This document shows positions 1 through 64,000 of a stretch of 64,000 nucleotides of DNA, in pieces. Source of the stretch: an uncultured Flavobacteriales bacterium (GTDB taxonomy: Bacteria; Bacteroidota; Bacteroidia; Flavobacteriales_D; Parvicellaceae). The notes under the pieces were generated by a model. It had not been told where the DNA came from. It was given only the letters and a program-made list of their open reading frames with translations, and made no database searches. How positions within the stretch are numbered: position 1 is the first letter of the stretch; each line of letters opens with the position of its first letter. The DNA lies in NCBI GenBank assembly GCA_913030835.1, contig CAJWDP010000006.1, positions 1 to 64,000 of the forward strand, given 5' to 3'. The translations under genes and the position numbers were made by a program.

Positions 1-188
1 TTAATAAGCCTCGCCTCTACATCCATCTTATTCGATTCACTTGAAAGATGAACCTTTACTGGAGTTGATACAGTTGAAGTCTTCTTGGGGTGGGCTATTT
101 TCTCCGTTTTAATCGTGTTTGTGGTTTGTGCAATACTAACTGCACATCCGAAAAACAGGAGCATGGATAAAGCAATTGCTTTTTTCAT
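1..188 (-). CDS. Small exported protein, 3' part outside the window
   Basis: An open frame starts with ATG at 188 and is still open at the window edge after 62 codons, so the C-terminus is missing. The N-terminus is a clear export signal: MKKAIALSMLLFFGC followed by AVSIAQTT. Two processing routes are possible: lipidation at the Cys of LFFGC, or signal peptidase I cleavage after SIA, leaving the N-terminal Gln common in exported Bacteroidota proteins. The visible mature part is low in complexity and rich in Lys, Thr and Ser. I do not recognise a family. The 156 bp upstream (189-344) hold no gene that I can see. Confidence 0.55.
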   Translation of the reverse strand, partial: MKKAIALSMLLFFGCAVSIAQTTNTIKTEKIAHPKKTSTVSTPVKVHLSSESNKMDVEARLI

Positions 189-344
189 ACATCAATGGTT
201 TACTAGTAGTTTTCACGGCGCTGCACATTCTATTTACGAATACAACACAATATTTAGACGAAATGTGACTAGAAAAGTTGCACAAAATTCAACTTGCTTT
301 AGGTTGCTAAATATTTTTCACAACCTCTTTACGATTGAAGCATA

Positions 345-1010
345 TTAATAATCGGGCAATATTTTTTCTTGATATGCCTTTTGCCATTGTTCTTTCGTTG
401 CAACCGAAAGTAAAAATGGATCATCAATATTGTCTATTTTGTATTTGGATATTTGATCGGGCGTATATTTCCAATTCGGGTTTGGTATGTCGAACATCAA
501 TACAATGCGATCTTCTTCACTGTTGTTCCAAGCTTCGTGTTCAAAAGAATCATCGAATATTACCAGTTCCCCCTCCTTCCATACATGTTCACTTGAACCT
601 ACCCGAATCTTGCACAGTTCTCCCTCGGGAACTACCAATGGCAAATGGCAGCGCAAAACCATTTTTGAATACCCTTTGTGGGGTAATATGTGGGTATTGG
701 CGGGCAACCAAGAAAAATCACATGATATTATTTCCTCCATGCTATCAATCAAAGAAGCCGTTTTCGGACAGAGGTTCGAATGACGAAGGTTTTTCATTTG
801 AAAAAAAATAAATGTGAATACTTTCCAAGGGGCTTTGATTTTACTTTTGACATAATCCGGAAACGTATTCATCCATTCGGAAGAGTCGTACAACTTCAAT
901 AATTCAATTAGCTCAGCTCGAATGACTGGAAAATTTTCAACGAGATTCCCTAAAAATGGAAATTCCTCAGAATCATAAAAATACTTCGGGTTCTTATCTG
1001 TTCTATCCAT
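345..1010 (-). CDS. Aspartyl/asparaginyl beta-hydroxylase family dioxygenase
   Basis: 221 residues. The protein carries the signature of the Asp/Asn beta-hydroxylase (ASPH/LpxO-type) 2-oxoglutarate and Fe(II) dioxygenases: ILPHKG near 108-113, RCHLPL at 120-125 and DDSFEHEAWN at 153-162, followed by R168. By analogy with human ASPH, H122 and H158 should be the iron ligands and R168 should bind 2-oxoglutarate. The family lacks the usual acidic third ligand, and none is seen here. There is no signal peptide, so it should be cytoplasmic. The substrate cannot be told: members act on protein Asp/Asn, free amino acids or lipid A acyl chains. It is head-to-head with a paralogue starting at 1067, and the sulfotransferase operon lies beyond that. 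Confidence 0.85.
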   Translation of the reverse strand: MDRTDKNPKYFYDSEEFPFLGNLVENFPVIRAELIELLKLYDSSEWMNTFPDYVKSKIKAPWKVFTFIFFQMKNLRHSNLCPKTASLIDSMEEIISCDFSWLPANTHILPHKGYSKMVLRCHLPLVVPEGELCKIRVGSSEHVWKEGELVIFDDSFEHEAWNNSEEDRIVLMFDIPNPNWKYTPDQISKYKIDNIDDPFLLSVATKEQWQKAYQEKILPDY

Positions 1011-1041
1011 TTTACTGTTCTAAAGTAGTACGAAATTAATA

Positions 1042-1049
1042 TATCTTTG
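1042..1049 (+). promoter_or_regulatory. Bacteroidota -7 element TATCTTTG
   Basis: An exact match to the TAnnTTTG element recognised by the Bacteroidota housekeeping sigma factor lies 18 bp before the TTG start at 1067. Transcription would begin near 1056, which supports that start. No clear -33 TTG is visible. Confidence 0.45.
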
Positions 1050-1066
1050 ACTATAAAATTCACATT

Positions 1067-1807
1067 TTGAAACTGTGGTTCAGCCTTTACGATAAAACTC
1101 GGGAGTACATCGGACAAGAGCCCCCTTATGTCGATCCCAAAACTCAAAATTGGACCGCAGATTTTGAGCTTCATTGCAACTCAATTCTAACCGAACTTAA
1201 TGCCTATTTGGAAAAGCATCAGCTTAGCTCCTATTTTAATACTTCCATGGTGAATCAACCAAATACATGGAAAACCATTTCACTGAAATGGTGGGGAATT
1301 GAATTCAAAAAACAACAAAAACATTTCCCCCGAACTGCAGCATTGCTGAAAAAATATCCTGAAATAGTTTCTCTTTCATTCAATCAATTGAGCCCAGGGG
1401 GAAGAATTCTTCCACATTGCGGTGATACCAACGCAATTTACCGATGTCATTTTGGGCTGGATATTCCTGCTCCTCTTCCTGATTGCGGATTTAGTGTAAA
1501 AGGAGAGAAACAGTCTTGGGAGAACGGCAAGTGGTTAATTTTTATGGACGCTTTTGAACACGAAGCCTGGAACCTGACTGAAAAAAATCGAATCATACTC
1601 GTTTTGGACACTGTACGTCAAGAATATACGAGTAAAAAGAACAAAGTTTTATCCGTTGTTATAACTTCTTTGTTCTTGCAAAAACGTGCAGAAAAGTTCA
1701 AATTTCTGCAAAACTCCCCTCAATGGATCATTTCAACTTTGGCTTACCTACTCCGACCTTTTGCTTTTTCAGCAATTAAAATGGTTAATTTGTTCAGGGT
1801 ATACTAA
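1067..1807 (+). CDS. Aspartyl/asparaginyl beta-hydroxylase family dioxygenase, second copy
   Basis: 246 residues, starting with TTG. An in-frame stop lies at 1037 and there is no upstream ATG. The same catalytic set as the neighbour is present: ILPHCGDTN at about 114-122, RCHFGL at 126-131 and DAFEHEAWNL at 161-170, then an Arg. H128 and H165 are the predicted Fe(II) ligands. It has about 65 more C-terminal residues than the core, ending in a hydrophobic stretch (WIISTLAYLLRPFAFSAI) that could be amphipathic or membrane-associated. It is paralogous to, and divergent from, the gene at 345-1010 with 56 bp between. The converging sulfotransferase operon ends 14 bp beyond its stop. A role in hydroxylating a product of that operon is inference from position only. 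Confidence 0.85.
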   Translation: MKLWFSLYDKTREYIGQEPPYVDPKTQNWTADFELHCNSILTELNAYLEKHQLSSYFNTSMVNQPNTWKTISLKWWGIEFKKQQKHFPRTAALLKKYPEIVSLSFNQLSPGGRILPHCGDTNAIYRCHFGLDIPAPLPDCGFSVKGEKQSWENGKWLIFMDAFEHEAWNLTEKNRIILVLDTVRQEYTSKKNKVLSVVITSLFLQKRAEKFKFLQNSPQWIISTLAYLLRPFAFSAIKMVNLFRVY

Positions 1808-1820
1808 TCGAATCCATTTT

Positions 1821-2867
1821 TCAGACGCTTTTTGAACTATTCTTTCTTCGTTTAACGAATAATTTCATACCTAATGGAATAGGCTTATATGCAGCCAATA
1901 AATACTTTCGGTATAGTTTAGCCAATCCAGTGTAATAAATCGCAGATAAACCTTTGACCTTTTTGGATACATGAGCAGGATACCCTAGTGATCTTAACCA
2001 TTCCCCACAAATTTGCTCCACTTTAAGCAAGGTCGACTCCTCCAAAACCATTTTGTACTGCCCAATTTTCGAATCACTTATATCATCACTTAAGCCACTA
2101 TGGAAGCTCCGCAATCGATGTAAGAAATCAGCATCAACATCACCTTCCTTTTGTTCTAAAAAACTTGCATAAACTCCATCCGTTTTTAGCATTTTCTCAT
2201 CGAATTTTACACCTAAAAATGAACAGGTTTTGATCAATGAAGACCTGGTATCAGCTATTAATTGTTCGTACTGGATCACACACCTATCTTGCTCTCTAAT
2301 GAAGCGCATATTAGAATACGTGTCCCTCCACAATCCGGCTAAAAAAAGAGGGTGCTGATTCCAATTCAGTGCTCTTTTTTGTTTTGAAATAATGTTATCC
2401 CTCACATCCCTCACCAAAATAATGTACCGAGCGTCAGGAAATATTTTTCTTAAACTTTTGAGGTGAAAAAAATATTTGATTTGCTTATCTACTATAACGG
2501 ATACATGGGATTTACTCTTAGTATCCAAAAAATGTAGATAGGTGAGTTTTACAATTCTATTGTAATTGAGGAACTCACGATGGTGTAACAGCGATTTTAA
2601 AAAGACCTCCTTTTTGCTGAAATACAGGTCCAAGTTCTTTTCAGCAATAGCAAAAAACTGATCCACATACGAACTGACATCCTTTTCGGACCATTCGGTT
2701 TTATGCCGGTATTTTCTCCAGAAGTACAGTGCAAAAGGTTCTTCGCTTGGAGATAGAATTTCAGAATGCAAGTTCAACATCATGCTAAACAAAGAACTTC
2801 CTGTTCGCTCAGTGCATAGTACAAAATGAATTGCGATATCATCCAGCTTTTCCTTTGAGTAAATCAT
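1821..2867 (-). CDS. Sulfotransferase family protein (third of three)
   Basis: 348 residues. The PAPS-binding 5'-phosphosulfate loop is seen as FVLCTERTGSSLF near residues 15-27. The 3'-phosphate motif is seen as YIILVRDVRDNIIS in the middle of the protein. This matches the PF13469-type sulfotransferases that move sulfate from PAPS to sugars, lipids or proteins. There is no signal peptide; the C-terminus is basic. It is the last gene of the 12111-1821 operon and starts 1 nt after the stop of the preceding sulfotransferase, so it is translationally coupled. Its P-loop starts T-E-R rather than the G-R of its two paralogues, so substrate or activity may differ. Confidence 0.85.
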   Translation of the reverse strand: MIYSKEKLDDIAIHFVLCTERTGSSLFSMMLNLHSEILSPSEEPFALYFWRKYRHKTEWSEKDVSSYVDQFFAIAEKNLDLYFSKKEVFLKSLLHHREFLNYNRIVKLTYLHFLDTKSKSHVSVIVDKQIKYFFHLKSLRKIFPDARYIILVRDVRDNIISKQKRALNWNQHPLFLAGLWRDTYSNMRFIREQDRCVIQYEQLIADTRSSLIKTCSFLGVKFDEKMLKTDGVYASFLEQKEGDVDADFLHRLRSFHSGLSDDISDSKIGQYKMVLEESTLLKVEQICGEWLRSLGYPAHVSKKVKGLSAIYYTGLAKLYRKYLLAAYKPIPLGMKLFVKRRKNSSKSV

Positions 2868-2868
2868 A

Positions 2869-3885
2869 TTATCGGAAATGGTTTACAAGAAATTTTTGCA
2901 GCCGGAACGGAAGGTAAAAAGAAATCTTTCGAATTGCAGACAAAACAACTCCTTTGACTAGATTAGGAAGAAGTTTAATCCGAATAACACTCTTTTTGTA
3001 TTTGGAAATCTGGAGAGATGGCTGGTAACCAAATTTCATACCCGTCTTTGCACAATACAATTCAAGTTTTTCAATGGTTTCAATTTCCTCATTTTTCCAT
3101 ATACCAATTCGTTCATCTGTTATCGGTTGACTTGACAAATGATGCATGTCTTGTAAAAACTCTTGTTCATTTAAGGAAATATTGGAAGGTGAATAATCAT
3201 GCTTAAAATGTAATCGAAAATCTTTCATGGTTGGTTGGAATTCAAGACCTAAAAAAGAACAAACTTCACTTAGCACTTGGTCTGTGTCAGTTATAAGGCG
3301 CTCATACTTCACAATCATACAAGAATCGCTATACTTCGTGTAATATGTATGTAAAACCTTGTTTCTTTTCGACCAAACGATTCCTCTAATTATGCCTGCA
3401 GGAATGTACTTATATGGCTGATTATTTCTAATTGAAACATAGCGATCTCTGTAATCCCTAACCAGAATTATTTTTTTTGAATTCGGGTAATACCGTTCAA
3501 TTACTTTCAAATGTTTGGTATACATTGGGTTCTTGTCAACGACTACTTTGGGATTGGGTTTGCTTCCAACACCATTATAAGAGAGATAGATACAATTAAA
3601 AAGTTCAGCCAGACTTTGGGGTTTCCGAAGCGATAGTACTTTCAAAAGTTCTTCATTATTTTGATTCCAAGCCCCTTTCAACTCGCTTTTTCTTAACCAG
3701 AGGTTGGCAACAATTGCTTTGTAATCCTTTTCGGTAAAGCCAGATTTATGTCTGAACTTAATACCAATCAAAATCAGAAAAACACTCTCCGGTACGCTAA
3801 GTATCTGAGTATGCCCGTTGAGCAAATTGCTCAGCAGAGTTGAGCCGGATCTTCCGGCACTCAATATGAAAGCATGTTCTATCAA
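2869..3885 (-). CDS. Sulfotransferase family protein (second of three)
   Basis: 338 residues. The 5'-phosphosulfate loop FILSAGRSGSTLLSNLL is at residues 6-22, and the 3'-phosphate-binding motif KIILVRDYRDRYVSI lies centrally. The start codon is TTG, whose last bases overlap the upstream stop in a TTGA arrangement (3882-3885). This mirrors the ATGA couplings elsewhere in the operon and is why I accept the TTG. It is predicted to use PAPS to sulfate an acceptor, probably a glycan or lipid given the glycosyltransferase and acyl genes upstream. That acceptor is inferred. Confidence 0.87.
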   Translation of the reverse strand: MIEHAFILSAGRSGSTLLSNLLNGHTQILSVPESVFLILIGIKFRHKSGFTEKDYKAIVANLWLRKSELKGAWNQNNEELLKVLSLRKPQSLAELFNCIYLSYNGVGSKPNPKVVVDKNPMYTKHLKVIERYYPNSKKIILVRDYRDRYVSIRNNQPYKYIPAGIIRGIVWSKRNKVLHTYYTKYSDSCMIVKYERLITDTDQVLSEVCSFLGLEFQPTMKDFRLHFKHDYSPSNISLNEQEFLQDMHHLSSQPITDERIGIWKNEEIETIEKLELYCAKTGMKFGYQPSLQISKYKKSVIRIKLLPNLVKGVVLSAIRKISFYLPFRLQKFLVNHFR

Positions 3886-4943
3886 AGACCTGTTACTTTT
3901 TGTAGCCGTTTTAATTTCAATTTTATCGGCATATAATAAATTAGGTACTCCTTGTATATGCTATACATAGCCCTCATATAAAACCAAAAATAACGAAGAA
4001 CAATCCAAACATAAAGGTTGCGATATTTCTTGGTTAAATCATACCCATATAGCAACCCAATCTTTCCACAAATTTGTTCCGAGATCTTTATTTCTTTATC
4101 CGTTAAACCGGTTTTCCAAGCATGTATACGATCCTCATAAACCGGCTCAGCCAAACCCTTAAAATGCACATTTGCAAATTCCTTCGTGCGCTGGTCTTCA
4201 ATCGAGTCAGAAACACCGCTTATCAATCTGTCTTGAAAAGCTTGTTTGTCAAACACTATATTCAGAAAGTTTGATATTCGACGCAATTCAATTTCTTGTT
4301 TCTTCACCAGATCTTCATATCGAGTTACTAAACAATCTTCATTCCCCTGAAAACGGATCAATTTCCTATGAAAAATTCTCCAACGAAAGGCATTGTATAC
4401 AACTGAACTGGGCTTGTTAAGAGATTTAGCCTTTCTACTCAAGACATTTGCCCTGTAATCCCTAACTAAAACCACAAATTTTGGATTAGGAGAAAGAGTT
4501 TTGAGCAATTTATAATGGAATGAATAGTACGGATTTTTATCTACTACAATCTTGGTTTTTCCTGACTTTTCTGCAACTGAAAATTGCTCGAAAACTGCGG
4601 ACAGGAATCCATGATAATTAATGTAAGATAGAGATTCAAAATTCAGTGAATTTGAATTCAAATTCACCAGATCAAGAGGTCTCACCTTTTGGTAAATCGA
4701 CAAATAAATTTGTGCGAATTTTTCTAACTCAATGCTTTTACCGTTCAGGGTTTTATAGTGCTTTGCAAAAAACACGGTAATCGGTATTTCCGGGATGGCT
4801 TTTACTTCGGGGATGGCATTCAACATCGTGCTCAATAATGTGCTTCCCGAACGCCCAATACCAATCAAATAATTCAGACTGGACAAATCTTCATTCTGCC
4901 CAGCTATAGTTTCAATCGATCTTTCTCTTTTTTTAGAATTCAT
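3882..4943 (-). CDS. Sulfotransferase family protein (first of three)
   Basis: 353 residues. The P-loop YLIGIGRSGSTLLSTML is at 25-41, after an N-terminal extension of about 24 polar residues. The second PAPS motif reads KFVVLVRDYRANVLS. It begins the block of three tandem sulfotransferase paralogues and lies 53 bp after the GNAT gene, the widest gap in the operon. The three proteins share only motif-level and patchy similarity, so the duplication is old and each probably has its own acceptor position. Predicted cytoplasmic. Confidence 0.87.
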   Translation of the reverse strand: MNSKKRERSIETIAGQNEDLSSLNYLIGIGRSGSTLLSTMLNAIPEVKAIPEIPITVFFAKHYKTLNGKSIELEKFAQIYLSIYQKVRPLDLVNLNSNSLNFESLSYINYHGFLSAVFEQFSVAEKSGKTKIVVDKNPYYSFHYKLLKTLSPNPKFVVLVRDYRANVLSRKAKSLNKPSSVVYNAFRWRIFHRKLIRFQGNEDCLVTRYEDLVKKQEIELRRISNFLNIVFDKQAFQDRLISGVSDSIEDQRTKEFANVHFKGLAEPVYEDRIHAWKTGLTDKEIKISEQICGKIGLLYGYDLTKKYRNLYVWIVLRYFWFYMRAMYSIYKEYLIYYMPIKLKLKRLQKVTGL

Positions 4944-4996
4944 TACTAATCGTGCCCATATAACATCCCTGAAACCTCATACGCCCAAGATTGCTG

Positions 4997-5626
4997 TCAG
5001 TAAGAACAGTTTTCCTCAAGATAAGTATTAAGCTCATCTAAATTCTCAGAACACGGCTTACCGCGAACAATTAAAGAACCATCTGAATTACTGTAAGATT
5101 TTGCTGCTTTTTTAAGCAATTTATTTTTACGATTAAATGTTTCCTTAGATAAAACATACCAAGGATTGGAAACACTTCCCTGCTTCGGCAATTGAACGTA
5201 CCCCAACATCTTATTATAGCGTTGAGCCTCCTCATTTGAATGCAATACCCGAGCAAAAGAGAGGTTACCAATTTGCAATTCATTGAATATAAAATCCAAC
5301 AAAATAAGTGAAGCAAATGTAGGATAGGGTGTCCTCAAATATTTTTCGTTCCAAATAAAAATCCCCCCTTCTCCTACTTGATCTATCACATTCACTTCCT
5401 TACAATTGATCACCCCAATGGATTCATCGCCAATGAAGATCAAAAAATAATAGTTCAGTTTGTTGTTTACACTTCTGAACCAGGCAATTTGCTCTGAAGA
5501 TGAAATCTTCTTGCGATATGCCATTCTTTTGCGAATCGCCGGATCATTGCGTTTAATTCGAATTAGTTCAATATCTTCTTCTGTAATTCTCCTGAGAGAA
5601 ATACCGTATTGCTCGAGGATTATCAT
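4997..5626 (-). CDS. GNAT family N-acyltransferase
   Basis: 209 residues. The fold matches the RimJ/PseH-like GNAT group: ISLRRITEEDIELIRIKRND at the N-terminus, beta strands with FLIFIGDESIGVINCKEV, and a helical NEEAQRYNKMLGYV segment that is usual near the end of the domain. Such enzymes transfer an acyl group from CoA or an acyl carrier protein to an amine, often the amino group of a nucleotide sugar. Its ATG overlaps the GT2 stop as ATGA. With two KAS III enzymes, an acyl carrier protein and a ketoreductase upstream, the likely donor is the hydroxyacyl chain built by those enzymes. That link is inference. Confidence 0.8.
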   Translation of the reverse strand: MIILEQYGISLRRITEEDIELIRIKRNDPAIRKRMAYRKKISSSEQIAWFRSVNNKLNYYFLIFIGDESIGVINCKEVNVIDQVGEGGIFIWNEKYLRTPYPTFASLILLDFIFNELQIGNLSFARVLHSNEEAQRYNKMLGYVQLPKQGSVSNPWYVLSKETFNRKNKLLKKAAKSYSNSDGSLIVRGKPCSENLDELNTYLEENCSY

Positions 5627-6552
5627 AGTTCGTCTCCAATTGCATAAAGTGGCATATTCTGAACCGATTTAAACACTTTATTTAAGTATTCACCAATAAT
5701 TCCTATGGCAAAAAGGATAACACCGGTTGAAAACAGAATACTGACAATTAGAGCCGCAAATCCGGGCTCTTCAATTTTTCCGATTAGTTTTCGAACAATA
5801 TAAAATGAACCGATCAAAAGATTCACAACGGCAAAGGTCAGTCCTAAATATTTGATGAAACGCAATGGGAAATCAGACGAAAACAACATCAACTCAGCGG
5901 AAGTATTAACCAAACCTCTTATGGTGTAATTACTTTTACTTCGCAAGCCCACCCGGTGCTTCATATCAACAAACTCTACGCGCTCGGTATGCCATAAACA
6001 GAGTTCATCTATGAATGAAAAACTATTTGCATTCTCCACAACAGCCTTTGCCAAGTTAATTTTTAGCAGTCGAAAACTTGAACCATGAACACGATTTTTA
6101 CCCTCTACCATTTTTGCAAAAAACCGAAACACGGCGAACATGATAATCCGAATCGGACCTCTTTTCAAGTTCGTGTAATGCGCATAGACCAGATCTGCAT
6201 CTGTTTCCAATTGTTTATTTAATAATGCTTCAACCTGTTCAGGATCTGATTCAAGATCGTCGTCCATAGTAATCACAAATTCTCCCGACGCTTTGTTAAA
6301 ACCGCAAATTGTCGCTTTATGCTGACCAAAGTTCTTCGATAATCGAACCCCCTTAATTCGAGCCAATGAATTCGACTTGATATGTCTTATGGTATCCCAT
6401 GTAGCATCAGAGCTGAAGTCATCGACAATGATCAATTCGAAATTTAATTTTTTTTGTTCAAAAGCAGTAGTAATGGAAGTAATACTGTCTTCTAGGAATT
6501 CAGCTGAATTGTAGGTTGGGATAACCACACTGTATTTTACCGAGTTCGTCAT
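5623..6552 (-). CDS. Family 2 glycosyltransferase, polyprenyl-phosphate type (ArnC/GtrB/DPM1-like)
   Basis: 309 residues from the ATG at 6552, which overlaps the upstream stop as ATGA; the frame stays open further upstream, but only inside the SDR gene. The GT-A domain shows YSVVIPTYNS, ELIIVDDFSSD, the NFGQHKATICG motif and a catalytic TMDDDLESDPEQ. Two hydrophobic segments close the protein (LGLTFAVVNLLIGSFYIV and FAALIVSILFSTGVILFAIG). This is the layout of enzymes that put a sugar from a nucleotide sugar onto undecaprenyl phosphate at the inner membrane. The product could feed the membrane GT-C-like protein encoded at 9571-12111. Confidence 0.88.
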   Translation of the reverse strand: MTNSVKYSVVIPTYNSAEFLEDSITSITTAFEQKKLNFELIIVDDFSSDATWDTIRHIKSNSLARIKGVRLSKNFGQHKATICGFNKASGEFVITMDDDLESDPEQVEALLNKQLETDADLVYAHYTNLKRGPIRIIMFAVFRFFAKMVEGKNRVHGSSFRLLKINLAKAVVENANSFSFIDELCLWHTERVEFVDMKHRVGLRSKSNYTIRGLVNTSAELMLFSSDFPLRFIKYLGLTFAVVNLLIGSFYIVRKLIGKIEEPGFAALIVSILFSTGVILFAIGIIGEYLNKVFKSVQNMPLYAIGDEL

Positions 6553-7286
6553 GCTCCAGCCGTTAAACCTCCATCTAAAATAAGATTCGTACCCGTAACC
6601 CACCTGGACGCTTCTGAAAGCAAAAAGAGCGCAGCGTTAGCCACATCTTCAGGCTCACCAAAACCCAGCAAATATTTCTTTTTATGATTTTCCAGCAATT
6701 CTTCGGGAAGACTATTCACCGTTTCCTCGAGCACTCTTGTATTTACAAGAGCTGCTTTAATGCAATTGGAACGAATATTTTTATGAGCATACTCTAGCGC
6801 AACCACCTTGCTATACGTTTCCAATGCCGCTTTAAATGCCGTGTATACAGCACCACCTTTATAAGGAAATGAGCTGGATATAGATGATATGAACACAATG
6901 GATGCACCGTTGTTTATTTTCTTCTTGCGAAGTAAAGTAGAAGTGAGCTCAACGGGGGCGTTGAAGTTAATATTTTGTATCTCTCTGATGTGCTTTTCTC
7001 CTACAAAAGAAATGGGAAAAGGTTTGACAATGCCTGCAGCATGAACAATACCATCGACATTTTGAATACAATCAACCAAATTCGCTACGCCTTGAGACGA
7101 ACTCAGATCCTCTGCTACAATTGATCCACCACAATCCTTACTGACCTCATCCAACTTGGATTCATTTCGACCCGATAAAATCAAATTGGCTCCCGATTTT
7201 GCACATTCCAAAGCACAAGCTCTGCCAATTCCAGAGGAAGCCCCAGTTATTAGGATTGTTTTATTTTGCAAACCAAACTGCTCCAT
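6549..7286 (-). CDS. Short-chain dehydrogenase/reductase, FabG-like ketoreductase
   Basis: 245 residues. Rossmann NAD(P) site TGASSGIGRACA near the N-terminus, a NAG-like HAAGIV, the catalytic Ser in SSISSSF, the YxxxK motif as YTAFK, and the FabG-like tail FLLSEASRWVTGTNLILDGG. It should reduce a 3-oxoacyl thioester to the 3-hydroxyacyl form, here probably on the operon's own acyl carrier protein. Start choice: ATG at 7286 shares a base with the upstream TGA (TGATG); a GTG at 7289 is the alternative. It is coupled downstream to the GT2 gene by an ATGA overlap. Confidence 0.87.
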   Translation of the reverse strand: MEQFGLQNKTILITGASSGIGRACALECAKSGANLILSGRNESKLDEVSKDCGGSIVAEDLSSSQGVANLVDCIQNVDGIVHAAGIVKPFPISFVGEKHIREIQNINFNAPVELTSTLLRKKKINNGASIVFISSISSSFPYKGGAVYTAFKAALETYSKVVALEYAHKNIRSNCIKAALVNTRVLEETVNSLPEELLENHKKKYLLGFGEPEDVANAALFLLSEASRWVTGTNLILDGGLTAGA

Positions 7287-8335
7287 CACAACTCAATCAT
7301 CTTGGGGCAAATTACATTATTTGTTTGAATTAATGCGTGCCCCCAGGACAATCCAACTCCGAATCCACTTAGGAGCATCTTTTTTGGTTCACTCATAACG
7401 TCAGACAATTCAGAAACAATGGTTAAAGGTATACTGGCACTGCTTGTATTGCCATACCGATCCAGAGAATACGGAACTTGATCAGGATTAAATTTCAGCT
7501 TTTTTCTGATTGATTCATTCATTAATTTGTTGGCTTGATGCATTACGAAATAGTCAAGCTGTTCCGGAGTAGTTTTGTTGTCAGCTAAAAACAGTTTGAC
7601 CGATTCAGGAACTTTTGTAATCGAGAAATTGAATACCGAGAGTCCATCCAATTGTAAATGAAGATCGGCTCTGTAGTTTCCATCCTCTCTTTTTCGCTCT
7701 TCAAGAGAATCTGCAGTTAAAAGATGTCTCATACCCCCATGAGGTATTTTAATTGCATCTTCTCCCGAACCATCAGAGTACATGGCAAAATTCCACTCGT
7801 TCTGTTCTGTCAATTCCAATAGTGTTGCCGTTCCCGCATCTCCAAACAAAGGATACGTGCTTGTATCGTTATAGGAGCAGGTGACTGTAGAGACATCACC
7901 CACCAGCAATAGTGCTTTTTGAATACCTGAAGAGCGCATGATCGACGCTGCCACACCCAATCCATAGGTATAACCTGAACAACCCAGACCGATATCAAAA
8001 GCCATACAATCCTGAGGCAGTTGCAATCTTTGCTGAGCAAGAAGTGCAGTTGAGGGCAGATAATAATCCCTGCTTTGAGTAACAAAGATTTCCAATTTTA
8101 TCTCAGACCGATCAACCCCGGTCTCTTCAAATAGCTGCTCCGCCGCTTTACAAGCATAATCTAATGTCGTTGTATATTTTGGCGCAACCCTTCTGGTTTC
8201 AACTCCAATCGTTTTTACCAGCATCCTTCTTTCCGATTCAGAGAGAACTTCATAATCGAAATTTGAAACAACCCTCTTAGGAACACATGCAGCTATTCCT
8301 TTTATGTCAACACCGGAAATAGAAAACTGAGCCAC
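7286..8335 (-). CDS. 3-oxoacyl-ACP synthase III (KAS III/FabH-like), second copy
   Basis: 349 residues. The KAS III Cys-His-Asn triad is present: C119 in DIGLGCSGYTYGL, His in VMHQANKLM, and Asn in RYGNTSSASIPL. It should condense an acyl-CoA or acyl-ACP primer with malonyl-ACP by decarboxylative Claisen condensation. It starts with GTG, one base after the acyl carrier protein stop. It is only distantly similar to the KAS III at 8567-9574, so the two probably take different primers. With the ketoreductase downstream this suggests short-chain hydroxyacyl synthesis rather than housekeeping fatty acid initiation. Confidence 0.9.
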   Translation of the reverse strand: MAQFSISGVDIKGIAACVPKRVVSNFDYEVLSESERRMLVKTIGVETRRVAPKYTTTLDYACKAAEQLFEETGVDRSEIKLEIFVTQSRDYYLPSTALLAQQRLQLPQDCMAFDIGLGCSGYTYGLGVAASIMRSSGIQKALLLVGDVSTVTCSYNDTSTYPLFGDAGTATLLELTEQNEWNFAMYSDGSGEDAIKIPHGGMRHLLTADSLEERKREDGNYRADLHLQLDGLSVFNFSITKVPESVKLFLADNKTTPEQLDYFVMHQANKLMNESIRKKLKFNPDQVPYSLDRYGNTSSASIPLTIVSELSDVMSEPKKMLLSGFGVGLSWGHALIQTNNVICPKMIEL

Positions 8336-8336
8336 A

Positions 8337-8567
8337 CTACTTTGATTTTACTAAATCGAACAATTCTTGAATTGTAGTCACCGACCTCATGTCTGCACCC
8401 GTAAGCGTTACATCGTATTCTGTATCAATTAACGCAATTATAATTAAGGCGTGCATTGAGCCCCAGTCTTCAATCGTTCTAAAATCCGTTGAGGGTTGAA
8501 GTACGCCCCTTTCAATGTCTTCAAACTCCTCTTCCAGTTTTCTAATAAATTCTTCAATTGTCATCAT
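8337..8567 (-). CDS. Dedicated acyl carrier protein
   Basis: 76 residues, acidic and helical. The phosphopantetheine attachment site is the Ser of EDWGSMHALIII, where Trp-Gly-Ser-Met replaces the usual Asp-Ser-Leu. That divergence is typical of specialised rather than housekeeping carriers. It starts at one of two successive ATGs (8567 or 8564); the first overlaps the upstream TGA as TGATG. Flanked on both sides by KAS III genes, it most likely carries the growing chain for both. A phosphopantetheinyl transferase is not seen in the window. Confidence 0.85.
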   Translation of the reverse strand: MMTIEEFIRKLEEEFEDIERGVLQPSTDFRTIEDWGSMHALIIIALIDTEYDVTLTGADMRSVTTIQELFDLVKSK

Positions 8568-9574
8568 CAATACCTTAAAACCGTTCCTGACCATGAGAAC
8601 CCAATACCAAAAGCAGCAATTAGCACTTTAGACCCCTGTGGTATCTTTCCTTCTTGTTGCGCACAATATAATGCGATAGGGACAGATGCAGAAACCGTAT
8701 TGCCCATGTATTCCATACAATTGTAAACTTTTTCTTGCTGTAATTGCAATTTTCTGGCAAGCATTTTCAGAATAAATGAGTTCGCCTGATGAAAAACAAA
8801 TAAATCGATGTCGTCCAAAGTCAATTCATTCTTTTCCAAAATCTGATTGACCATTTTGGGCACCTCTCTCATGGAAAAAGAAAACACTTCCAAACCATCC
8901 ATTTCCATCCTTCCAAAAACCATTCCTCCAGCATCTGCATGTTCCCTTAACCATTCTTCATCGACCGGCGTGCGTGTATTGCTCTTTCGAACGATTAGGT
9001 CCTGAGCACCTGAACCGTCGGTTCCAACTATAAAATCACCGATTCCTTTTTCTTCCGAAGCGCTAATCAGGGTAGATGCGCCAGCATCACCAAATAACAT
9101 TCTTAATTCCAAGTCATTCGGATGTATAACTGAAGAAGGTATATCTGCTGTTTGGAGCAGCACGTGTTTAAACTGACCTGATTCGATCAATGCTTTTGCC
9201 ACCACCAATCCATTTGTAAATCCTGCACAACCCATGGGAACATCCATCGCTCCAACGGATTTTCTCAACCCCAGCCGCTCTTGCATAATGCATGCAGTAG
9301 CAGGACCTTTATAGTCCAATCCTTCAGTGCAAAACAATAAAAAGTCAATTTCCTTTTTGTCAATCCCATGTTCTTCGAATAACAACTGTGAACTTTTGAA
9401 CGCAAGATCGGATCCTATCTCTCCTACTCCTCTGATCCTTCTCTCCTTAACTCCAACTCGTTTGAAAATTTCATTCGATGTTAAGGTTCCGAACTCTCTA
9501 AAAAGATCTTCATTCGATAGCTTTTTTTCCGGCAGGTAGAAGCTAATGGCCTTTATTTGTGAGAAATTATTCAG
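8567..9574 (-). CDS. 3-oxoacyl-ACP synthase III (KAS III/FabH-like), first copy, apparent CTG start
   Basis: Active-site Cys in VPMGCAGFTNGL (about C116), His in FVFHQANSF and Asn in YMGNTVSASVPI. The first conventional start in frame (TTG at 9385) would leave only 272 residues and remove about 60 residues that clearly belong to KAS III, including YLPEKKLSNEDL and RVGVKERRI. The frame is open up to 9598 but has no ATG, GTG or TTG there. A CTG at 9574 overlaps the upstream stop as CTGA and is preceded by AAAGGA with 6 nt spacing; it gives 335 residues, the normal family length. I therefore place the start there. Coupled downstream to the carrier protein. Confidence 0.8.
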   Translation of the reverse strand: MNNFSQIKAISFYLPEKKLSNEDLFREFGTLTSNEIFKRVGVKERRIRGVGEIGSDLAFKSSQLLFEEHGIDKKEIDFLLFCTEGLDYKGPATACIMQERLGLRKSVGAMDVPMGCAGFTNGLVVAKALIESGQFKHVLLQTADIPSSVIHPNDLELRMLFGDAGASTLISASEEKGIGDFIVGTDGSGAQDLIVRKSNTRTPVDEEWLREHADAGGMVFGRMEMDGLEVFSFSMREVPKMVNQILEKNELTLDDIDLFVFHQANSFILKMLARKLQLQQEKVYNCMEYMGNTVSASVPIALYCAQQEGKIPQGSKVLIAAFGIGFSWSGTVLRY

Positions 9575-12111
9575 CTGGATTCCTTTAATCGTTTGTATTT
9601 CTGAGCTTTGACCTTATCTCCCATCTGCTCACTAAGGTTCATCAGGCTGTTGCACACCTTATTGAGCTGCCCGATAATCTGCGATGATTGTATACGTCTG
9701 ATCTTCTTTTCCAATGTTTTGTCTTGACGAACCAAGTTCAGATGAGTTTGTAATCCTTCCGCAGCCAATTCAAAATATACAATCGAGCTGGGAATGTCTT
9801 TGGCTCTCAAATAAGCATTTCCGATATTCGTGTAGAATTGATACTTATTGTCAAATTTGTCAACCAATGATGCTTTTTGATTCAATTCAATACAATCCGA
9901 GATCTTACCGTTACTCAAGTAATATTCGGACAATTTTGAATACGCCGGGAAATAAGTAGAGTCGTATCTTATTGCTTTAGAAATATGTCCTACCATAATC
10001 GACTCCAGACTATCGCTAACCCCCCACAAATGATTTCGAAGCCCTTCCCTATTGTACTTTCCCTTTACCAGATTAAGAAACAGGGCCTTACTCATATTTT
10101 CGTACAAATTCTCCGTTAAAAACTGCAAAAGAACTCCTTCTGTTGCCATAGCTTCAAATTGATCGACTTCCTTCAACAGGGATTTCGCGAACTCATCTGA
10201 ATTGAACATACGTTTCAAATTTGAACTTTGAACAGTTTGATCGAGTGCTTTCGTAAGGTTCGATACAAATGACTCTGCATCCGGCGATTTTTTTCCTACT
10301 TCAATCAGTTCTTTTTGAATGTTCTTCTGAAATTTCGCAAAAGATTCGATCAGATCCATATTCCTAAGAAGAAAATCATTTGGTGGTGAGCTGCTGTATT
10401 GAACAGAATCGGAATATTTTTCAAATAGTCTGCAAAATGAACCTATTTCATTGCATTCATCAAAATAGGTATTGCCCATATTAAAATTGGCTTCTACATA
10501 ATCAGAATCCAATTCAAGCGCACGTTCAAAATTCATCCTCGAGGAATCTACATCCGCTTTGTATAGGAAATACATCGCGCCGAGGTTATTGTAACTCACC
10601 GCATAACTCGTGTCAATTTCAATGCACCGAGTAAAATGGTGAAGGGTGAGCTGCAGTTTTTTATTGTATTCCTCAACGAGCCGTCTATTCATTTGACTCT
10701 GAGGTCCCATCAATTTTCCGCGCAATGATTTTAGTTCAGAAGCATACAATTGAGCAATGAGTGAATGCGATTTTGCCGACTCCTGCAAATTCACTATATC
10801 TGTCTCATACAAAGAATTTCTTGAGCTCCAAGCAGGATTTCTGGACAGCACTGCAGTAAGCGACACGATCAACAGTACCCCAATAGAAATCGATCCGATC
10901 ATTCGTTTCCTCGATCCTGCAATTTTGAACAAATACATCAGCCCTGAAGCTAGTACTATGCAAAATCCGAGGCTAGCAACAAAGGCAAATCTCTCAGCGA
11001 TAATTCCAACAGCCGGGAAGAGCAAATTGCATGCGCCTCCAATTCCAAAGAAAAAGAGTAAAACACCAAATCCCCAAACTTCCCGCTTCTTCATTCTAAG
11101 CATGATCCATGATACCAAAGAGACCATAAAGGCAGCCATGAACCAAACAATAGGTGTAGCCCAGGTCGCAATAGACACTTGATTGAATCCATAATAAAAT
11201 CGAAGTGGGTAGGGAAATAACAGCAATTTCAAGTAATAAAAATTGCTGTAAAAATACATCGGTATTCGTTCGGCAAATGACTGTGAAAAATAGAGCGGAT
11301 TTTCAAAAAACTGCTTTTCTCGAGCAACAGATTCTGTTATCATTCCCTTGGAAATCAGTTTCCAGATAAGAAAAACGCCGACTATGGAGCCAAAAAAAAC
11401 CAACAATTTGCCTAATCGCAGGGCTCTGAAATAATAAGCAGTCAATAACAGAAATGGGATAAATGTCATTCCTGTTTTCTTACAAAGCAAACTAAACAGC
11501 AGAAGAAGCAATGTAGCAATTAGGAACATTAGTTTCTTCCGATCCAGGTATTTCAAAAGATTGATCATGGCTCCTAAGCCAAATGCCAAACAGAGCAGCT
11601 CATCCCTGGATTTTATATTATTGACCACCTCAGAATGCAACGGATGAATCAAAAACAACAGAGCCACTATAGCAGCAAACCACCTGCCCCCCGAAGGATA
11701 AGCGATCCGAAAAAATCGGAAAATCAAAATAACGACCAATGCGTAAAACAACGTATTAAAAAAATGTGATATCGCCGGATTGCTGCCGAAAAGCTGATAT
11801 TCAATCGCAAACACAGCTGTTACCACCGGCCTGTACCCATACCGTTGCTTTTTATTTACTGCAAAGTGACTCGTAAGAATAGAGGGAATACCGGAAAATC
11901 CTTTTTCCACATTCGGATGTCGCGATATAAGCTCTCGACTTCCATCTTCGTTATACTGATAGGTCGTAGTAACGAGATCGTCGTCCATGGCATATTTATT
12001 CTTAAGTGTAGAACCATAGAAAACGAAAGACAACGCGATAAAGAGCAAATAAAAGTGCCAGTTTTTCCATTGATTTTCTACTAAGGCGGTTTGCTTCGCT
12101 TGTCTGCTCAT
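9571..12111 (-). CDS. TMTC-like polytopic membrane protein with TPR domain (putative GT-C glycosyltransferase)
   Basis: 846 residues. The N-terminal half holds about ten hydrophobic helices. After the first helix an acidic AMDDD motif (41-45) lies in the first extracytoplasmic loop, the position of the catalytic Asp in PMT/GT-C enzymes. A second loop reads HSEVVNNIKSRDELL (about 159-173), close to the loop seen in TMTC/DUF1736 proteins. The C-terminal half (from about 450) has TPR-like helices, e.g. AVSYNNLGAMYFLYKA, YVEANFNMGNTYFDE and KYQFYTNIGNAYLRAKD. It probably uses a polyprenyl-linked sugar to glycosylate a periplasmic acceptor. It is first in the operon, divergent from the helicase gene at 12191. 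Confidence 0.72.
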   Translation of the reverse strand: MSRQAKQTALVENQWKNWHFYLLFIALSFVFYGSTLKNKYAMDDDLVTTTYQYNEDGSRELISRHPNVEKGFSGIPSILTSHFAVNKKQRYGYRPVVTAVFAIEYQLFGSNPAISHFFNTLFYALVVILIFRFFRIAYPSGGRWFAAIVALLFLIHPLHSEVVNNIKSRDELLCLAFGLGAMINLLKYLDRKKLMFLIATLLLLLFSLLCKKTGMTFIPFLLLTAYYFRALRLGKLLVFFGSIVGVFLIWKLISKGMITESVAREKQFFENPLYFSQSFAERIPMYFYSNFYYLKLLLFPYPLRFYYGFNQVSIATWATPIVWFMAAFMVSLVSWIMLRMKKREVWGFGVLLFFFGIGGACNLLFPAVGIIAERFAFVASLGFCIVLASGLMYLFKIAGSRKRMIGSISIGVLLIVSLTAVLSRNPAWSSRNSLYETDIVNLQESAKSHSLIAQLYASELKSLRGKLMGPQSQMNRRLVEEYNKKLQLTLHHFTRCIEIDTSYAVSYNNLGAMYFLYKADVDSSRMNFERALELDSDYVEANFNMGNTYFDECNEIGSFCRLFEKYSDSVQYSSSPPNDFLLRNMDLIESFAKFQKNIQKELIEVGKKSPDAESFVSNLTKALDQTVQSSNLKRMFNSDEFAKSLLKEVDQFEAMATEGVLLQFLTENLYENMSKALFLNLVKGKYNREGLRNHLWGVSDSLESIMVGHISKAIRYDSTYFPAYSKLSEYYLSNGKISDCIELNQKASLVDKFDNKYQFYTNIGNAYLRAKDIPSSIVYFELAAEGLQTHLNLVRQDKTLEKKIRRIQSSQIIGQLNKVCNSLMNLSEQMGDKVKAQKYKRLKESS

Positions 12112-12190
12112 AAAGTGCTAAAATTATTCATTTTTCAGTAAACTTTTCAACATCTGTAAAGAATTGGATTCTCTGTTTTAGTTTTACGAA

Positions 12191-14476
12191 ATGGATTACC
12201 TCAAATCATTAAATACAGCCCAGAGAGATGCCGTCGAAAACCTCGAGGGTCCCATGATGGTAATTGCAGGAGCCGGATCGGGGAAAACAAGGGTACTTAC
12301 GTACAGGATTGCTCACTTAATCAACAATAATGTAGATCCTTTCCATATTCTAGCTCTCACATTTACCAATAAGGCGGCAAAAGAAATGAAGAAAAGAATC
12401 GGTGAGCTGGTTGGTGAAGGTGAAGCAATGAACATTTGGATGGGCACCTTCCACTCCATCTTTGCTCGTATTTTACGGATGGAATGCGACCGAATCGGGT
12501 ACCCAAGGAATTTTACCATTTACGACACACAAGATTCAAAAAGTCTGATCAAAACCATTGTAAAAGAGTATCATCTCGACGATAAGCTCTACAAGCCGGG
12601 AATCGTTTACAACAGAATTTCCTCAGCCAAGAATAACTTGATTTCTGCTACCGCCTATGCAAAAAATGACGACATCATTGCGGATGATCGTATGAACAAC
12701 CGACCAAAAATGGGCGAAATCTATATGGAATATCAAAAGCGATGCTTTCGATCCAACGCTATGGATTTTGACGACCTTTTGTTTAAGACCAATGTCTTGC
12801 TGAAAGATCATCCCGATGTTTTGCACAAGTACCAGCACAAATTTAAGTTCATACTGGTCGATGAGTATCAAGACACCAACTACAGTCAATACATCATTAT
12901 AAAACGACTGGCAGCATTGAATGAAAACCTATGCGTAGTTGGTGATGATGCGCAATCCATCTACGGGTTCAGAGGAGCCAACATTCAAAACATTTTAAAC
13001 TTCAAAAAAGATTATCCTGATTTCAAACTGTTCAAACTCGAACAGAATTACCGGTCAACAAAAGTGATTGTAGACGTTGCGAATACCATCATTGCGAACA
13101 ATGTGGATCAGATCAAAAAGAAAGTGTGGACCGAAAATGGCGAGGGAGACAAAATTAAATTGTATAAGGCCTTAACAGACAATGAGGAAGGGCGTATCAT
13201 TGCCAACTCTATTTTTGAAAACCATCAGCAGCATCAGGCGAAGCACCTTGATTTTGCCATACTCTATCGAACAAACGCCCAATCCAGGTCCTTTGAGGAA
13301 GCTCTGAGAAAATTAAATATCCCGTATAAAATTTACGGTGGACTCTCGTTCTATCAGCGAAAAGAGATCAAAGACCTATTGGCTTATTTTCGACTTACTG
13401 CTAATTTCCACGATGAAGAATCGCTCAAACGAATCATCAATTATCCAAAAAGGGGGATTGGAAAAACTAGTTTAGACCATGCCACTGTTGCTGCTAAAGA
13501 GCACGGGGTGAGTCTCTGGAATATATTGGCTAATCCCGATAAGTATTCCCTCCCAATAAACAACGGGACCAAATCCAAAATCAGTGACTTTATCGCCCTC
13601 ATCAAAAGCTTTGCGACAAAATTAGAAACGGATAATGCATACGTATTGGCCAGCAATATAGCCTCGTCGTGCAATCTGCTGAAGGAGCTGTACACTGACA
13701 AAACTCCTGAAGGACTGAGCCGATTTGAGAACGTTCAGGAATTGCTCAATGGAATCAAGGAATTTACGGATAATGCTCCTAAAGACGAAGTGCGATTCCT
13801 CTCCGACTTCCTTCTTGATGTAGCATTATTGACAGATGCGGACTCGGATAAACCCGAAGACTATAATAAAGTAACTCTGATGACCGTTCATGCCGCTAAA
13901 GGACTTGAATTCCCCTTTGTTTATGTCGTTGGGATGGAAGAAAATTTATTCCCTTCTCAACTGTCAGTTAATTCCAGATCAGACCTGGAAGAGGAACGTC
14001 GATTATTTTATGTTGCGGTAACTCGGGCAGAGAAAAAAGCATTCCTGTCCTATGCGGTTAGTCGTTACAGATGGGGGAACTTAACACAGTGCGAGCCCAG
14101 CCGTTTTCTCGAAGAAATAGATGAGCGTTTCATTGATGCAGATGAATTTCCCGCAAAAAGAAAGCAGAATACAGCGGGTATTCAATTTGAAAATACAGCA
14201 AACTTTTTAGGAAGACCTGCCAATAGAACATCAGCAGCTCCGAAAAAAAATCTTGTACCTCCAAATCTCAAAAAAATTTCATCAACAACGGGTAGTCCTG
14301 CTGTAGACCTTGAAAAATTAAAAGAAGGATCCAATGTATTACATGCGCGTTTCGGAAAAGGAAAAGTAGTAAAGCTCGAAGGTATGGCACCCAACGTGAA
14401 AGCGACCGTCTACTTTCCAAGTGCAGGACAGAAACAATTGCTGCTGAAATTTGCCAAATTGGAAGTATTGGACTAA
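12191..14476 (+). CDS. ATP-dependent DNA helicase, UvrD/PcrA family
   Basis: 761 residues, a complete superfamily 1A helicase. Motifs: LNTAQRDAV (Q motif), AGAGSGKTRVL (Walker A), LTFTNKAAKEM (Ia), DEYQDTN (II), VGDDAQSIYGFRGA (III), QNYRST (IV), TVHAAKGLEFPFVYVVG (V) and VAVTRAEKKAFLS (VI). The C-terminal tail ends in a Tudor-like segment (LKEGSNVLHARFGKGKVVKLEG), as in PcrA/UvrD, which is used to contact RNA polymerase. It should unwind DNA 3'-5' in excision repair, replication restart and removal of stalled RNA polymerase. PcrA and UvrD cannot be told apart from sequence in this phylum, so I give no symbol. Confidence 0.95.
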   Translation: MDYLKSLNTAQRDAVENLEGPMMVIAGAGSGKTRVLTYRIAHLINNNVDPFHILALTFTNKAAKEMKKRIGELVGEGEAMNIWMGTFHSIFARILRMECDRIGYPRNFTIYDTQDSKSLIKTIVKEYHLDDKLYKPGIVYNRISSAKNNLISATAYAKNDDIIADDRMNNRPKMGEIYMEYQKRCFRSNAMDFDDLLFKTNVLLKDHPDVLHKYQHKFKFILVDEYQDTNYSQYIIIKRLAALNENLCVVGDDAQSIYGFRGANIQNILNFKKDYPDFKLFKLEQNYRSTKVIVDVANTIIANNVDQIKKKVWTENGEGDKIKLYKALTDNEEGRIIANSIFENHQQHQAKHLDFAILYRTNAQSRSFEEALRKLNIPYKIYGGLSFYQRKEIKDLLAYFRLTANFHDEESLKRIINYPKRGIGKTSLDHATVAAKEHGVSLWNILANPDKYSLPINNGTKSKISDFIALIKSFATKLETDNAYVLASNIASSCNLLKELYTDKTPEGLSRFENVQELLNGIKEFTDNAPKDEVRFLSDFLLDVALLTDADSDKPEDYNKVTLMTVHAAKGLEFPFVYVVGMEENLFPSQLSVNSRSDLEEERRLFYVAVTRAEKKAFLSYAVSRYRWGNLTQCEPSRFLEEIDERFIDADEFPAKRKQNTAGIQFENTANFLGRPANRTSAAPKKNLVPPNLKKISSTTGSPAVDLEKLKEGSNVLHARFGKGKVVKLEGMAPNVKATVYFPSAGQKQLLLKFAKLEVLD

Positions 14477-14525
14477 ACGACCCATCTTCGGAAAAGTTTG
14501 ATGCTATTATTTTGATCGATTTAAC

Positions 14526-14533
14526 TACATTTG
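14526..14533 (+). promoter_or_regulatory. Bacteroidota -7 element TACATTTG
   Basis: An exact TAnnTTTG match lies 22 bp before the ATG of the DUF4290 gene, placing a start site near 14540. There is no convincing -33 TTG at the expected distance. It would drive the DUF4290-murA pair independently of the helicase. Confidence 0.45.
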
Positions 14534-14555
14534 ACACTTCATATAATACGGCATT

Positions 14556-15200
14556 ATGTCAGAACCACAAATATCACTTGAATACAACACTCAACGAGGG
14601 AAAATGGTAATTCCCGAATACGGCAGGAACGTCCAAAAAATGATCGATTTTGCATGCACTGTTGAAAGTCGTGAAGAGCGAAATAAGATAGCCAATGCAA
14701 TTATCTCTGTAATGGGACAGCTGAATCCTCACCTCAGAGATATTACGGATTTTAATCATAAACTTTGGGCTCACCTTTTTATCATGTCAGACTTTCATTT
14801 GGATGTGGACTCTCCTTATCCAAAACCCAGTCCGGAGAGTTTAGCAGAAAAGCCTGAAAAAGTTGACTATCCTTCAAATAATATTCGCTTTGGCCACTAT
14901 GGAAAAACCGTAGAACGTTTGATTGAAGCTGCTTCACAATATGACGATGGGGAAGAAAAAGACTACTTAGTTGGCAGGATTGCAAATCTGATGAAAAGGT
15001 CCAACTTGCAGTGGAATTCAGATTCAGTAAAAGATGAAACCATTTTAAAAGATCTGAAGCAATTAAGTGGTGACAAACTCCAAGTAAATGAAAGCTTTGT
15101 CTTTGAAAGTGCCTCGGATTTATTAAAAAAGGGAGGCAAAAAAAGGTCTTTCAAAGGAAAAGGGAAAAACAAAGGAAGAAACTTTAAGAAAAGAAATTGA
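14556..15200 (+). CDS. DUF4290 family protein
   Basis: 214 residues. It matches a conserved Bacteroidota family of unknown function, recognisable by EYNTQRGKMVIPEYGRN at the N-terminus, the helical core with GQLNPHLRDITDFNHKLWAHL, and the RFGHYGKTVERLIE segment. No catalytic motif, signal peptide or membrane helix is seen. The C-terminus is a very basic, Lys/Gly-rich tail (from about 195) that could bind nucleic acid or ribosomes. It sits directly before murA with a 2 bp gap, an arrangement I recall as common in the phylum, so co-expression with cell wall synthesis is likely. Confidence 0.85.
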   Translation: MSEPQISLEYNTQRGKMVIPEYGRNVQKMIDFACTVESREERNKIANAIISVMGQLNPHLRDITDFNHKLWAHLFIMSDFHLDVDSPYPKPSPESLAEKPEKVDYPSNNIRFGHYGKTVERLIEAASQYDDGEEKDYLVGRIANLMKRSNLQWNSDSVKDETILKDLKQLSGDKLQVNESFVFESASDLLKKGGKKRSFKGKGKNKGRNFKKRN

Positions 15201-15202
15201 GC

Positions 15203-16510
15203 ATGGAAGCATTTGAGGTCTACGGGGGCAACAAACTGAAAGGAGAACTTATTCCTCAGGGAGCAAAAAATGAAGCCTTACAAATTCTTTGCGCCGTTCT
15301 TCTTACTCCCGAACCTGTTCATATAGAAAATGTTCCGGATATCGTAGACATCAACAAACTCATTCATCTTCTAGAAGACCTTGGAGTAAAAGTAGATCGA
15401 AAAGGTACTGGAAGCTACACCTTTCAAGCAGATGACATCGATATTGACTTCTTAAATTCGCCTGAATTTGCCAAAAAGGGAGGCGCACTCAGAGGATCCA
15501 TTATGATTGTTGGACCTCTGCTGGCCAGATTCGGAAAAGGCTATATCCCAAAACCGGGTGGCGATAAGATCGGAAGACGAAGATTGGATACACACTTCTT
15601 GGGGTTTCAGAAACTTGGCGCTAAGTTTTCTTACGATGACGCAACGCATTTTTACAGGGCGGAAGCAGATCAATTGAAAGGTTGCTATATGCTGCTTGAT
15701 GAAGCTTCTGTAACAGGAACTGCCAACATTGTAATGACAGCGGTCTTAGCCGAAGGAACAACGACCATCTATAATGCTGCATGCGAACCTTACTTGCAGC
15801 AGCTGTGCAAGATGCTCAATAGAATGGGAGCTAAAATAACCGGCATCGGCTCAAATCTACTTAAGATCGAGGGAGTCTCTGAATTGGGTGGTACCAACCA
15901 CAGAGTTCTTCCGGACATGATAGAAATCGGCTCGTTTATCGGAATGGCAGCGATGACACAAGGAGAGATCACGATCAAAGATGTCTCCTACGATGATCTG
16001 GGTGTGATTCCCAATGTATTTAGAAAAATGGGTATCGCATTGGAGCGTAAAGGAGACGACATTTATATTCCGGAGCAAGATGAATATGAAATTGAGTCTT
16101 ACATTGATGGTTCTATCCTAACCATAGCGGATGCTCCATGGCCCGGATTTACACCAGACCTTTTAAGCATCGTTTTGGTCACTGCTACTCAAGCGAAAGG
16201 CAGTATACTAGTGCATCAAAAAATGTTTGAAAGCCGCTTGTTCTTTGTAGATAAACTGATCGATATGGGTGCACAGATCATATTGTGTGATCCGCACAGA
16301 GCAACGGTGAATGGATTGAATCGAAAATCATCACTTCGAGGTATATCCATGACCTCCCCTGATATTCGAGCGGGAGTCTCGTTGTTGATTGCTGCATTAG
16401 GGGCTGAAGGAAAAAGCACCATTCACAACATCAACCAGATTGACAGAGGCTATCAAAACATTGAAAATCGTCTGAATGCCGTCGGAGCAGAAATCCGAAG
16501 AGTATCTTAA
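15203..16510 (+). CDS. murA: UDP-N-acetylglucosamine 1-carboxyvinyltransferase
   Basis: 435 residues from the ATG at 15203. EPSP-synthase fold. It transfers enolpyruvate from PEP to UDP-GlcNAc, the first committed step of peptidoglycan synthesis in the cytoplasm. The active-site loop reads PKPGGDKIGRRRLDTHF: the catalytic Cys (C115 in E. coli) is Asp, here D121. That change is known to leave the enzyme active while blocking alkylation by fosfomycin, so the enzyme should be insensitive. Other MurA motifs present are GAKNEAL near the N-terminus and AGVSLLIAALGAEG near the C-terminus. The other Mur genes lie about 40 kb away in the division cluster. Confidence 0.95.
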   Translation: MEAFEVYGGNKLKGELIPQGAKNEALQILCAVLLTPEPVHIENVPDIVDINKLIHLLEDLGVKVDRKGTGSYTFQADDIDIDFLNSPEFAKKGGALRGSIMIVGPLLARFGKGYIPKPGGDKIGRRRLDTHFLGFQKLGAKFSYDDATHFYRAEADQLKGCYMLLDEASVTGTANIVMTAVLAEGTTTIYNAACEPYLQQLCKMLNRMGAKITGIGSNLLKIEGVSELGGTNHRVLPDMIEIGSFIGMAAMTQGEITIKDVSYDDLGVIPNVFRKMGIALERKGDDIYIPEQDEYEIESYIDGSILTIADAPWPGFTPDLLSIVLVTATQAKGSILVHQKMFESRLFFVDKLIDMGAQIILCDPHRATVNGLNRKSSLRGISMTSPDIRAGVSLLIAALGAEGKSTIHNINQIDRGYQNIENRLNAVGAEIRRVS

Positions 16511-16515
16511 TTTCT

Positions 16516-16523
16516 TATATTTG
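16516..16523 (+). promoter_or_regulatory. Bacteroidota -7 element TATATTTG
   Basis: An exact TAnnTTTG match lies just after the murA stop and 66 bp before the thioredoxin-like gene. An alternative reading uses this TTTG as a -33 element for a looser TAATTTTTG about 18 bp downstream. Either would serve the gene at 16589. Confidence 0.35.
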
Positions 16524-16588
16524 GACGTATAATTCTTGGAATAATTTTTGATTCATCCAAGCTCTGAAAATACAGGAATAATAATAAC

Positions 16589-17161
16589 ATGAAAAAAACA
16601 AGATTTTTATTGATGTTGGTAGCGTGCGTTTTTGCAGGACTATCATTCACATATGTCACGTCAGAGTTCGAAACTTCAGACAATTGGCCACGAAAAAGCA
16701 AAAGAGTAGTTGGAACCAATATTGGTGATGAGGCACCTGAATTGGCCTTTGCAGGACCAGATGGCAAAACGCTCAAACTTTCTTCGTTAAGAGGCAAGTA
16801 TGTACTAGTTGATTTCTGGGCTTCATGGTGTGGCCCTTGTAGAAGAGAAAATCCGAATGTAGTATCAGCCTACGACAAGTATTCGAATGCAAAGTTTAAA
16901 AAATCAAAAGGCTTCGAAATTTTCTCTGTATCACTAGACAAAAACAAAGAAGGTTGGAAAAATGCCATTCAACGTGACAATCTTAAATGGAAATATCATG
17001 TTTGTGACTTTGGAGGGTGGCAATCAAAAGCGGCAAAAATCTATAATGTTAGGTCTATACCAGCGAGTTTTTTAATTGATCCAAACGGAATCATCGTTGC
17101 AAAAAATTTACGAGGACAAGCCCTTCACCTAGAGCTCGATAAATACGTAACTAAGCTATAG
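16589..17161 (+). CDS. TlpA-like thiol:disulfide oxidoreductase, exported
   Basis: 190 residues. The N-terminus is a signal peptide or membrane anchor (RFLLMLVACVFAGLSF). A Redoxin/TlpA-type thioredoxin domain follows: VGTNIGDEAPELAF, DFWASWCGPCRREN with the redox pair C81 and C84, and the cis-Pro loop RSIPASFLIDPNG. It should act in the periplasm, reducing or resolving disulfides in cytochrome or envelope proteins. It is a single-domain protein with no AhpC-like extension. It is likely monocistronic, with its own promoter just after murA. Confidence 0.88.
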   Translation: MKKTRFLLMLVACVFAGLSFTYVTSEFETSDNWPRKSKRVVGTNIGDEAPELAFAGPDGKTLKLSSLRGKYVLVDFWASWCGPCRRENPNVVSAYDKYSNAKFKKSKGFEIFSVSLDKNKEGWKNAIQRDNLKWKYHVCDFGGWQSKAAKIYNVRSIPASFLIDPNGIIVAKNLRGQALHLELDKYVTKL

Positions 17162-17186
17162 GCACTCTTCATCAGTTGTTTTATTA

Positions 17187-17217
17187 GCTGACATCTGACC
17201 TCGGTTTGTATGTCAGC
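17187..17217. repeat. 8 bp inverted repeat upstream of grpE
   Basis: GCTGACAT at 17187-17194 is repeated as its reverse complement ATGTCAGC at 17210-17217, with 15 nt between. A second perfect 6+6 repeat (CACTTT, 6 nt, AAAGTG) lies at 17233-17250. Both are in the 147 bp between the thioredoxin-like gene and grpE. No U-run follows, so a terminator is unlikely. An operator for the heat-shock pair is possible but unproven; neither repeat resembles the CIRCE consensus. Confidence 0.35.
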
Positions 17218-17308
17218 CGGTCAGTTACCCCTCACTTTTCTGTCAAAGTGTCTCGATCAACTCTATTGGCAGAGATTTTGCTCCTTTGCCGATGTAAAAG
17301 CACGTAGC

Positions 17309-17920
17309 ATGGATTTGTTCAGAAATAAAAAAGAAAAAATGGGACAAAAAGAGGAAGAACTGACACAAGAAGATCACATCAAGTCATCCGAAAATACAGA
17401 GGGCACAGAGACTTCTGAAAAAGAGAAAGCATCCGGCGAGGATGAGACAAAAGAAGCCCAACCTGAGCTTTCAGAATTGGAAAAAAAAGAGATTGAGTGC
17501 AAAGAGCTTCAAGAAAAGTTCGTTCGACTGTATTCTGAATTTGACAATTTCAGGAAACGAACTGCTAAAGAAAAAATAGAAATTACAAAAACAGCTAGCG
17601 AAAACGTTCTTAAAGATCTCTTACCCGTGTTGGATGACTTTGAGCGAGCCATAGCAAACAATAAAGAAGTTGAAGATCTCAACGCGTTGAAAGAAGGATT
17701 TGAGCTAATCCACAATAAGCTATTTAAAAACCTGGAAGCAAAAGGCTTGAAGCGAATGGAATCTCAGGGAGACAAATTTGATGTCGATAAACATGAAGCA
17801 CTAACCAACATTCCGGCTCCAAAGAAAAGCCTAAAAGGAAAAGTTGTAGACGTAGTTGAAAAAGGATATTTACTCAACGATAAAGTGATCAGATTTGCTA
17901 AAGTTGTTGTTGGTCAATAG
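17309..17920 (+). CDS. grpE: Nucleotide exchange factor GrpE
   Basis: 203 residues from the ATG at 17309; a second ATG at 17339 (MGQKEEEL) is an equally possible start, and the frame is open further upstream without family similarity. The N-terminal 60 residues are Lys/Glu-rich and probably disordered. The GrpE core follows: long helices with [32 protein letters not shown] and the beta domain ending [25 protein letters not shown]. It releases ADP from DnaK. It is coupled to dnaJ with a 2 bp gap. dnaK is not in the window. Confidence 0.93.
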
Positions 17921-17922
17921 TT

Positions 17923-19032
17923 ATGAGCAAGAGAGATTATTACGAAATACTAGGCGTATCGAGAGGTGCAAGTGATGCGGAAATAAAGAAAGCATACCGA
18001 AAGCTTGCATTGAAATTTCATCCGGACAAAAACCCGGATGATAAAGATGCTGAAGTAAAATTCAAAGAAGCGGCAGAGGCATATGAAGTGCTAAGCGATC
18101 AGCAAAAGAGGCAGCAATACGATCAATTCGGTCATCAGGCATTTGAGGGCGGTGGATTTGGTGCAGGAGGAATGAATATGGACGACATATTCAGCCAGTT
18201 CGGAGATATTTTTGGTGATGCTTTCGGCGGCTTTGGTTTTGGAAGGGGAAGAAGTCAAAGAAGGGGAAGAAAAGGAACCAATTTACGAGTGAAGATCAAG
18301 CTCAATCTGGAAGAGATTGTTAACGGGGTTGAGAAAAAGATCAAGGTTTCAAAATTGGTCAATGCGGAAGGAATTGAGTTCACCACTTGCTCTACCTGCC
18401 GTGGGGCTGGTCAGGTTACACGGGTCACCAATACTATTCTGGGACAAATGCAAACCGCCTCTACTTGCCCAACCTGTCAGGGTTCTGGACAAGTTGTAGG
18501 AAATCGACCTCCAGGAGTGGACGCAAGTGGATTGGAAAAAAAGGAGGTGGTGATTCCGATCAATATCCCTGCTGGAGTTGAAGAAGGAATGCAGTTGAAC
18601 ATGCAAGGACATGGTAATTCTGCTCCCGGTGGTGGAACACCGGGCGATTTGATTATTGTAATTGCAGAGGAAGCGCATCCCGAGCTCATCCGAGATGGCA
18701 ACAATTTGCATTACAATGCTTTTGTTAGTTTCGCTGACGCGGCCCTTGGAGCTAATGTTGAAGTACCTTTAGTACAAGGAAAGGTGAAAATAAAGGTCGA
18801 TCCTGGAACACAAAGTGGAAAAGTCTTGCGATTGCGAGGCAAGGGAATTCCCAGCATCAATGGGTACGGCACGGGTGATCTGATGGTAACCGTTCATGTT
18901 TGGACCCCCAAAAGATTATCAAAAGAAGAGCGACAGCTCATAGAAAGTTTGCGGGAAAGCACCAATTTCGCTCCCAATCCAGGGAAGGATGAGAAAAGTT
19001 TTTTCAGTCGAATGAAGGACCACTTCTCATAA
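17923..19032 (+). CDS. dnaJ: Chaperone DnaJ with reduced zinc domain
   Basis: 369 residues. J domain [24 protein letters not shown] with HPDKN, followed by a Gly/Phe-rich linker ([17 protein letters not shown]). The central domain contains only two CxxCxGxG units, CSTCRGAG and CPTCQGSG, instead of four, joined by [13 protein letters not shown]; the middle two units are missing, so only one zinc site can form. The C-terminal substrate-binding beta domains are intact ([32 protein letters not shown]). It stimulates DnaK ATPase and delivers unfolded substrates. The reduced zinc domain seems to be a lineage trait rather than a local deletion, as I recall it in flavobacterial homologues. Confidence 0.95.
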
Positions 19033-19155
19033 AATTGAATTAACACCTTTCATCTCGCACGTCAGGAAAATCCGAAGTATTAACCACTTATACCGCGATA
19101 TTTCCATTTTTCAATTTATCCCTTTTGGTATCTACAAACTTGTTACATTTATTCT

Positions 19156-20154
19156 ATGTCGGAATCAAATTTTGTCTTAGAGGCTAAAGGAGTAGTAAAA
19201 AGATATGCTGCTCACACCGCTCTTAAAAATGTAAATATTCAGGTTCCCGGTCAATGCATCTTTGGACTTCTTGGACCGAATGGTGCAGGAAAAACTTCCC
19301 TGATCAGGATCATAAATCAAATTACGGGACCTGACCAGGGCTCTATTTATATTAACGGTGACCGGCTGAATCAGGATCACATTAAAGACATTGGCTATTT
19401 GCCTGAAGAAAGAGGCCTTTACAAAAAAATGAAGGTGGGTGATCAGGCGCTTTACCTGGCGCAATTAAAGGGCATGAAAAAGTCCGCTGCAAAAAAAGAA
19501 CTGTTGCGCTGGTTTGAAAAATTTGACATCACCAATTGGTGGGATAAAAAAGTAGAAGAACTGTCAAAAGGAATGGCCCAAAAAGTACAGTTCATCACCA
19601 CGATTTTGCACAAACCGAAACTTCTGATTTTTGACGAACCATTTACCGGATTTGACCCCATAAATACCAAGCTGATCAAAGAAGAAATATTGAAGCTTCG
19701 AGACGAAGGTGCCACAGTTATACTTTCTACACATAATATGGAATCCGTAGAAGAAATTTGTGATCAGATTGCATTGATCAACAATGCGGAAAATGTTCTC
19801 TCCGGGGAAATGAAAAAAATTAAGCATGATTTTTCCAATAAAGAATACAGCATCGTTTTTAAGGGTAATGTCGTTTCCTTTGCGAACTCTTTTTGGGGAG
19901 GATTCGAGTTGATGAGCAGAGAGCAAATAGCTGAGAACACATTCGAAGCAAAAATTAGATTACTAGGCGATGTGAAATTGAACGACTTTCTCACTGGAAT
20001 TATACCCAATTGCGAAGTTCAAAGCCTGCACCCTATCGTTCCAAGTATGAATGACATCTTTATACAAGTGGTCCAGAACGCAAAAGAACAGGACTTAACC
20101 AATGAAAGCACCACTTCAGTTGGCGAATCAACGAAAGGAGGACACAATGAATAA
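19156..20154 (+). CDS. ABC transporter ATP-binding protein (NatA-like)
   Basis: 332 residues. Walker A LGPNGAGKTSL, Q-loop region YLPEERGLY, signature LSKGMAQKV, Walker B KLLIFDEPFTGFDP and the H-loop STHNMESVE, followed by a C-terminal DUF4162-like domain. It energises the permease encoded by the overlapping next gene; the pair resembles NatAB-type exporters of the ABC-2 class. The substrate is unknown: Na+, drugs or lipids are all possible. A TACATTTA sequence ends only 5 nt before the ATG, which could mean a leaderless transcript, though it misses the last consensus base. Confidence 0.9.
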   Translation: MSESNFVLEAKGVVKRYAAHTALKNVNIQVPGQCIFGLLGPNGAGKTSLIRIINQITGPDQGSIYINGDRLNQDHIKDIGYLPEERGLYKKMKVGDQALYLAQLKGMKKSAAKKELLRWFEKFDITNWWDKKVEELSKGMAQKVQFITTILHKPKLLIFDEPFTGFDPINTKLIKEEILKLRDEGATVILSTHNMESVEEICDQIALINNAENVLSGEMKKIKHDFSNKEYSIVFKGNVVSFANSFWGGFELMSREQIAENTFEAKIRLLGDVKLNDFLTGIIPNCEVQSLHPIVPSMNDIFIQVVQNAKEQDLTNESTTSVGESTKGGHNE

Positions 20155-21499
20155 AGTTGCACTTATCATCAAGCGTGAATATTCATCGCGCGTAAAGAAA
20201 AAGTCATTTATCATTATGACGATACTCGGTCCGTTGCTCATTGCAGCTTTCTATGCTGCAGCAATTTACATCGGTATTCAGCAGTCCGATCAAGTTGAGG
20301 TTTTATTGCTGGACGAAACTACCTTGGCCCGAACATCTGAATTTCAGGACACAGACAATTTCAGGTTTAAATCCTATACCGGTACCGTGGACGAATTGAT
20401 GCATGAGCTGAAAGAAAACAACGACACGACATTTAACCGAATTGGTGTTTATCTCCCAGGAAACATAACTGGCGTTAATGCAGCAAAAATATACTACAAT
20501 GAGCCTATAGGCTCTGAAAAACAAGCGGAGCTGCGTGAAACGATCAACGATTTTGCTGAGAAGATGAAAGTATTAAAAGCGGGTATTGACAAGACCGCTT
20601 ACGCAGAAATACAAACCCGTTTGAATATCTCTGCCATAGACGTCAATACCAACACAGAATCAATAGAGGAAATAAAAGGATTAATTGGGATTGCTTTCTC
20701 ATTTGTTATTTATCTATTCATTTTCATGTATGGAGTTCAGGTAATGAGAGGCGTTATTGAAGAGAAAACGAGCAGGATAATCGAAGTGATGGTTTCTTCT
20801 GTAAAGCCGTTCCAGCTTATGATGGGTAAAATTGTGGGCATAGCTATGGTTGGATTAACCCAGTTCCTAATTTGGGTAGGGCTGAGTGCAGTACTTATGA
20901 TCATCATCCAAGGAGCTATTCTTCCGGATCTTTTTGATCCTTCGACGGTTGCTACATTGAATGAAGGAAACCTCATGCAGTCGCAAGACCTGATGCAATC
21001 CCAGGAATTGATCAATGCAGGAGAAAATACAAATGCCACGAAAATAAATTCACTGGTTCAGGTATTGATGAATACACCGTGGCTAAAACTCATAATCCTG
21101 TTTGTATTTTACTTTTTGGGAGGATACCTGTTATACGCTGCTCTTTTCGCCGCCGTAGGTTCTGCTGTTGACAATGAATCTGACACCCAACAGTTCATGC
21201 TACCAATCACCATTCCGTTGGTCTTTGCATTCATTATTTCCACAAATTCCATAGCCAATCCCGGAAGCGAAGCGATGATATGGTTCAGTCACATTCCATT
21301 TACTTCTCCAGTGGTCATGTTGGTGCGGGTTGCAGCAGGAAATGTGGAATGGTGGGAAATCCTAACCTCTATGGTTTTATTGGTACTCACCTTTTTACTC
21401 ACCACAAAAATAGCGAGTAAAATATACCGAACCGGTATTTTGATGTACGGTAAAAAAGCCAGCTATAAAGAGTTGTTCAAATGGCTGCGCTACAAGTAA
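20147..21499 (+). CDS. ABC-2 type permease (NatB-like)
   Basis: 450 residues from the ATG at 20147, which has a strong Shine-Dalgarno (AAAGGAGG, 5 nt spacing) and overlaps the ATPase gene by 8 nt. Topology: one N-terminal helix (FIIMTILGPLLIAAFYAAAI), a large extracytoplasmic domain of about 150 residues, then five or so helices including GIAFSFVIYLFIFMYGVQVM and FYFLGGYLLYAALFAAVG. The GVIEEKTSRIIEVMVSS segment after the second helix is a hallmark of this permease family. With the ATPase it forms an exporter of unknown substrate. Confidence 0.9.
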   Translation: MNKVALIIKREYSSRVKKKSFIIMTILGPLLIAAFYAAAIYIGIQQSDQVEVLLLDETTLARTSEFQDTDNFRFKSYTGTVDELMHELKENNDTTFNRIGVYLPGNITGVNAAKIYYNEPIGSEKQAELRETINDFAEKMKVLKAGIDKTAYAEIQTRLNISAIDVNTNTESIEEIKGLIGIAFSFVIYLFIFMYGVQVMRGVIEEKTSRIIEVMVSSVKPFQLMMGKIVGIAMVGLTQFLIWVGLSAVLMIIIQGAILPDLFDPSTVATLNEGNLMQSQDLMQSQELINAGENTNATKINSLVQVLMNTPWLKLIILFVFYFLGGYLLYAALFAAVGSAVDNESDTQQFMLPITIPLVFAFIISTNSIANPGSEAMIWFSHIPFTSPVVMLVRVAAGNVEWWEILTSMVLLVLTFLLTTKIASKIYRTGILMYGKKASYKELFKWLRYK

Positions 21500-21582
21500 C
21501 AACTGTTTGGCTAGATAATTGCTTAATGCTACCTGAACAACAAAGACATTCTTTACATTTATCAATGAAAAACTGATCTATT

Positions 21583-22755
21583 ATGGCTACTATTCTTGTA
21601 ATTGATGATGAACGACCGATAAGAAGTGCATTACGGGAAATTCTAGAATTTGAAAAATTCAAGGTTGACGATGCTGAGGACGGTTTGGCCGGACTTTCCA
21701 TGATTGAGAAAAACAAATACGACGTCATTCTATGTGATATCAAAATGCCCAAAATGGATGGTACGGAAGTGCTTGGAAAAATTATCAGCATGGGAATTGA
21801 TGTGCCGGTTGTAATGATATCCGGACACGGCACCGTGGAAACAGCCGTAGATGCTATTAAAGGTGGGGCATTTGACTTTATTCAAAAACCTTTGGATCTC
21901 AACAGAATTCTGGTGACAATACGAAACGCAATGGATAGGGCTGACCTTGTTCAAGAAACCAAAGTTTTAAAGCGGAAAGTACATAAGGCGTTGACCAATG
22001 AGATCATTGGTGAGTCTGCACCGATTCAGCAGATCAAAGAAATGATTGATAAAGTTGCTCCCAGTGATGCCAGAGTAATGATCACAGGTGCGAATGGATC
22101 TGGAAAAGAACTTGTTGCCAGACAATTGCATGAAAAAAGCGACAGAAGCAAGAGTCCTTTCATTGAAGTGAATTGTGCCGCGATTCCGTCGGAGCTGATT
22201 GAAAGTGAATTATTCGGACATGAAAAAGGAGCTTTTACTTCTGCACATAAAATGAGACAAGGTAAATTTGAGCAGGCAAATGGTGGCACTATATTTCTGG
22301 ATGAAATTGGTGATATGAGCCTTTCTGCACAAGCAAAAGTTTTAAGAGCACTACAGGAACACAAAATTTCACGGGTGGGCAGCGATAAAGACATCAAAGT
22401 AGATGTTCGAGTACTTGCTGCGACCAACAAAGATTTAAGAAAAGAAATCGACGAAAACAACTTCAGAGAAGATCTGTACCATAGGCTCAATGTAATTCCG
22501 ATCCATGTTCCAGCACTGAACGACAGAAAAGATGATATTCCTCTTTTGGTAGATCATTTCCTGAAAATGATCTGTGAAGATCAAGGTATTCCCTTAATGC
22601 CCATTAATGCTGACGCGATCTCCGAGCTAAAAAAATTGGATTGGACAGGGAACATCAGGGAGCTCAGAAATGTGATCGAACGGCTGGTAATTCTTTGTGA
22701 CAAGGAAATTTCTGGTGCAGATGTGAAAATGTACAGCAATCCGGCGTCAAACTAA
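21583..22755 (+). CDS. NtrC-type sigma-54 activator with receiver domain but no HTH
   Basis: 390 residues. Receiver domain with phospho-acceptor D52 (VILCDIKMPKMDG), acidic VIDDE at 6-10, and K102 in FIQKPLD. AAA+ domain with Walker A ITGANGSGKEL (168-178) and Walker B GTIFLDEIGD. The sigma-54 contact loop reads GAFTSA (216-221) instead of the near-invariant GAFTGA. The protein ends about 20 residues after the AAA+ lid (GNIRELRNVIERLVIL), so the usual Fis-type DNA-binding domain is absent. It would have to act without specific enhancer binding, or through a partner. No histidine kinase is adjacent. Confidence 0.9.
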   Translation: MATILVIDDERPIRSALREILEFEKFKVDDAEDGLAGLSMIEKNKYDVILCDIKMPKMDGTEVLGKIISMGIDVPVVMISGHGTVETAVDAIKGGAFDFIQKPLDLNRILVTIRNAMDRADLVQETKVLKRKVHKALTNEIIGESAPIQQIKEMIDKVAPSDARVMITGANGSGKELVARQLHEKSDRSKSPFIEVNCAAIPSELIESELFGHEKGAFTSAHKMRQGKFEQANGGTIFLDEIGDMSLSAQAKVLRALQEHKISRVGSDKDIKVDVRVLAATNKDLRKEIDENNFREDLYHRLNVIPIHVPALNDRKDDIPLLVDHFLKMICEDQGIPLMPINADAISELKKLDWTGNIRELRNVIERLVILCDKEISGADVKMYSNPASN

Positions 22756-22758
22756 TTC

Positions 22759-22789
22759 GAAAAGCCACAATTGATCAATAGTGCTTTTC
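22759..22789. terminator. Possible bidirectional hairpin between convergent genes
   Basis: GAAAAGC at 22759-22765 pairs with GCTTTTC at 22783-22789, and the loop contains the perfect palindrome ATTGATCAAT. It lies across the ends of two convergent genes. The T-runs are inside the stem, so termination strength is doubtful. Confidence 0.3.
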
Positions 22790-23902
22790 AACGTTAGGGC
22801 CATAGCCCGTGCCGCGGAAATGCACAGGTAATCGACTTGAATAGTTCATCCCAGTTTTCACACGCCAATTGTCTGGTTTGAAGAAGTTATTGTTGCAGTT
22901 TTCAAGCACCCAACCCGTTCCCGAATATTCTTGCTGAATGATCGTACCGGAAACGTAATGCGGTACATTTTTTAAATTGATGTGATTCGTTTTTTCTCCG
23001 GTCTGAATCAGTTTGAAACCATCGTAAGCCAGCTGGTAAAAAACACCATCAATGGTCGTTACTCCGGTAAATTGAATGAATATACCCGCCTTGGATGGCT
23101 TGTGCTCCAAATGAAGATTTTCGATTTTACACAATCGAACCGTTGAACTTCGCTGCCGATCTATATAAACTGAATACTCCACATTTTTAGATCCTTCCGA
23201 AATGATGTCCCGCAGGACTACTCCACCCGAAGCCAACACTTTAAAACAGGTACTCGATCCAGATCTCGCATACACTCTGCAATGATCAATTATTGAATGG
23301 TTCGACTGTGAGTTGTTCGCTCCCCCACCCCAATCTTCACCGGTCCTCAATACAAAATTATCTTTGAGAGCATTGTTTGAATTGCACCGTACTATAGATG
23401 TCGCTAAACCAAATTGAATGTCCACGGCCGCTTCCTTTTGAGCTACAAAGTTGCAACCGATTATCGAGCTTTGATAAGTAGCACCCAAATTGATTGCCTT
23501 CTTTCCCCCTTTGAATGTGATGTCCCTAATTGCGAATCGGGTTCGCATCATCTTATTTAGAGCTTCTTTTTGATCATGCGGAATCCGATTGAAGATACAC
23601 ACAGAATCATTCGCAGCAGTCAATTGTGCTCCATTTCCTTGTACCGTGAAAATTCTTTTACCCCCCGTTGCGTACCGAGGGAGCTCCGCAGAAGAATAAA
23701 ATGTGTAATTTTTTGTTCCATCAAGAATTAACGTACCATGACCCGCCTTATCCATTTCATGGAAGCACTGGTTGAATGCTTTTCCCCAATCCTCTTCATA
23801 ACTCGGTTGGTAATAGTCTTCAACCCTATATTGAGCTATACTTAGATTGCAGAACCAGGTTAGTAATAACGATAGACAAAGGAGCGTGGAAACGTATTGC
23901 AC
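22775..23902 (-). CDS. Secreted right-handed beta-helix protein
   Basis: 375 residues from a GTG at 23902, chosen because it gives a compact signal peptide (VSTLLCLSLLLTWFCNLSIAQ) and starts 10 bp after the clpX stop. An ATG at 23965 would add 21 polar residues and overlap clpX by 53 bp. The mature part looks like a parallel beta-helix of the pectate-lyase-like superfamily: short repeated strands such as FTVQGNGAQLTA, FAIRDITFKGGKKAINLG, SSIIGCNFVAQ, SIIDHCRVYAR and VRLCKIENLHLEH. No sorting domain is seen at the C-terminus. It could bind or cleave a polysaccharide; no catalytic residues can be assigned. Probably co-transcribed with clpX. Confidence 0.65.
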   Translation of the reverse strand: MQYVSTLLCLSLLLTWFCNLSIAQYRVEDYYQPSYEEDWGKAFNQCFHEMDKAGHGTLILDGTKNYTFYSSAELPRYATGGKRIFTVQGNGAQLTAANDSVCIFNRIPHDQKEALNKMMRTRFAIRDITFKGGKKAINLGATYQSSIIGCNFVAQKEAAVDIQFGLATSIVRCNSNNALKDNFVLRTGEDWGGGANNSQSNHSIIDHCRVYARSGSSTCFKVLASGGVVLRDIISEGSKNVEYSVYIDRQRSSTVRLCKIENLHLEHKPSKAGIFIQFTGVTTIDGVFYQLAYDGFKLIQTGEKTNHINLKNVPHYVSGTIIQQEYSGTGWVLENCNNNFFKPDNWRVKTGMNYSSRLPVHFRGTGYGPNVEKHY

Positions 23903-23912
23903 TTTGTCTCCG

Positions 23913-25148
23913 TTATGCCACCTTGAGTGTACTGATTTTGGACTTGCTAAATTTTTCGCGGGCATATTTTAGGTTCAACTCAAATCGTTTCACCTTTTCA
24001 TCCGACGGAAGTTCAAACATCGCATCATTCAGAATTGCCTCACAAATTGATCTTAATCCCCTTGCTCCTAATTTCATTTCAATGGACTTTTCCACAATGA
24101 AATCGTATACGTCCTCATTGAATGTCAATTCAACATCATCGATTTTGAACAATTTGATGTACTGTTTTACCAATGAATTTTTAGGCTCAACCAAAATTCG
24201 TTTCAACGTTTCTTTTTCTAGTGGATTTAAGAATGACAGAACCGGGAATCTACCGATCAGCTCGGGGATCAACCCATAATCTTTGAGGTCTTGTGGATTG
24301 ACGTACTTCAATAAGTTTTCCTCCCCTTTATTCACATCTTTTTCAGCAGAACTAAATCCAATCGCATTGATATTAATTCTTCTCTCAATCAATTTTTCTA
24401 TCCCGGAAAATGCACCACCACATACAAAAAGAATGTTTTTGGTGTTCACCTGAATCATTTTTTGCTCCGGATGTTTCCGTCCTCCTTGCGGGGGAACATT
24501 AACAGTCGCTCCTTCCAGGAGTTTAAGAAGCGCCTGCTGCACTCCTTCACCTGAAACATCTCTGGTGATAGAAGGATTGTCTGACTTTCTGGCAACTTTA
24601 TCGATCTCATCTATGAACACAATTCCACGTTCAGCAGATGCCACATCAAAATCCGCAGCTTGAAGCAATCTCGACAAAATACTTTCCACGTCCTCACCAA
24701 CATAACCTGCTTCTGTTAACACAGTGGCATCGGCAATGCAAAACGGTACATTCAGCATTTTTGCGATCGTTCTTGCCAGCAATGTTTTACCGGTACCGGT
24801 CCTTCCAACCAGAATCACATTGGACTTTTCGATTTCTACTTCTTCATTATCGTCCTTCTGCAACAATCTTTTATAGTGGTTATATACTGCCACAGAAAGC
24901 ACTTTCTTGGCATCCTCCTGACCAATAACATATTGATCCAAATGAGCACAGATCTCTTTCGGTTTCAACAGCGTTAAAGATGACTCGATTGCCGTATCTT
25001 TTTTAAAGGATACTTCTTCCTCAACAATCTGATTTGCCTGACCGATACATCCATCACAAATGTGCCCGGTAATTCCCGCTATAAGTACTTGTGTGTCTTT
25101 TTTATGTCGTCCGCAAAAGGAGCAGCGAACATCGTTCTTTTCCGCCAT
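23913..25148 (-). CDS. clpX: ATP-dependent protease ATPase subunit ClpX
   Basis: 411 residues from the ATG at 25148 ([13 protein letters not shown]); a start at 25166 would add six residues with no family support. The N-terminal zinc-binding domain has C9, C12, C31 and C34. AAA+ motifs: Walker [13 protein letters not shown], Walker [11 protein letters not shown], pore loop GYVGEDV, IGF loop IGFSSA for ClpP docking, and sensor region [10 protein letters not shown]. It unfolds substrates and feeds them to ClpP in the cytoplasm. clpP lies directly upstream, separated by 80 bp. Confidence 0.97.
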
Positions 25149-25228
25149 AAGAATGCAAAAATACAAAAAACCGCGCCTAATTGAACAAAATCAGAACAAT
25201 AGAGCACTTCGATAAGTAGCTAATTCAG

Positions 25229-25924
25229 CTATTTTTTGTCTTTAGGATTACGGAAAAGCACCTCGTCGATCATACCGTATTCCTTCGCCTCATCGGCTAT
25301 CATCCAGTAATCACGATCGGAATCTTCCCAAACTTTATCGTACGATTGACCCGAGTGTTCGGCAATGATTTCATACAGCTCCTTTTTTAGCTTTTGAATT
25401 TCTTTCGCTGTAATCTCGATATCCGAAGCTTGACCTTGTGCTCCACCCAGTGGCTGATGAATCATGACTCTTGAGTGCTTTAAAGCAGTTCGTTTGCCAT
25501 TGGCTCCAGCACACAACAATACCGCACCCATAGAAGCTGCCATACCTGTGCAAATGGTTGCCACATCAGGCCCAATGTATTGCATCGTGTCGTAAATTCC
25601 CAAGCCGGCATATACCGATCCTCCTGGTGAATTCAAATAAATCTGAATGTCTTTTTTGGGGTCAGTTGATTCTAAAAACAGCAGCTGCGCCTGAATAATG
25701 TTAGCAATATAATCGTCAATTCCGGTTCCTAAAAAGATAATACGGTCGGCCATTAGTCTAGAAAATACGTCAACCTCTCTAAACGGCATTTGTCTCTCCT
25801 CAATTACCGTGCGCGTCATGTTATCAACACCCCCGTATACGTGAGACATGTACTTGTCATGAGTTGTACTGCTAATCCCTCTGTGTTTGGTAGCGTATTT
25901 TCTAAATTCTTCTCTGTAATTCAT
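25229..25924 (-). CDS. clpP: ATP-dependent Clp protease proteolytic subunit
   Basis: 231 residues. The serine protease triad is seen as S131 ([11 protein letters not shown]), H156 (MIHQPLGG) and an Asp in the [17 protein letters not shown] region. The substrate-binding strand [16 protein letters not shown] is present. The N-terminal 35 residues form a propeptide-like extension ([12 protein letters not shown]) longer than in E. coli. It assembles into a tetradecamer and degrades unfolded proteins delivered by ClpX. It follows the trigger factor gene but is separated from it by a strong terminator, so it probably has its own promoter in 25925-26040. Confidence 0.97.
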
Positions 25925-26040
25925 TGCGAATCGTATTTTAATTATTTCTTTTTCAATTGATCCATCTGCACTTAAATCAGTGTTTCAGATAACGAGTTTA
26001 AATATAGGATTTATTCTATCTTCTGATTCCACCAAAACCG

Positions 26041-26073
26041 AAACAAAACAAAAAAACCCTCACAGGAGGGTTT
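26041..26073 (-). terminator. Rho-independent terminator after trigger factor
   Basis: AAACCCTC (26054-26061), 4 nt loop, GAGGGTTT (26066-26073): a perfect 8 bp stem. Read on the minus strand it is followed by a T-rich tract (26041-26053). It lies 25 nt after the tig stop and separates tig from clpP. Confidence 0.85.
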
Positions 26074-26098
26074 CATTGTCTTTTTAAGGCATTACTAT

Positions 26099-27454
26099 TT
26101 ATTGAGCAGTGGCAACTTTTACAAAGTCGTCATAGCTTAATTCCTTCTCATTGATCTTAACGGTTGATTTCGCAAGTTCAATGATCTTGGTTTCATAAAT
26201 TGCCTCATAAATTCGCTTTGCTTCATCCTGATTTTGAAGCACTTTGACTGCACTCTGAGCAAGCTCTTCTTCTTCAGGAGCCGGCATTCCATATTGAGCA
26301 TATTGTTGAGCCAGCAGCCCTTTTGCAAATTCAACCACTTCTTCTTGCTCCACCTTTAGCTCATTGTCCGTAATGATTTTGTTCTCAATCAGCTGCCATC
26401 GAAGTGACTTGGCATACTGATCGTACTCTTCATCAATCTGCTCCTTACTAATTTCCTTTTCATTCGTCGCCATGATCCACCTCTTTAAGAAATCATCGGG
26501 CAATTTTAGTTTCAGCTTACCAATCAATACTTCAGAGAGATCTCTTTTGAAAACACGATCAGAGTCCTTGTTGAACATGTTTTCCATTTCTTCGCGGATT
26601 TTTCCTCTAAATTCTTCTTCAGTAGAAACATTTCCTTCACCATATATCTTATCAAAAAGCTGTGAATTGATTGCACAGGGTTCCATGCGCTTGATCTCAG
26701 AGATCGTATACTCGAACTCATTGCTGATTGATTCTAAATCCTCTTTCGTTATTCCCAGCATGGATGCTTTGTCCGCGTCTCCTTTGGAAACCTCTTCAGG
26801 ATCTACCACTATCTTATCTCCTACCTTTAAGCCGATAAGTTTCTTCTTCACCTTTTCATCTTCCAGAAATTCTATAGATATGGTAGAAGTGTGGTTGATC
26901 CCCCCTTCTTTGAGATTTCCTTGACCATCAAGCTCCTTAAAAGATCCTAACAACATGTCTTTTGCTTCAGAAGTCTCACAAGGCATCAGTTTTCCATACC
27001 TACGAGCAAAGTCATTCACCTGTTTGTCGATGATCTCCTCGTCCACTTTGACTTTATGATAGGTTACTTTATCTTTTTTAGAAAGCTTTACATTGAACGA
27101 AGGAGCCAAACCTATTTCATACGTAAATTCCATATCCGAAGGATTGATCCAATCTACCTGATTGTTTTCATCCTCCTTAGGCATGGGATTACCTAAAATG
27201 TCAACCTTGTTTTCTGTAATGTGCTCATACAGCGCATTATTAATTACCTTATTTACCTCCTCTGCTACAACAGAAGGTCCATACTTTTTCTTGATGAGCC
27301 CCATCGGTACTTTTCCCTGTCTAAAACCTGGGATATTGGCCTGTTTTCTATAGGACTTAAGTGTTTCGTCCACTTTATCCTTGTAATCCACCGGACTGAC
27401 CTTTACACGAAGCAAGGCATTTAAATCATCAATTTTTATTTGCTTAATATCCAT
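26099..27454 (-). CDS. tig: Trigger factor
   Basis: 451 residues from the ATG at 27454; the open frame has six extra codons upstream with no family support. The N-terminal ribosome-binding domain carries the signature IPGFRQGKVPMGLIKKKYG, which docks to ribosomal protein L23. The middle region (about 150-245) is a divergent peptidyl-prolyl isomerase-type segment, and the long helical C-terminal chaperone arm follows. It is the ribosome-bound chaperone for nascent chains. Gene order tRNA-Leu, tig, clpP, clpX follows the well-known tig-clpPX arrangement. Confidence 0.95.
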   Translation of the reverse strand: MDIKQIKIDDLNALLRVKVSPVDYKDKVDETLKSYRKQANIPGFRQGKVPMGLIKKKYGPSVVAEEVNKVINNALYEHITENKVDILGNPMPKEDENNQVDWINPSDMEFTYEIGLAPSFNVKLSKKDKVTYHKVKVDEEIIDKQVNDFARRYGKLMPCETSEAKDMLLGSFKELDGQGNLKEGGINHTSTISIEFLEDEKVKKKLIGLKVGDKIVVDPEEVSKGDADKASMLGITKEDLESISNEFEYTISEIKRMEPCAINSQLFDKIYGEGNVSTEEEFRGKIREEMENMFNKDSDRVFKRDLSEVLIGKLKLKLPDDFLKRWIMATNEKEISKEQIDEEYDQYAKSLRWQLIENKIITDNELKVEQEEVVEFAKGLLAQQYAQYGMPAPEEEELAQSAVKVLQNQDEAKRIYEAIYETKIIELAKSTVKINEKELSYDDFVKVATAQ

Positions 27455-27521
27455 AGTTATGAACTTTTCCAAAAACTAAAAAATGGCATCCCGCAACCAG
27501 GACACCATTTCTTCAATTCAG

Positions 27522-27603
27522 TGCGGATGAAGGGAGTCGAACCCCCACGCCTCACGGCACTAGATCCTAAGTCTAGCGTGTCTACCAATTCCACCACATC
27601 CGC
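27522..27603 (-). tRNA. tRNA-Leu (anticodon TAG)
   Basis: Read on the minus strand: acceptor GCGGATG pairs with CATCCGC; the D-arm has GGAATTGGTAGAC; the anticodon arm is CTAGA-CTTAGGA-TCTAG, giving anticodon TAG (codon CUA). A long class II variable arm (GCCGTGAGGC) is followed by the T-loop GGTTCGACTCC. Discriminator base A. About 82 nt; the 3' CCA is not encoded. Confidence 0.93.
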
Positions 27604-27645
27604 AAAAATTTCAATTCCCCTTGCCCTTTGGCTGATTTGGGTCTG

Positions 27646-27653
27646 CAAAGATA
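27646..27653 (-). promoter_or_regulatory. Bacteroidota -7 element TATCTTTG for tRNA-Leu
   Basis: Exact TAnnTTTG match on the minus strand, 43 bp before the mature 5' end of the tRNA. It would give a short leader of about 35 nt, removed by RNase P. No clear -33 partner. Confidence 0.5.
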
Positions 27654-27727
27654 TTTAAATTTTGAAAAAATAGAATCTTTTTTGAAAAGATTTGCGGTTC
27701 CTTTTAGGTGACCAATTGATGTCTTAG

Positions 27728-27735
27728 TAACTTTG
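27728..27735 (+). promoter_or_regulatory. Bacteroidota -7 element TAACTTTG
   Basis: Exact TAnnTTTG match 26 bp before the ATG of the flavoprotein gene at 27761. A weak TTTTAG lies about 21 bp upstream in the -33 position. Confidence 0.5.
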
Positions 27736-27760
27736 CACGAGCAATACCAATTTTAGACAC

Positions 27761-28654
27761 ATGCTGACCATCAATCCAAAAGACATTCCGGTACCTAAAC
27801 TACACCATTATTTATTGGGTAGTATTGGACCTCGTCCCATCTGCTTCGCAAGTACTGTAGACGCAAACGGAGTGGGCAACATTGCTCCGTTCAGTTTTTT
27901 CAACGTGTTCAGCGCTAATCCGCCAATCGCTATTTTTTCGCCGGCAAGAAGCGGCCGAACGAATACAACGAAAGACACCTACAACAATGTAAAGCAAATT
28001 CCGGAAGTAGTCATTAACGTAGTAAATTATAGCATTGTTCATCAAATGAGCTTGGCAAGCTCTCCATACCCTCCGGAAATTAGTGAATTTGATAAGTCCG
28101 GTCTTACGCCCGTTCCATCTGAACTGGTCCGACCGTTTCGAATCAAGGAATCACCGGTGCAGCTCGAATGCAAAGTGGTGGAAGTAAAAGAGTTAGGGAA
28201 TGAAGGAGGTGCAGGAAATCTGATCATATGTGAAATTATAAAACTCCACATTTCGGAAGATGTGCTTAACGAAGATCAAATGGTTGATCAGAAAAAAATC
28301 GATCTGGTAGCGCGCATGGGTGGCAACTGGTATTGCAGAGCGGATCAAAACAGCATGTTTGAAATAGAAAAACCAATCACTACCTGTGGCATTGGCTATG
28401 ATCAAATCCCTGAAGAAATCAGAAATAGCAAGGTGCTGACAGGAAATGACATTGGACAATTGGGAGGAATCGAAGAGCTTCCAAATGAAACCGATGTGAA
28501 CGAATACAAACTGATGACATTGAGCGATCTCTTCATTGAATTTGAAGACAATGCCACACAGCTTGAGCTGGAATTGCATAAACTTTCAAAAAAATTGCTG
28601 GAAAAAAATAAATTAGAAGAGGCTTGGTTGACACTCCTCGCTTATAATAACTAA
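27761..28654 (+). CDS. Flavin reductase-like FMN-binding protein
   Basis: 297 residues. Matches the flavoprotein/flavin reductase-like family (DIM6/NTAB type): GSIGPRPICFASTVDANG at the N-terminus, APFSFFNVFSANPPIAIFSP for FMN phosphate binding, and the VNVVNYSIVHQM stretch. The C-terminal 80 residues are a helical extension beyond the core domain. It should bind FMN and act as a cytoplasmic oxidoreductase or flavin reductase; the partner is unknown. It is preceded by its own promoter and is probably monocistronic or leads into the DUF3127 gene. Confidence 0.85.
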   Translation: MLTINPKDIPVPKLHHYLLGSIGPRPICFASTVDANGVGNIAPFSFFNVFSANPPIAIFSPARSGRTNTTKDTYNNVKQIPEVVINVVNYSIVHQMSLASSPYPPEISEFDKSGLTPVPSELVRPFRIKESPVQLECKVVEVKELGNEGGAGNLIICEIIKLHISEDVLNEDQMVDQKKIDLVARMGGNWYCRADQNSMFEIEKPITTCGIGYDQIPEEIRNSKVLTGNDIGQLGGIEELPNETDVNEYKLMTLSDLFIEFEDNATQLELELHKLSKKLLEKNKLEEAWLTLLAYNN

Positions 28655-28720
28655 CTTAGTATTGCCTGAAACGGATAAAAGGAAAACAGAACGAAAAATC
28701 AATAAAAAAACAACGAACAC

Positions 28721-29074
28721 ATGGAATTAAAAGGACGCATAGTGAATATTTTGGAAGTAGAAAGCGGAACAAGCAAAGCCGGGAAAGAATGGAAGAAACA
28801 AGGATTTGTTGTTGATAGCGGCGACCAATACAATCCGAATGTTTGCTTTAGCCTTTTTGGTGACGACAAGATCGCCATGCTGGGTAACTATTCAGTTGGA
28901 CAGGAAGTGACAGTTAGCTTTAATTTGTCGTCGCGTGAATTTAACGGCAGATGGTACCACAATGTGGACGCATGGAGAATTGAAGCTGCAGACAATCAAG
29001 GAAGTGTTCCTCCTCCAACGGAAGAGCCACAAGTTGAAGAGTTTGCTAAAAACGAAGACGATCTGCCGTTTTAA
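28721..29074 (+). CDS. DUF3127 family OB-fold protein
   Basis: 117 residues. It matches the Bacteroidota DUF3127 family: MELKGRIVNILEVESGTSKAGKEW, VCFSLFGDDKIAML and FNLSSREFNGRWYHNVDAWRIE. The pattern of strands resembles single-stranded DNA-binding OB folds, and the acidic tail ends DDLPF, which is strikingly like the protein-interaction tip of SSB (DDDIPF). This suggests binding to single-stranded nucleic acid and to SSB-partner proteins. That function is inference. Confidence 0.85.
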   Translation: MELKGRIVNILEVESGTSKAGKEWKKQGFVVDSGDQYNPNVCFSLFGDDKIAMLGNYSVGQEVTVSFNLSSREFNGRWYHNVDAWRIEAADNQGSVPPPTEEPQVEEFAKNEDDLPF

Positions 29075-29103
29075 ATCTGATCGGAATTAACTTAAAGCCT
29101 TAG

Positions 29104-30498
29104 TTGAGCTTTACTGAAAAATATGCAAAAGTGTTTAAGGCGTTGTTACCAACGCCTTTTACAATTGCGATCGTACTTACCGCAATAACTTTTGCTATGG
29201 CTTTAGCCCTAACCAAGCCTTCCGCAGTTGGTTTAGCAGACTATTCCTTCGAATTACTCGGTTATTGGGAAAAAGGACTCGGTGGTAGCGGAGGCCTGGC
29301 ATTCGCTCTGCAAATGATGCTGATGCTCGTTCTTGGCCATGTTCTGGCACTGTCCAGACCAATTAATTCGCTATTGAATCGAATGGTTTCCTTTTGCAAT
29401 ACGACGGCAACGGCAGCCCTGTTTGTCACGCTAATTGCCGTGGTTTGTAGCATGTTCAACTGGGGATTTGGTTTAATAATTGGGGCCATAATCGCCAGAA
29501 AAGTGGGGGAAAGAGCCGCTTCGAACAATATATCCATCAATTATCCCTTGATCGGAGCAGCAGGATATTCAGGTTTAATGGTATGGCACGGTGGTCTATC
29601 CGGATCGGCCCCATTAAAAATTGCCGAAGAAAATGGAATGGACAGTTTGTTTTCCAACTACCCCATAACACAAGAGTTAAAAGAACAGCTTCCCACTTCT
29701 GTGCCATTCGATGAAACCGTATTTTCACCTATGAACTTGACTATTGCGATCGCACTGATTGTAGTTCTGCCTGTAACCATGTTCATTCTTGCGAAAATAA
29801 CCAAGTCTTCCAAAGTTGAGATTCAAGAAACACTTCAATCCGTTGGTGATCAACCCAATGTTTCAGGAGCTGAACGATTGGATCATTCACGCATATTGTG
29901 CCTGACGATTGGTCTTACGATACTGATTTATGCGCTACTGAAAATATTTTGGCAAAAAGGCCCTATTGGCTGGAGTTTCATCAACCCGAATTACATCAAC
30001 CTGGTTCTTCTCGGACTATGCTTTGTTTTCCATTTGCGATTTGCTGACTTCTTAAGATCTGTAGATTCAGCCATTGGCGGGGCGGCAGGAATATTAATAC
30101 AGTTCCCGCTCTACTTCGGTATAATGGGCATTATGAGTGGTTCGGGCATGATGACAGACATATCCAATTTCTTTGTAGCACATTCAACGGACACGACGCA
30201 TCCCATATTCACATTCATTTCTGCGGGTCTTGTAAACGTACTGGTTCCAAGTGGCGGCGGGCAATGGGCTGTACAAGGCCCCATAATTATTGAAAGCTCC
30301 ATACAGCAAGGCCTACCATTGGGCAAAGGAATAATGGCCATGTCCTACGGCGATCAGCTCACCAATATGTTGCAGCCATTTTGGGCGCTGCCTCTTTTGG
30401 CTATTACCGGTTTAAAAGCGAAGGACATTCTCCCCTATACCTTGATTATCATGCTTATAGGAATCGTGATATTTATTTCGGGGTTGCTCCTGTTCTAG
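29104..30498 (+). CDS. Short-chain fatty acid transporter, AtoE family
   Basis: 464 residues with about twelve membrane helices. It starts with TTG (no nearby in-frame ATG) as MSFTEKYAKVFKALLPTPF. Family features include MVWHGGLSGSAPLKIAE, a central GIMGIMSGSGM, and NVLVPSGGGQWAVQGPI near the C-terminus, as in AtoE-type short-chain fatty acid carriers. It probably imports or exchanges acetoacetate, butyrate or similar acids at the inner membrane. No CoA transferase or ketone-body genes are adjacent. Its stop overlaps that of the converging permease gene through a shared CTAG. Confidence 0.88.
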   Translation: MSFTEKYAKVFKALLPTPFTIAIVLTAITFAMALALTKPSAVGLADYSFELLGYWEKGLGGSGGLAFALQMMLMLVLGHVLALSRPINSLLNRMVSFCNTTATAALFVTLIAVVCSMFNWGFGLIIGAIIARKVGERAASNNISINYPLIGAAGYSGLMVWHGGLSGSAPLKIAEENGMDSLFSNYPITQELKEQLPTSVPFDETVFSPMNLTIAIALIVVLPVTMFILAKITKSSKVEIQETLQSVGDQPNVSGAERLDHSRILCLTIGLTILIYALLKIFWQKGPIGWSFINPNYINLVLLGLCFVFHLRFADFLRSVDSAIGGAAGILIQFPLYFGIMGIMSGSGMMTDISNFFVAHSTDTTHPIFTFISAGLVNVLVPSGGGQWAVQGPIIIESSIQQGLPLGKGIMAMSYGDQLTNMLQPFWALPLLAITGLKAKDILPYTLIIMLIGIVIFISGLLLF

Positions 30499-31769
30499 GC
30501 TCCAAGCATATCGTCCATGGTCTTCGTATCAAGCGCATCTCGAAGACCGTTACCAACAAGCATAAAGGCCAGCACCATGATCACAATGGCTGCACCCGGT
30601 AATATGGCGAGATAGGCCATGTCATCGGTAATGTACCCCCTATAATCGTCGATCATTGATCCCCACGAAGGTGTTGGTATCTGTGCCCCAAGTCCAAGAA
30701 AGCTTAAGCCGGCTTCGATAAGGATGGCGGACGCAAAATTTGCTGCTGCAATTACGATGATTGGCCCGGATGTATTGGGCAATACATGCCTAAGAATAAT
30801 CCTCCTTGAGTTGTATCCCAGCGCTTTCCCTGCCTCCACATATTCTTTCTCACGAACTGCCAGTACCTGACCCCGAACCACCCTTGCTATTTCAACCCAC
30901 ATGGTTAAGCCGACAGCAATGAACGTTTTATCCCATCCTTTACCGATCACCATCGTAATAGCGATTACCATCAAAAGAGCGGGAATGGACCAGATCACAT
31001 TGATGAACCACATAATTACCTCATCCACCCAACCTCTGAAATAACCTGAGATTGCGCCTAGGGTAACGCCAATAATTAACGAAATAAGTACCGCAATAAA
31101 TCCAACTGAGAGCGATATTATCGTGCCGCCCATTAATCGGCTCAGGTAATCTCTTCCCTGATCATCGGTTCCAAGCCAATACGTCCTTTCCTCAATGAAA
31201 TCGCTTCGGATCACACCCTCAATTTCTTCGAAGGACATCTTGGTGTATTCCGTTTTTCCTCTTTCAAGAAAAGACACCTTGCCGTCGTCACCAATTGTTT
31301 GAATCGAAGAATCGGCCAGATTAAAGGCTACGTTCACCATGTCGTATTTTATAAATCTCGGTATATACGATTCTTCTTCTTTGTTTTTGCTGTATTCTTC
31401 GATTACGATATATGGATACTCGAACCGGTAAGTAAAAAGTGCTTTGTGTTTTACTCCATCATCTTTTCCCCCGGTCCCCATTCTCATGTACACTGAAGGC
31501 TCCGGATCTTTGTTGTTCGTGATCTTGAGAATTTTGGTTGTGAAGCCGGGTTTTTTTCGAATGATCTCAATTATTGCCTCATCTGCATCAACCGTTCCAT
31601 CCGGTCTGATCATTGGGCTGAATAAAGCGATAAAAGCAGCTATGATGATCACAACGAGACCACTCATCGCATATTTATTCTTCCGTAGCTTTCTCCATGC
31701 CTCTGCCGAAAGAGAATTGGATCTGCTCGAACCAATTACTTCTATATTTGAATTTTCCTGTTCTTCCAT
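30495..31769 (-). CDS. OppC/DppC-like ABC transporter permease
   Basis: 424 residues. OppC N-terminal segment (EAWRKLRKNKYAMSGLVVIIIAAFIALFSP), then an unusually long extracytoplasmic insert of about 130 residues, then the binding-protein-dependent permease domain with TDDQGRDYLSRLMGG and the EAA loop EAGKALGYNSRRIILRHVLPN. It should form the inner-membrane channel of a peptide or similar importer. No OppB, ATPase or binding protein is encoded nearby, so it must pair with distant genes. It overlaps the preceding GT2 gene by 28 bp. Confidence 0.88.
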   Translation of the reverse strand: MEEQENSNIEVIGSSRSNSLSAEAWRKLRKNKYAMSGLVVIIIAAFIALFSPMIRPDGTVDADEAIIEIIRKKPGFTTKILKITNNKDPEPSVYMRMGTGGKDDGVKHKALFTYRFEYPYIVIEEYSKNKEEESYIPRFIKYDMVNVAFNLADSSIQTIGDDGKVSFLERGKTEYTKMSFEEIEGVIRSDFIEERTYWLGTDDQGRDYLSRLMGGTIISLSVGFIAVLISLIIGVTLGAISGYFRGWVDEVIMWFINVIWSIPALLMVIAITMVIGKGWDKTFIAVGLTMWVEIARVVRGQVLAVREKEYVEAGKALGYNSRRIILRHVLPNTSGPIIVIAAANFASAILIEAGLSFLGLGAQIPTPSWGSMIDDYRGYITDDMAYLAILPGAAIVIMVLAFMLVGNGLRDALDTKTMDDMLGA

Positions 31770-32827
31770 TCAGGTCTGTAAAAGACACCCAAAATCGCTA
31801 CGAGTACAATATACAAACTATATAATGCTATCGCCACGGGCAAACAAAATAATGGTTTATATACTCGAACTTTTAACGCCATCAAAAATAGAAACAAAAC
31901 ATCTACTGATATCTTGGAAAATACAGAAATCGAACTCCATTGCAGGTCAAAACCAATTAAAGACCATTTTCCGATTTGAATGAGTACCGACACGTTGGTC
32001 AACACCAACAAAACACCTGCAAAAATGGTCCCGGCGTGCTTGGATTTCGATGTCTTTCCGGCCCATCGTATCCGTTGCTTGAAAAAGGCTGAAAGAGAAT
32101 TCTCTGCTTTCGTGGTGACGCATGTATCCGGGCTAAGGCAATAGCCAATCGACTTTCCATCTTTTGCAAATCCTCTCAGCAGAAATATGTCGTCCCCTGA
32201 TGAAGTTGATCTGTTTGCTTCAAATCCTCCAAGCTCTACAAAATCGCTTTTTCGGTAAGCCATATTGGCCCCATTTGCCAAAATAGGCGATCCTAAATTT
32301 GACGTGGCCTTCCCGATTCCGAGGTAGGATAAAAGCTCCAGATTTTGGATCCAGGAATTGGAAAACAGAACGGAGCCGCACACCAAATCTTGCTTCCTTA
32401 ATTCACCCAACATTGCACTTAACCAATGTTTTGGAACTGTACAATCCGCATCGGTCTGAACAATCAATCCATATGATGCATTGTTGATCCCCTCGGTTAG
32501 TGCGGATTTTTTGCCCGGCTGTGAACTATGAATGATTCTAACATGAAAGGTGAACTCAGTCAATTCTATATTTTCCGAACCATCACTTGAATGATCATTG
32601 ATCAACAATACCTCAAATTGATCTTTCGGATATTCCATTTCTTCAAACGAGTCAAGCAAACGCTCTAATCGTCCTTTTTCATTTCTGAAGGGGACCACAA
32701 TTGAAGCTTTTTGATCCATTGATCTGTTCTTTTCTTCTTTCGAAAACAACAACGCCAAAAAGAGCAGTAATATGTATAGAGAATACAAAAAGCACACAAT
32801 GGTTATTATTCCGAATAAGTAACTCAT
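31742..32827 (-). CDS. Family 2 glycosyltransferase, membrane-anchored
   Basis: 361 residues. An N-terminal membrane helix (LFGIITIVCFLYSLYILLLFLALLF) precedes a GT2 domain with SIVVPFRNEKGRLERLL, VLLINDHSSDGS, catalytic VQTDADCTVPKHW and the acceptor motif RSTSSGDDIFLL. Three C-terminal helices follow. The topology is like processive or ceramide-type glycosyltransferases acting on lipid acceptors. Its ATG overlaps the stop of the flippase-like gene as ATGA, and the pair probably makes and moves a glycolipid. Confidence 0.88.
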   Translation of the reverse strand: MSYLFGIITIVCFLYSLYILLLFLALLFSKEEKNRSMDQKASIVVPFRNEKGRLERLLDSFEEMEYPKDQFEVLLINDHSSDGSENIELTEFTFHVRIIHSSQPGKKSALTEGINNASYGLIVQTDADCTVPKHWLSAMLGELRKQDLVCGSVLFSNSWIQNLELLSYLGIGKATSNLGSPILANGANMAYRKSDFVELGGFEANRSTSSGDDIFLLRGFAKDGKSIGYCLSPDTCVTTKAENSLSAFFKQRIRWAGKTSKSKHAGTIFAGVLLVLTNVSVLIQIGKWSLIGFDLQWSSISVFSKISVDVLFLFLMALKVRVYKPLFCLPVAIALYSLYIVLVAILGVFYRPEWKNRKIQI

Positions 32828-33726
32828 TTGGCTCGTTTAATGAATAAGGTCAGTATTCCTCCTATAATAGCAGCAATGGCTACATTTACCATCCAAAGTA
32901 ACAGTGAAGCCATAGTTGTAGCTGAGACCGAAGGCGAAAAAGCGCAAAATATCAAACCTGCCGCTCCTTCCCGAACACCCAGCTTGCCTAAAAATGTCGG
33001 TATAAGCGTAATCGTTAGATACAGATATCCAACCAAAGCCAAACAGGTTAAAAAGTCCATATGCACTTCAAAAAAAGAAAGCGTAAGATAAAACTGAAAT
33101 GCGAACACTACATAGCGCAACAAACTATAGAACAACACTTCGGCCAGCATTAATTTTGAATGCTGAGACAAAAATTCAAATTTATCTTTATACCGTGCGA
33201 ACCATTTGAACTTGAAAAACAAGTTCAGCCATGCTGACGTGTAAAAGTACAAATGCAGCAAAACAATTAATCCCATCCCAACCAGACCACCAATAATCCA
33301 GGATGCTGTTTCTGATTGTTCCCCAGTGCACATTCGGATGGATTGGAAGGAAATCAGACCCGATCCAAATACACCAAAGACGACGGTCGCAATCAGCTGG
33401 GCTAAATTCCCAACAAAAGTATTCAACGTACCAATCAACACTTTGTCTTTCGGCAGGTACATTACTCTTCCGATAAATCCCCCTACTCTATTTGGGGTGA
33501 ATGCACCGGTAGCATTTCCAGCAAATGCGGCCTTAACGGATACCAAAGTACTGATGGGATATTCCCGATGCATTAATCTCTTCCATTTAAAACCCTCCAA
33601 GCCCCAATTCAAAAATAGAAGAGCCAACGCGAAGCAAATCGGCCACCAGTTGCCGTCTATAAATGATTCACTCACCCTTGACCATACTTCATTGGCATTT
33701 TCCTCAGCGCGAATGTTTTGTACCAC
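32824..33726 (-). CDS. Flippase-like integral membrane protein (LPG synthase TM/UPF0104 type)
   Basis: 300 residues from the GTG at 33726, the only conventional start. Polytopic; family features include NWGLEGFKWKRLM, GNATGAFTPNRVGGFIGR and FLGKLGVREGAAGLIF. The open frame continues upstream to about 33816 and encodes a hydrophobic stretch (ISFTVLKLTIFALAVVFVV) preceded by Lys residues, which is just what the missing first membrane helix should look like. No ATG, GTG or TTG covers it, so the true start is either non-canonical (ATC at 33801) or lies in another frame joined through an A6 tract. Coupled to the GT2 gene. Confidence 0.8.
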   Translation of the reverse strand: MVQNIRAEENANEVWSRVSESFIDGNWWPICFALALLFLNWGLEGFKWKRLMHREYPISTLVSVKAAFAGNATGAFTPNRVGGFIGRVMYLPKDKVLIGTLNTFVGNLAQLIATVVFGVFGSGLISFQSIRMCTGEQSETASWIIGGLVGMGLIVLLHLYFYTSAWLNLFFKFKWFARYKDKFEFLSQHSKLMLAEVLFYSLLRYVVFAFQFYLTLSFFEVHMDFLTCLALVGYLYLTITLIPTFLGKLGVREGAAGLIFCAFSPSVSATTMASLLLWMVNVAIAAIIGGILTLFIKRAK

Positions 33727-33783
33727 AAAAACAACTGCCAGCGCAAAAATGGTTAACTTAAGTACGGTGAATGATATCTTAAC

Positions 33784-33791
33784 TAATTTTG
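33784..33791 (+). promoter_or_regulatory. Bacteroidota -7 element TAATTTTG, ruvC
   Basis: Exact TAnnTTTG match 41 bp before the ruvC TTG start. It lies inside the presumed first codons of the divergent flippase-like gene. Confidence 0.45.
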
Positions 33792-33817
33792 CTTTTTTGA
33801 TACCCGGTAGTTTGAAT

Positions 33818-33825
33818 CAAAAGTA
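33818..33825 (-). promoter_or_regulatory. Bacteroidota -7 element TACTTTTG, flippase-GT2 operon
   Basis: Exact TAnnTTTG match on the minus strand. Transcription would start near 33811, so an N-terminus starting at 33801 would have a leader of only about 10 nt. Back-to-back with the ruvC promoter. Confidence 0.4.
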
Positions 33826-33831
33826 CAGATA

Positions 33832-34389
33832 TTGAAGGATTGCGAAAAAATAATTCTCGGTATAGATCCGGGCACGACCATGATGGGGTACGGACTTCTG
33901 GAAATCCACAGAAAAGACATGAAGCTCCATAACATGGGCACGATCAATTTGTCTAAAATTCAAGGTCATGATCAGAAGCTAAAAAAGATTTTTGAACGTG
34001 TATTGTATCTGATCGACACGTACCAACCTCAGGAGCTGGCAGTTGAAGCTCCATTTTTTGGAAAGAATGTACAGTCTATGCTCAAGCTGGGTAGGGCTCA
34101 AGGTGTTGCGATGGCAGCTGCCCTGTATCGAGATCTGCCCATTTTCGAATATTCCCCAAAAAAAATCAAACAGTCGATCACCGGAAATGGTAACGCCTCA
34201 AAAGAACAGGTAGCAAAAATGATCCAAACACTCCTTAAGCTGGATAAATTACCGAAACATCTCGACGCTACGGATGGAATTGCTGCGGCCATATGCCATC
34301 ATTTTCAAAAGAAACCGGGTTCTGACAGTAAGTCGTACGGCAGTTGGAAGGCCTTTTTATCCGACAATCCTGATAAGAAGATCGGCTAG
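33832..34389 (+). CDS. ruvC: Holliday junction endonuclease RuvC
   Basis: 185 residues, starting with TTG (an in-frame stop at 33808 rules out a longer form). Catalytic acidic residues are seen in [23 protein letters not shown] and the C-terminal [14 protein letters not shown]. The DNA-contacting segment [24 protein letters not shown] is intact. It resolves Holliday junctions with RuvAB in recombinational repair. A 25-residue tail extends beyond the core. It is divergent from the flippase operon and converges on the HIT gene, sharing a CTAG at the two stops. Confidence 0.95.
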
Positions 34390-34775
34390 GCCTCTTGAAT
34401 AGAACGCGCTATGTGCTCCATCTCTTCCGAATCGAGTGACAATTTCGGACGAGAAAAATCAATGTCAGCAACCGAATTGATCGGCACAAGATGGACATGG
34501 GCATGTGGAACTTCCAATCCTATTACGGCCACGCCAATTCGTTCGCATTGAATTGCCCGATCCATTTTTTTTGCTACCGTTTGAGCAAACTTCATCAGGT
34601 CGCCCAGCTCATTGGGTTCCACATCAAATAGGTAATCCACTTCCTTTTTAGGGATGACCAATGTATGACCTTTGGCCAATGGAGCTATGTCCAGAAATGC
34701 CAAAAATCGATCTGACTCTGCTACTTTGTAACAGGGAATTTCACCGTTTATAATTCTGGAAAAGATACTCGCCAT
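34386..34775 (-). CDS. HIT family nucleotide-binding protein
   Basis: 129 residues. The histidine triad HAHVHLVPI is at 91-99, and the HIT core includes [19 protein letters not shown]. This is the HinT-like branch of small purine nucleotide hydrolases/phosphoramidases. Its ATG overlaps the greA stop by one base, so the two genes are co-translated. Substrate unknown; adenylated lysine or amino acid phosphoramidates are usual for HinT. Confidence 0.92.
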
Positions 34776-35248
34776 TACCGTGTGATCTCTACCACCTCAA
34801 ATTCCACGATTCCACCAGGTGTCTGCACCTCGGCAATTTCACCTACTGACTTACCCAAAAGTCCTTTCGCAATGGGTGAATCGATGGAAATTTTTCGCGC
34901 TTTCAGATCCGCTTCGTTTTCTGCTACCAAGGTATACGATACTTCCATTCCGTTTTTTACGTTTCGGATCTTGGCCGTTGATAGGATCAGCACTTTGGAG
35001 GTATCGATCTGAGATTCATCTACCAATCGAGCGTTGACAAGCTTTTCCTTCAAAGTAGCAATTCTTGCTTCCAATAGGCCTTGGGCTTCTTTTGCCGCAT
35101 CATACTCCGCATTTTCAGATAAGTCGCCTTTATCCCTTGCATCCGCAATTTGCTGAGATACTTTTGGTCTTTCGTAAGTTTCCAGCTTATGAATTTCATC
35201 CTTTAAATTCTGAAGTCCTTCTTCTGTATAGTAGCTTAATTGTGACAT
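34775..35248 (-). CDS. greA: Transcription elongation factor GreA
   Basis: 157 residues from the ATG at 35248 (MSQLSYYTEEGLQNLKDEI); an upstream in-frame start at 35293 adds residues with no GreA similarity. The N-terminal coiled coil has the tip ARDKGDLSENAEYDAAKEAQG, whose Asp and Glu place Mg2+ in the RNA polymerase secondary channel. The C-terminal FKBP-like domain ends GLLGKSVGEIAEVQTPGG. It triggers transcript cleavage to rescue backtracked polymerase. Confidence 0.96.
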   Translation of the reverse strand: MSQLSYYTEEGLQNLKDEIHKLETYERPKVSQQIADARDKGDLSENAEYDAAKEAQGLLEARIATLKEKLVNARLVDESQIDTSKVLILSTAKIRNVKNGMEVSYTLVAENEADLKARKISIDSPIAKGLLGKSVGEIAEVQTPGGIVEFEVVEITR

Positions 35249-35278
35249 GTTATTGATTTTATGTTGGCCGGCTATAAA

Positions 35279-35304
35279 CAAAGAAAATCCCACGAAACGC
35301 GGGA
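35279..35304 (-). terminator. Rho-independent terminator after cargo gene B
   Basis: On the minus strand TCCCGCG, TTT loop, CGTGGGA (one G-U pair; 35288-35304), followed by TTTTCTTTG. It lies 75 nt after the stop of the T9SS cargo gene and just before the greA region. Confidence 0.7.
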
Positions 35305-35378
35305 CTTACCAGTAATTATCGTATTACAAAGATACGAATATTTTCAAATGTAGCACTGAAAAACCACTTTCGAATCCT

Positions 35379-38300
35379 TTAGAAATTATCCAAGATCGGC
35401 GGTCTGATCGCTCCAAACCATTTGATTATTCGTTCTCCAATTCCGGGAGCTTCAATATGAATAATATATACTCCACTTGCTATGGGAATCCCCACCTGAT
35501 TCTTCAGGTCCCAATCTTGAAATGTGATCGTATTGTCTTTTCTAAACTCCCGTACATGTGTTCCTCCCACTGAATAGATGTTGATGTTGCACACATCGGG
35601 CAAGTTGGTAATCTTGATCCTACTATCGAGTTTATTCGATTCATAAGCCGAATAGGCATAATATGGATTCGGAACGACATTAATAAGATCCAATGCCGAC
35701 ACAGCTGTATCGTTGTTACTCGTTATGGTAGCAATATCTGTGGTAGTAAATCGATACAAAGGATACCACTCATTCGCCGCATATGCGGTATCTCCGATCG
35801 GGGTAGTGTAATATCCTTTCGTAGCGTATTTTTCGTATTTCTTTGCTACCCTCAGTCGAATCTTTACATCGGTTTTGATAAAATCGTAAGTATCGGAATA
35901 AACATCTCCGATCGAAGAGAAATCCAGCATGGGCTGCCCTACCCACATGCATGCCCTCCAAGCCTTGTTCCGATTCCCGCTCGTTCCATTTACCAAATTA
36001 TCTTCCAAATAAACGCCATCATCGTAAGCGGGCATTTCTGGAGATGCTGCACCTCCGGACCTCTTCCTGTTCCCAAAAACAAAAATCGTATGCTTTCCAC
36101 CCCAATAGACGTCTCCATTAACGGCATTGAACATTCTCCAAGTTGGGTTCCAAATCATATCGCGTCCATTGTCACCACCCAACCACGAATCTTCTCCAAA
36201 CGCCATATTTAAGCGCTCCCCGGTTTCAACATCGATCGCATAACCCGGGAACCAACCCATTCCGGTACCCGTTCCATCGGGCAACCCGTATTTATCAACC
36301 GATTGACCCGCTCGGGCAAGACCATGACTCTTGCCGCCTTCTGAAAGCAAAGTTTCTGTTTGCATTTCAATGACAGCACATCTTGTCCATTTTGATCTGT
36401 CCTTCGTAATCACAACATCGATACTGGGCAGATTTATCAATTCTTTTCCACTCAACGAAGATGCAATAGCGTTGCCAACGATGGTATTCTCACAATTTCT
36501 AGAGCACAGCAAGAACGGCGCCCATGTTCCATCGAGGATCTGTTCGTATTTTTCCTCATCATCATAACCTGTCCAATCATTGTATTTGGGTATCGGTTGG
36601 TCACAGACATTACCGGGATTTGGAGCTTCATAGGCTGTTCCTGACCGGATCCAGTTCTGGTCGGTAGCACCGTCCGCATCGGGAACTCCGGTTAACCATT
36701 GTTTCGACGAATCTGAAAATTCAATGGTTCCTTCCAAAAAATCCGTATACCATCTTTCTGAATACGGCTTATAGTACTTGTATTGCTGTATTTGCACAGA
36801 AATCCCCCATTCGGGTATCAGTTGTTCATTGTCTACCGCAATCGTCTGATCTGAAGTTACCTTTTCACCGGTTGCTAAATTCGTCAGCATCCAGGTTGCC
36901 GAATCCATAGCATACAAAAGTGTGTTGTGGGGTATGAACCTAAGCTCAAATTCTCCCGAGATCACATTCAGCGGATCGATCACTTTGATCCTAACCGGAC
37001 CTTTTCCATTCTGGTACTCTACTTCATCCAATTTGTAATTTGCTACGATTGCTGCTTCCGATTCGGGTGTAATGTCCACAATAAGCGAACCGTTACCCGT
37101 GCCTTCAATTCGGGTTATTTTAGGTCCGTCTCCATATTCTGTATTCACTACTGTTCCACCAAGTTCCGGAGCAGGGATGTGCGGAATACCTGAAACCGAC
37201 TTTATGCCACCTCCCGGTGCTTTCCTACCTGCCAAATACGGTTTTTTCTGACCATCCAGTAACGCTGGTTCATCCGGATCGTATGGTTTGTATTCATTGT
37301 GCGAATACGCCAACGCCATATAATGGTAGGTTTTGTGGTTGATCAATCGATTGTCTCCTTGAGCAAAAAGGTCACGTGTAACTTTAAACGAGTGGCGTAT
37401 GCCGACATCCTCACCATCTACCATCTCGTTGGCAATCGCAACACCGATGGCTTCATCAAATTCATAATTGATAAGCTGGGCAATACCGTCTTTGATATCT
37501 ACCTGAGCCAATAATCTTGCAACATCAACATTTTCCAAATCCGAAGGACCCACTGTTTCATCCTTTACCTGAAAGATCTGATAGCCCTGGAATCTGTATC
37601 GGGTATCCCATTCTTCCGGTGTTCCGATCAGAGAATCCGGAACAATAATAAATGGGTCTCTGACTTCGTAATCTTCTGCCGCATTGTTACTGGTTACCGG
37701 ATTCGTCAAGTACAAGATCAGCTCGCGATCCAGCTCCTGTATCGTAATTTCGGGTGCATCCGGGCCATCAATAATTCTAAAGCAATTTTCAAATAAAGCC
37801 TGAGCCTTTTGATCTGCAATTTTAATGGCCTCTACCGCAGCTACATTGTTGCCATTTACAGCACGTGCCCAAACAACCCCCACAGTAATGTTATTCAATG
37901 CGCCAGGCTCTAACGTAAACGGACCGGCAGATTGTAATGTTCTTCTGTCTCCCTCCGGATTTCCTTCGCTGAATTCATCCCATGGATCCATTGGTATCCC
38001 TCCCGTTCCCCAGTTCAATTTGTCTGAATTTCCCGGAAATGTAAAATCACATGCCACGGATGTAGCTGCAGGATCGGAAACATGTCCTGTGCCGCCATAC
38101 ACAAAGCTGGTTCCATCCAACCAAATGCCTCGCAAGTAATTGTAATAGTCAATTCCGAATACCGGGTCAGCTGCGAACGAGCCTAAACCGGTTCCTGATC
38201 GATTCATATACAAAAAGGAGCGCATTCCAAATCGTTCATTGTCGGCAATTCCATCTCCATAGCCGATACCATTTCCCTCAACTGCTTCATTGAAACCGAT

Positions 38301-39476
38301 TCCGACCGCATTGTCAATTCCATCCGCATCCTGATAGGGCCCTTCGAAAAAATCGATTCCAATAGCCGGCGGATTGGATCCATAACCATTTGCTGAACCT
38401 ACTGCATTGTCATAATTATCGCCATTGTAGCAGAAGCCAAGACCCCGGCTCACATCACATCCAACATAATCGTCATTGTAACCACCAATATCCGTATCCG
38501 CCCACTGACCGAAATATGTATCCGTTAGTGTTTGCGTTGATCGATTAATCAATTCATAGTTGTAGAAGGTCATGTTGTTTACCTCGTCGTTGGTGGCAAA
38601 AGCAAATGCTTGTGCACGGATTTCCATCCCGATCGGATCACCATTGGTTTCGGTGTGAATGTTTCCTTTATCGTTGAACACCCACCAGTAATTGATGTCA
38701 CCAAAGATGGCACGAGCGGCTCGATTGGTCGGATCAGAACAATCAAACTCACTGTCCAGATCGTACTTAGGATAATCCCCGTCATTCGGATTATACACAC
38801 CGTCGTCATTGTAATCGTAAAAAGGAGCCAAATAGAAGTCCTGGAACCGTCCCATGTCCCCATGAGCAGGCCACCCTATGATGCTTTCCGGAATCGTATA
38901 TCCAGGATATTCTGAACTTTGGTCACAATCCGGATCTTCCCCGCAACGAAACCACCCTCTGAATTCGGAAATTTCAAGTTTTGTAGTGATGAAAAATTTG
39001 TCGTATTGATCGCATACATCCGGTTCAATTTCCGCCGGACCAAAATCACGGATATCTGCTCCGTTTCCACTACCCGGTATGGTGGTTAGCGGACCGGTCC
39101 AAAAATCATTTCCTCTTTTATACTGATGTGCGGCTACTTTAAGCTGATTGTTAACGTCCACTCCTGCCAGCCATAAGGATCCGGCATACATACATGAATT
39201 GTTGGACTCCGCAGGAACAAAGTAGGTTCCCACATCCGTGGAACGATCCAACCAAAGAGAACCTCCTGCTTCCAACAAGGCATTTACATTATTCAATGCC
39301 AATTGCGTTCTGGAAGTTGCCGGAGCACAATTTGCCGCTTTATTGATCGCGGAGGAATTGTTCTGGGTAACCTTAGAGTCGGCTGATTTTGTTGACGGTT
39401 CTTTCCACGCAAAGCACAATACTGAGCAAAACAATAGCGCACACAGAAACATGTATTTAACCAACCGAAATTCCAT
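35379..39476 (-). CDS. Giant T9SS cargo protein (cargo B), type A sorting domain
   Basis: 1365 residues. N-terminal signal peptide (YMFLCALLFCSVLCFAWK). The long middle part has no domain I can name. It is rich in Asp/Asn/Gly loops that look Ca2+-binding, such as DYNDDGVYNPNDGDYPKYD, and aromatic strands (NYWWVFNDKGN). The C-terminus is a T9SS type A sorting domain (NVVPNPYYAYSAYESN, ITNLPDVCNINIYSVGG, GIPIASGVYIIHIEAPG), followed by an unusual tail IKWFGAIRPPILDNF. It should cross the outer membrane through T9SS and be anchored or released at the surface. Close paralogue of 40661-44788; preceded by a terminator, so it may have its own promoter. Confidence 0.85.
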   Translation of the reverse strand: MEFRLVKYMFLCALLFCSVLCFAWKEPSTKSADSKVTQNNSSAINKAANCAPATSRTQLALNNVNALLEAGGSLWLDRSTDVGTYFVPAESNNSCMYAGSLWLAGVDVNNQLKVAAHQYKRGNDFWTGPLTTIPGSGNGADIRDFGPAEIEPDVCDQYDKFFITTKLEISEFRGWFRCGEDPDCDQSSEYPGYTIPESIIGWPAHGDMGRFQDFYLAPFYDYNDDGVYNPNDGDYPKYDLDSEFDCSDPTNRAARAIFGDINYWWVFNDKGNIHTETNGDPIGMEIRAQAFAFATNDEVNNMTFYNYELINRSTQTLTDTYFGQWADTDIGGYNDDYVGCDVSRGLGFCYNGDNYDNAVGSANGYGSNPPAIGIDFFEGPYQDADGIDNAVGIGFNEAVEGNGIGYGDGIADNERFGMRSFLYMNRSGTGLGSFAADPVFGIDYYNYLRGIWLDGTSFVYGGTGHVSDPAATSVACDFTFPGNSDKLNWGTGGIPMDPWDEFSEGNPEGDRRTLQSAGPFTLEPGALNNITVGVVWARAVNGNNVAAVEAIKIADQKAQALFENCFRIIDGPDAPEITIQELDRELILYLTNPVTSNNAAEDYEVRDPFIIVPDSLIGTPEEWDTRYRFQGYQIFQVKDETVGPSDLENVDVARLLAQVDIKDGIAQLINYEFDEAIGVAIANEMVDGEDVGIRHSFKVTRDLFAQGDNRLINHKTYHYMALAYSHNEYKPYDPDEPALLDGQKKPYLAGRKAPGGGIKSVSGIPHIPAPELGGTVVNTEYGDGPKITRIEGTGNGSLIVDITPESEAAIVANYKLDEVEYQNGKGPVRIKVIDPLNVISGEFELRFIPHNTLLYAMDSATWMLTNLATGEKVTSDQTIAVDNEQLIPEWGISVQIQQYKYYKPYSERWYTDFLEGTIEFSDSSKQWLTGVPDADGATDQNWIRSGTAYEAPNPGNVCDQPIPKYNDWTGYDDEEKYEQILDGTWAPFLLCSRNCENTIVGNAIASSLSGKELINLPSIDVVITKDRSKWTRCAVIEMQTETLLSEGGKSHGLARAGQSVDKYGLPDGTGTGMGWFPGYAIDVETGERLNMAFGEDSWLGGDNGRDMIWNPTWRMFNAVNGDVYWGGKHTIFVFGNRKRSGGAASPEMPAYDDGVYLEDNLVNGTSGNRNKAWRACMWVGQPMLDFSSIGDVYSDTYDFIKTDVKIRLRVAKKYEKYATKGYYTTPIGDTAYAANEWYPLYRFTTTDIATITSNNDTAVSALDLINVVPNPYYAYSAYESNKLDSRIKITNLPDVCNINIYSVGGTHVREFRKDNTITFQDWDLKNQVGIPIASGVYIIHIEAPGIGERIIKWFGAIRPPILDNF

Positions 39477-39501
39477 TAAACTACTTGTATTTATGTTTCG
39501 G

Positions 39502-39526
39502 AAAAAAAAGAGCCAATAGGCTCTTT
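39502..39526 (-). terminator. Rho-independent terminator between PorV-like and cargo B genes
   Basis: AAAGAGCC (39507-39514), AATA loop, GGCTCTTT (39519-39526), a perfect 8 bp stem, with five further A (T on the minus strand) at 39502-39506. It lies 21 nt after the PorV-like stop and 26 nt before the cargo B start. Confidence 0.85.
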
Positions 39527-39547
39527 ATTATTTTCAATCTCCGAAGA

Positions 39548-40630
39548 TTATCTCACATCAACTCGCAAGCCAATCGTATGGATCGCTCCAAAAGGATCTG
39601 AAGCCCTGTATCCATAATCGATACCGATCGACCCACCGTTACTCCCTGTAACGATTTCAACTGAAACTCCACCAGTAGGACCAGTTAAGGCAGTTGCTGA
39701 AAGGTCTGCATCAAAAACTGATTTTTCGTATACCAATCCACCTCGCAGGTAGAAGTTCGCTTTTTTAGTTCTCATTGCGTACTGTAAGCCACCTCTCCAT
39801 TGATCACGAGTGAATGAATTTGAGGTGAATGCAGCAGCCAATGTCAATACATTCGCATTTTCGATCGCCGCAGAATCAGAACTCAGATGAAAATCATAGC
39901 TGGCACCGATATTCACCAACGATGGCAATTCAAAACTCGACACCTTTTGATTCGTCGCAGACTGCATGCCCGAGAACACATAATTGGTCTCAATTGACAA
40001 CCCGTCTCCACTAAATTGCATCGGTGGTCCAACATTTTTCAATGCTATTCCAAACTTAATCTGCTCTTTGAGTCCTGTCGTATATCGAATACCAGCATCG
40101 AATGCTACTCCCTGGGCCTTTAAATTGGTAATGCTATGTGAAATTACTTTTACGTTGATTCCACCAGCAATTGAATTGGTAAACTCTTTCGCAAAAGACA
40201 AATTAAAATTCATCGCCTGCGGTCTAAACGTACCAATTCCTCCCTCGGGAATTTCCGTTGTAGTTATTGGCAGATCTCCATAATTCTGAGTCACTACACC
40301 AATACCGAGTACGGATGTTTCACCCAATCTCTGTCCAAAACCGAGTGCATTCATTCCGATTCCTGCACTTCCCAACCAATTTGTATTGGTAAACATGATC
40401 TCTGTCTTACCTAAATAAGCTAATCCTGCAACATTCGAAAATTGTGCTTCGATTCCTCTTACCCATGACATACCTGCACCGCCCCAGCCTGCACTTCTTG
40501 CCCATGGATTGACCAATAGCTCTCCTGCACCTGCTGATCCTGCACGGTCTTCATTTCCGGCAAACGAACTGGTTGTTCCTAATGCCAACAAGCCAAGTGT
40601 AATTCCAATTATTTTCGTTCTCATCTTCAT
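39548..40630 (-). CDS. PorV/PorQ-family outer membrane protein
   Basis: 360 residues. Signal peptide (KIIGITLGLLALGTTSSFAG) and a FadL-like beta-barrel with alternating strands. Hallmarks of the PorV/PorQ family are the N-terminal AGELLVNPWARSAGWGGAG, followed by FSNVAGLAYLGKTEIMFTNTNW. PorV is the outer-membrane shuttle that takes T9SS cargo from the translocon to the attachment complex. This copy sits between two T9SS cargo genes rather than with por genes, so it may be a dedicated partner for these cargos. The dedication is inference. Confidence 0.85.
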   Translation of the reverse strand: MKMRTKIIGITLGLLALGTTSSFAGNEDRAGSAGAGELLVNPWARSAGWGGAGMSWVRGIEAQFSNVAGLAYLGKTEIMFTNTNWLGSAGIGMNALGFGQRLGETSVLGIGVVTQNYGDLPITTTEIPEGGIGTFRPQAMNFNLSFAKEFTNSIAGGINVKVISHSITNLKAQGVAFDAGIRYTTGLKEQIKFGIALKNVGPPMQFSGDGLSIETNYVFSGMQSATNQKVSSFELPSLVNIGASYDFHLSSDSAAIENANVLTLAAAFTSNSFTRDQWRGGLQYAMRTKKANFYLRGGLVYEKSVFDADLSATALTGPTGGVSVEIVTGSNGGSIGIDYGYRASDPFGAIHTIGLRVDVR

Positions 40631-40660
40631 TTTGATCTGTAATGAATAATTCGTAATTCT

Positions 40661-43600
40661 TTAGAAGTTTTCCAAAATAGGCGGTCTAATTGCACCAAAC
40701 CACTTCACAATTTTCTCGCAAACGCCCGGCGCATCCACATGTATAATATACACACCACTTGCTATCGGAATCCCTACTTGATTCTTAAGATCCCAATCTA
40801 CCGAAGTAATAGGACTATCTTTCCTAAACGTTCTTACCAAGGTTCCGTTGGTTGTATAGATGTTAATGGTACAAACGTCCGGAAGGTTTGTGATCTTAAT
40901 TCTATTATCTAGCGGATTCGTTTCGTAGTTCGAATACGCATAATATGGATTCGGAACTACATTGATCAGGTCACAAGCAGAAACCGCCGTATCGTTATTC
41001 TTCGTCTCAGTTGCAATATCAGTCATAGAGAATTCATACAACGGATACCATGCATTGTCGGCATTTGCTGTATCTCCAATTGGTATGGTATAATACCCCT
41101 TTGTAGCGTACTTTTCATACGATTTCGCTACTCTTAAACGAATTTTTACATCCGTTTTTATGAAATCGTACGTATCTGTGTACACATCTCCAATTGCAGT
41201 AAAATCGAGCATTGGTTGTCCGACCCACATGCATGATCGCCATGCTTTGTTCCGTGTACCGCTCGTTCCATTCACCATATTGTCTTCCAAATAAACTCCA
41301 CCGTCGTAAGAAGGCATGTTGGTGGATGATGCTCCTCCTGATCTTTTCGAGTTACCGAAGACAAAGATCGTGTGCTTTCCACCCCAATAGACGTCTCCAT
41401 TAACCGCATTAAACATTCTCCAGGTTGGATTCCAAATCATATCACGACCGTTGTCGCCACCCAACCAGGAATCTTCTCCAAACGCCATATTCAAACGTTC
41501 CCCTGTTTCTACGTCGATCGCATAGCCCGGGAACCATCCCATTCCGGTACCTGTTCCGTCTGGCATTCCGTCCTTATCTACTGATTGTCCAGCTCGCGGG
41601 TAGCCATGCTTAACACCACCTTCAGACAATACCGTTTCTGTTTGCATTTCAATAACAGCACATCTTGTCCATTTTGTTTTATCCGTAGTGATCACAACAT
41701 CAACACTAGTCAAGAAGTTAAAGTCGTTTGCTGCCAGTGTTCCAATGAAATCCTGCCCAACGATGGTATTCGGACAGCGTCTTGAACACAACCTATATGG
41801 CGCCCAGGTTCCTTCTAATATCTGCTCGTACTTCTCCTCATCATCTACTCCGAGATAATCGTTTTTGGAAGCAGGATCATCACAATACTCGGGGTAGAGG
41901 GCTGCATCCGCATCCTCATTTGCCGTTCCTGCCAAGATCCAGTTTTCAGCAGTTACACCATCTGCATCCGGCACACCGGATAACCATTGCTTCGATGAAT
42001 CCGCAAACTCTATGGTTCCTTCTAGAAAATCCGTATAAATAAAGCTGGAATAGGGCTGATAGTATTTGTATTGATGCCATTGAACGGATATTCCCCATTC
42101 CGGGATCAATTGCTCGTTGTCCACTGCAATCGTCTGGTCTGAGCTTACCGATTCACCCGTTGTTAAATTCGTCAGTATCCAAGTTGCTGAATCAATAGAG
42201 TAGAGAAATGAATTTTTAGGGATCATTCTCAGCTCAAAATCACCACCAACCACATTCAGCGGATCAATTACCTTTACATTAACAGGACCTTTTCCATTCT
42301 GATATTCTACCTCGTCCAATTTGTAATTTTCTACAATTGCTGCTTCCGATTCAGGAGTAATATCCACAATATTAGCGCCGTTGCCCATTCCTTCAATTCG
42401 AGTAATCTTAGGGCCGTCACCGTATTGTGAATTCAACACAGTTCCTCCTAGTTCAGGAGCCGGGATATGAGGCACACCTGCCTGTGAACGAATTGAACCC
42501 CCAGCTGCTTTACGTCCTGCTAAATATGGTTTTTTCTGACCATCTAAAGCCAATGGATTCAAAGGATCATATGTTTTGTAATTGTTGTATGAATACGCCA
42601 ACGCCATGTAATAATAGGTCTTGTGGTTGATCAAACGGTTATCGCCCTGTGCAAACAGATCCTGAGTGACTCGGAAAGAATGTAGAATTCCTTCATCCGC
42701 ACCATCTACCATCTCGTTGGCAACAGCTACACCAATGGATTCATCAAAATCATAATTGATCAGCTGACCAACTCCGTCCTTAAGGTCCACCTGAGCCAAT
42801 AATCTTGCAACATCTACATTTTGCAGATCAGAAGGACCAACAGTTTCATCTTTCACTTGGTAAATCTGATAGCCCTGGAACCTATATCGAGTATCCCACT
42901 CATCCGCAGTACCAATCAAAGAGTCAGGAACAATAATGAACGGATCTTCCACTTCATAGTCCTCTGAGGCATTGTTACTGGTTGCCGGATTCGTCAAATA
43001 CAAGATCAGCTCTCGATCCAGCTCTTGGATCGTGATTTCCGGTGCATCCGGACCATCAATGATTCTAAAGCAGTTTTCAAATAAAGCCTGTGCTTTCTGA
43101 TCGGCAATTTTTAGTGCATCCAAAGAAGTTACGTTGTCTCCTTGAGTAGCTCGCGCCCAAACTACACCAACCGTAATGTTGTTCAATGCACCCGGCTCCA
43201 GTGTAAATGGACCAGCCGATTGAAGGAAACGACGATCTCCTTTCGGGTTGGATTCAGTAATTTCATCCCAAGGAGATTGTGGAAGCCCACCTGTTCCCCA
43301 GTTCAATTCGTCTGAATCTCCAGGGAAGGTAAAGTCACACTCTACTGACGTAGCGGCAGGATCTGACGTATGTCCGGTTCCTCCATAAACGAAACTAGTT
43401 CCGTCCAACCATATTCCTCTCAGGTAGTTGTAGTAATCAATTCCAAAATTAGGATCTGCTGCAAATGCACCCAGTCCTGTTCCGGCTCTGTTCATGTAAA
43501 GGAATGATCTCATTCCAAAACGCTCATTATCGGCAATTCCGTCTCCATAACCAATACCATTTCCTCGCACTGCCTCATTGAATCCGATTCCAATCGCATT

Positions 43601-44788
43601 ATCGATACCGTCAGCATCCTGATACGGTCCTTCAAAGAAATCCACACCAACCGCAGGCGGTATTCCGGGGTAAGGAAGAGCACCGTTACATCCATCATTA
43701 TCTGCACCATCTGCATTGAACGCAAATCCAAGTCCTCTACTTACATCACATCCCACGTAATCGTCTTCAGAGCAACCTAAGTCGGCATCAACCCACTGTC
43801 CAAAATAAGTATCGGTCAACGTCTGTGTAGATCGATTGATCAGCTCATAGTTGTAAAAGGTCATGTTGTTCACCTCATCGTTGGTTGCAAAAGCAAATGC
43901 TTGTGCACGAATCTCCATTCCGATCGGATCTCCATTGGTTTCAGTGTGAATGTTTCCTTTATCGTTGAATACCCACCAATAGTTGACATCACCAAAGATC
44001 GCACGCGCTGCTCGATTGGTTGGATCAGAACAATCAAACTCACTGTCCAGATCATACTTTGGATAATCCCCATCATTCGGATTGTACACCCCATCATTAT
44101 TGTAATCATAAAATGGAGCCAGGTAAAAATCCTGAAAGCGACCTATATCACCGTGAGCAGGCCATTCTAAAATACTAGTAGGAATTGTATATCCGGCATA
44201 ATCTATTCCCTGATCACAATCCGGATCCTCTCCACATCTGAACCACCCTCTAAATTCAGAAATTTCCAATCTGGTAGTAATGTAGAATTTATCGTACTGA
44301 TCGCAGACATCCGGTTCGATCTCCGCCGGTCCAAAGTCACGAATATCAGCACCATTTCCCGTACCCGGTATGGTAGTAAGCGGCCCTGTCCAAAAGTCAT
44401 TTCCTTGCCGAAACTGGAGTGCAGCGATTTTCAATTGATTGTTGACATCCACCCCACCAAGCCACAATGCACCGGCGTAGATTGAGCTGTTACCGGATCC
44501 AATCGGCACTTCATAAGCTCCGTTGCCTGTCGCTCTATCCTGCCACATTGAACCACCCGTTTCAATAAGCGCGTTCACATTGTTCAATGCCAGTTGATTT
44601 AAGGTAGTTGCCGGAGCACAATTTGCGGCCTTTGTGGCCACACCACTCGGTTTGCTATTTGAATTAGTAGCTGCTGACTTACTGTTGTCATTCCATCCTA
44701 GTGAAACGTTGCTGATTAAAACAGAAGCAAGCACTACACCGGCTATTCTTATCGACTTTCTCATCCTATAAAATGTATGTACTAACAA
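40661..44788 (-). CDS. Giant T9SS cargo protein (cargo A), type A sorting domain
   Basis: 1375 residues. Signal peptide (IRIAGVVLASVLISNVSLGW) and T9SS type A sorting domain at the end (NVVPNPYYAYSNYETN, GIPIASGVYIIHVDAPG, then IKWFGAIRPPILENF). It aligns with cargo B over the full length, with long near-identical blocks such as the DIRDFGPAEIEPDVCDQYDKF region and divergent islands, for example around the GCSEDDYVGCD segment. Repeated Cys pairs suggest disulfides outside the cell. It starts 9 bp after the TonB-dependent receptor stop and precedes the PorV-like gene by 30 bp, so all three are co-transcribed. No enzymatic domain is recognised. Confidence 0.85.
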   Translation of the reverse strand: MLVHTFYRMRKSIRIAGVVLASVLISNVSLGWNDNSKSAATNSNSKPSGVATKAANCAPATTLNQLALNNVNALIETGGSMWQDRATGNGAYEVPIGSGNSSIYAGALWLGGVDVNNQLKIAALQFRQGNDFWTGPLTTIPGTGNGADIRDFGPAEIEPDVCDQYDKFYITTRLEISEFRGWFRCGEDPDCDQGIDYAGYTIPTSILEWPAHGDIGRFQDFYLAPFYDYNNDGVYNPNDGDYPKYDLDSEFDCSDPTNRAARAIFGDVNYWWVFNDKGNIHTETNGDPIGMEIRAQAFAFATNDEVNNMTFYNYELINRSTQTLTDTYFGQWVDADLGCSEDDYVGCDVSRGLGFAFNADGADNDGCNGALPYPGIPPAVGVDFFEGPYQDADGIDNAIGIGFNEAVRGNGIGYGDGIADNERFGMRSFLYMNRAGTGLGAFAADPNFGIDYYNYLRGIWLDGTSFVYGGTGHTSDPAATSVECDFTFPGDSDELNWGTGGLPQSPWDEITESNPKGDRRFLQSAGPFTLEPGALNNITVGVVWARATQGDNVTSLDALKIADQKAQALFENCFRIIDGPDAPEITIQELDRELILYLTNPATSNNASEDYEVEDPFIIVPDSLIGTADEWDTRYRFQGYQIYQVKDETVGPSDLQNVDVARLLAQVDLKDGVGQLINYDFDESIGVAVANEMVDGADEGILHSFRVTQDLFAQGDNRLINHKTYYYMALAYSYNNYKTYDPLNPLALDGQKKPYLAGRKAAGGSIRSQAGVPHIPAPELGGTVLNSQYGDGPKITRIEGMGNGANIVDITPESEAAIVENYKLDEVEYQNGKGPVNVKVIDPLNVVGGDFELRMIPKNSFLYSIDSATWILTNLTTGESVSSDQTIAVDNEQLIPEWGISVQWHQYKYYQPYSSFIYTDFLEGTIEFADSSKQWLSGVPDADGVTAENWILAGTANEDADAALYPEYCDDPASKNDYLGVDDEEKYEQILEGTWAPYRLCSRRCPNTIVGQDFIGTLAANDFNFLTSVDVVITTDKTKWTRCAVIEMQTETVLSEGGVKHGYPRAGQSVDKDGMPDGTGTGMGWFPGYAIDVETGERLNMAFGEDSWLGGDNGRDMIWNPTWRMFNAVNGDVYWGGKHTIFVFGNSKRSGGASSTNMPSYDGGVYLEDNMVNGTSGTRNKAWRSCMWVGQPMLDFTAIGDVYTDTYDFIKTDVKIRLRVAKSYEKYATKGYYTIPIGDTANADNAWYPLYEFSMTDIATETKNNDTAVSACDLINVVPNPYYAYSNYETNPLDNRIKITNLPDVCTINIYTTNGTLVRTFRKDSPITSVDWDLKNQVGIPIASGVYIIHVDAPGVCEKIVKWFGAIRPPILENF

Positions 44789-44797
44789 ATCTTTTAT

Positions 44798-47700
44798 TTA
44801 AAAATCAAGTTTAATTCCTAATCTAATCGTCCTAGGAACACTGTAGTTAAATGGGTTATTGGCTCTTAGAGCATACAGATAGCGGTACGTCTCCTGGCTA
44901 TTCTGTAGTTCAATGGTATTTTGAAATTGTGCTGCATTCAAATATCCGTCATCATCCGGATTACCCGTTGCTCTATAAACCGATACAATATTCCTCGTAT
45001 TGAATAAGTTCGTAATCAATAGATAAATATTCAGATTGGCCACCTTTTTTGCCTCTCCTTCGTCACTCTTACCGAACTTTAATGTGATGTTTTTGTCAAA
45101 CTGAGCGTCAACTCTAAACTGCCAAGGCTTTCTCGCTCCATTCGGATTACCTTCCAGCTGGCCGTTCGTTCCAAGAGCAGAAGCAGTAATATTTGATTGT
45201 CCGCTATATGGTGTACCCGAAGCTAAGTTTGCTACGAAGTTAGCACCCGTATTTTTTAGTACTTGCTTCCCAAACCAAATCGGACCATTGTAATCCGATC
45301 CTTCACCAAATCGATAATCAACAGTTGCATTGATCGCATGTCTTTGGTCGTAGTTGAATGGGAAAATTGTTCTCAGGTTCGGCTGACCCGTATTCACTAG
45401 ATTCAAGGCCGACTGAGCATCTGATCCAGTTCCCTCAGCAAACTGCAACGTGTAAGCTGCTCTCATCCACAAGTTGCCCGTTCTTCTCAGGTCATACATT
45501 ACTGTTAATCCCTTCACCGTTCCAAAGTCAATGTTACCGTAAGAAGTGTAAGTTCTTGGATAAGCTCCTGTTACCGCAACTACGGCTATCTGATCTCTAA
45601 GTTCTCGATAAAATGCCTGTATTTTCAACGATGAACTAGAAGAAAGCACTTGTTGGAAACCAAGCTCATAATCAATGGTTTTCGAAGGTCGAAGGTTTGG
45701 ATTATTCACCGTTACATTTCTGTTTTTCATGTAGAAATAGTCCAACGGATCCAAACGATTTCCAAAATTTGGTCTTACCGTTAAGACATCATAATGAGCA
45801 AAAAACAATGCTTCATCTGATATTGGAAAAGAAAATGCGATACGAGGCATAACATTTATTTGTGGTTCGTAATCCACAAATGCATTCGAGCTTACCTCAT
45901 CATCCGGTGATACTCCATCAGCCAGGTAAGGCGCAACACCCGCAGCGGTGTAGATCAAAGAAGGATCCGTAATTGGAGTTCCATCTGCATTAAACCAGTT
46001 CGACCCTTCCCTATAACCATTCACAGAAGTAGGGTTGTAGATATCGTTCACATAAACAACAGCATCCTGGGATATTGAAGACGGATGGTTGAATTCTGAA
46101 ACTTCTTTCACTGTTTTTGTTGGATACAAGCTAAACGGATCGCTTAACACCATTTGGTTCGCATCGAAACGATCCACCCTTAGACCAACATTGAAGATCA
46201 GATCATCGAATGCAAATTTATCCATGATGTAGGCTGCGGTATAAATTGGTTCAAACGGCGCAACAGGTCTAGTAAAGTTGCCATACTCGTCCTGCTCTGT
46301 AAAGAAATCATCAAAACTAGGCTTGGTGGTTGTCTTCTGCCCCGTGTGATCGTAACCATAATAGGTTACAAAGTTGTTACCATTATTCAGCAACTCATCG
46401 GCTGAGAAAAGACCCAATCCACCATTCGCAGCATAGAACTCAGGGTCTATAGCATCCACATTAATGAACTCGGTACCATCCGGGTCCATACCCAACGCAT
46501 TTCTTAAGTTGTAATCAAAAAATGCCTGAGCATCTGAACCAACATATTCCCCAGGTGCAGCATTCAATCTTGCGTAATCAATCTGAGTAATCGACCCAAT
46601 ATTTGTAATTGTAGGCTTCGAATAATCGAGCTCAATAATGTGATTGTTTGTCAACTGTCGCAAATGTGTCCATAGCGCGACCGGTGATGCAGAGAAAAAA
46701 CGGTCTTGTCTTTGCTCGTATTCAAAACCAATTGAAACTGCGTGATTACCTATATCAGCGGATCCCATTGCCACCACTCGGAATTGCTGATTGTCCGTTC
46801 TTTGGTAACCGTTATACTGAGTACCGATATTGCCCCAGATTCCATAGACATTGCTTGGCAACATTCCATTCAATAGTGCATTTCCATCCAGGATTTGTGT
46901 GAAATTCTCATAGTTATCAATCGGATCATCGTATATGCTGTAGTACTGACTCGTAATTGCTGCAAGCTCGGTATTCGTTTCCGACGGTGTAAACTCTACC
47001 AAATAGTCATCAAATCCATTGTGCTCCAACGATTGCAGTTCGTTATTCCATTGATATGAATTTCTCCTGTAGGTTTCAAACTTTCCTACATAACCGTAGT
47101 TGAATAGATTGTCTCCATGAGTGTAATCCTCTACCCAATTGTTGAACTTCGAGAAGTCAGCACTTACCGTGTAGTAGATATTTTTGATTAAAGCTTGCTT
47201 TGCTTCGGGATCATCCTCGTCACGCTCACTCGTAAATCTTTGAGAAAATCTACCAAAAGCTCTCCAGGTTAGATTCGTAACTTTTGGGAAGTTGTCGTAA
47301 TTAAACACTGAGTTAAACCAATCACCACTAGATCGTGTGTTCCAATCAAGAGATCCACCAAAAGTCAGGTTAACCGTTGGCCCTGCATTGATATCAAGCT
47401 TACCCGAGAAGGTAACACCCTGACGAGCGATGTTCTGTCTGTATTTGACTTCTTCAAAATCATTTGCCGTCAAGAAATCGGTATTATAGAAAACCCCCTG
47501 TCCTGTTCCAGTGGGACGCAATGGGTTTGCGATCAGCTCATCCTTGACCGAAGGCTTCAGTCTGACTGTTGGAATTGCAAAAGGCCGATCATCAACGATA
47601 GATGTGGCGTTTGCAGAAATAAAGAAACCAACAATCGGTTCCGTTTTTTCTCCATTTGAATCCTTTTTCATGATAAGTGGACCGGACAGAGAACCTTCAA

Positions 47701-48496
47701 GTAGATTGTATCCAAAATTGTCCAGACCGTAGGTGTTTTCTCCTAATTTAAATCCGGAGGTTAGATAGTCAATACCTCCAAAGTAAAAGCTAGAAGGTCC
47801 ACGCGTTGTAATTGATATTACACCACCGGTAGCATCCCCGTAGTTTGCCGGAAGTCCACCCGTAATAACCTGTACTTCTTGAATCGCTGCCTTAGGAAGA
47901 CCTGTTGAACCCCTTACTTTAATACCATCTATATAGTAGTAAGTACTGTTGTTTCTCGCCCCTCTTACTGAAGATATGTTTCCATTGGCATCCTGACCAA
48001 CACCCCCAACAGTTGCCGCGATAGAAGCAGCAGAACGTCCGGGCATTTTAGCAATGTCTTCTCTCGTTACCGTACCACCGGAAGCACCACCATCTTTGTC
48101 GATAAGAGGAACCTCATAATAGATTACTTCTACTTCATCCAGCATCTCACCGGTCTGCCCATCTCCCGTTTTCAATTTGAAATCCGCAAACTGTATTTTA
48201 CCGTCATTCACAATTACCCCTTGCAGCCTCTGAGTCATGTAACCAAATCCTTCTACCTCAAGGTCGTAAGAGGCAGCATCCAAGGAGCTGATCAAGTACT
48301 GACCTTCCATGTCTGTTTCGGTACCGCTCTTCAGCAAACCATCTTTATACACTTTTATCGTGGCAAATGGAATTCCTTCACCTGTTTCCCGATCCAAAAC
48401 TTTCCCTTTGATCTTACCCGTTTGTGCGAATGCACAAGTTGCTGATAATAAAAAGATTATGAATGTTGCGTAAACTTTTCGTAACATAGATTTCAA
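44798..48496 (-). CDS. TonB-dependent outer membrane receptor with carboxypeptidase-like domain
   Basis: 1232 residues. Signal peptide (VYATFIIFLLSATCAFAQTG), then a carboxypeptidase regulatory-like Ig fold (GKIKGKVLDRETGEGIPFATIKVYKDG), a plug domain (EDIAKMPGRSAASIAATVGGV, VRGARNNSTYYYIDGIKVRG, GGLPANYGDATGGVISITTRG) and a large beta-barrel ending in an aromatic residue (VPRTIRLGIKLDF). It resembles Oar-type receptors rather than SusC, and no SusD gene follows. The partner cargo A gene starts 9 bp downstream. The ligand is unknown; coupling to T9SS cargo suggests a role in surface protein handling or peptide uptake. Confidence 0.9.
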   Translation of the reverse strand: MKSMLRKVYATFIIFLLSATCAFAQTGKIKGKVLDRETGEGIPFATIKVYKDGLLKSGTETDMEGQYLISSLDAASYDLEVEGFGYMTQRLQGVIVNDGKIQFADFKLKTGDGQTGEMLDEVEVIYYEVPLIDKDGGASGGTVTREDIAKMPGRSAASIAATVGGVGQDANGNISSVRGARNNSTYYYIDGIKVRGSTGLPKAAIQEVQVITGGLPANYGDATGGVISITTRGPSSFYFGGIDYLTSGFKLGENTYGLDNFGYNLLEGSLSGPLIMKKDSNGEKTEPIVGFFISANATSIVDDRPFAIPTVRLKPSVKDELIANPLRPTGTGQGVFYNTDFLTANDFEEVKYRQNIARQGVTFSGKLDINAGPTVNLTFGGSLDWNTRSSGDWFNSVFNYDNFPKVTNLTWRAFGRFSQRFTSERDEDDPEAKQALIKNIYYTVSADFSKFNNWVEDYTHGDNLFNYGYVGKFETYRRNSYQWNNELQSLEHNGFDDYLVEFTPSETNTELAAITSQYYSIYDDPIDNYENFTQILDGNALLNGMLPSNVYGIWGNIGTQYNGYQRTDNQQFRVVAMGSADIGNHAVSIGFEYEQRQDRFFSASPVALWTHLRQLTNNHIIELDYSKPTITNIGSITQIDYARLNAAPGEYVGSDAQAFFDYNLRNALGMDPDGTEFINVDAIDPEFYAANGGLGLFSADELLNNGNNFVTYYGYDHTGQKTTTKPSFDDFFTEQDEYGNFTRPVAPFEPIYTAAYIMDKFAFDDLIFNVGLRVDRFDANQMVLSDPFSLYPTKTVKEVSEFNHPSSISQDAVVYVNDIYNPTSVNGYREGSNWFNADGTPITDPSLIYTAAGVAPYLADGVSPDDEVSSNAFVDYEPQINVMPRIAFSFPISDEALFFAHYDVLTVRPNFGNRLDPLDYFYMKNRNVTVNNPNLRPSKTIDYELGFQQVLSSSSSLKIQAFYRELRDQIAVVAVTGAYPRTYTSYGNIDFGTVKGLTVMYDLRRTGNLWMRAAYTLQFAEGTGSDAQSALNLVNTGQPNLRTIFPFNYDQRHAINATVDYRFGEGSDYNGPIWFGKQVLKNTGANFVANLASGTPYSGQSNITASALGTNGQLEGNPNGARKPWQFRVDAQFDKNITLKFGKSDEGEAKKVANLNIYLLITNLFNTRNIVSVYRATGNPDDDGYLNAAQFQNTIELQNSQETYRYLYALRANNPFNYSVPRTIRLGIKLDF

Positions 48497-48822
48497 CTAA
48501 AATTTATAATACCTACTCAAAACAAAGCGCGTAAATATAAAACTTTTACAACAGTAAACACAAAGAAATATACTTGGAATACCTGTTATAATTTTACCTA
48601 CCTCGAAAACGTTGTCTGCCAATTAATACCGACCTCGTTTCCCTTTTGTTTTTTAAAAGTAATCGCATGAAACTTATTATGCAATTCCATCTATACATTC
48701 GGCAAAATGAAATTAGGTATCGGGTACATAATTCCGTTTGCGGTATACTAAAATAGTCCCTGATAAACGTTAAATTCAAATAATCACGGTTCAAAAAGAG
48801 TCAATAATATACAAGTCCAATT
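48497..48822. other. Non-coding gap of 326 bp
   Basis: AT-rich stretch upstream of the TonB-dependent receptor operon. It must hold that operon's promoter, but I find no exact TAnnTTTG on the minus strand; the nearest is TATATTTA around 48532-48539. No convincing ORF, RNA gene or strong hairpin is seen. Confidence 0.6.
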
Positions 48823-49143
48823 TCATTTCTTGCGAAACCAGCGTTTGTAAAAGGGATCTTTCTTATTGGCTTTGAGTCGCTTGGATTTTTTCTTGGTTTG
48901 TTTCATTCGCTTTCTAGTTGCCTTGTCTTGGAGCTTAAGGTGTCTTTTGGTCAGCTCATCTTCTACCTGCTTCATTTGATCCTCCTTCTCCTCCTCCCTG
49001 CCTTTCACATCTCGATTCTTTTTGTTTTGCTTTTTGATCGAAACTTTTTTCGCTTTTTGGGCATAGGACTGATTCGGAACAGCGGCAGAAGACAATAAAG
49101 TCAGCAGAATTAGAGTTATGTAAAAAATGTATTTTGACCTCAT
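48823..49143 (-). CDS. Small, highly basic exported protein
   Basis: 106 residues. N-terminal signal peptide (ITLILLTLLSSAAVPNQSYAQ). The mature part is about 75 residues of almost uninterrupted Lys/Arg/Glu/Gln helix (REEEKEDQMKQVEDELTKRH, then DKATRKRMKQTKKKSKR), probably a coiled coil, closing with DPFYKRWFRKK. I recall similar short proteins as conserved hypotheticals in flavobacteria; no function is known to me. The charge suggests binding to lipopolysaccharide, peptidoglycan or nucleic acid in the periplasm. It is divergent from the lipoprotein gene at 49185. Confidence 0.7.
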   Translation of the reverse strand: MRSKYIFYITLILLTLLSSAAVPNQSYAQKAKKVSIKKQNKKNRDVKGREEEKEDQMKQVEDELTKRHLKLQDKATRKRMKQTKKKSKRLKANKKDPFYKRWFRKK

Positions 49144-49184
49144 TCAACAGAAACGCTTGAATTGTAGTAAATTTACAGAAAATC

Positions 49185-49619
49185 TTGTGTTTGTATAAAA
49201 ATCCGCTTTACATTATCGTAGCCGTATGCGTCCTTCTATGCACGGTCGTTGGTTGCAGAAAACAGCAACAGATTATTCCTTACGTTAATGTAGACCTCTA
49301 TATTAATATAGATAATCCGGCTTATTTCCACCTCACTTCTATTGGCGGATGGGATTATATAAACGGAGGATCAAAGGGGCTTATTGTATACAGACAGCTA
49401 TCCGATAAGTTTAATGTATATGATCGTCATTGCACATACAACTCTGAAAATGCATGTGGCTATGCATCTGTTGACTCTACCGGCATTCAAATTGCTTGTG
49501 ATTGCGACGGCAGTGTTTATCAATTGCATGACGGCACTGTAATTCAAGGCCCCGCAACACTTCCTCTGCACCAGTACAGAACTGATTTCAACGGTTCTAT
49601 TTTGCACATCTACAATTGA
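49185..49619 (+). CDS. Rieske-like lipoprotein with degenerate cluster ligands
   Basis: 144 residues, starting with TTG at 49185 (a second TTG at 49191 is possible). Lipobox TVVGC with the lipidated Cys at 24. The C-terminal half follows the Rieske [2Fe-2S] fold pattern: box 1 as HCTY, box 2 as ACDCDGSVYQLHDG, and the closing GPATLPLHQY. Normal boxes are C-x-H and C-x-x-H. Here both Cys remain (C83, C105) but the His ligands are Tyr (Y85) and Asp (D108), so a standard Rieske cluster should not form. It probably faces the periplasm or the outer surface. Role unknown. Confidence 0.7.
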   Translation: MCLYKNPLYIIVAVCVLLCTVVGCRKQQQIIPYVNVDLYINIDNPAYFHLTSIGGWDYINGGSKGLIVYRQLSDKFNVYDRHCTYNSENACGYASVDSTGIQIACDCDGSVYQLHDGTVIQGPATLPLHQYRTDFNGSILHIYN

Positions 49620-49661
49620 GTTGTAACTTCCTGCCGCTTTACAACAAAGGATTAATTTGCT

Positions 49662-50351
49662 ATGCAAATCATAGATCTTGATGATTTCGATTCTCTGAAT
49701 ACCATTTTGACACACATTGAAAATGGCCCGATAGTTTTAGAATTACCCACAGTTTTCAGCATCGTCTGTTTGCCCACTAGTGAAGGTATTGAGCAGATGA
49801 ACCAAATAAAAGCAAGAAGAGCCGGAAAAAACTATGGTTCATTGATTGGAAATCTAGAACCTTTTTACAATTTGTTACAGAAAGAAATTCGATCGGGCGA
49901 ATTTTCAAATCTCACCGATCTCTATAAATTAAACGGAACCTTTATTAGAGGTAAAATTACCCATGATTCCTTCAATTCAGAAACGGTTAGAAATGGTACT
50001 CATCAGGGGCTTCTTTTGACAGGTCCCATACAGCATCTATGCGCATCGATTGAAGTGAACTTTCAGTCAATTGCAGACCTAGAATTGTACGATAACAAAC
50101 AGTACTCTTCCCCCATTTGCACAAGTGCTAATTTAAGTGGTGACCCAAGCGGTAGCATAACTGAATTAAAAGATGCTCTTGAATTTGCAAAAAATCGAGG
50201 GGTTGAGCTGGTGGTTACCATTAAAGAGGGGCTCAAGTCGAAACACAAAGGCTCTTACCCGATCGTTTGGTTGAAAGAAAATGAGTTTACTATAGAACGC
50301 AACGGACCCGGACTTGACCAGTTAAATTTAAGTTCCCACAGAAAGAACTAA
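49662..50351 (+). CDS. Divergent YrdC/Sua5-like domain protein
   Basis: 229 residues. The pattern of the YrdC fold is recognisable: ELPTVFSIVCLPTSEGIEQMNQIKARRAGKNYGSLI near residues 29-66 corresponds to the PTETVYGL...KxRP..KP segment, and ICTSANLSGDPSGSITEL matches the ITSANxSG motif. Several usually fixed residues differ (no ETxYGL; KARRAGK in place of K-x-R-P). True TsaC/Sua5 makes threonylcarbamoyl-AMP for tRNA t6A. This copy may bind nucleotides or RNA without that activity. It is probably a paralogue, with the housekeeping enzyme elsewhere. Confidence 0.65.
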   Translation: MQIIDLDDFDSLNTILTHIENGPIVLELPTVFSIVCLPTSEGIEQMNQIKARRAGKNYGSLIGNLEPFYNLLQKEIRSGEFSNLTDLYKLNGTFIRGKITHDSFNSETVRNGTHQGLLLTGPIQHLCASIEVNFQSIADLELYDNKQYSSPICTSANLSGDPSGSITELKDALEFAKNRGVELVVTIKEGLKSKHKGSYPIVWLKENEFTIERNGPGLDQLNLSSHRKN

Positions 50352-50352
50352 T

Positions 50353-51726
50353 CTAGGCGGAATTCAATATTGACAGAATTGATTGTAAATTATTTCCTTG
50401 CTCCAGCCTCATTATTTTATCCGCAATTTTTTCCGAATTCTTTTCACCTAAAAGAGAACCTGTGCATCTTCTGAACTTATCCTTGAGCTCATCTTGACTG
50501 GCAGGTGATTTCCAATGACCCGGCCATCGGTCACTCAACGATTTTCTGGCATCATCCAATTCTATTTTTATTTCCATCGTTCCAAAAGTGGATTGAATGT
50601 TAGGATCCATATCCAGTGTAATTCTTTTCAAAAGCGTCTGCATATCTTCTTTATTCAGTCTTTCTTCGGTATAGCTGTCAAAGTCAACAAATCCATCTAA
50701 TATTCCCAATGCGACATTGTATTGAAAGCTGAATCTGCATGCATCAGAATCTATTGGATTTGGTCGATCACAATACTTGAAAACCGGTGAGGAAATTCGA
50801 ACACGCTTAGGAACTTCACCATTCCTGTATAGCGGAATCGCTGCATCAATAGCGACCTGCATAGCAGTATGAGCCGGCCATTTTTTGAATGCAAACCCTG
50901 GATCTGAAAAACAATCCAACGCAGACATTCCTTTGAGTAGCAATTCACGATCAAAATAATCACCTCCATAAACCTGACCCCAGCCACTTGCGCCTTCAAA
51001 AGTCGCAACGGAAGCTGTAAATCCTTTTTTAGCCAATAACGCACTCTCTACACCTACTCTCGAGGCGTGACCACAGTGGGTGCTCTTTGTCATTGTTCCT
51101 ATATTACCGGCCAGGCCGGATGATCTGCTCGCAGCAATACCGATTGCCATAGCAAGTTCATCTTGGCTCAAACCGAGCCATAATCCCGAAGTTAAAGCAC
51201 TTCCCAAAGCACCGACCGTACCGGGAGGATGAAACCCCTGTTTCTGAAAAGGAAAATGTCTTTTTTCGTGAGATGCTGAAGCATCATGCTGTTTAGCAGC
51301 CTTTCTCAAATCTGCCTGAAGCTGGACTCCAGCAATAAAAGCGGTCAAGAACTTTTCTCCTGACGCATTATCGGCATCCGAATGCGCGAGTGCCAGCAAA
51401 CCAGCCAAGACCGGAGAAACAACATGGGTTGGTGGCAAAAACATGGGTTCAAAGTCCAAAACATGTGTCGCCGCCCCATTAATAAATGCAGCCTCCTGAG
51501 GCGATGTCTTAAAGCCTTGACCATAAATAGGACTAATTGATTTACAACCGAGACCTTTTACGTGGTCGGATAGAATATTAATGGTCGGGTGACTCATTCC
51601 TGCTATCATCACACCTATGCCATCCAATATCAAATTCTTGGCTACTAAAGCCGGTTGATCAGAAATATTCGATAAAGTAATGAGTTTCGCCTTCTGACAA
51701 ATCTCTCGAGTAGTAGGAGTGTTCAT
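50353..51726 (-). CDS. MmgE/PrpD family protein
   Basis: 457 residues. Matches the MmgE/PrpD family (2-methylcitrate dehydratase and relatives, cis-aconitate decarboxylase): INGAATHVLDFEPMFLPPTHVVSPVLAGLLAL, FHPPGTVGALGSALTSGLWLGLS, and MTKSTHCGHASRVGVESALLAKKGFTA, with the conserved Lys/His active-site region. It should act on a tricarboxylic acid in the cytoplasm. No methylcitrate synthase or lyase gene is adjacent, so the exact substrate is open. It is monocistronic and converges on the YrdC-like gene with a 1 bp gap. Confidence 0.88.
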   Translation of the reverse strand: MNTPTTREICQKAKLITLSNISDQPALVAKNLILDGIGVMIAGMSHPTINILSDHVKGLGCKSISPIYGQGFKTSPQEAAFINGAATHVLDFEPMFLPPTHVVSPVLAGLLALAHSDADNASGEKFLTAFIAGVQLQADLRKAAKQHDASASHEKRHFPFQKQGFHPPGTVGALGSALTSGLWLGLSQDELAMAIGIAASRSSGLAGNIGTMTKSTHCGHASRVGVESALLAKKGFTASVATFEGASGWGQVYGGDYFDRELLLKGMSALDCFSDPGFAFKKWPAHTAMQVAIDAAIPLYRNGEVPKRVRISSPVFKYCDRPNPIDSDACRFSFQYNVALGILDGFVDFDSYTEERLNKEDMQTLLKRITLDMDPNIQSTFGTMEIKIELDDARKSLSDRWPGHWKSPASQDELKDKFRRCTGSLLGEKNSEKIADKIMRLEQGNNLQSILSILNSA

Positions 51727-51818
51727 GAGTTGAGGAAATTAAGTAAAATAATTTGAAATTTTTGGCATTAACATAGAATCTCAAAATAAAACAAAGACCA
51801 AATTGCCAGCGGTTTAAC

Positions 51819-51848
51819 AAAAAAGCCTCCTCGATTACACGAGGAGGC
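51819..51848 (-). terminator. Rho-independent terminator at the end of the division cluster
   Basis: GCCTCCTCG (51825-51833), 6 nt loop, CGAGGAGGC (51840-51848): a perfect 9 bp GC-rich stem. On the minus strand it is followed by six T (51819-51824). It lies 21 nt after the yqeY stop. Confidence 0.92.
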
Positions 51849-51869
51849 CAACAACAAAATACTGATCTT

Positions 51870-52322
51870 CTATTTTAACAACTTACTTTTTACCAAACTG
51901 GATACAAGATTACCATCGGCCTTTCCTTGTAATTTTGCCATTACTGCGCCCATCACCTTTCCCATATCCTGCGGGCCAGAAGCATTGAGCTGGGCAATCA
52001 AACCATCCACTGCTTCATGAACCTCCTCTTCACTCATCTGCTCTGGAAGATAGACCTCTATCACACTTGACTGAAATTTTTCAATTTCAGCGAGATCCTC
52101 ACGACCTTGTTCCACATAAATTTGAGCCGCATCTTTTCTTTGCTTATAAAGCTTATTCAAAATTTTATGCTCCGAATCCTCTGCAACTGTTCCATCTCCT
52201 CCTTCTTTAGTTGCCTCTACCAACAAAGCAGCTTTGATGGCTCGAAGGGCCTCTAATTTTTCTTTCTCTCGAGCTTTTATCGCCGATTTTATATCGGAGT
52301 TGATTCGGTCAGCTAAGCTCAT
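51870..52322 (-). CDS. GatB/YqeY domain protein
   Basis: 150 residues from the ATG at 52322, two bases after the ftsZ stop. Helical GatB/YqeY domain: INSDIKSAIKAREKEKLEALRAIKAAL, then QSSVIEVYLPEQMSEEEVHEAV and the tail MGKVMGAVMAKLQGKADGNLVSSLVK. This is the tRNA-binding tail module of aspartyl/glutamyl-tRNA amidotransferase occurring alone. Its function is unknown, possibly tRNA-related. It is the last gene of the division cluster. Confidence 0.9.
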   Translation of the reverse strand: MSLADRINSDIKSAIKAREKEKLEALRAIKAALLVEATKEGGDGTVAEDSEHKILNKLYKQRKDAAQIYVEQGREDLAEIEKFQSSVIEVYLPEQMSEEEVHEAVDGLIAQLNASGPQDMGKVMGAVMAKLQGKADGNLVSSLVKSKLLK

Positions 52323-52324
52323 GG

Positions 52325-54181
52325 TCAATCGACATTATCGTGCAAGTAGGAATTTCCACTGGAAAGACCGGTTTTGCCTTCATCATTTTCACCAAGCGAC
52401 AATCGCGACTCCGGATTTTCATCAGAAGGTTCTACATTATCGAGCTGAATGTTTCTTCTTTTGTACGCAGGTTCATCCTCGAGATCAGCCAATCCAGAAG
52501 GTGTTTTTAGCTTCAGGCTGATTCGTTTGATCCTTGCAATGCGTTCTTCCGCAAGCTGCTCCTGCTCTTCTTTGGTTACCTCCGTATCAAGTTCTTCATT
52601 CAGCTCAGCATCTGAAGAAGAATCATAATTCCAGCTGCCTTCACGGTTTGCATTTTCTTCGGTATTACCAAACAGAGAAATCTCCTCCTGAGTTTCTTCA
52701 GCAGCTTGTTCTTTCTCAGCCGGGGCCTCATTGCCAACAGCCAATTCTGAACCGAGAGAAGTATCGTTTTTCAAGGTCGGTTCCCACTCTTTCTCCTGTT
52801 CATGATCATTTGGTTCATTCCAATTGACTTCTTCTTTGGCTTCCGGTTTTAGTCCAGACTCCACCCATGTATCCAATGTGCTCGAATCCGCGTCGTCGTC
52901 CAGTACATATCTTGTTACGTCATCATCCGTTTGAGACTCCTCCTGTTTAGGCATATCGAAAACAAAACCTGTTTGCGTTGCAGCAGGCACCTCGACATTT
53001 TCTTCATTAGTATCCTCCGCATTTCGAGACACGTCTTCCTGAACATTTTCATTTTCGAGCTTTGGCAGGGTCAATTCAGACTCCTCCAGCACGGGAGCAT
53101 CTACTTTGGGCAATCCGGATTGTGTCGGGCTTTCAATGGGTGCGGTTATATCCGTATTCACCTGTTCATTCAGGTCTCTTTTTACCCTTTCAGGTGCTAC
53201 TGGCAACACTCCAGTATCCGGAACCATTTTAAATCCGGTAGCAATAATTGCGATGCTCAGCTTATCACCCAGTGTTTCATCTTTTCCATGACCCCAAATG
53301 ACATCCGCATCCATTCCGGCTTCATCCTGGATGTAATCTGTAATTTCGGCGATCTCATCCATAAGAACCTCTTTATCACCGTAGGTAATATTGAGGAGCA
53401 CGTACCTAGCACCCATGATATCATTGTCATTCAACAGTGGTGACGATAGTGCTTCTTCCACCGCTCGTGAAGCTCTATTATCGCCTTCGGCCGTTGCAGA
53501 CCCCATGATGGCTACACCACTATCTCTCATAACAGTATTCACATCATTGAAATCAACGTTGATCTGTCCAGTTACTGAGATTACTTCTGCAATTCCCTTC
53601 GCCGCTGTGCTCAACACGTCATCTGCCTGTGAAAATGCATTTTGAAGCGTGAGGTTGCCAAACATTTCGCGCAACCGATCATTGTTGATCACCAATAACG
53701 TATCCACAGCATCTCTTATCGCCTCAATCCCTTTTTGTGCTTGAGACTTTCTCTTGCGACCTTCAAAAGAGAAAGGAACAGTGACGATTCCCACAGTTAG
53801 TATCCCAAGGTCTTTTGCCGCCTTTGCAATTACGGGAGCTGCGCCTGTGCCTGTTCCACCTCCCATTCCGGCAGTAACAAACACCATCTTCGTATTGTTG
53901 GCTAAAATCGTCTTGATGTCCTCGATGTTCTCAATCGCAGCGTTTTTACCAACATCCGGTATCGATCCGGCACCTCTTCCTTCAGTTAAACTTTCTCCCA
54001 GTTGAATTTTTACGGGCACTGGACTGATATCCAATGCCTGAGAATCTGTGTTGCAAACTACAAAGTCCACTCCTTTGATTCCCAAATTGTACATGTGGTT
54101 TACGGCATTGCTGCCTCCTCCACCTACGCCAATCACCTTTATAATAGACGATTGGTCTTTTGGCATGTTAAACTTCATCAT
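52325..54181 (-). CDS. ftsZ: Cell division protein FtsZ with long acidic linker
   Basis: 618 residues. The tubulin-like GTPase domain (about 1-325) contains the nucleotide signature GMGGGTGTG (105-113), the T3 loop and the NTDSQAL strand. A 245-residue acidic, Glu/Asp/Asn-rich linker follows, far longer than in E. coli. The FtsA-binding peptide is probably EPAYKRRNIQLDN near 570-582, after which 35 more residues extend to the end. It forms the Z-ring at midcell. It follows ftsA with a 64 bp gap. Confidence 0.97.
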   Translation of the reverse strand: MMKFNMPKDQSSIIKVIGVGGGGSNAVNHMYNLGIKGVDFVVCNTDSQALDISPVPVKIQLGESLTEGRGAGSIPDVGKNAAIENIEDIKTILANNTKMVFVTAGMGGGTGTGAAPVIAKAAKDLGILTVGIVTVPFSFEGRKRKSQAQKGIEAIRDAVDTLLVINNDRLREMFGNLTLQNAFSQADDVLSTAAKGIAEVISVTGQINVDFNDVNTVMRDSGVAIMGSATAEGDNRASRAVEEALSSPLLNDNDIMGARYVLLNITYGDKEVLMDEIAEITDYIQDEAGMDADVIWGHGKDETLGDKLSIAIIATGFKMVPDTGVLPVAPERVKRDLNEQVNTDITAPIESPTQSGLPKVDAPVLEESELTLPKLENENVQEDVSRNAEDTNEENVEVPAATQTGFVFDMPKQEESQTDDDVTRYVLDDDADSSTLDTWVESGLKPEAKEEVNWNEPNDHEQEKEWEPTLKNDTSLGSELAVGNEAPAEKEQAAEETQEEISLFGNTEENANREGSWNYDSSSDAELNEELDTEVTKEEQEQLAEERIARIKRISLKLKTPSGLADLEDEPAYKRRNIQLDNVEPSDENPESRLSLGENDEGKTGLSSGNSYLHDNVD

Positions 54182-54245
54182 AGCAAATTATATTTTGTTG
54201 TTGTTTTCATTTAATCCTATCTATCTTTTTCTCTTCTACCAGGTA

Positions 54246-55508
54246 TTACTCCACATTCTCATCAAAGAAGTTTCTGATCTTATCAAAGAAATTACCCTTC
54301 GTCTTGGTTGTGTGATTTCTGGCTACCTGTTCTTTAGAAACAATGGCATCAAACTTTTCAAACCCTTGAATCACTAGTCCTACACCGGTAGCAAATAGCG
54401 GTGAGGTGACCGATAAATTCGTGTTGCTGCTTAAGTGTTCGTTAGGGTAACCGATCCGTGCATCCATACCCGTTACATATTCAAATAGCTGAGTGATGTG
54501 CTTCAATTGGGAACCACCACCCGTAACTACTATTCCACCGATCAACTTCTTTTCAAAACCTGAGTTTTTTATCTCATAATACACGTGCTCAATGATCTCC
54601 GACATCCTTGCATTAATGATGCTGGATAAATTTTTAACCGATATTTCTTTTGGATCACGACCTCTGAGCCCGGGAATACAGACAATTTCATTTTCTTGTT
54701 TAGTGGATGATAGTGCGGCACCAAATTTTACTTTGAGCAACTCTGCTTGTCGATGCATAATGGTACATCCCTCTTTTATGTCTTCCGTGATTATATTACC
54801 ACCAAAAGGTATAACCGCGGTGTGTCGAATAATACCATCCTGGAAGATCGCAATGTCTGTTGTTCCCCCACCGATATCAACCAGTACTACACCTGCTTCT
54901 TTCTCCTCTTCGCTCAGAACGGAAGAAGAAGATGCCAGTGGCTCTAAGATCAGGTCCGCAACTTCTAAACCAGCCTTATTAATGCATTTATAGATGTTTT
55001 TGGCCGCTGCGATTTGCCCCGTAATAATGTGAAAATTTCCTTCCAGTTGAATACCAGACATCCCAATCGGATCCTTAATCCCAGGCTCTCGATCTACAAT
55101 ATAATCCTGCGGTAAAACATGAATAATGTCTTCTCCCGGCATCATTACCAGCTTATACATGTCTTCGATCAATTGATCAACATCGTCGCGGTTTATCTCA
55201 TCCTCAATGCTATCTCTAGTAATCATTCCTCGGTGCTGAAGACTTTTAATGTGTTGTCCTGCAATTCCTACATTCACCACATTAATATCAACCCCTGATT
55301 TGACTTCCGCCTCCTCAACAGCTGATCGAATCGACTGAACCGTTTTTTCGATGTTCGAGACTACTCCGCGAGTAACTCCTACGGACTCGGACTTTCCCAT
55401 TCCGAGAATTTCAATTTTGCCGTGCTCTGTTCTTCTTCCTACCAGGCAAGCAATTTTTGTTGTTCCTATGTCTAAACCGACTACAATTTCTGGTGCATCC
55501 ATATTCAT
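54246..55508 (-). CDS. ftsA: Cell division protein FtsA
   Basis: 420 residues. The start is the ATG at 55508, which overlaps the ftsQ stop as TAATG; another ATG follows two codons later. Actin-like ATPase fold: VVGLDIGTTKIACLVG (phosphate 1), the 1C domain, LVDIGGGTTDIAIF (phosphate 2) and GGIVVTGGGSQLKHI (adenosine motif). The C-terminus ends in a basic-aromatic helix (KGNFFDKIRNFFDENVE) that should tether it to the membrane. It anchors FtsZ and recruits later division proteins. Confidence 0.97.
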   Translation of the reverse strand: MNMDAPEIVVGLDIGTTKIACLVGRRTEHGKIEILGMGKSESVGVTRGVVSNIEKTVQSIRSAVEEAEVKSGVDINVVNVGIAGQHIKSLQHRGMITRDSIEDEINRDDVDQLIEDMYKLVMMPGEDIIHVLPQDYIVDREPGIKDPIGMSGIQLEGNFHIITGQIAAAKNIYKCINKAGLEVADLILEPLASSSSVLSEEEKEAGVVLVDIGGGTTDIAIFQDGIIRHTAVIPFGGNIITEDIKEGCTIMHRQAELLKVKFGAALSSTKQENEIVCIPGLRGRDPKEISVKNLSSIINARMSEIIEHVYYEIKNSGFEKKLIGGIVVTGGGSQLKHITQLFEYVTGMDARIGYPNEHLSSNTNLSVTSPLFATGVGLVIQGFEKFDAIVSKEQVARNHTTKTKGNFFDKIRNFFDENVE

Positions 55509-56290
55509 TATTTTTTTGAGCAAACTATTTGACCTTTGTATTTTACCGTTAGCGTATCGTACTGATTCAACTGTTCAGGAGCTATTCCTTCTTTGTAAAA
55601 TATTTCCAGTTTTCTAAACTTATCTTTGACCTGTTCGGCCGGTCCGAACAAAATCCGTTGATCACCCACTCTGGGAATCAACTCAAATTCTTTCTCACAA
55701 TTCACGTAGATCTGAACGATCTGATTTTTCCAAAATTCGTTTTGGTCAACACAATCGGCCATTCTAAATATTTCATCAAGCATTGTTAATTGGCTATTCG
55801 AATCCACCTGCTCGGCCTCAATAGCATTGATTCCTGTAGGTTCATTTAGGCAACCTGTTATTACCGGAACTTTCGCATGACAATGATCCGATAGCGGCAT
55901 AGAATTACCTGCATCATCTATGTAGAAGCTCGTCCCCGATTCATTCACGATCCGGACAATTGGCCTGCGCTGTCGGACATCTATTACCAATTCACCATTT
56001 AGATACACAAAGGCCTCTACGCGCTGAACCCCTGCTATTTGTGAAATTTCATTCTCAATGCGAAGCAGATCCAATTCGCATAAATGGTCGCCACTAAAAT
56101 TGTATCCAATATTTCTAAGCCGCTCCAAGATCATTTCGTCTGAGACAAAATCAAACCCTGAGTTGTCATGAATTACAATTTCTGGAATGGCACACGGGAT
56201 TTGCGCATGCCTCGATTTAGCAAATCCCAAGATCACACCAATCAGTCCAATGAACAAAACCCAACCACTTATTTTCAATACTTTCTTCAT
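55508..56290 (-). CDS. ftsQ: Cell division protein FtsQ
   Basis: 260 residues. One N-terminal membrane helix (VLKISGWVLFIGLIGVILGFA) and a periplasmic region with a degenerate POTRA domain (about 40-110) and the beta domain with RRPIVRIVNESGTSFYIDDAGNSMPLS. FtsQ is poorly conserved; position between murC and ftsA and the QRRPIVRI...YIDDxG pattern support the call. It overlaps murC by ATGA and ftsA by TAATG. It links the cytoplasmic ring to septal peptidoglycan synthesis. Confidence 0.9.
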   Translation of the reverse strand: MKKVLKISGWVLFIGLIGVILGFAKSRHAQIPCAIPEIVIHDNSGFDFVSDEMILERLRNIGYNFSGDHLCELDLLRIENEISQIAGVQRVEAFVYLNGELVIDVRQRRPIVRIVNESGTSFYIDDAGNSMPLSDHCHAKVPVITGCLNEPTGINAIEAEQVDSNSQLTMLDEIFRMADCVDQNEFWKNQIVQIYVNCEKEFELIPRVGDQRILFGPAEQVKDKFRKLEIFYKEGIAPEQLNQYDTLTVKYKGQIVCSKK

Positions 56291-57651
56291 AAATTCAATA
56301 CTTCCAGCTCTGCTTTTATTGGTTCAACAAGTTGATCGATATCTCCAGCTCCAAGGGTCAGCAGCACTTCCAATTCTCTATCTTTCAGGCTTTCTATCAC
56401 TTCTTTCTTATCCAATAGAAACTTGTTCGTTCCCGATATTTTATTCAATAACATCTTGGAGGTGACTCCCTCTATTGGCATTTCGCGAGCAGGATATATT
56501 TCTAATAAAATCACCTCATTGAGCTCGGATAAACTTTCCGCAAAACCATCCGCAAAATCTCTTGTTCTCGAGAATAAATGCGGCTGAAAAATCCCAGTTA
56601 TTTTCTTACCCGGATACAGTTCCTTTACACTTCTTATACAAGCCTTGAGCTCTTCAGGATGATGAGCATAATCATCTATGTAAATCAGTTCGCTTGACTT
56701 GATGTGGTATTCAAATCTTCTTTTTACCCCTTTAAATGAGGCAAGTGCATCTACTATTCTTGAAGTATCCACACCTAATTCCGCAGCTACTGCAAATGCA
56801 GCCATCGCATTTTCAATATTGTGCCCACCCGGAAGACCAACGGTGACATTTTCCACAACACCTTTCGGGTATTTTACAGTAAATAGATACTCTCCATCCA
56901 CTATTTGAATATCCTTTGCCTGGTAATCTGCTTTCGAGATTATGGAGTAGGTTATTCCTTGGTCAATATTGAGCTCTGCCTTGCGAATTAATTTCCCAGC
57001 AGTTTTGATTTGCCCTATAAAGAGGTGGAACGATTCATCCAAATTTTCCTTTTTTCCATAGATGTCCAAATGATCAGCATCCATTGATGTAACCACAGCT
57101 ACATCTGGGAACAAGGACAAAAACGACCGATCAAATTCATCTGCCTCGACTACCATGGTCTCCGAATCCGAATTTAATATCACATTTGAACTGTAATTGG
57201 TAGCTATGCCACCCAAAAACGCACTACAACCGTAACGCGATTCGGTAAGAATATGAGCCAGCATAGACGCAGTAGTTGTTTTACCATGGGTCCCTGCGAT
57301 ACCTATGGTGAAAGATTCCTTGGTCAATAGTCCCAGCACCTCTGAACGTTTGTAAACCAGACCACCAAAATTTCTGATAAAACTAAGCTGCTTGTGGTCA
57401 TGATTAATTGCAGGCGTGTATACAAACAAGACATTTTCACTCGCTTCCATAGCCCACGCAGGCAAGCTATTTACTTCATCGGTAAAGCAAATTTTAATTC
57501 CTTCTTTGCTCAGCTGATCAGTTAGAGAAGATGCGACTCTATCATATCCTTCAACAACTATTCCTTTGCTCATCAAATAACGGGCGATTGCACTCATACC
57601 GATTCCTCCGATACCGATCAAATATGCCTTATTTATCTTCGTAATGTTCAA
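56287..57651 (-). CDS. murC: UDP-N-acetylmuramate--L-alanine ligase
   Basis: 454 residues. N-terminal Rossmann domain with AYLIGIGGIGMSAIARYL, ATP loop GIAGTHGKTTTASMLAHIL, EADEFDRSFL and MDADHLDIYG in the central domain, and the C-terminal domain with IYIDDYAHHPEELKA. It adds L-Ala to UDP-MurNAc, the first peptide step. It overlaps murG upstream and ftsQ downstream by 4 nt each. Confidence 0.97.
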   Translation of the reverse strand: MNITKINKAYLIGIGGIGMSAIARYLMSKGIVVEGYDRVASSLTDQLSKEGIKICFTDEVNSLPAWAMEASENVLFVYTPAINHDHKQLSFIRNFGGLVYKRSEVLGLLTKESFTIGIAGTHGKTTTASMLAHILTESRYGCSAFLGGIATNYSSNVILNSDSETMVVEADEFDRSFLSLFPDVAVVTSMDADHLDIYGKKENLDESFHLFIGQIKTAGKLIRKAELNIDQGITYSIISKADYQAKDIQIVDGEYLFTVKYPKGVVENVTVGLPGGHNIENAMAAFAVAAELGVDTSRIVDALASFKGVKRRFEYHIKSSELIYIDDYAHHPEELKACIRSVKELYPGKKITGIFQPHLFSRTRDFADGFAESLSELNEVILLEIYPAREMPIEGVTSKMLLNKISGTNKFLLDKKEVIESLKDRELEVLLTLGAGDIDQLVEPIKAELEVLNL

Positions 57652-58754
57652 TCCTTTCTACACAGTTTTATTATCTCATTTCTTATTGAATTGGCGGCTT
57701 TTCTTTTGCCCATCCTGGCTATATTTTCGCTCAATTCATTTCTTTTCTCACCATCGTCAAACAATCTGACGATTTCATTTCCAAGTAGCTCTACGGCATT
57801 TACATCCTTCACCAATATGGCAGCGTTATTTTCCACCAAAGCCATTGCATTTTTGGTTTGATGGTCTTCAGCCACATTAGGTGAAGGCACCAAAATCACA
57901 GGCTTTTCAATCAGGCATAATTCAGAAATAGAAATGGCTCCTGCTCTAGATACGACACAATCCGCCACAGAATACGCTAAGTCCATTCTAGTTATGAACG
58001 CTTCAGGGTGAATACCGTCGTATCCAAATTGCTTGGAAGCGGCCTTCATTTCATCTGAATATACTTTTCCCGTTTGCCATAAAACTTGCAGGTTTCGCTC
58101 TTTAAAAAGTGGCATTGCCGATCGAATAGCGTGATTTATTGTCCTTGCCCCAAGACTACCACCGATAACCAGTAATGTTTCTTTTTTAGGGTCCAATCCA
58201 AACCTAGCTATTGCCTCATCTCGCTTACCATTGATCTCTACTACATTTTCACGCACGGGATTACCCGTCAGCACTATTTTTTCCGTTGGAAAAAATCGAT
58301 CCATATTTTCATAAGCGACACATATCTTTTTCGCTTTTTTCGCCAATAATCTATTGGTTAACCCCGGGTAAGAATTTTGCTCCTGAAGTACGGTAGCAAT
58401 TCCAAATTTACTTGCCACTTTCAGCAAGGGTCCACTTGCATAACCCCCAACCCCTACAGCAACATCAGGATTGAATTCTTTCACTATTTTTTTCGCGGCT
58501 TTGATGCTTGACATTAGTTTGAATGGAAAAGCCAAATTTTTCAATGTTAGCCTTCTTTGTAACCCAACTACATTCAACCCTTTGATTTCATAACCAGCGG
58601 CAGGAACTTTTTCCATTTCCATTTTCCCGTTTGCGCCAACAAATAAAATCGAAGCATCCGGGTACTCGGATTTTATGGAATCGGCTATGGCAATGGCCGG
58701 GAAAATATGACCTCCAGTCCCTCCACCGCTCACAATAATTCGAAGATCAGGCAT
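57648..58754 (-). CDS. murG: UDP-GlcNAc:lipid I N-acetylglucosaminyltransferase
   Basis: 368 residues from the ATG at 58754, preceded by a purine-rich GGAAGGGGGG tract and overlapping the ftsW stop by 8 nt; a start at 58778 would lie deeper in ftsW. GT-B fold: IIVSGGGTGGHIFPAIAIA at the N-terminus, GVGGYASGPLL, LVIGGSLGARTIN, and the UDP-binding VSRAGAISISELCLIEKPVILVPSPNVAEDHQTKNA. It makes lipid II at the inner face of the membrane. Confidence 0.97.
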   Translation of the reverse strand: MPDLRIIVSGGGTGGHIFPAIAIADSIKSEYPDASILFVGANGKMEMEKVPAAGYEIKGLNVVGLQRRLTLKNLAFPFKLMSSIKAAKKIVKEFNPDVAVGVGGYASGPLLKVASKFGIATVLQEQNSYPGLTNRLLAKKAKKICVAYENMDRFFPTEKIVLTGNPVRENVVEINGKRDEAIARFGLDPKKETLLVIGGSLGARTINHAIRSAMPLFKERNLQVLWQTGKVYSDEMKAASKQFGYDGIHPEAFITRMDLAYSVADCVVSRAGAISISELCLIEKPVILVPSPNVAEDHQTKNAMALVENNAAILVKDVNAVELLGNEIVRLFDDGEKRNELSENIARMGKRKAANSIRNEIIKLCRKD

Positions 58755-59877
58755 GTTTCCCCCCTTCCGTTTTTTCAATAGAGTGGCTGATGCTAAGAAT
58801 TATCCCGATGGATATGCATGAAAACAGAATGGAGGTACCTCCCATACTTACCAGTGGAAGCGGTTGACCGGTTACGGGCAATAGCGTTGAACCTACACCC
58901 ATGTTGATCATGGCCTGAAGGACTAAAATAAAGCTGAGACCAAAGGCTACATAAGCTCCAAATTTGTTTTTTGCACGAGCTGACAACCTCAGACAACGAA
59001 AGAACAGGATCAAATAAAGCAGCAATAACCCCAGACCTCCGATCAACACTCCGAACTCTTCAACAATAGTAGAATAAACAAAATCAGATTGGGCAGAGAA
59101 TATATCGTTTTTGATTGATCCTCCCCCCGGCTGAAAATTGATTACGCCACCATTGACGATTCCCATCTGAGCTTGAGTAGACTGGTAATTTTCTTCCGCT
59201 GAACCTGTAAAAAAGTCGACCACTCTTTCATTCCAAGTATCTGCTCTCGGTAACATTCCAGGAATAGCAACATTGATAAGGAGTAGCAAACCGAATGCGA
59301 CGATACATCCTCCAACAACTAGAGCAAGGTGCTTTAGTTTCGCTCCACCTATAAAGAGCAAAACAAGGCAGCTAACAAAAAGGAGAGCCGCGGTTGAAAA
59401 GTCGGCTGGTAGAATAAGCCCGCAAATAACCCCAATCGGTATTAAAGCGGGCAGCAGGCCTTTAAAGGTTTCAATCTTTGGTTTGTTCTGGGCAAGGAAT
59501 CTTGCTACATATATAAGTAATACAAGTTTAGCAAAGTCGGATGGCTGGAAGCCCATGATCCAACGAGAAGCATTTCCTTTGCTAACACCGAACATTAATG
59601 TTACTAACAGAAGGATTGCAGCAATGTAAACTCCCAGCTGGGATGCTCTGGAAAACAAACTGAACTTTATTTTGTGTATGACAATCATTATGGTGAATCC
59701 CGCTATTAAAAGCATCATGTGCTTGAAAAGGAATGAGGTTGCGTCACCATCGGTAAGTCTGTATGCCATGTTGGAGCTAGCACTGTACGCCACAACAATG
59801 GAAAACAACGAGAGAATGATAACAATCATCCAGATTACCCTATCGCCATTCACATATTTAAAGAGAGAGTTAACCAT
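58747..59877 (-). CDS. ftsW: Peptidoglycan glycosyltransferase FtsW (SEDS family)
   Basis: 376 residues with about ten membrane helices. SEDS features: GNASRWIMGFQPSDFAKLVLLIYVARFL, the loop region PGMLPRADTWNERVVDFF, and SDFVYSTIVEEFGVLIGGLGLL with VGSTLLPVTGQPLPLVSMGGTS near the C-terminus. It polymerises lipid II at the septum with a class B PBP. Its start overlaps the stop of the MurD-like fragment by 8 nt. Confidence 0.96.
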   Translation of the reverse strand: MVNSLFKYVNGDRVIWMIVIILSLFSIVVAYSASSNMAYRLTDGDATSFLFKHMMLLIAGFTIMIVIHKIKFSLFSRASQLGVYIAAILLLVTLMFGVSKGNASRWIMGFQPSDFAKLVLLIYVARFLAQNKPKIETFKGLLPALIPIGVICGLILPADFSTAALLFVSCLVLLFIGGAKLKHLALVVGGCIVAFGLLLLINVAIPGMLPRADTWNERVVDFFTGSAEENYQSTQAQMGIVNGGVINFQPGGGSIKNDIFSAQSDFVYSTIVEEFGVLIGGLGLLLLYLILFFRCLRLSARAKNKFGAYVAFGLSFILVLQAMINMGVGSTLLPVTGQPLPLVSMGGTSILFSCISIGIILSISHSIEKTEGGKHA

Positions 59878-60379
59878 TTTTCAATTCTTCCACGTGCGAT
59901 TTGAATTGGTTTCCCCTATCTCTATAATCTTCAAAATGCTCATAGCTTGAACATGCCGGAGAAAAGAGTACAACGTCACCTGTTTTTGCCATTTCATGAG
60001 CAAAACGAACTGCCTCGCTTAACGAACTTTTGTGAGAGTACATATCTACAAGATTTGCAAAAGAGTATTTGATCTTGGTTTCGGGTGGACCAAAGCAAAC
60101 TACTGTCTTCACTTTGAACTTGATGAGTTTTTCAAAAATTGAATAATCATTGACAACCTCAGTTGAACCGATGATCCAGATCAGTGGTTTCTTCATCAAT
60201 TCCAAAGAATAATACGCCGAATCAAGATCTGTTGCTTTCGAATCATTGATGTACTCAACACCATCAATCTCATTGCACACTTCCAATCGATGGGCAATTT
60301 CTCCGAATGAAGACATCCCTTTTCTTCTCGCCTCAACAAGCTGATTGGTCAGGTTCTTTATTTTTATCTGTTCTTTCAT
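59870..60379 (-). CDS. Stand-alone MurD C-terminal-like domain
   Basis: 169 residues that correspond only to the third domain of MurD. Shared with the adjacent MurD are HRLEV, EYINDSKATDLDSAYYSLELM, KPLIWIIG, KVKTVVCFG, and VVLFSPACSSYEHFEDYRDRGNQFK; overall similarity to that region looks to be around 40% identity. The ATP-binding N- and central domains are absent. The stretch GGVDKGNDY of MurD is GSTEVVNDY here, so residues that contact the substrate have been lost. The frame is intact, starts 11 bp after murD and overlaps ftsW, which argues for a working gene, not debris. Function unknown; a regulatory or scaffolding partner of MurD or FtsW is possible. Confidence 0.85.
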   Translation of the reverse strand: MKEQIKIKNLTNQLVEARRKGMSSFGEIAHRLEVCNEIDGVEYINDSKATDLDSAYYSLELMKKPLIWIIGSTEVVNDYSIFEKLIKFKVKTVVCFGPPETKIKYSFANLVDMYSHKSSLSEAVRFAHEMAKTGDVVLFSPACSSYEHFEDYRDRGNQFKSHVEELKNG

Positions 60380-60390
60380 TTATTCGATTT

Positions 60391-61734
60391 TTAGAGTGAT
60401 TTAACGGCTCTTTTAAACTTATTTCCACGATCCTCGTAATCGTCAAAAAGATCAAAACTTGCGCATGCCGGAGAGAGTAAAACAATTTCGCCTTTAGTTG
60501 CCAACTGGTAACTTAAACCAACGGCGTCCATTGCTGATTGCGCCTCCAGAATATGATCAATTTTACCGCTGAAAGCCTTAATGATCTTACTGTTGTCTTT
60601 GCCGAGGCATACAATTGCTTTCACCTTGCTGACAACCAGCTCTTGCAGCATTTGATAATCGTTTCCTTTATCTACTCCACCAACGATCCATACCACCGGT
60701 TTGCTCATACTCTCCAGCGCATACCAGGTAGAATTAACATTAGTAGCCTTCGAATCATTAATAAATTCGATCCCATGAACCCGCGCGACGAATTCCAATC
60801 GATGCTCAACATTTTGAAAATCAGAAAGGCTCTCTCGAATTATCTCCTTTCTTATCTCCAATACCCGAGCGGCAATTCCACTGGCCATTGAGTTCTGGCC
60901 ATTGTGCTTGCCCTGCAGTGCTAAATCGTGTATTGACATAGTTAATTTGTTGTTGTTTAGGTTTATAATTAATTGTTCGTTTACTATCCATGCTCCCTCA
61001 TCGACCTTACCACGATCGCTGAAAGGGAGACTTTTTGCTTTAATTTCTCTTTTACTTATTTCATCACTGATAACCGGATCGTCCAACCAGTAAATGAAAT
61101 GGTCTCTATTCGTTTGATTTTGAATGATTCGAAATTTTGAGTCAACATAGCGTTGAAATTCCCCACCGTATCTATCCAAATGGTCAGGAGTTATGTTCAA
61201 AAGAACGGCGATATCAGCCTTGAATTCATTCATACCATCCAATTGAAAACTGCTCAATTCTACCACATAGTGATCATAGGATTCTTTAGCTACTTGATAT
61301 GCTAAACTCTTGCCTACATTTCCCGCCAGTCCAACGTTAAAACCAGCCTTTTTCAAAATGTGGTAGATCAGCATGGCCGTAGTGGTTTTTCCATTGCTAC
61401 CCGTAACACAGATCATAAAAGCATCGCTAAACCTTCCGGCAAATTCAATTTCCGATAGGACCGGAATATTGCGCTCTAATAGCATTTGAATCAATGGGGT
61501 TTCATCCGGTATTCCAGGACTCTTGATCACTTCCGAGGCCATTACTATTTTCGACTCAGAATGTTGTTTCTGTTCCCATTCAATGTCATTATTTGAAAGA
61601 ACGATCTGGTATTCTTCAGCTATTTCCCCGTTATCCGAAAGAAAAACTTCAAACCCTTTATTTTTCGCCAGTACAGCAGCTCCGACTCCACTTTCTCCTC
61701 CGCCGAGTACTACTATTTTTTTTAGTTCACCCAT
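60391..61734 (-). CDS. murD: UDP-N-acetylmuramoyl-L-alanine--D-glutamate ligase
   Basis: 447 residues, all three Mur ligase domains: VVLGGGESGVGAAVLAKNKGFEV, ATP loop VTGSNGKTTTAMLIYHIL, VVELSSFQLDGM with ITPDHLDRYGG, and the C-terminal FINDSKATNVNSTWYALESM and LLSPACASFDLFDDYEDRGNKFK. It adds D-Glu to UDP-MurNAc-L-Ala in the cytoplasm. It is followed at once by a free-standing copy of its own third domain. Confidence 0.97.
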   Translation of the reverse strand: MGELKKIVVLGGGESGVGAAVLAKNKGFEVFLSDNGEIAEEYQIVLSNNDIEWEQKQHSESKIVMASEVIKSPGIPDETPLIQMLLERNIPVLSEIEFAGRFSDAFMICVTGSNGKTTTAMLIYHILKKAGFNVGLAGNVGKSLAYQVAKESYDHYVVELSSFQLDGMNEFKADIAVLLNITPDHLDRYGGEFQRYVDSKFRIIQNQTNRDHFIYWLDDPVISDEISKREIKAKSLPFSDRGKVDEGAWIVNEQLIINLNNNKLTMSIHDLALQGKHNGQNSMASGIAARVLEIRKEIIRESLSDFQNVEHRLEFVARVHGIEFINDSKATNVNSTWYALESMSKPVVWIVGGVDKGNDYQMLQELVVSKVKAIVCLGKDNSKIIKAFSGKIDHILEAQSAMDAVGLSYQLATKGEIVLLSPACASFDLFDDYEDRGNKFKRAVKSL

Positions 61735-61756
61735 TTTTTGGCCAACTGCTCAGGCA

Positions 61757-63013
61757 TCATCTAATTTTCAATGTCACAATTGAAAGAATGGCCAGCAGGA
61801 CACCTATGATCCAGAATCTGGCAACAATCTTTGCTTCGTGCATTCCCTTTTTTTGGTAATGATGGTGCAATGGCGCCATCCTAAAAATTCGTTTCCCTTC
61901 TCCGGTCGGAGACTTTTTCTTTGTGTATTTGAAATAGGCAACCTGCATCATGACCGAAAGATTCTCTATGAGGAAAATCCCGCAAAACACAGGTATAATG
62001 AGTTCTTTTCGGATCGCGATTGCGAATGTTGCGATTATACCTCCCAGTGCTAAGGAGCCCGTATCGCCCATAAATACTTTGGCCGGGTATGCGTTGTACC
62101 ACAAAAACCCAACACATGCCCCAATAAAAGATGAAATAAAGATCACGAGCTCACCTGAATTCGGTATGTACATGATGTTCAGGTAATCGGAAAATATTGC
62201 ATTACCTGAAACGTAAGCGAATATGGCTAGAGTAATACCAATAATTGCAGAGGTTCCTGTTGCAAGACCATCTAAACCATCCGTCATGTTCGCACCGTTT
62301 GAAACTGCAGTAACTATTATGATGGTCATAATGATGAATACAATCCAGGTGTAGGATTTCATACTATCCGGGAGCAACCATTCGTAATTGAACTCATTGT
62401 TTTTAACAAACGGAATAGTCGTACTCCTCGATTTCTTTTCTTCACCATAATTCACATCATCAGCCCCGAATACAGGGCCGACGTCATCCGCATTGGCGAT
62501 AGCTGTTTCGAACTGAGTTGGTTCTATCTTTTCCTTGATCGTTACGCTTGGATGGAAATACAAAAGAGAACCTACAATTATTCCTACACCAACCTGTCCG
62601 ACCACTTTGAACTTGCCCGCAAGCCCCTTTTTGTTTTTCTTGAACACCTTTATGTAATCATCCAGAAAACCGATCAATCCTAGCCAAACCGTCGCTAATA
62701 GCATGGTGATCGTGTAGATATTATCGAGCTTAGCGAATAATATCGTGGGGATAAGTATTGCACTCAGAATAATCAATCCACCCATTGTTGGTGTGCCTTC
62801 CTTTTCTTTCTGTCCATCCAGACCAAGGTCACGCACCGATTCGCCAACCTGCTTCTTGTGCAGCAATCTGATCAACCGCTTACCAAAAACCATTGATATC
62901 AGCAACGATACTACAATGGTCATTGCCGATCGGAATGATATATAATCAAACAAACCTATTCCGGGAAAATCAAATCCCGCATTCTGCAGATATGTAAACA
63001 GGTGATAGAACAT
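61757..63013 (-). CDS. mraY: Phospho-N-acetylmuramoyl-pentapeptide transferase
   Basis: 418 residues and about ten membrane helices. MraY motifs: [17 protein letters not shown] (catalytic Asp pair), [28 protein letters not shown], and [25 protein letters not shown] hydrophilic insert of about 70 residues after [10 protein letters not shown] (roughly 155-225) makes it longer than the 360-residue E. coli enzyme, as in other Bacteroidota. It makes lipid I. It overlaps murE by one base. Confidence 0.97.
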
Positions 63014-64000
63014 TATTTATCCAATACTTTTAGTGTTTCATTTAAAATTTCCATGTCGTCAAAAGGAAGTGTCTCATCACCGATAATCTGGTAATTTTCA
63101 TGACCCTTCCCAGCGATAAGCAATATGTCACCGGTATGCGCTATGGAAACAGCCATTTTTATTGCTTCTTTTCTACTGGGTATAGCAACTGTTTTCTTAA
63201 AATCAATGGGCTCTACGCCCTTTTGCATTTCCTCAATAATGCGGTTAGGATCTTCGGTTCTCGGGTTGTCGGAAGTGAATATTACCTGATCTGAAAACTG
63301 GCATGCAATTTTTGCCATCAACGGTCGTTTGCCTTTATCTCGGTCTCCTCCGCACCCTACTACGGTTATGACCATTTCATTACCGGTTCGGATGTCTTTA
63401 ATTGTTTTTAAAACATTTTCGAGTGCATCTGGCGTATGCGCGTAATCCACGATGCCCATCACACCTTTTTCTGACCTCAAGTATTCGAATCTTCCTTCCA
63501 CTGAATTGAGGTTGGAAATCGTTGTAAGCACATCCAGTTTTTCCTGACCTAATAAAACTGCGGCTCCGTATGCCGCCAATATGTTATATGCATTGAAGCC
63601 CCCAATTAATTTGGAATACAGCTCCTGTCCGTCGACATTCAGATGCAAGCCATTGAATTGGTTTTCTAAAATCTTCGCCTTGTAATCCGCAACGGTATTT
63701 ATGCCATAGGTATATACTTTGGCTTTCGTATCCTGTACCATGGTTTCTCCGTGAACCTGATCGGCGTTGGTTAAAGCAAAGGCATCCTTTGGCAGCGCAT
63801 CAAAAAATCCTTTTTTAGCACTTATATAATTGTCGAAAGTTCCATGATAATCCAAATGCTCATGTGTGATATTCGTGAAGATGCCACCAGCGAAATTCAA
63901 CCCCGCAATTCGTTCCTGAGCTACCGCATGGCTTGACACTTCCATAAAACAATATGAGCAGCCTTTTTCAACCATATTATTGAGTAAACCATGAAGCTCC
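63013..64000 (-). CDS. murE: UDP-MurNAc-tripeptide synthetase, C-terminal part (window edge)
   Basis: The frame is open through position 64000, so the N-terminal domain and ATP loop are outside the window; about 328 residues are seen. Features: [37 protein letters not shown] in the central domain, the C-terminal [24 protein letters not shown], and [14 protein letters not shown]. The DNPR motif marks specificity for meso-diaminopimelate as the third amino acid. Cytoplasmic; next in the pathway after MurD. The first visible gene of the division cluster; its start is not in view. Confidence 0.96.

Follow-up and report, generated by a model that had tools for sequence, protein, structure and literature searches.

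We analyzed a 64,000-nucleotide stretch of DNA (the window) from an uncultured Flavobacteriales bacterium, in which ten minus-strand genes at positions 1821-12111, together with two neighboring hydroxylase genes, appear to encode a glycosylation system of the three-component type that acts in the periplasm and uses a custom-made, decorated sugar as donor. We put the probability of this reading at roughly 55%. The ten genes encode a TMTC-like GT-C protein, a KAS III enzyme (KAS1), an acyl carrier protein (ACP), a second KAS III enzyme (KAS2), a ketoreductase (KR), a GtrB/ArnC-like GT2, a GNAT acyltransferase, and three PAPS sulfotransferases (ST1 to ST3). The parts are known, and no described cluster of the same kind was found in the open-access literature, where the combination is apparently undescribed.

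Gene organization and conservation of the cluster

An open reading frame check and profile searches bore out the ten genes and the domains claimed for them in a first-pass annotation, as well as their close packing. Adjacent genes overlap or stand a few bases apart at every junction, with the sole exception of a 53-bp gap between the GNAT and ST3 genes. Two starts were corrected, that of the ACP to the ATG at 8567 (76 amino acids) and that of the GT2 to the ATG at 6552 (309 amino acids, as in its relatives). Judging by the sequence, KAS1 probably starts from a CTG at 9574, within the stop of the TMTC-like gene (CTGA); genus relatives have ATG at this site. Beyond the last gene, and outside the operon, lie HYD1 (345..1010, minus strand) and HYD2 (1067..1807, plus strand), a divergent pair of which HYD2 converges on the operon end. 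The contig ends at base 1 of the window, which cuts off the left side.

The core order TMTC-KAS1-ACP-KAS2-KR-GT2-GNAT is kept in most of about 15 Flavobacteriales/Bacteroidota loci. The first-pass annotation had proposed a search for the gene set and its synteny in other Bacteroidota; this search returned the seven-gene core in order, and not single homologues in unrelated contexts. Since the same genes are found in the same order elsewhere, the gene set is not a chance neighborhood. The tailoring genes vary among loci and include sulfotransferases, hydroxylases, an MBOAT, a carbamoyltransferase, and cupin oxygenases.

The acyl cassette and candidate amino-sugar enzymes

KAS1 (8567..9574) and KAS2 (7286..8335) are FabH-like KAS III enzymes by profile matches and motifs. 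The catalytic C-H-N motifs are intact in both (GCAGF/HQAN/GNT in KAS1 and GCSGY/HQAN/GNT in KAS2), and the two proteins fall in separate clades of the tree. The KR (6549..7289; PF13561, E 2e-47) is an SDR of the 3-ketoacyl-ACP reductase type and carries GASSGIG and YxxxK. The dedicated ACP (8337..8567) scores below the Pfam cut-off (E about 0.1). Its structure was predicted using AF2 (pLDDT 86), a Foldseek search with the model gave ACPs as the top PDB matches, and a Ser within W[S/G]SM is invariant across an alignment of homologues.

A Flavobacterium precedent for such a KAS III/ACP/reductase set, mentioned in the first-pass annotation, is real: a KAS-ACP-KAS-KR set has been proposed among the O-antigen R-group genes wfpC-wfpG of F. 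psychrophilum (PMC6519341). The window locus contains this cassette of the wfp-type N-acyl amino sugar pathway, whose characteristic product is a 3,5-dihydroxyhexanoyl amide: a dedicated ACP adjoins two 3-ketoacyl-ACP synthases, and a ketoacyl-ACP reductase and a putative amino-sugar N-acyltransferase are also present. However, unlike in wfpC-wfpG, the window acyltransferase is a GNAT and not of the PglD type, the cluster has no bacillosamine, Wzx, or Wzy genes, and the cassette is linked to GT2, GT-C, sulfotransferase, and hydroxylase genes. In this wfp-type comparison, F. paronense (L032) and further genomes stood in for F. psychrophilum; in the tree, one window KAS III falls in a different clade from the F. 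paronense cassette.

The cluster might instead supply an N-(dihydroxy)acyl amino sugar as a single residue in the repeat unit of an ordinary O-antigen or capsule, polymerized by Wzx/Wzy as in F. psychrophilum. The shared cassette is consistent with this explanation, as are loci L164 and L168, where such cassettes come with PglD acyltransferases and, in L168, with PglC- and PglF-like genes. However, window-type loci use a GNAT, no PglC-type transferase, Wzx, or Wzy was recognized within the cluster (L027 does have a flippase there), and a GtrB/ArnC-type GT2 and a GT-C enzyme stand in their place. We consider an ordinary repeat unit unlikely.

The GNAT (4997..5626; PF13302, E 3e-10) is PseH/FdhC-like. 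Its solved relatives in a PDB profile search are MJ1062, FdhC, and PseH, and it scores 56 bits against the PseH family, under the curated cut-off of 93. The GT2 (5623..6552), a polyprenyl-phosphate glycosyltransferase with a PgfS/ArnC-like profile, has an intact DDD motif and two C-terminal TM segments. The same type of search gives its closest solved structures as GtrB sll0501 (E 5e-38), a match to the GtrB-type polyprenyl-phosphate-sugar synthase of three-component systems, and ArnC (E 3e-29). An amino-sugar supply is suggested by a WecE-type transaminase above the curated cut-off that adjoins the cluster in L022, L031, and the Aequorivita viscosa locus L021, and by a DegT transaminase linked to it in L026 and L165. 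The window genome has a WecE homologue over the cut-off on another contig than the cluster. Genome-wide, WecE occurs in 6 of 11 cluster genomes versus 15 of 49 others, which is not significant (p 0.13).

Sulfotransferases, hydroxylases, and the sulfate donor

ST1 (1821..2867; E 8e-23), ST2 (2869..3885, TTG start; E 6e-23), and ST3 (3882..4943; E 6e-23) are PF13469 sulfotransferases, and all three have the PAPS 5'-loop RxGS[ST] and LVRDxR. The best PDB matches of ST1 are the olefin-synthase sulfotransferase 4gox and that of CurM; ST2 best matches the CurM sulfotransferase (E 2e-12), and ST3 matches TPST2, then CurM. The CurM and olefin-synthase enzymes act on an ACP-bound hydroxyacyl chain, which for CurM is a 3-hydroxyacyl. 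Unlike these, the window sulfotransferases are free-standing with basic C-terminal tails, and a decarboxylating thioesterase was not recognized near them. Tail charge is +8.8 in the cluster sulfotransferases versus +2.4 in others; the tails differ in charge and hydrophobic content but not in hydrophobic moment. An LP motif in the tails was picked post hoc, after the tails had been seen.

Both hydroxylases are PF05118 Asp/Arg-hydroxylase-type 2OG oxygenases (Pfam E 6e-43 for HYD1 and 1e-41 for HYD2) with an intact PHxG...FEHExW. The nearest curated NCBIfam families of HYD1 are OlsC (108 bits) and LpxO (99 bits), both under cut-off, and HYD2 scores 100 bits against OlsC. Overall, scores against the LpxO/OlsC acyl 2-hydroxylase families are 78-108 bits, short of cut-offs of 450-500, and the sulfotransferase and hydroxylase likenesses alike lie far below the family cut-offs for specific functions. 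Against the PDB, HYD1 matches AspH (E 1e-21). HYD2 has a hydrophobic/basic C-terminal tail. The divergent pair is conserved in relatives, and a copy of HYD1 with 71% identity occupies the same place in G002. The genome also has a PAPS synthesis locus, CysDNC, comprising an APS kinase with CysD/CysN-like neighbors, and no CysH was recognizable anywhere in the genome. Therefore, PAPS probably serves sulfation.

Do these enzymes belong to the pathway, or do they merely share its locus while serving another substrate, such as a sulfated exopolysaccharide, tyrosine sulfation, or membrane lipids? The latter would fit the TPST2 match of ST3, the separate transcripts of the hydroxylases, and the existence of relatives without sulfotransferases; several (L026, L029, and L031) have none nearby, and sulfation is thus variable. 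However, physical linkage is strong in divergent genomes: 20 of 33 sulfotransferase genes (eight intact genomes) and all 14 hydroxylase genes (five intact genomes) lie within 11 kb of the core. Furthermore, PF05118 co-occurs with the cluster, in 7 of 11 cluster genomes versus 3 of 49 others (p 8e-5). A separate substrate seems improbable.

The TMTC-like protein and a proposed pathway

The TMTC-like protein (9571..12111, 846 amino acids) combines a predicted GT-C fold with a C-terminal TPR domain. The N-terminal alignment matched nothing in a PDB profile search, and the fold was predicted instead, using AF2 (pLDDT 84). A plain Foldseek search of the model shows only TPR proteins at the top; the GT-C relation came from a VIA structure search, in which residues 6-458 match STT3 (Z 20.2), Pmt4 (Z 19.3), and ArnT (Z 17.6) over 320-345 aligned residues at an rmsd of 4.3-4.7. 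Residues 499-846 form the TPR domain, according to Pfam and structural alignment to TPR proteins. The fold supports a GT-C transferase, which we infer to be active in the periplasm.

Its motifs partly match those of TMTC1-4, the eukaryotic O-mannosyltransferases from which the motif set is taken (PMC7801869) and which move mannose from a polyprenyl phosphate onto protein. Shared features are the GT-C domain followed by TPRs, the DD and YRP motifs, the ER motif in EL5, and a DPM-synthase-like GT2 as partner. The M1 DD (D43-D44) and Y93-R94-P95 are practically invariant in 34 homologues, and YRP is all that is kept of M2, (SHKS)YRP. At M3 (RxD), M6 (PxxP), and M7 (ERxxY), the window protein reads R169-D170-E171 (RxE), PxxG, and ERxxF. 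The metal-site motifs M4, KE(T/Q)xxT, and M5, DW, are not kept and read KKTxxT and YY. The donor is probably not mannose.

An ArnT-like modification, in which the decorated sugar goes to lipid A, core, or another lipid, is a further alternative, in line with the ArnC-like GT2, the ArnT match of the GT-C domain, and hydroxylases nearest to LpxO/OlsC. However, the PMT/STT3 matches equal or exceed that to ArnT, and the transferase has about 350 TPR residues, as do protein-modifying TMTCs. We regard a lipid target as doubtful.

The favored reading is a three-component-type system. Such GtrA-GtrB-Gtr systems, including those for pentofuranoses (PMC11127046), likewise pair a polyprenyl-phosphate glycosyltransferase with a GT-C enzyme. 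Unlike them, the window system has a TMTC-like GT-C enzyme with TPRs, genes dedicated to acylating, hydroxylating, and sulfating the donor, and no GtrA-type flippase: PF04138 had no match in the 99.95% complete genome, and no flippase was found in the cluster itself.

In the proposed pathway, where all substrates are deduced, KAS1, KAS2, ACP, and KR would build a short 3-hydroxy- or 3,5-dihydroxyacyl-ACP, and the GNAT would use this chain to N-acylate a nucleotide-activated 4-amino-4,6-dideoxysugar. The GT2, whose family is clear, would place this N-acylated sugar on undecaprenyl phosphate. The sulfotransferases and LpxO/OlsC-type hydroxylases may then modify the sugar or its acyl chain on the cytoplasmic side of the membrane, before flipping, as their cytosolic cofactors, linkage, and tails (basic-hydrophobic in several) suggest. 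A flippase would turn the donor over, after which the TMTC-like enzyme would pass this one decorated sugar to an acceptor in the periplasm, which is most likely a protein and less likely LPS or another glycan. The pathway logic of the first-pass annotation is supported in part. Conserved synteny, the solved relatives of GNAT and GT2, the predicted GT-C fold, sugar transaminases linked in four or five relatives, and PAPS synthesis without CysH agree with it; the GNAT and one KAS III differ from bacillosamine/O-antigen cassettes.

More tentatively, and with considerable doubt, the cluster could be a bacterial counterpart, in Flavobacteriales, of DPM/TMTC protein O-glycosylation. Its own mini fatty-acid synthase would make a short acyl chain, which would end up hydroxylated and sulfated on an amino sugar, and the TMTC-like enzyme would attach this sugar, as a single unit, to proteins that are secreted or exposed at the surface.

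The cluster recurs in marine Flavobacteriales-type bacteria, where an apparent short-acyl amino sugar would be hydroxylated, sulfated, and lipid-carried to a TMTC-like transferase. From it, marine Bacteroidota are predicted to carry a sulfated N-acyl amino sugar on their surfaces, and candidates can be named for every pathway step but the flippase. The variable tailoring genes point to antigenic variation, with phages or predators as possible drivers.

Gene layout and conservation of the cluster

The cluster is a ten-gene run on the minus strand, from 12111 to 1821, encoding a TMTC-like membrane protein, a KAS III (KAS1), an ACP, a second KAS III (KAS2), an SDR ketoreductase, a GT2, a GNAT, and three sulfotransferases. 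A divergent pair of PF05118 oxygenases (345–1010, minus strand; 1067–1807, plus strand) lies past the last cluster gene. The first-pass annotation had described one packed run joined by start/stop overlaps. The observation as a whole was confirmed and is stronger than could then be known. Junctions overlap or abut, the sole exception being 53 bp between the GNAT and the first sulfotransferase. We corrected the starts of the ACP (8567) and GT2 (6552) and also revised that of KAS1. No ATG, GTG, or TTG is found near the start region of KAS1, which seems to begin at a CTG that overlaps the stop of the TMTC gene (CTGA, 9571–9574); here, two relatives from the same genus carry an ATG (TAATG). The window makes up the initial 64 kb of a 99-kb contig in a 3.14-Mb, 99.95% complete genome, and its nearest named relatives at the locus are MAGs that carry the labels Flavobacteriales and Crocinitomicaceae.

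KAS1 was searched for in the window genome and its relatives (60 genomes in all), 11 of which have the close type. KAS2 led to additional loci in named genomes (Aequorivita, Mesonia, Haloflavibacter, Bacteroidetes 46-16, and others). Even without these named genomes, those carrying the cluster represent four genera and two families within the order. The gene set does recur in other Bacteroidota, where the first-pass annotation had suggested looking for it and testing synteny: the order TMTC-KAS1-ACP-KAS2-KR-GT2-GNAT is fully or nearly retained in KAS1 genomes with intact contigs and in most loci found via KAS2. At some loci the TMTC gene sits in another position or was not seen; in genome G024 (locus L030, 18648–21049) it is split into several frames beside KAS, ACP, GNAT, and sulfotransferase genes that look intact. 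Phylum-wide, the close KAS2 type is sparse (13/395 genomes in a wider sample). Outside Bacteroidota, a KAS2-like gene (37%) precedes two SDR reductase genes in Parablautia muri (Bacillota; L033, 10001–14468).

PF13469 sulfotransferase genes lie at most 11 kb from KAS2 in 20 of 33 cases (eight genomes, at least one in each), as do all 14 PF05118 genes (five genomes), and PF05118 occurs in 7/11 cluster genomes versus 3/49 others (Fisher p 8e-5), numbers that overstate significance because related genomes are not independent.

Acyl cassette and probable sugar donor

The Cys-His-Asn triad is intact in KAS1 and KAS2, and the ketoreductase has YxxxK. The ACP is too divergent in sequence for Pfam detection. 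It has one serine invariant across 17 homologues, in W[S/G/D]S[M/L/I], and its AlphaFold model (pLDDT 86) matches solved ACPs at a TM of about 0.7.

An acyl cassette of this kind has been proposed for wfpC-G of Flavobacterium psychrophilum, with a 3,5-dihydroxyhexanoyl product (PMC6519341). We found O-antigen-kind cassettes in F. paronense (L032), L164, and L168, the latter two with PglD acyltransferases. In the KAS tree, the KAS2-type enzyme is common to window-type and O-antigen-kind cassettes. The second enzyme is KAS1-type in the window cluster and L164, L167, and L168; F. paronense has a third type instead, so the window product may differ. An inserted gene of 360–362 aa is present in the O-antigen-type KAS/ACP cassettes of L164 (10040–11128) and L167 (7118–8200); that of L164 encodes a Rieske oxygenase, which again hints that the acyl chain or the sugar is oxidised.

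The nearest solved relatives of the GT2 are GtrB (E 5e-38) and also ArnC, which put one sugar on undecaprenyl phosphate. For the GNAT, an uncharacterised protein from an archaeon ranks first, followed by FdhC and PseH, both N-acyltransferases acting on nucleotide amino sugars; FdhC transfers a 3-hydroxybutyryl group. L021, L022, and L031 have dTDP-Fuc4N-type (WecE) transaminases next to the cluster, whereas in L026 and L165 the adjoining transaminases are other members of DegT. Genome-wide, WecE presence showed no significant association with the cluster. In the window genome, a WecE homologue lies away from the cluster (L088, 9752–10798, contig G000:C16) and fits the family profile no further than position 300 of 375. 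That same-genus G001 and G002 show this cut too suggests that its C-terminus has been replaced or frame-shifted throughout the genus.

The TMTC-like membrane protein

An AlphaFold model of the 846-residue membrane protein was built from 34 homologues (pLDDT 84). Residues 6–458 align with the STT3 oligosaccharyltransferase (Z 20), Pmt4 (19), ALG12 (19), and ArnT (18), and residues 499–846 with TPR proteins. The TMTC motif M1 (DD) and the YRP of M2 are practically invariant, and M7 is nearly kept. The metal-site motifs M4 and M5 are not conserved in this protein, and we therefore call it TMTC-like rather than TMTC. Three-component periplasmic glycosylation is typified by a GT2 and GT-C pair (PMC11127046), such as the cluster has. 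No GtrA flippase of such systems was found in the window genome. According to a review, neither the OTase nor the ligase for O-glycosylation in Bacteroidota has yet been discovered.

Proposed sulfation and hydroxylation, and overall reading

All three sulfotransferases have both PAPS motifs; CurM/olefin-synthase sulfotransferases are the nearest matches of ST1 and ST2, and TPST2 is that of ST3. In same-genus G002, a stop codon divides ST1 (L038, 2604–3686; 226 + 129 aa), reflecting a pseudogene or assembly error. Both hydroxylases have both iron-ligand histidine motifs and score highest against the acyl 2-hydroxylases OlsC and LpxO, far under the cut-off. In the window genome, an APS kinase gene adjoins CysD- and CysN-like genes, near GDP-fucose-type genes (L091, 683–3531, contig G000:C42), and no CysH was found; PAPS is thus likely destined for sulfation, and apparently for nothing else.

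PAPS and 2-oxoglutarate are cytosolic, and no transmembrane segments are predicted in the window sulfotransferases or hydroxylases. The cluster sulfotransferases carry basic, hydrophobic C-terminal tails (mean charge +8.8 versus +2.4 in other sulfotransferases; p 4e-7, among related sequences), and HYD2-type hydroxylases have similar tails. On these grounds, we would place both enzyme groups at the inner face of the membrane, where they would act on a polyprenyl-linked sugar or acyl-ACP before flipping; the evidence from the tails is indirect. Tailoring genes vary by locus, with an MBOAT in L044 and L045, cupin oxygenases in L023 and L024, a carbamoyltransferase in L031, and a galactose-3-O-sulfotransferase-like gene in L046.

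The first-pass annotation had joined the acyl cassette, GNAT, GT2, TPR membrane protein, and sulfotransferases into one pathway; the GT2 and GNAT relatives and the conserved order support this well in outline, its chemical steps being putative. Our preferred reading, held with moderate confidence, is that the cluster encodes a three-component-type glycosylation system with a custom donor, in which a wfp-like acyl cassette is joined to sulfation and hydroxylation steps and the transferase is TMTC-like.
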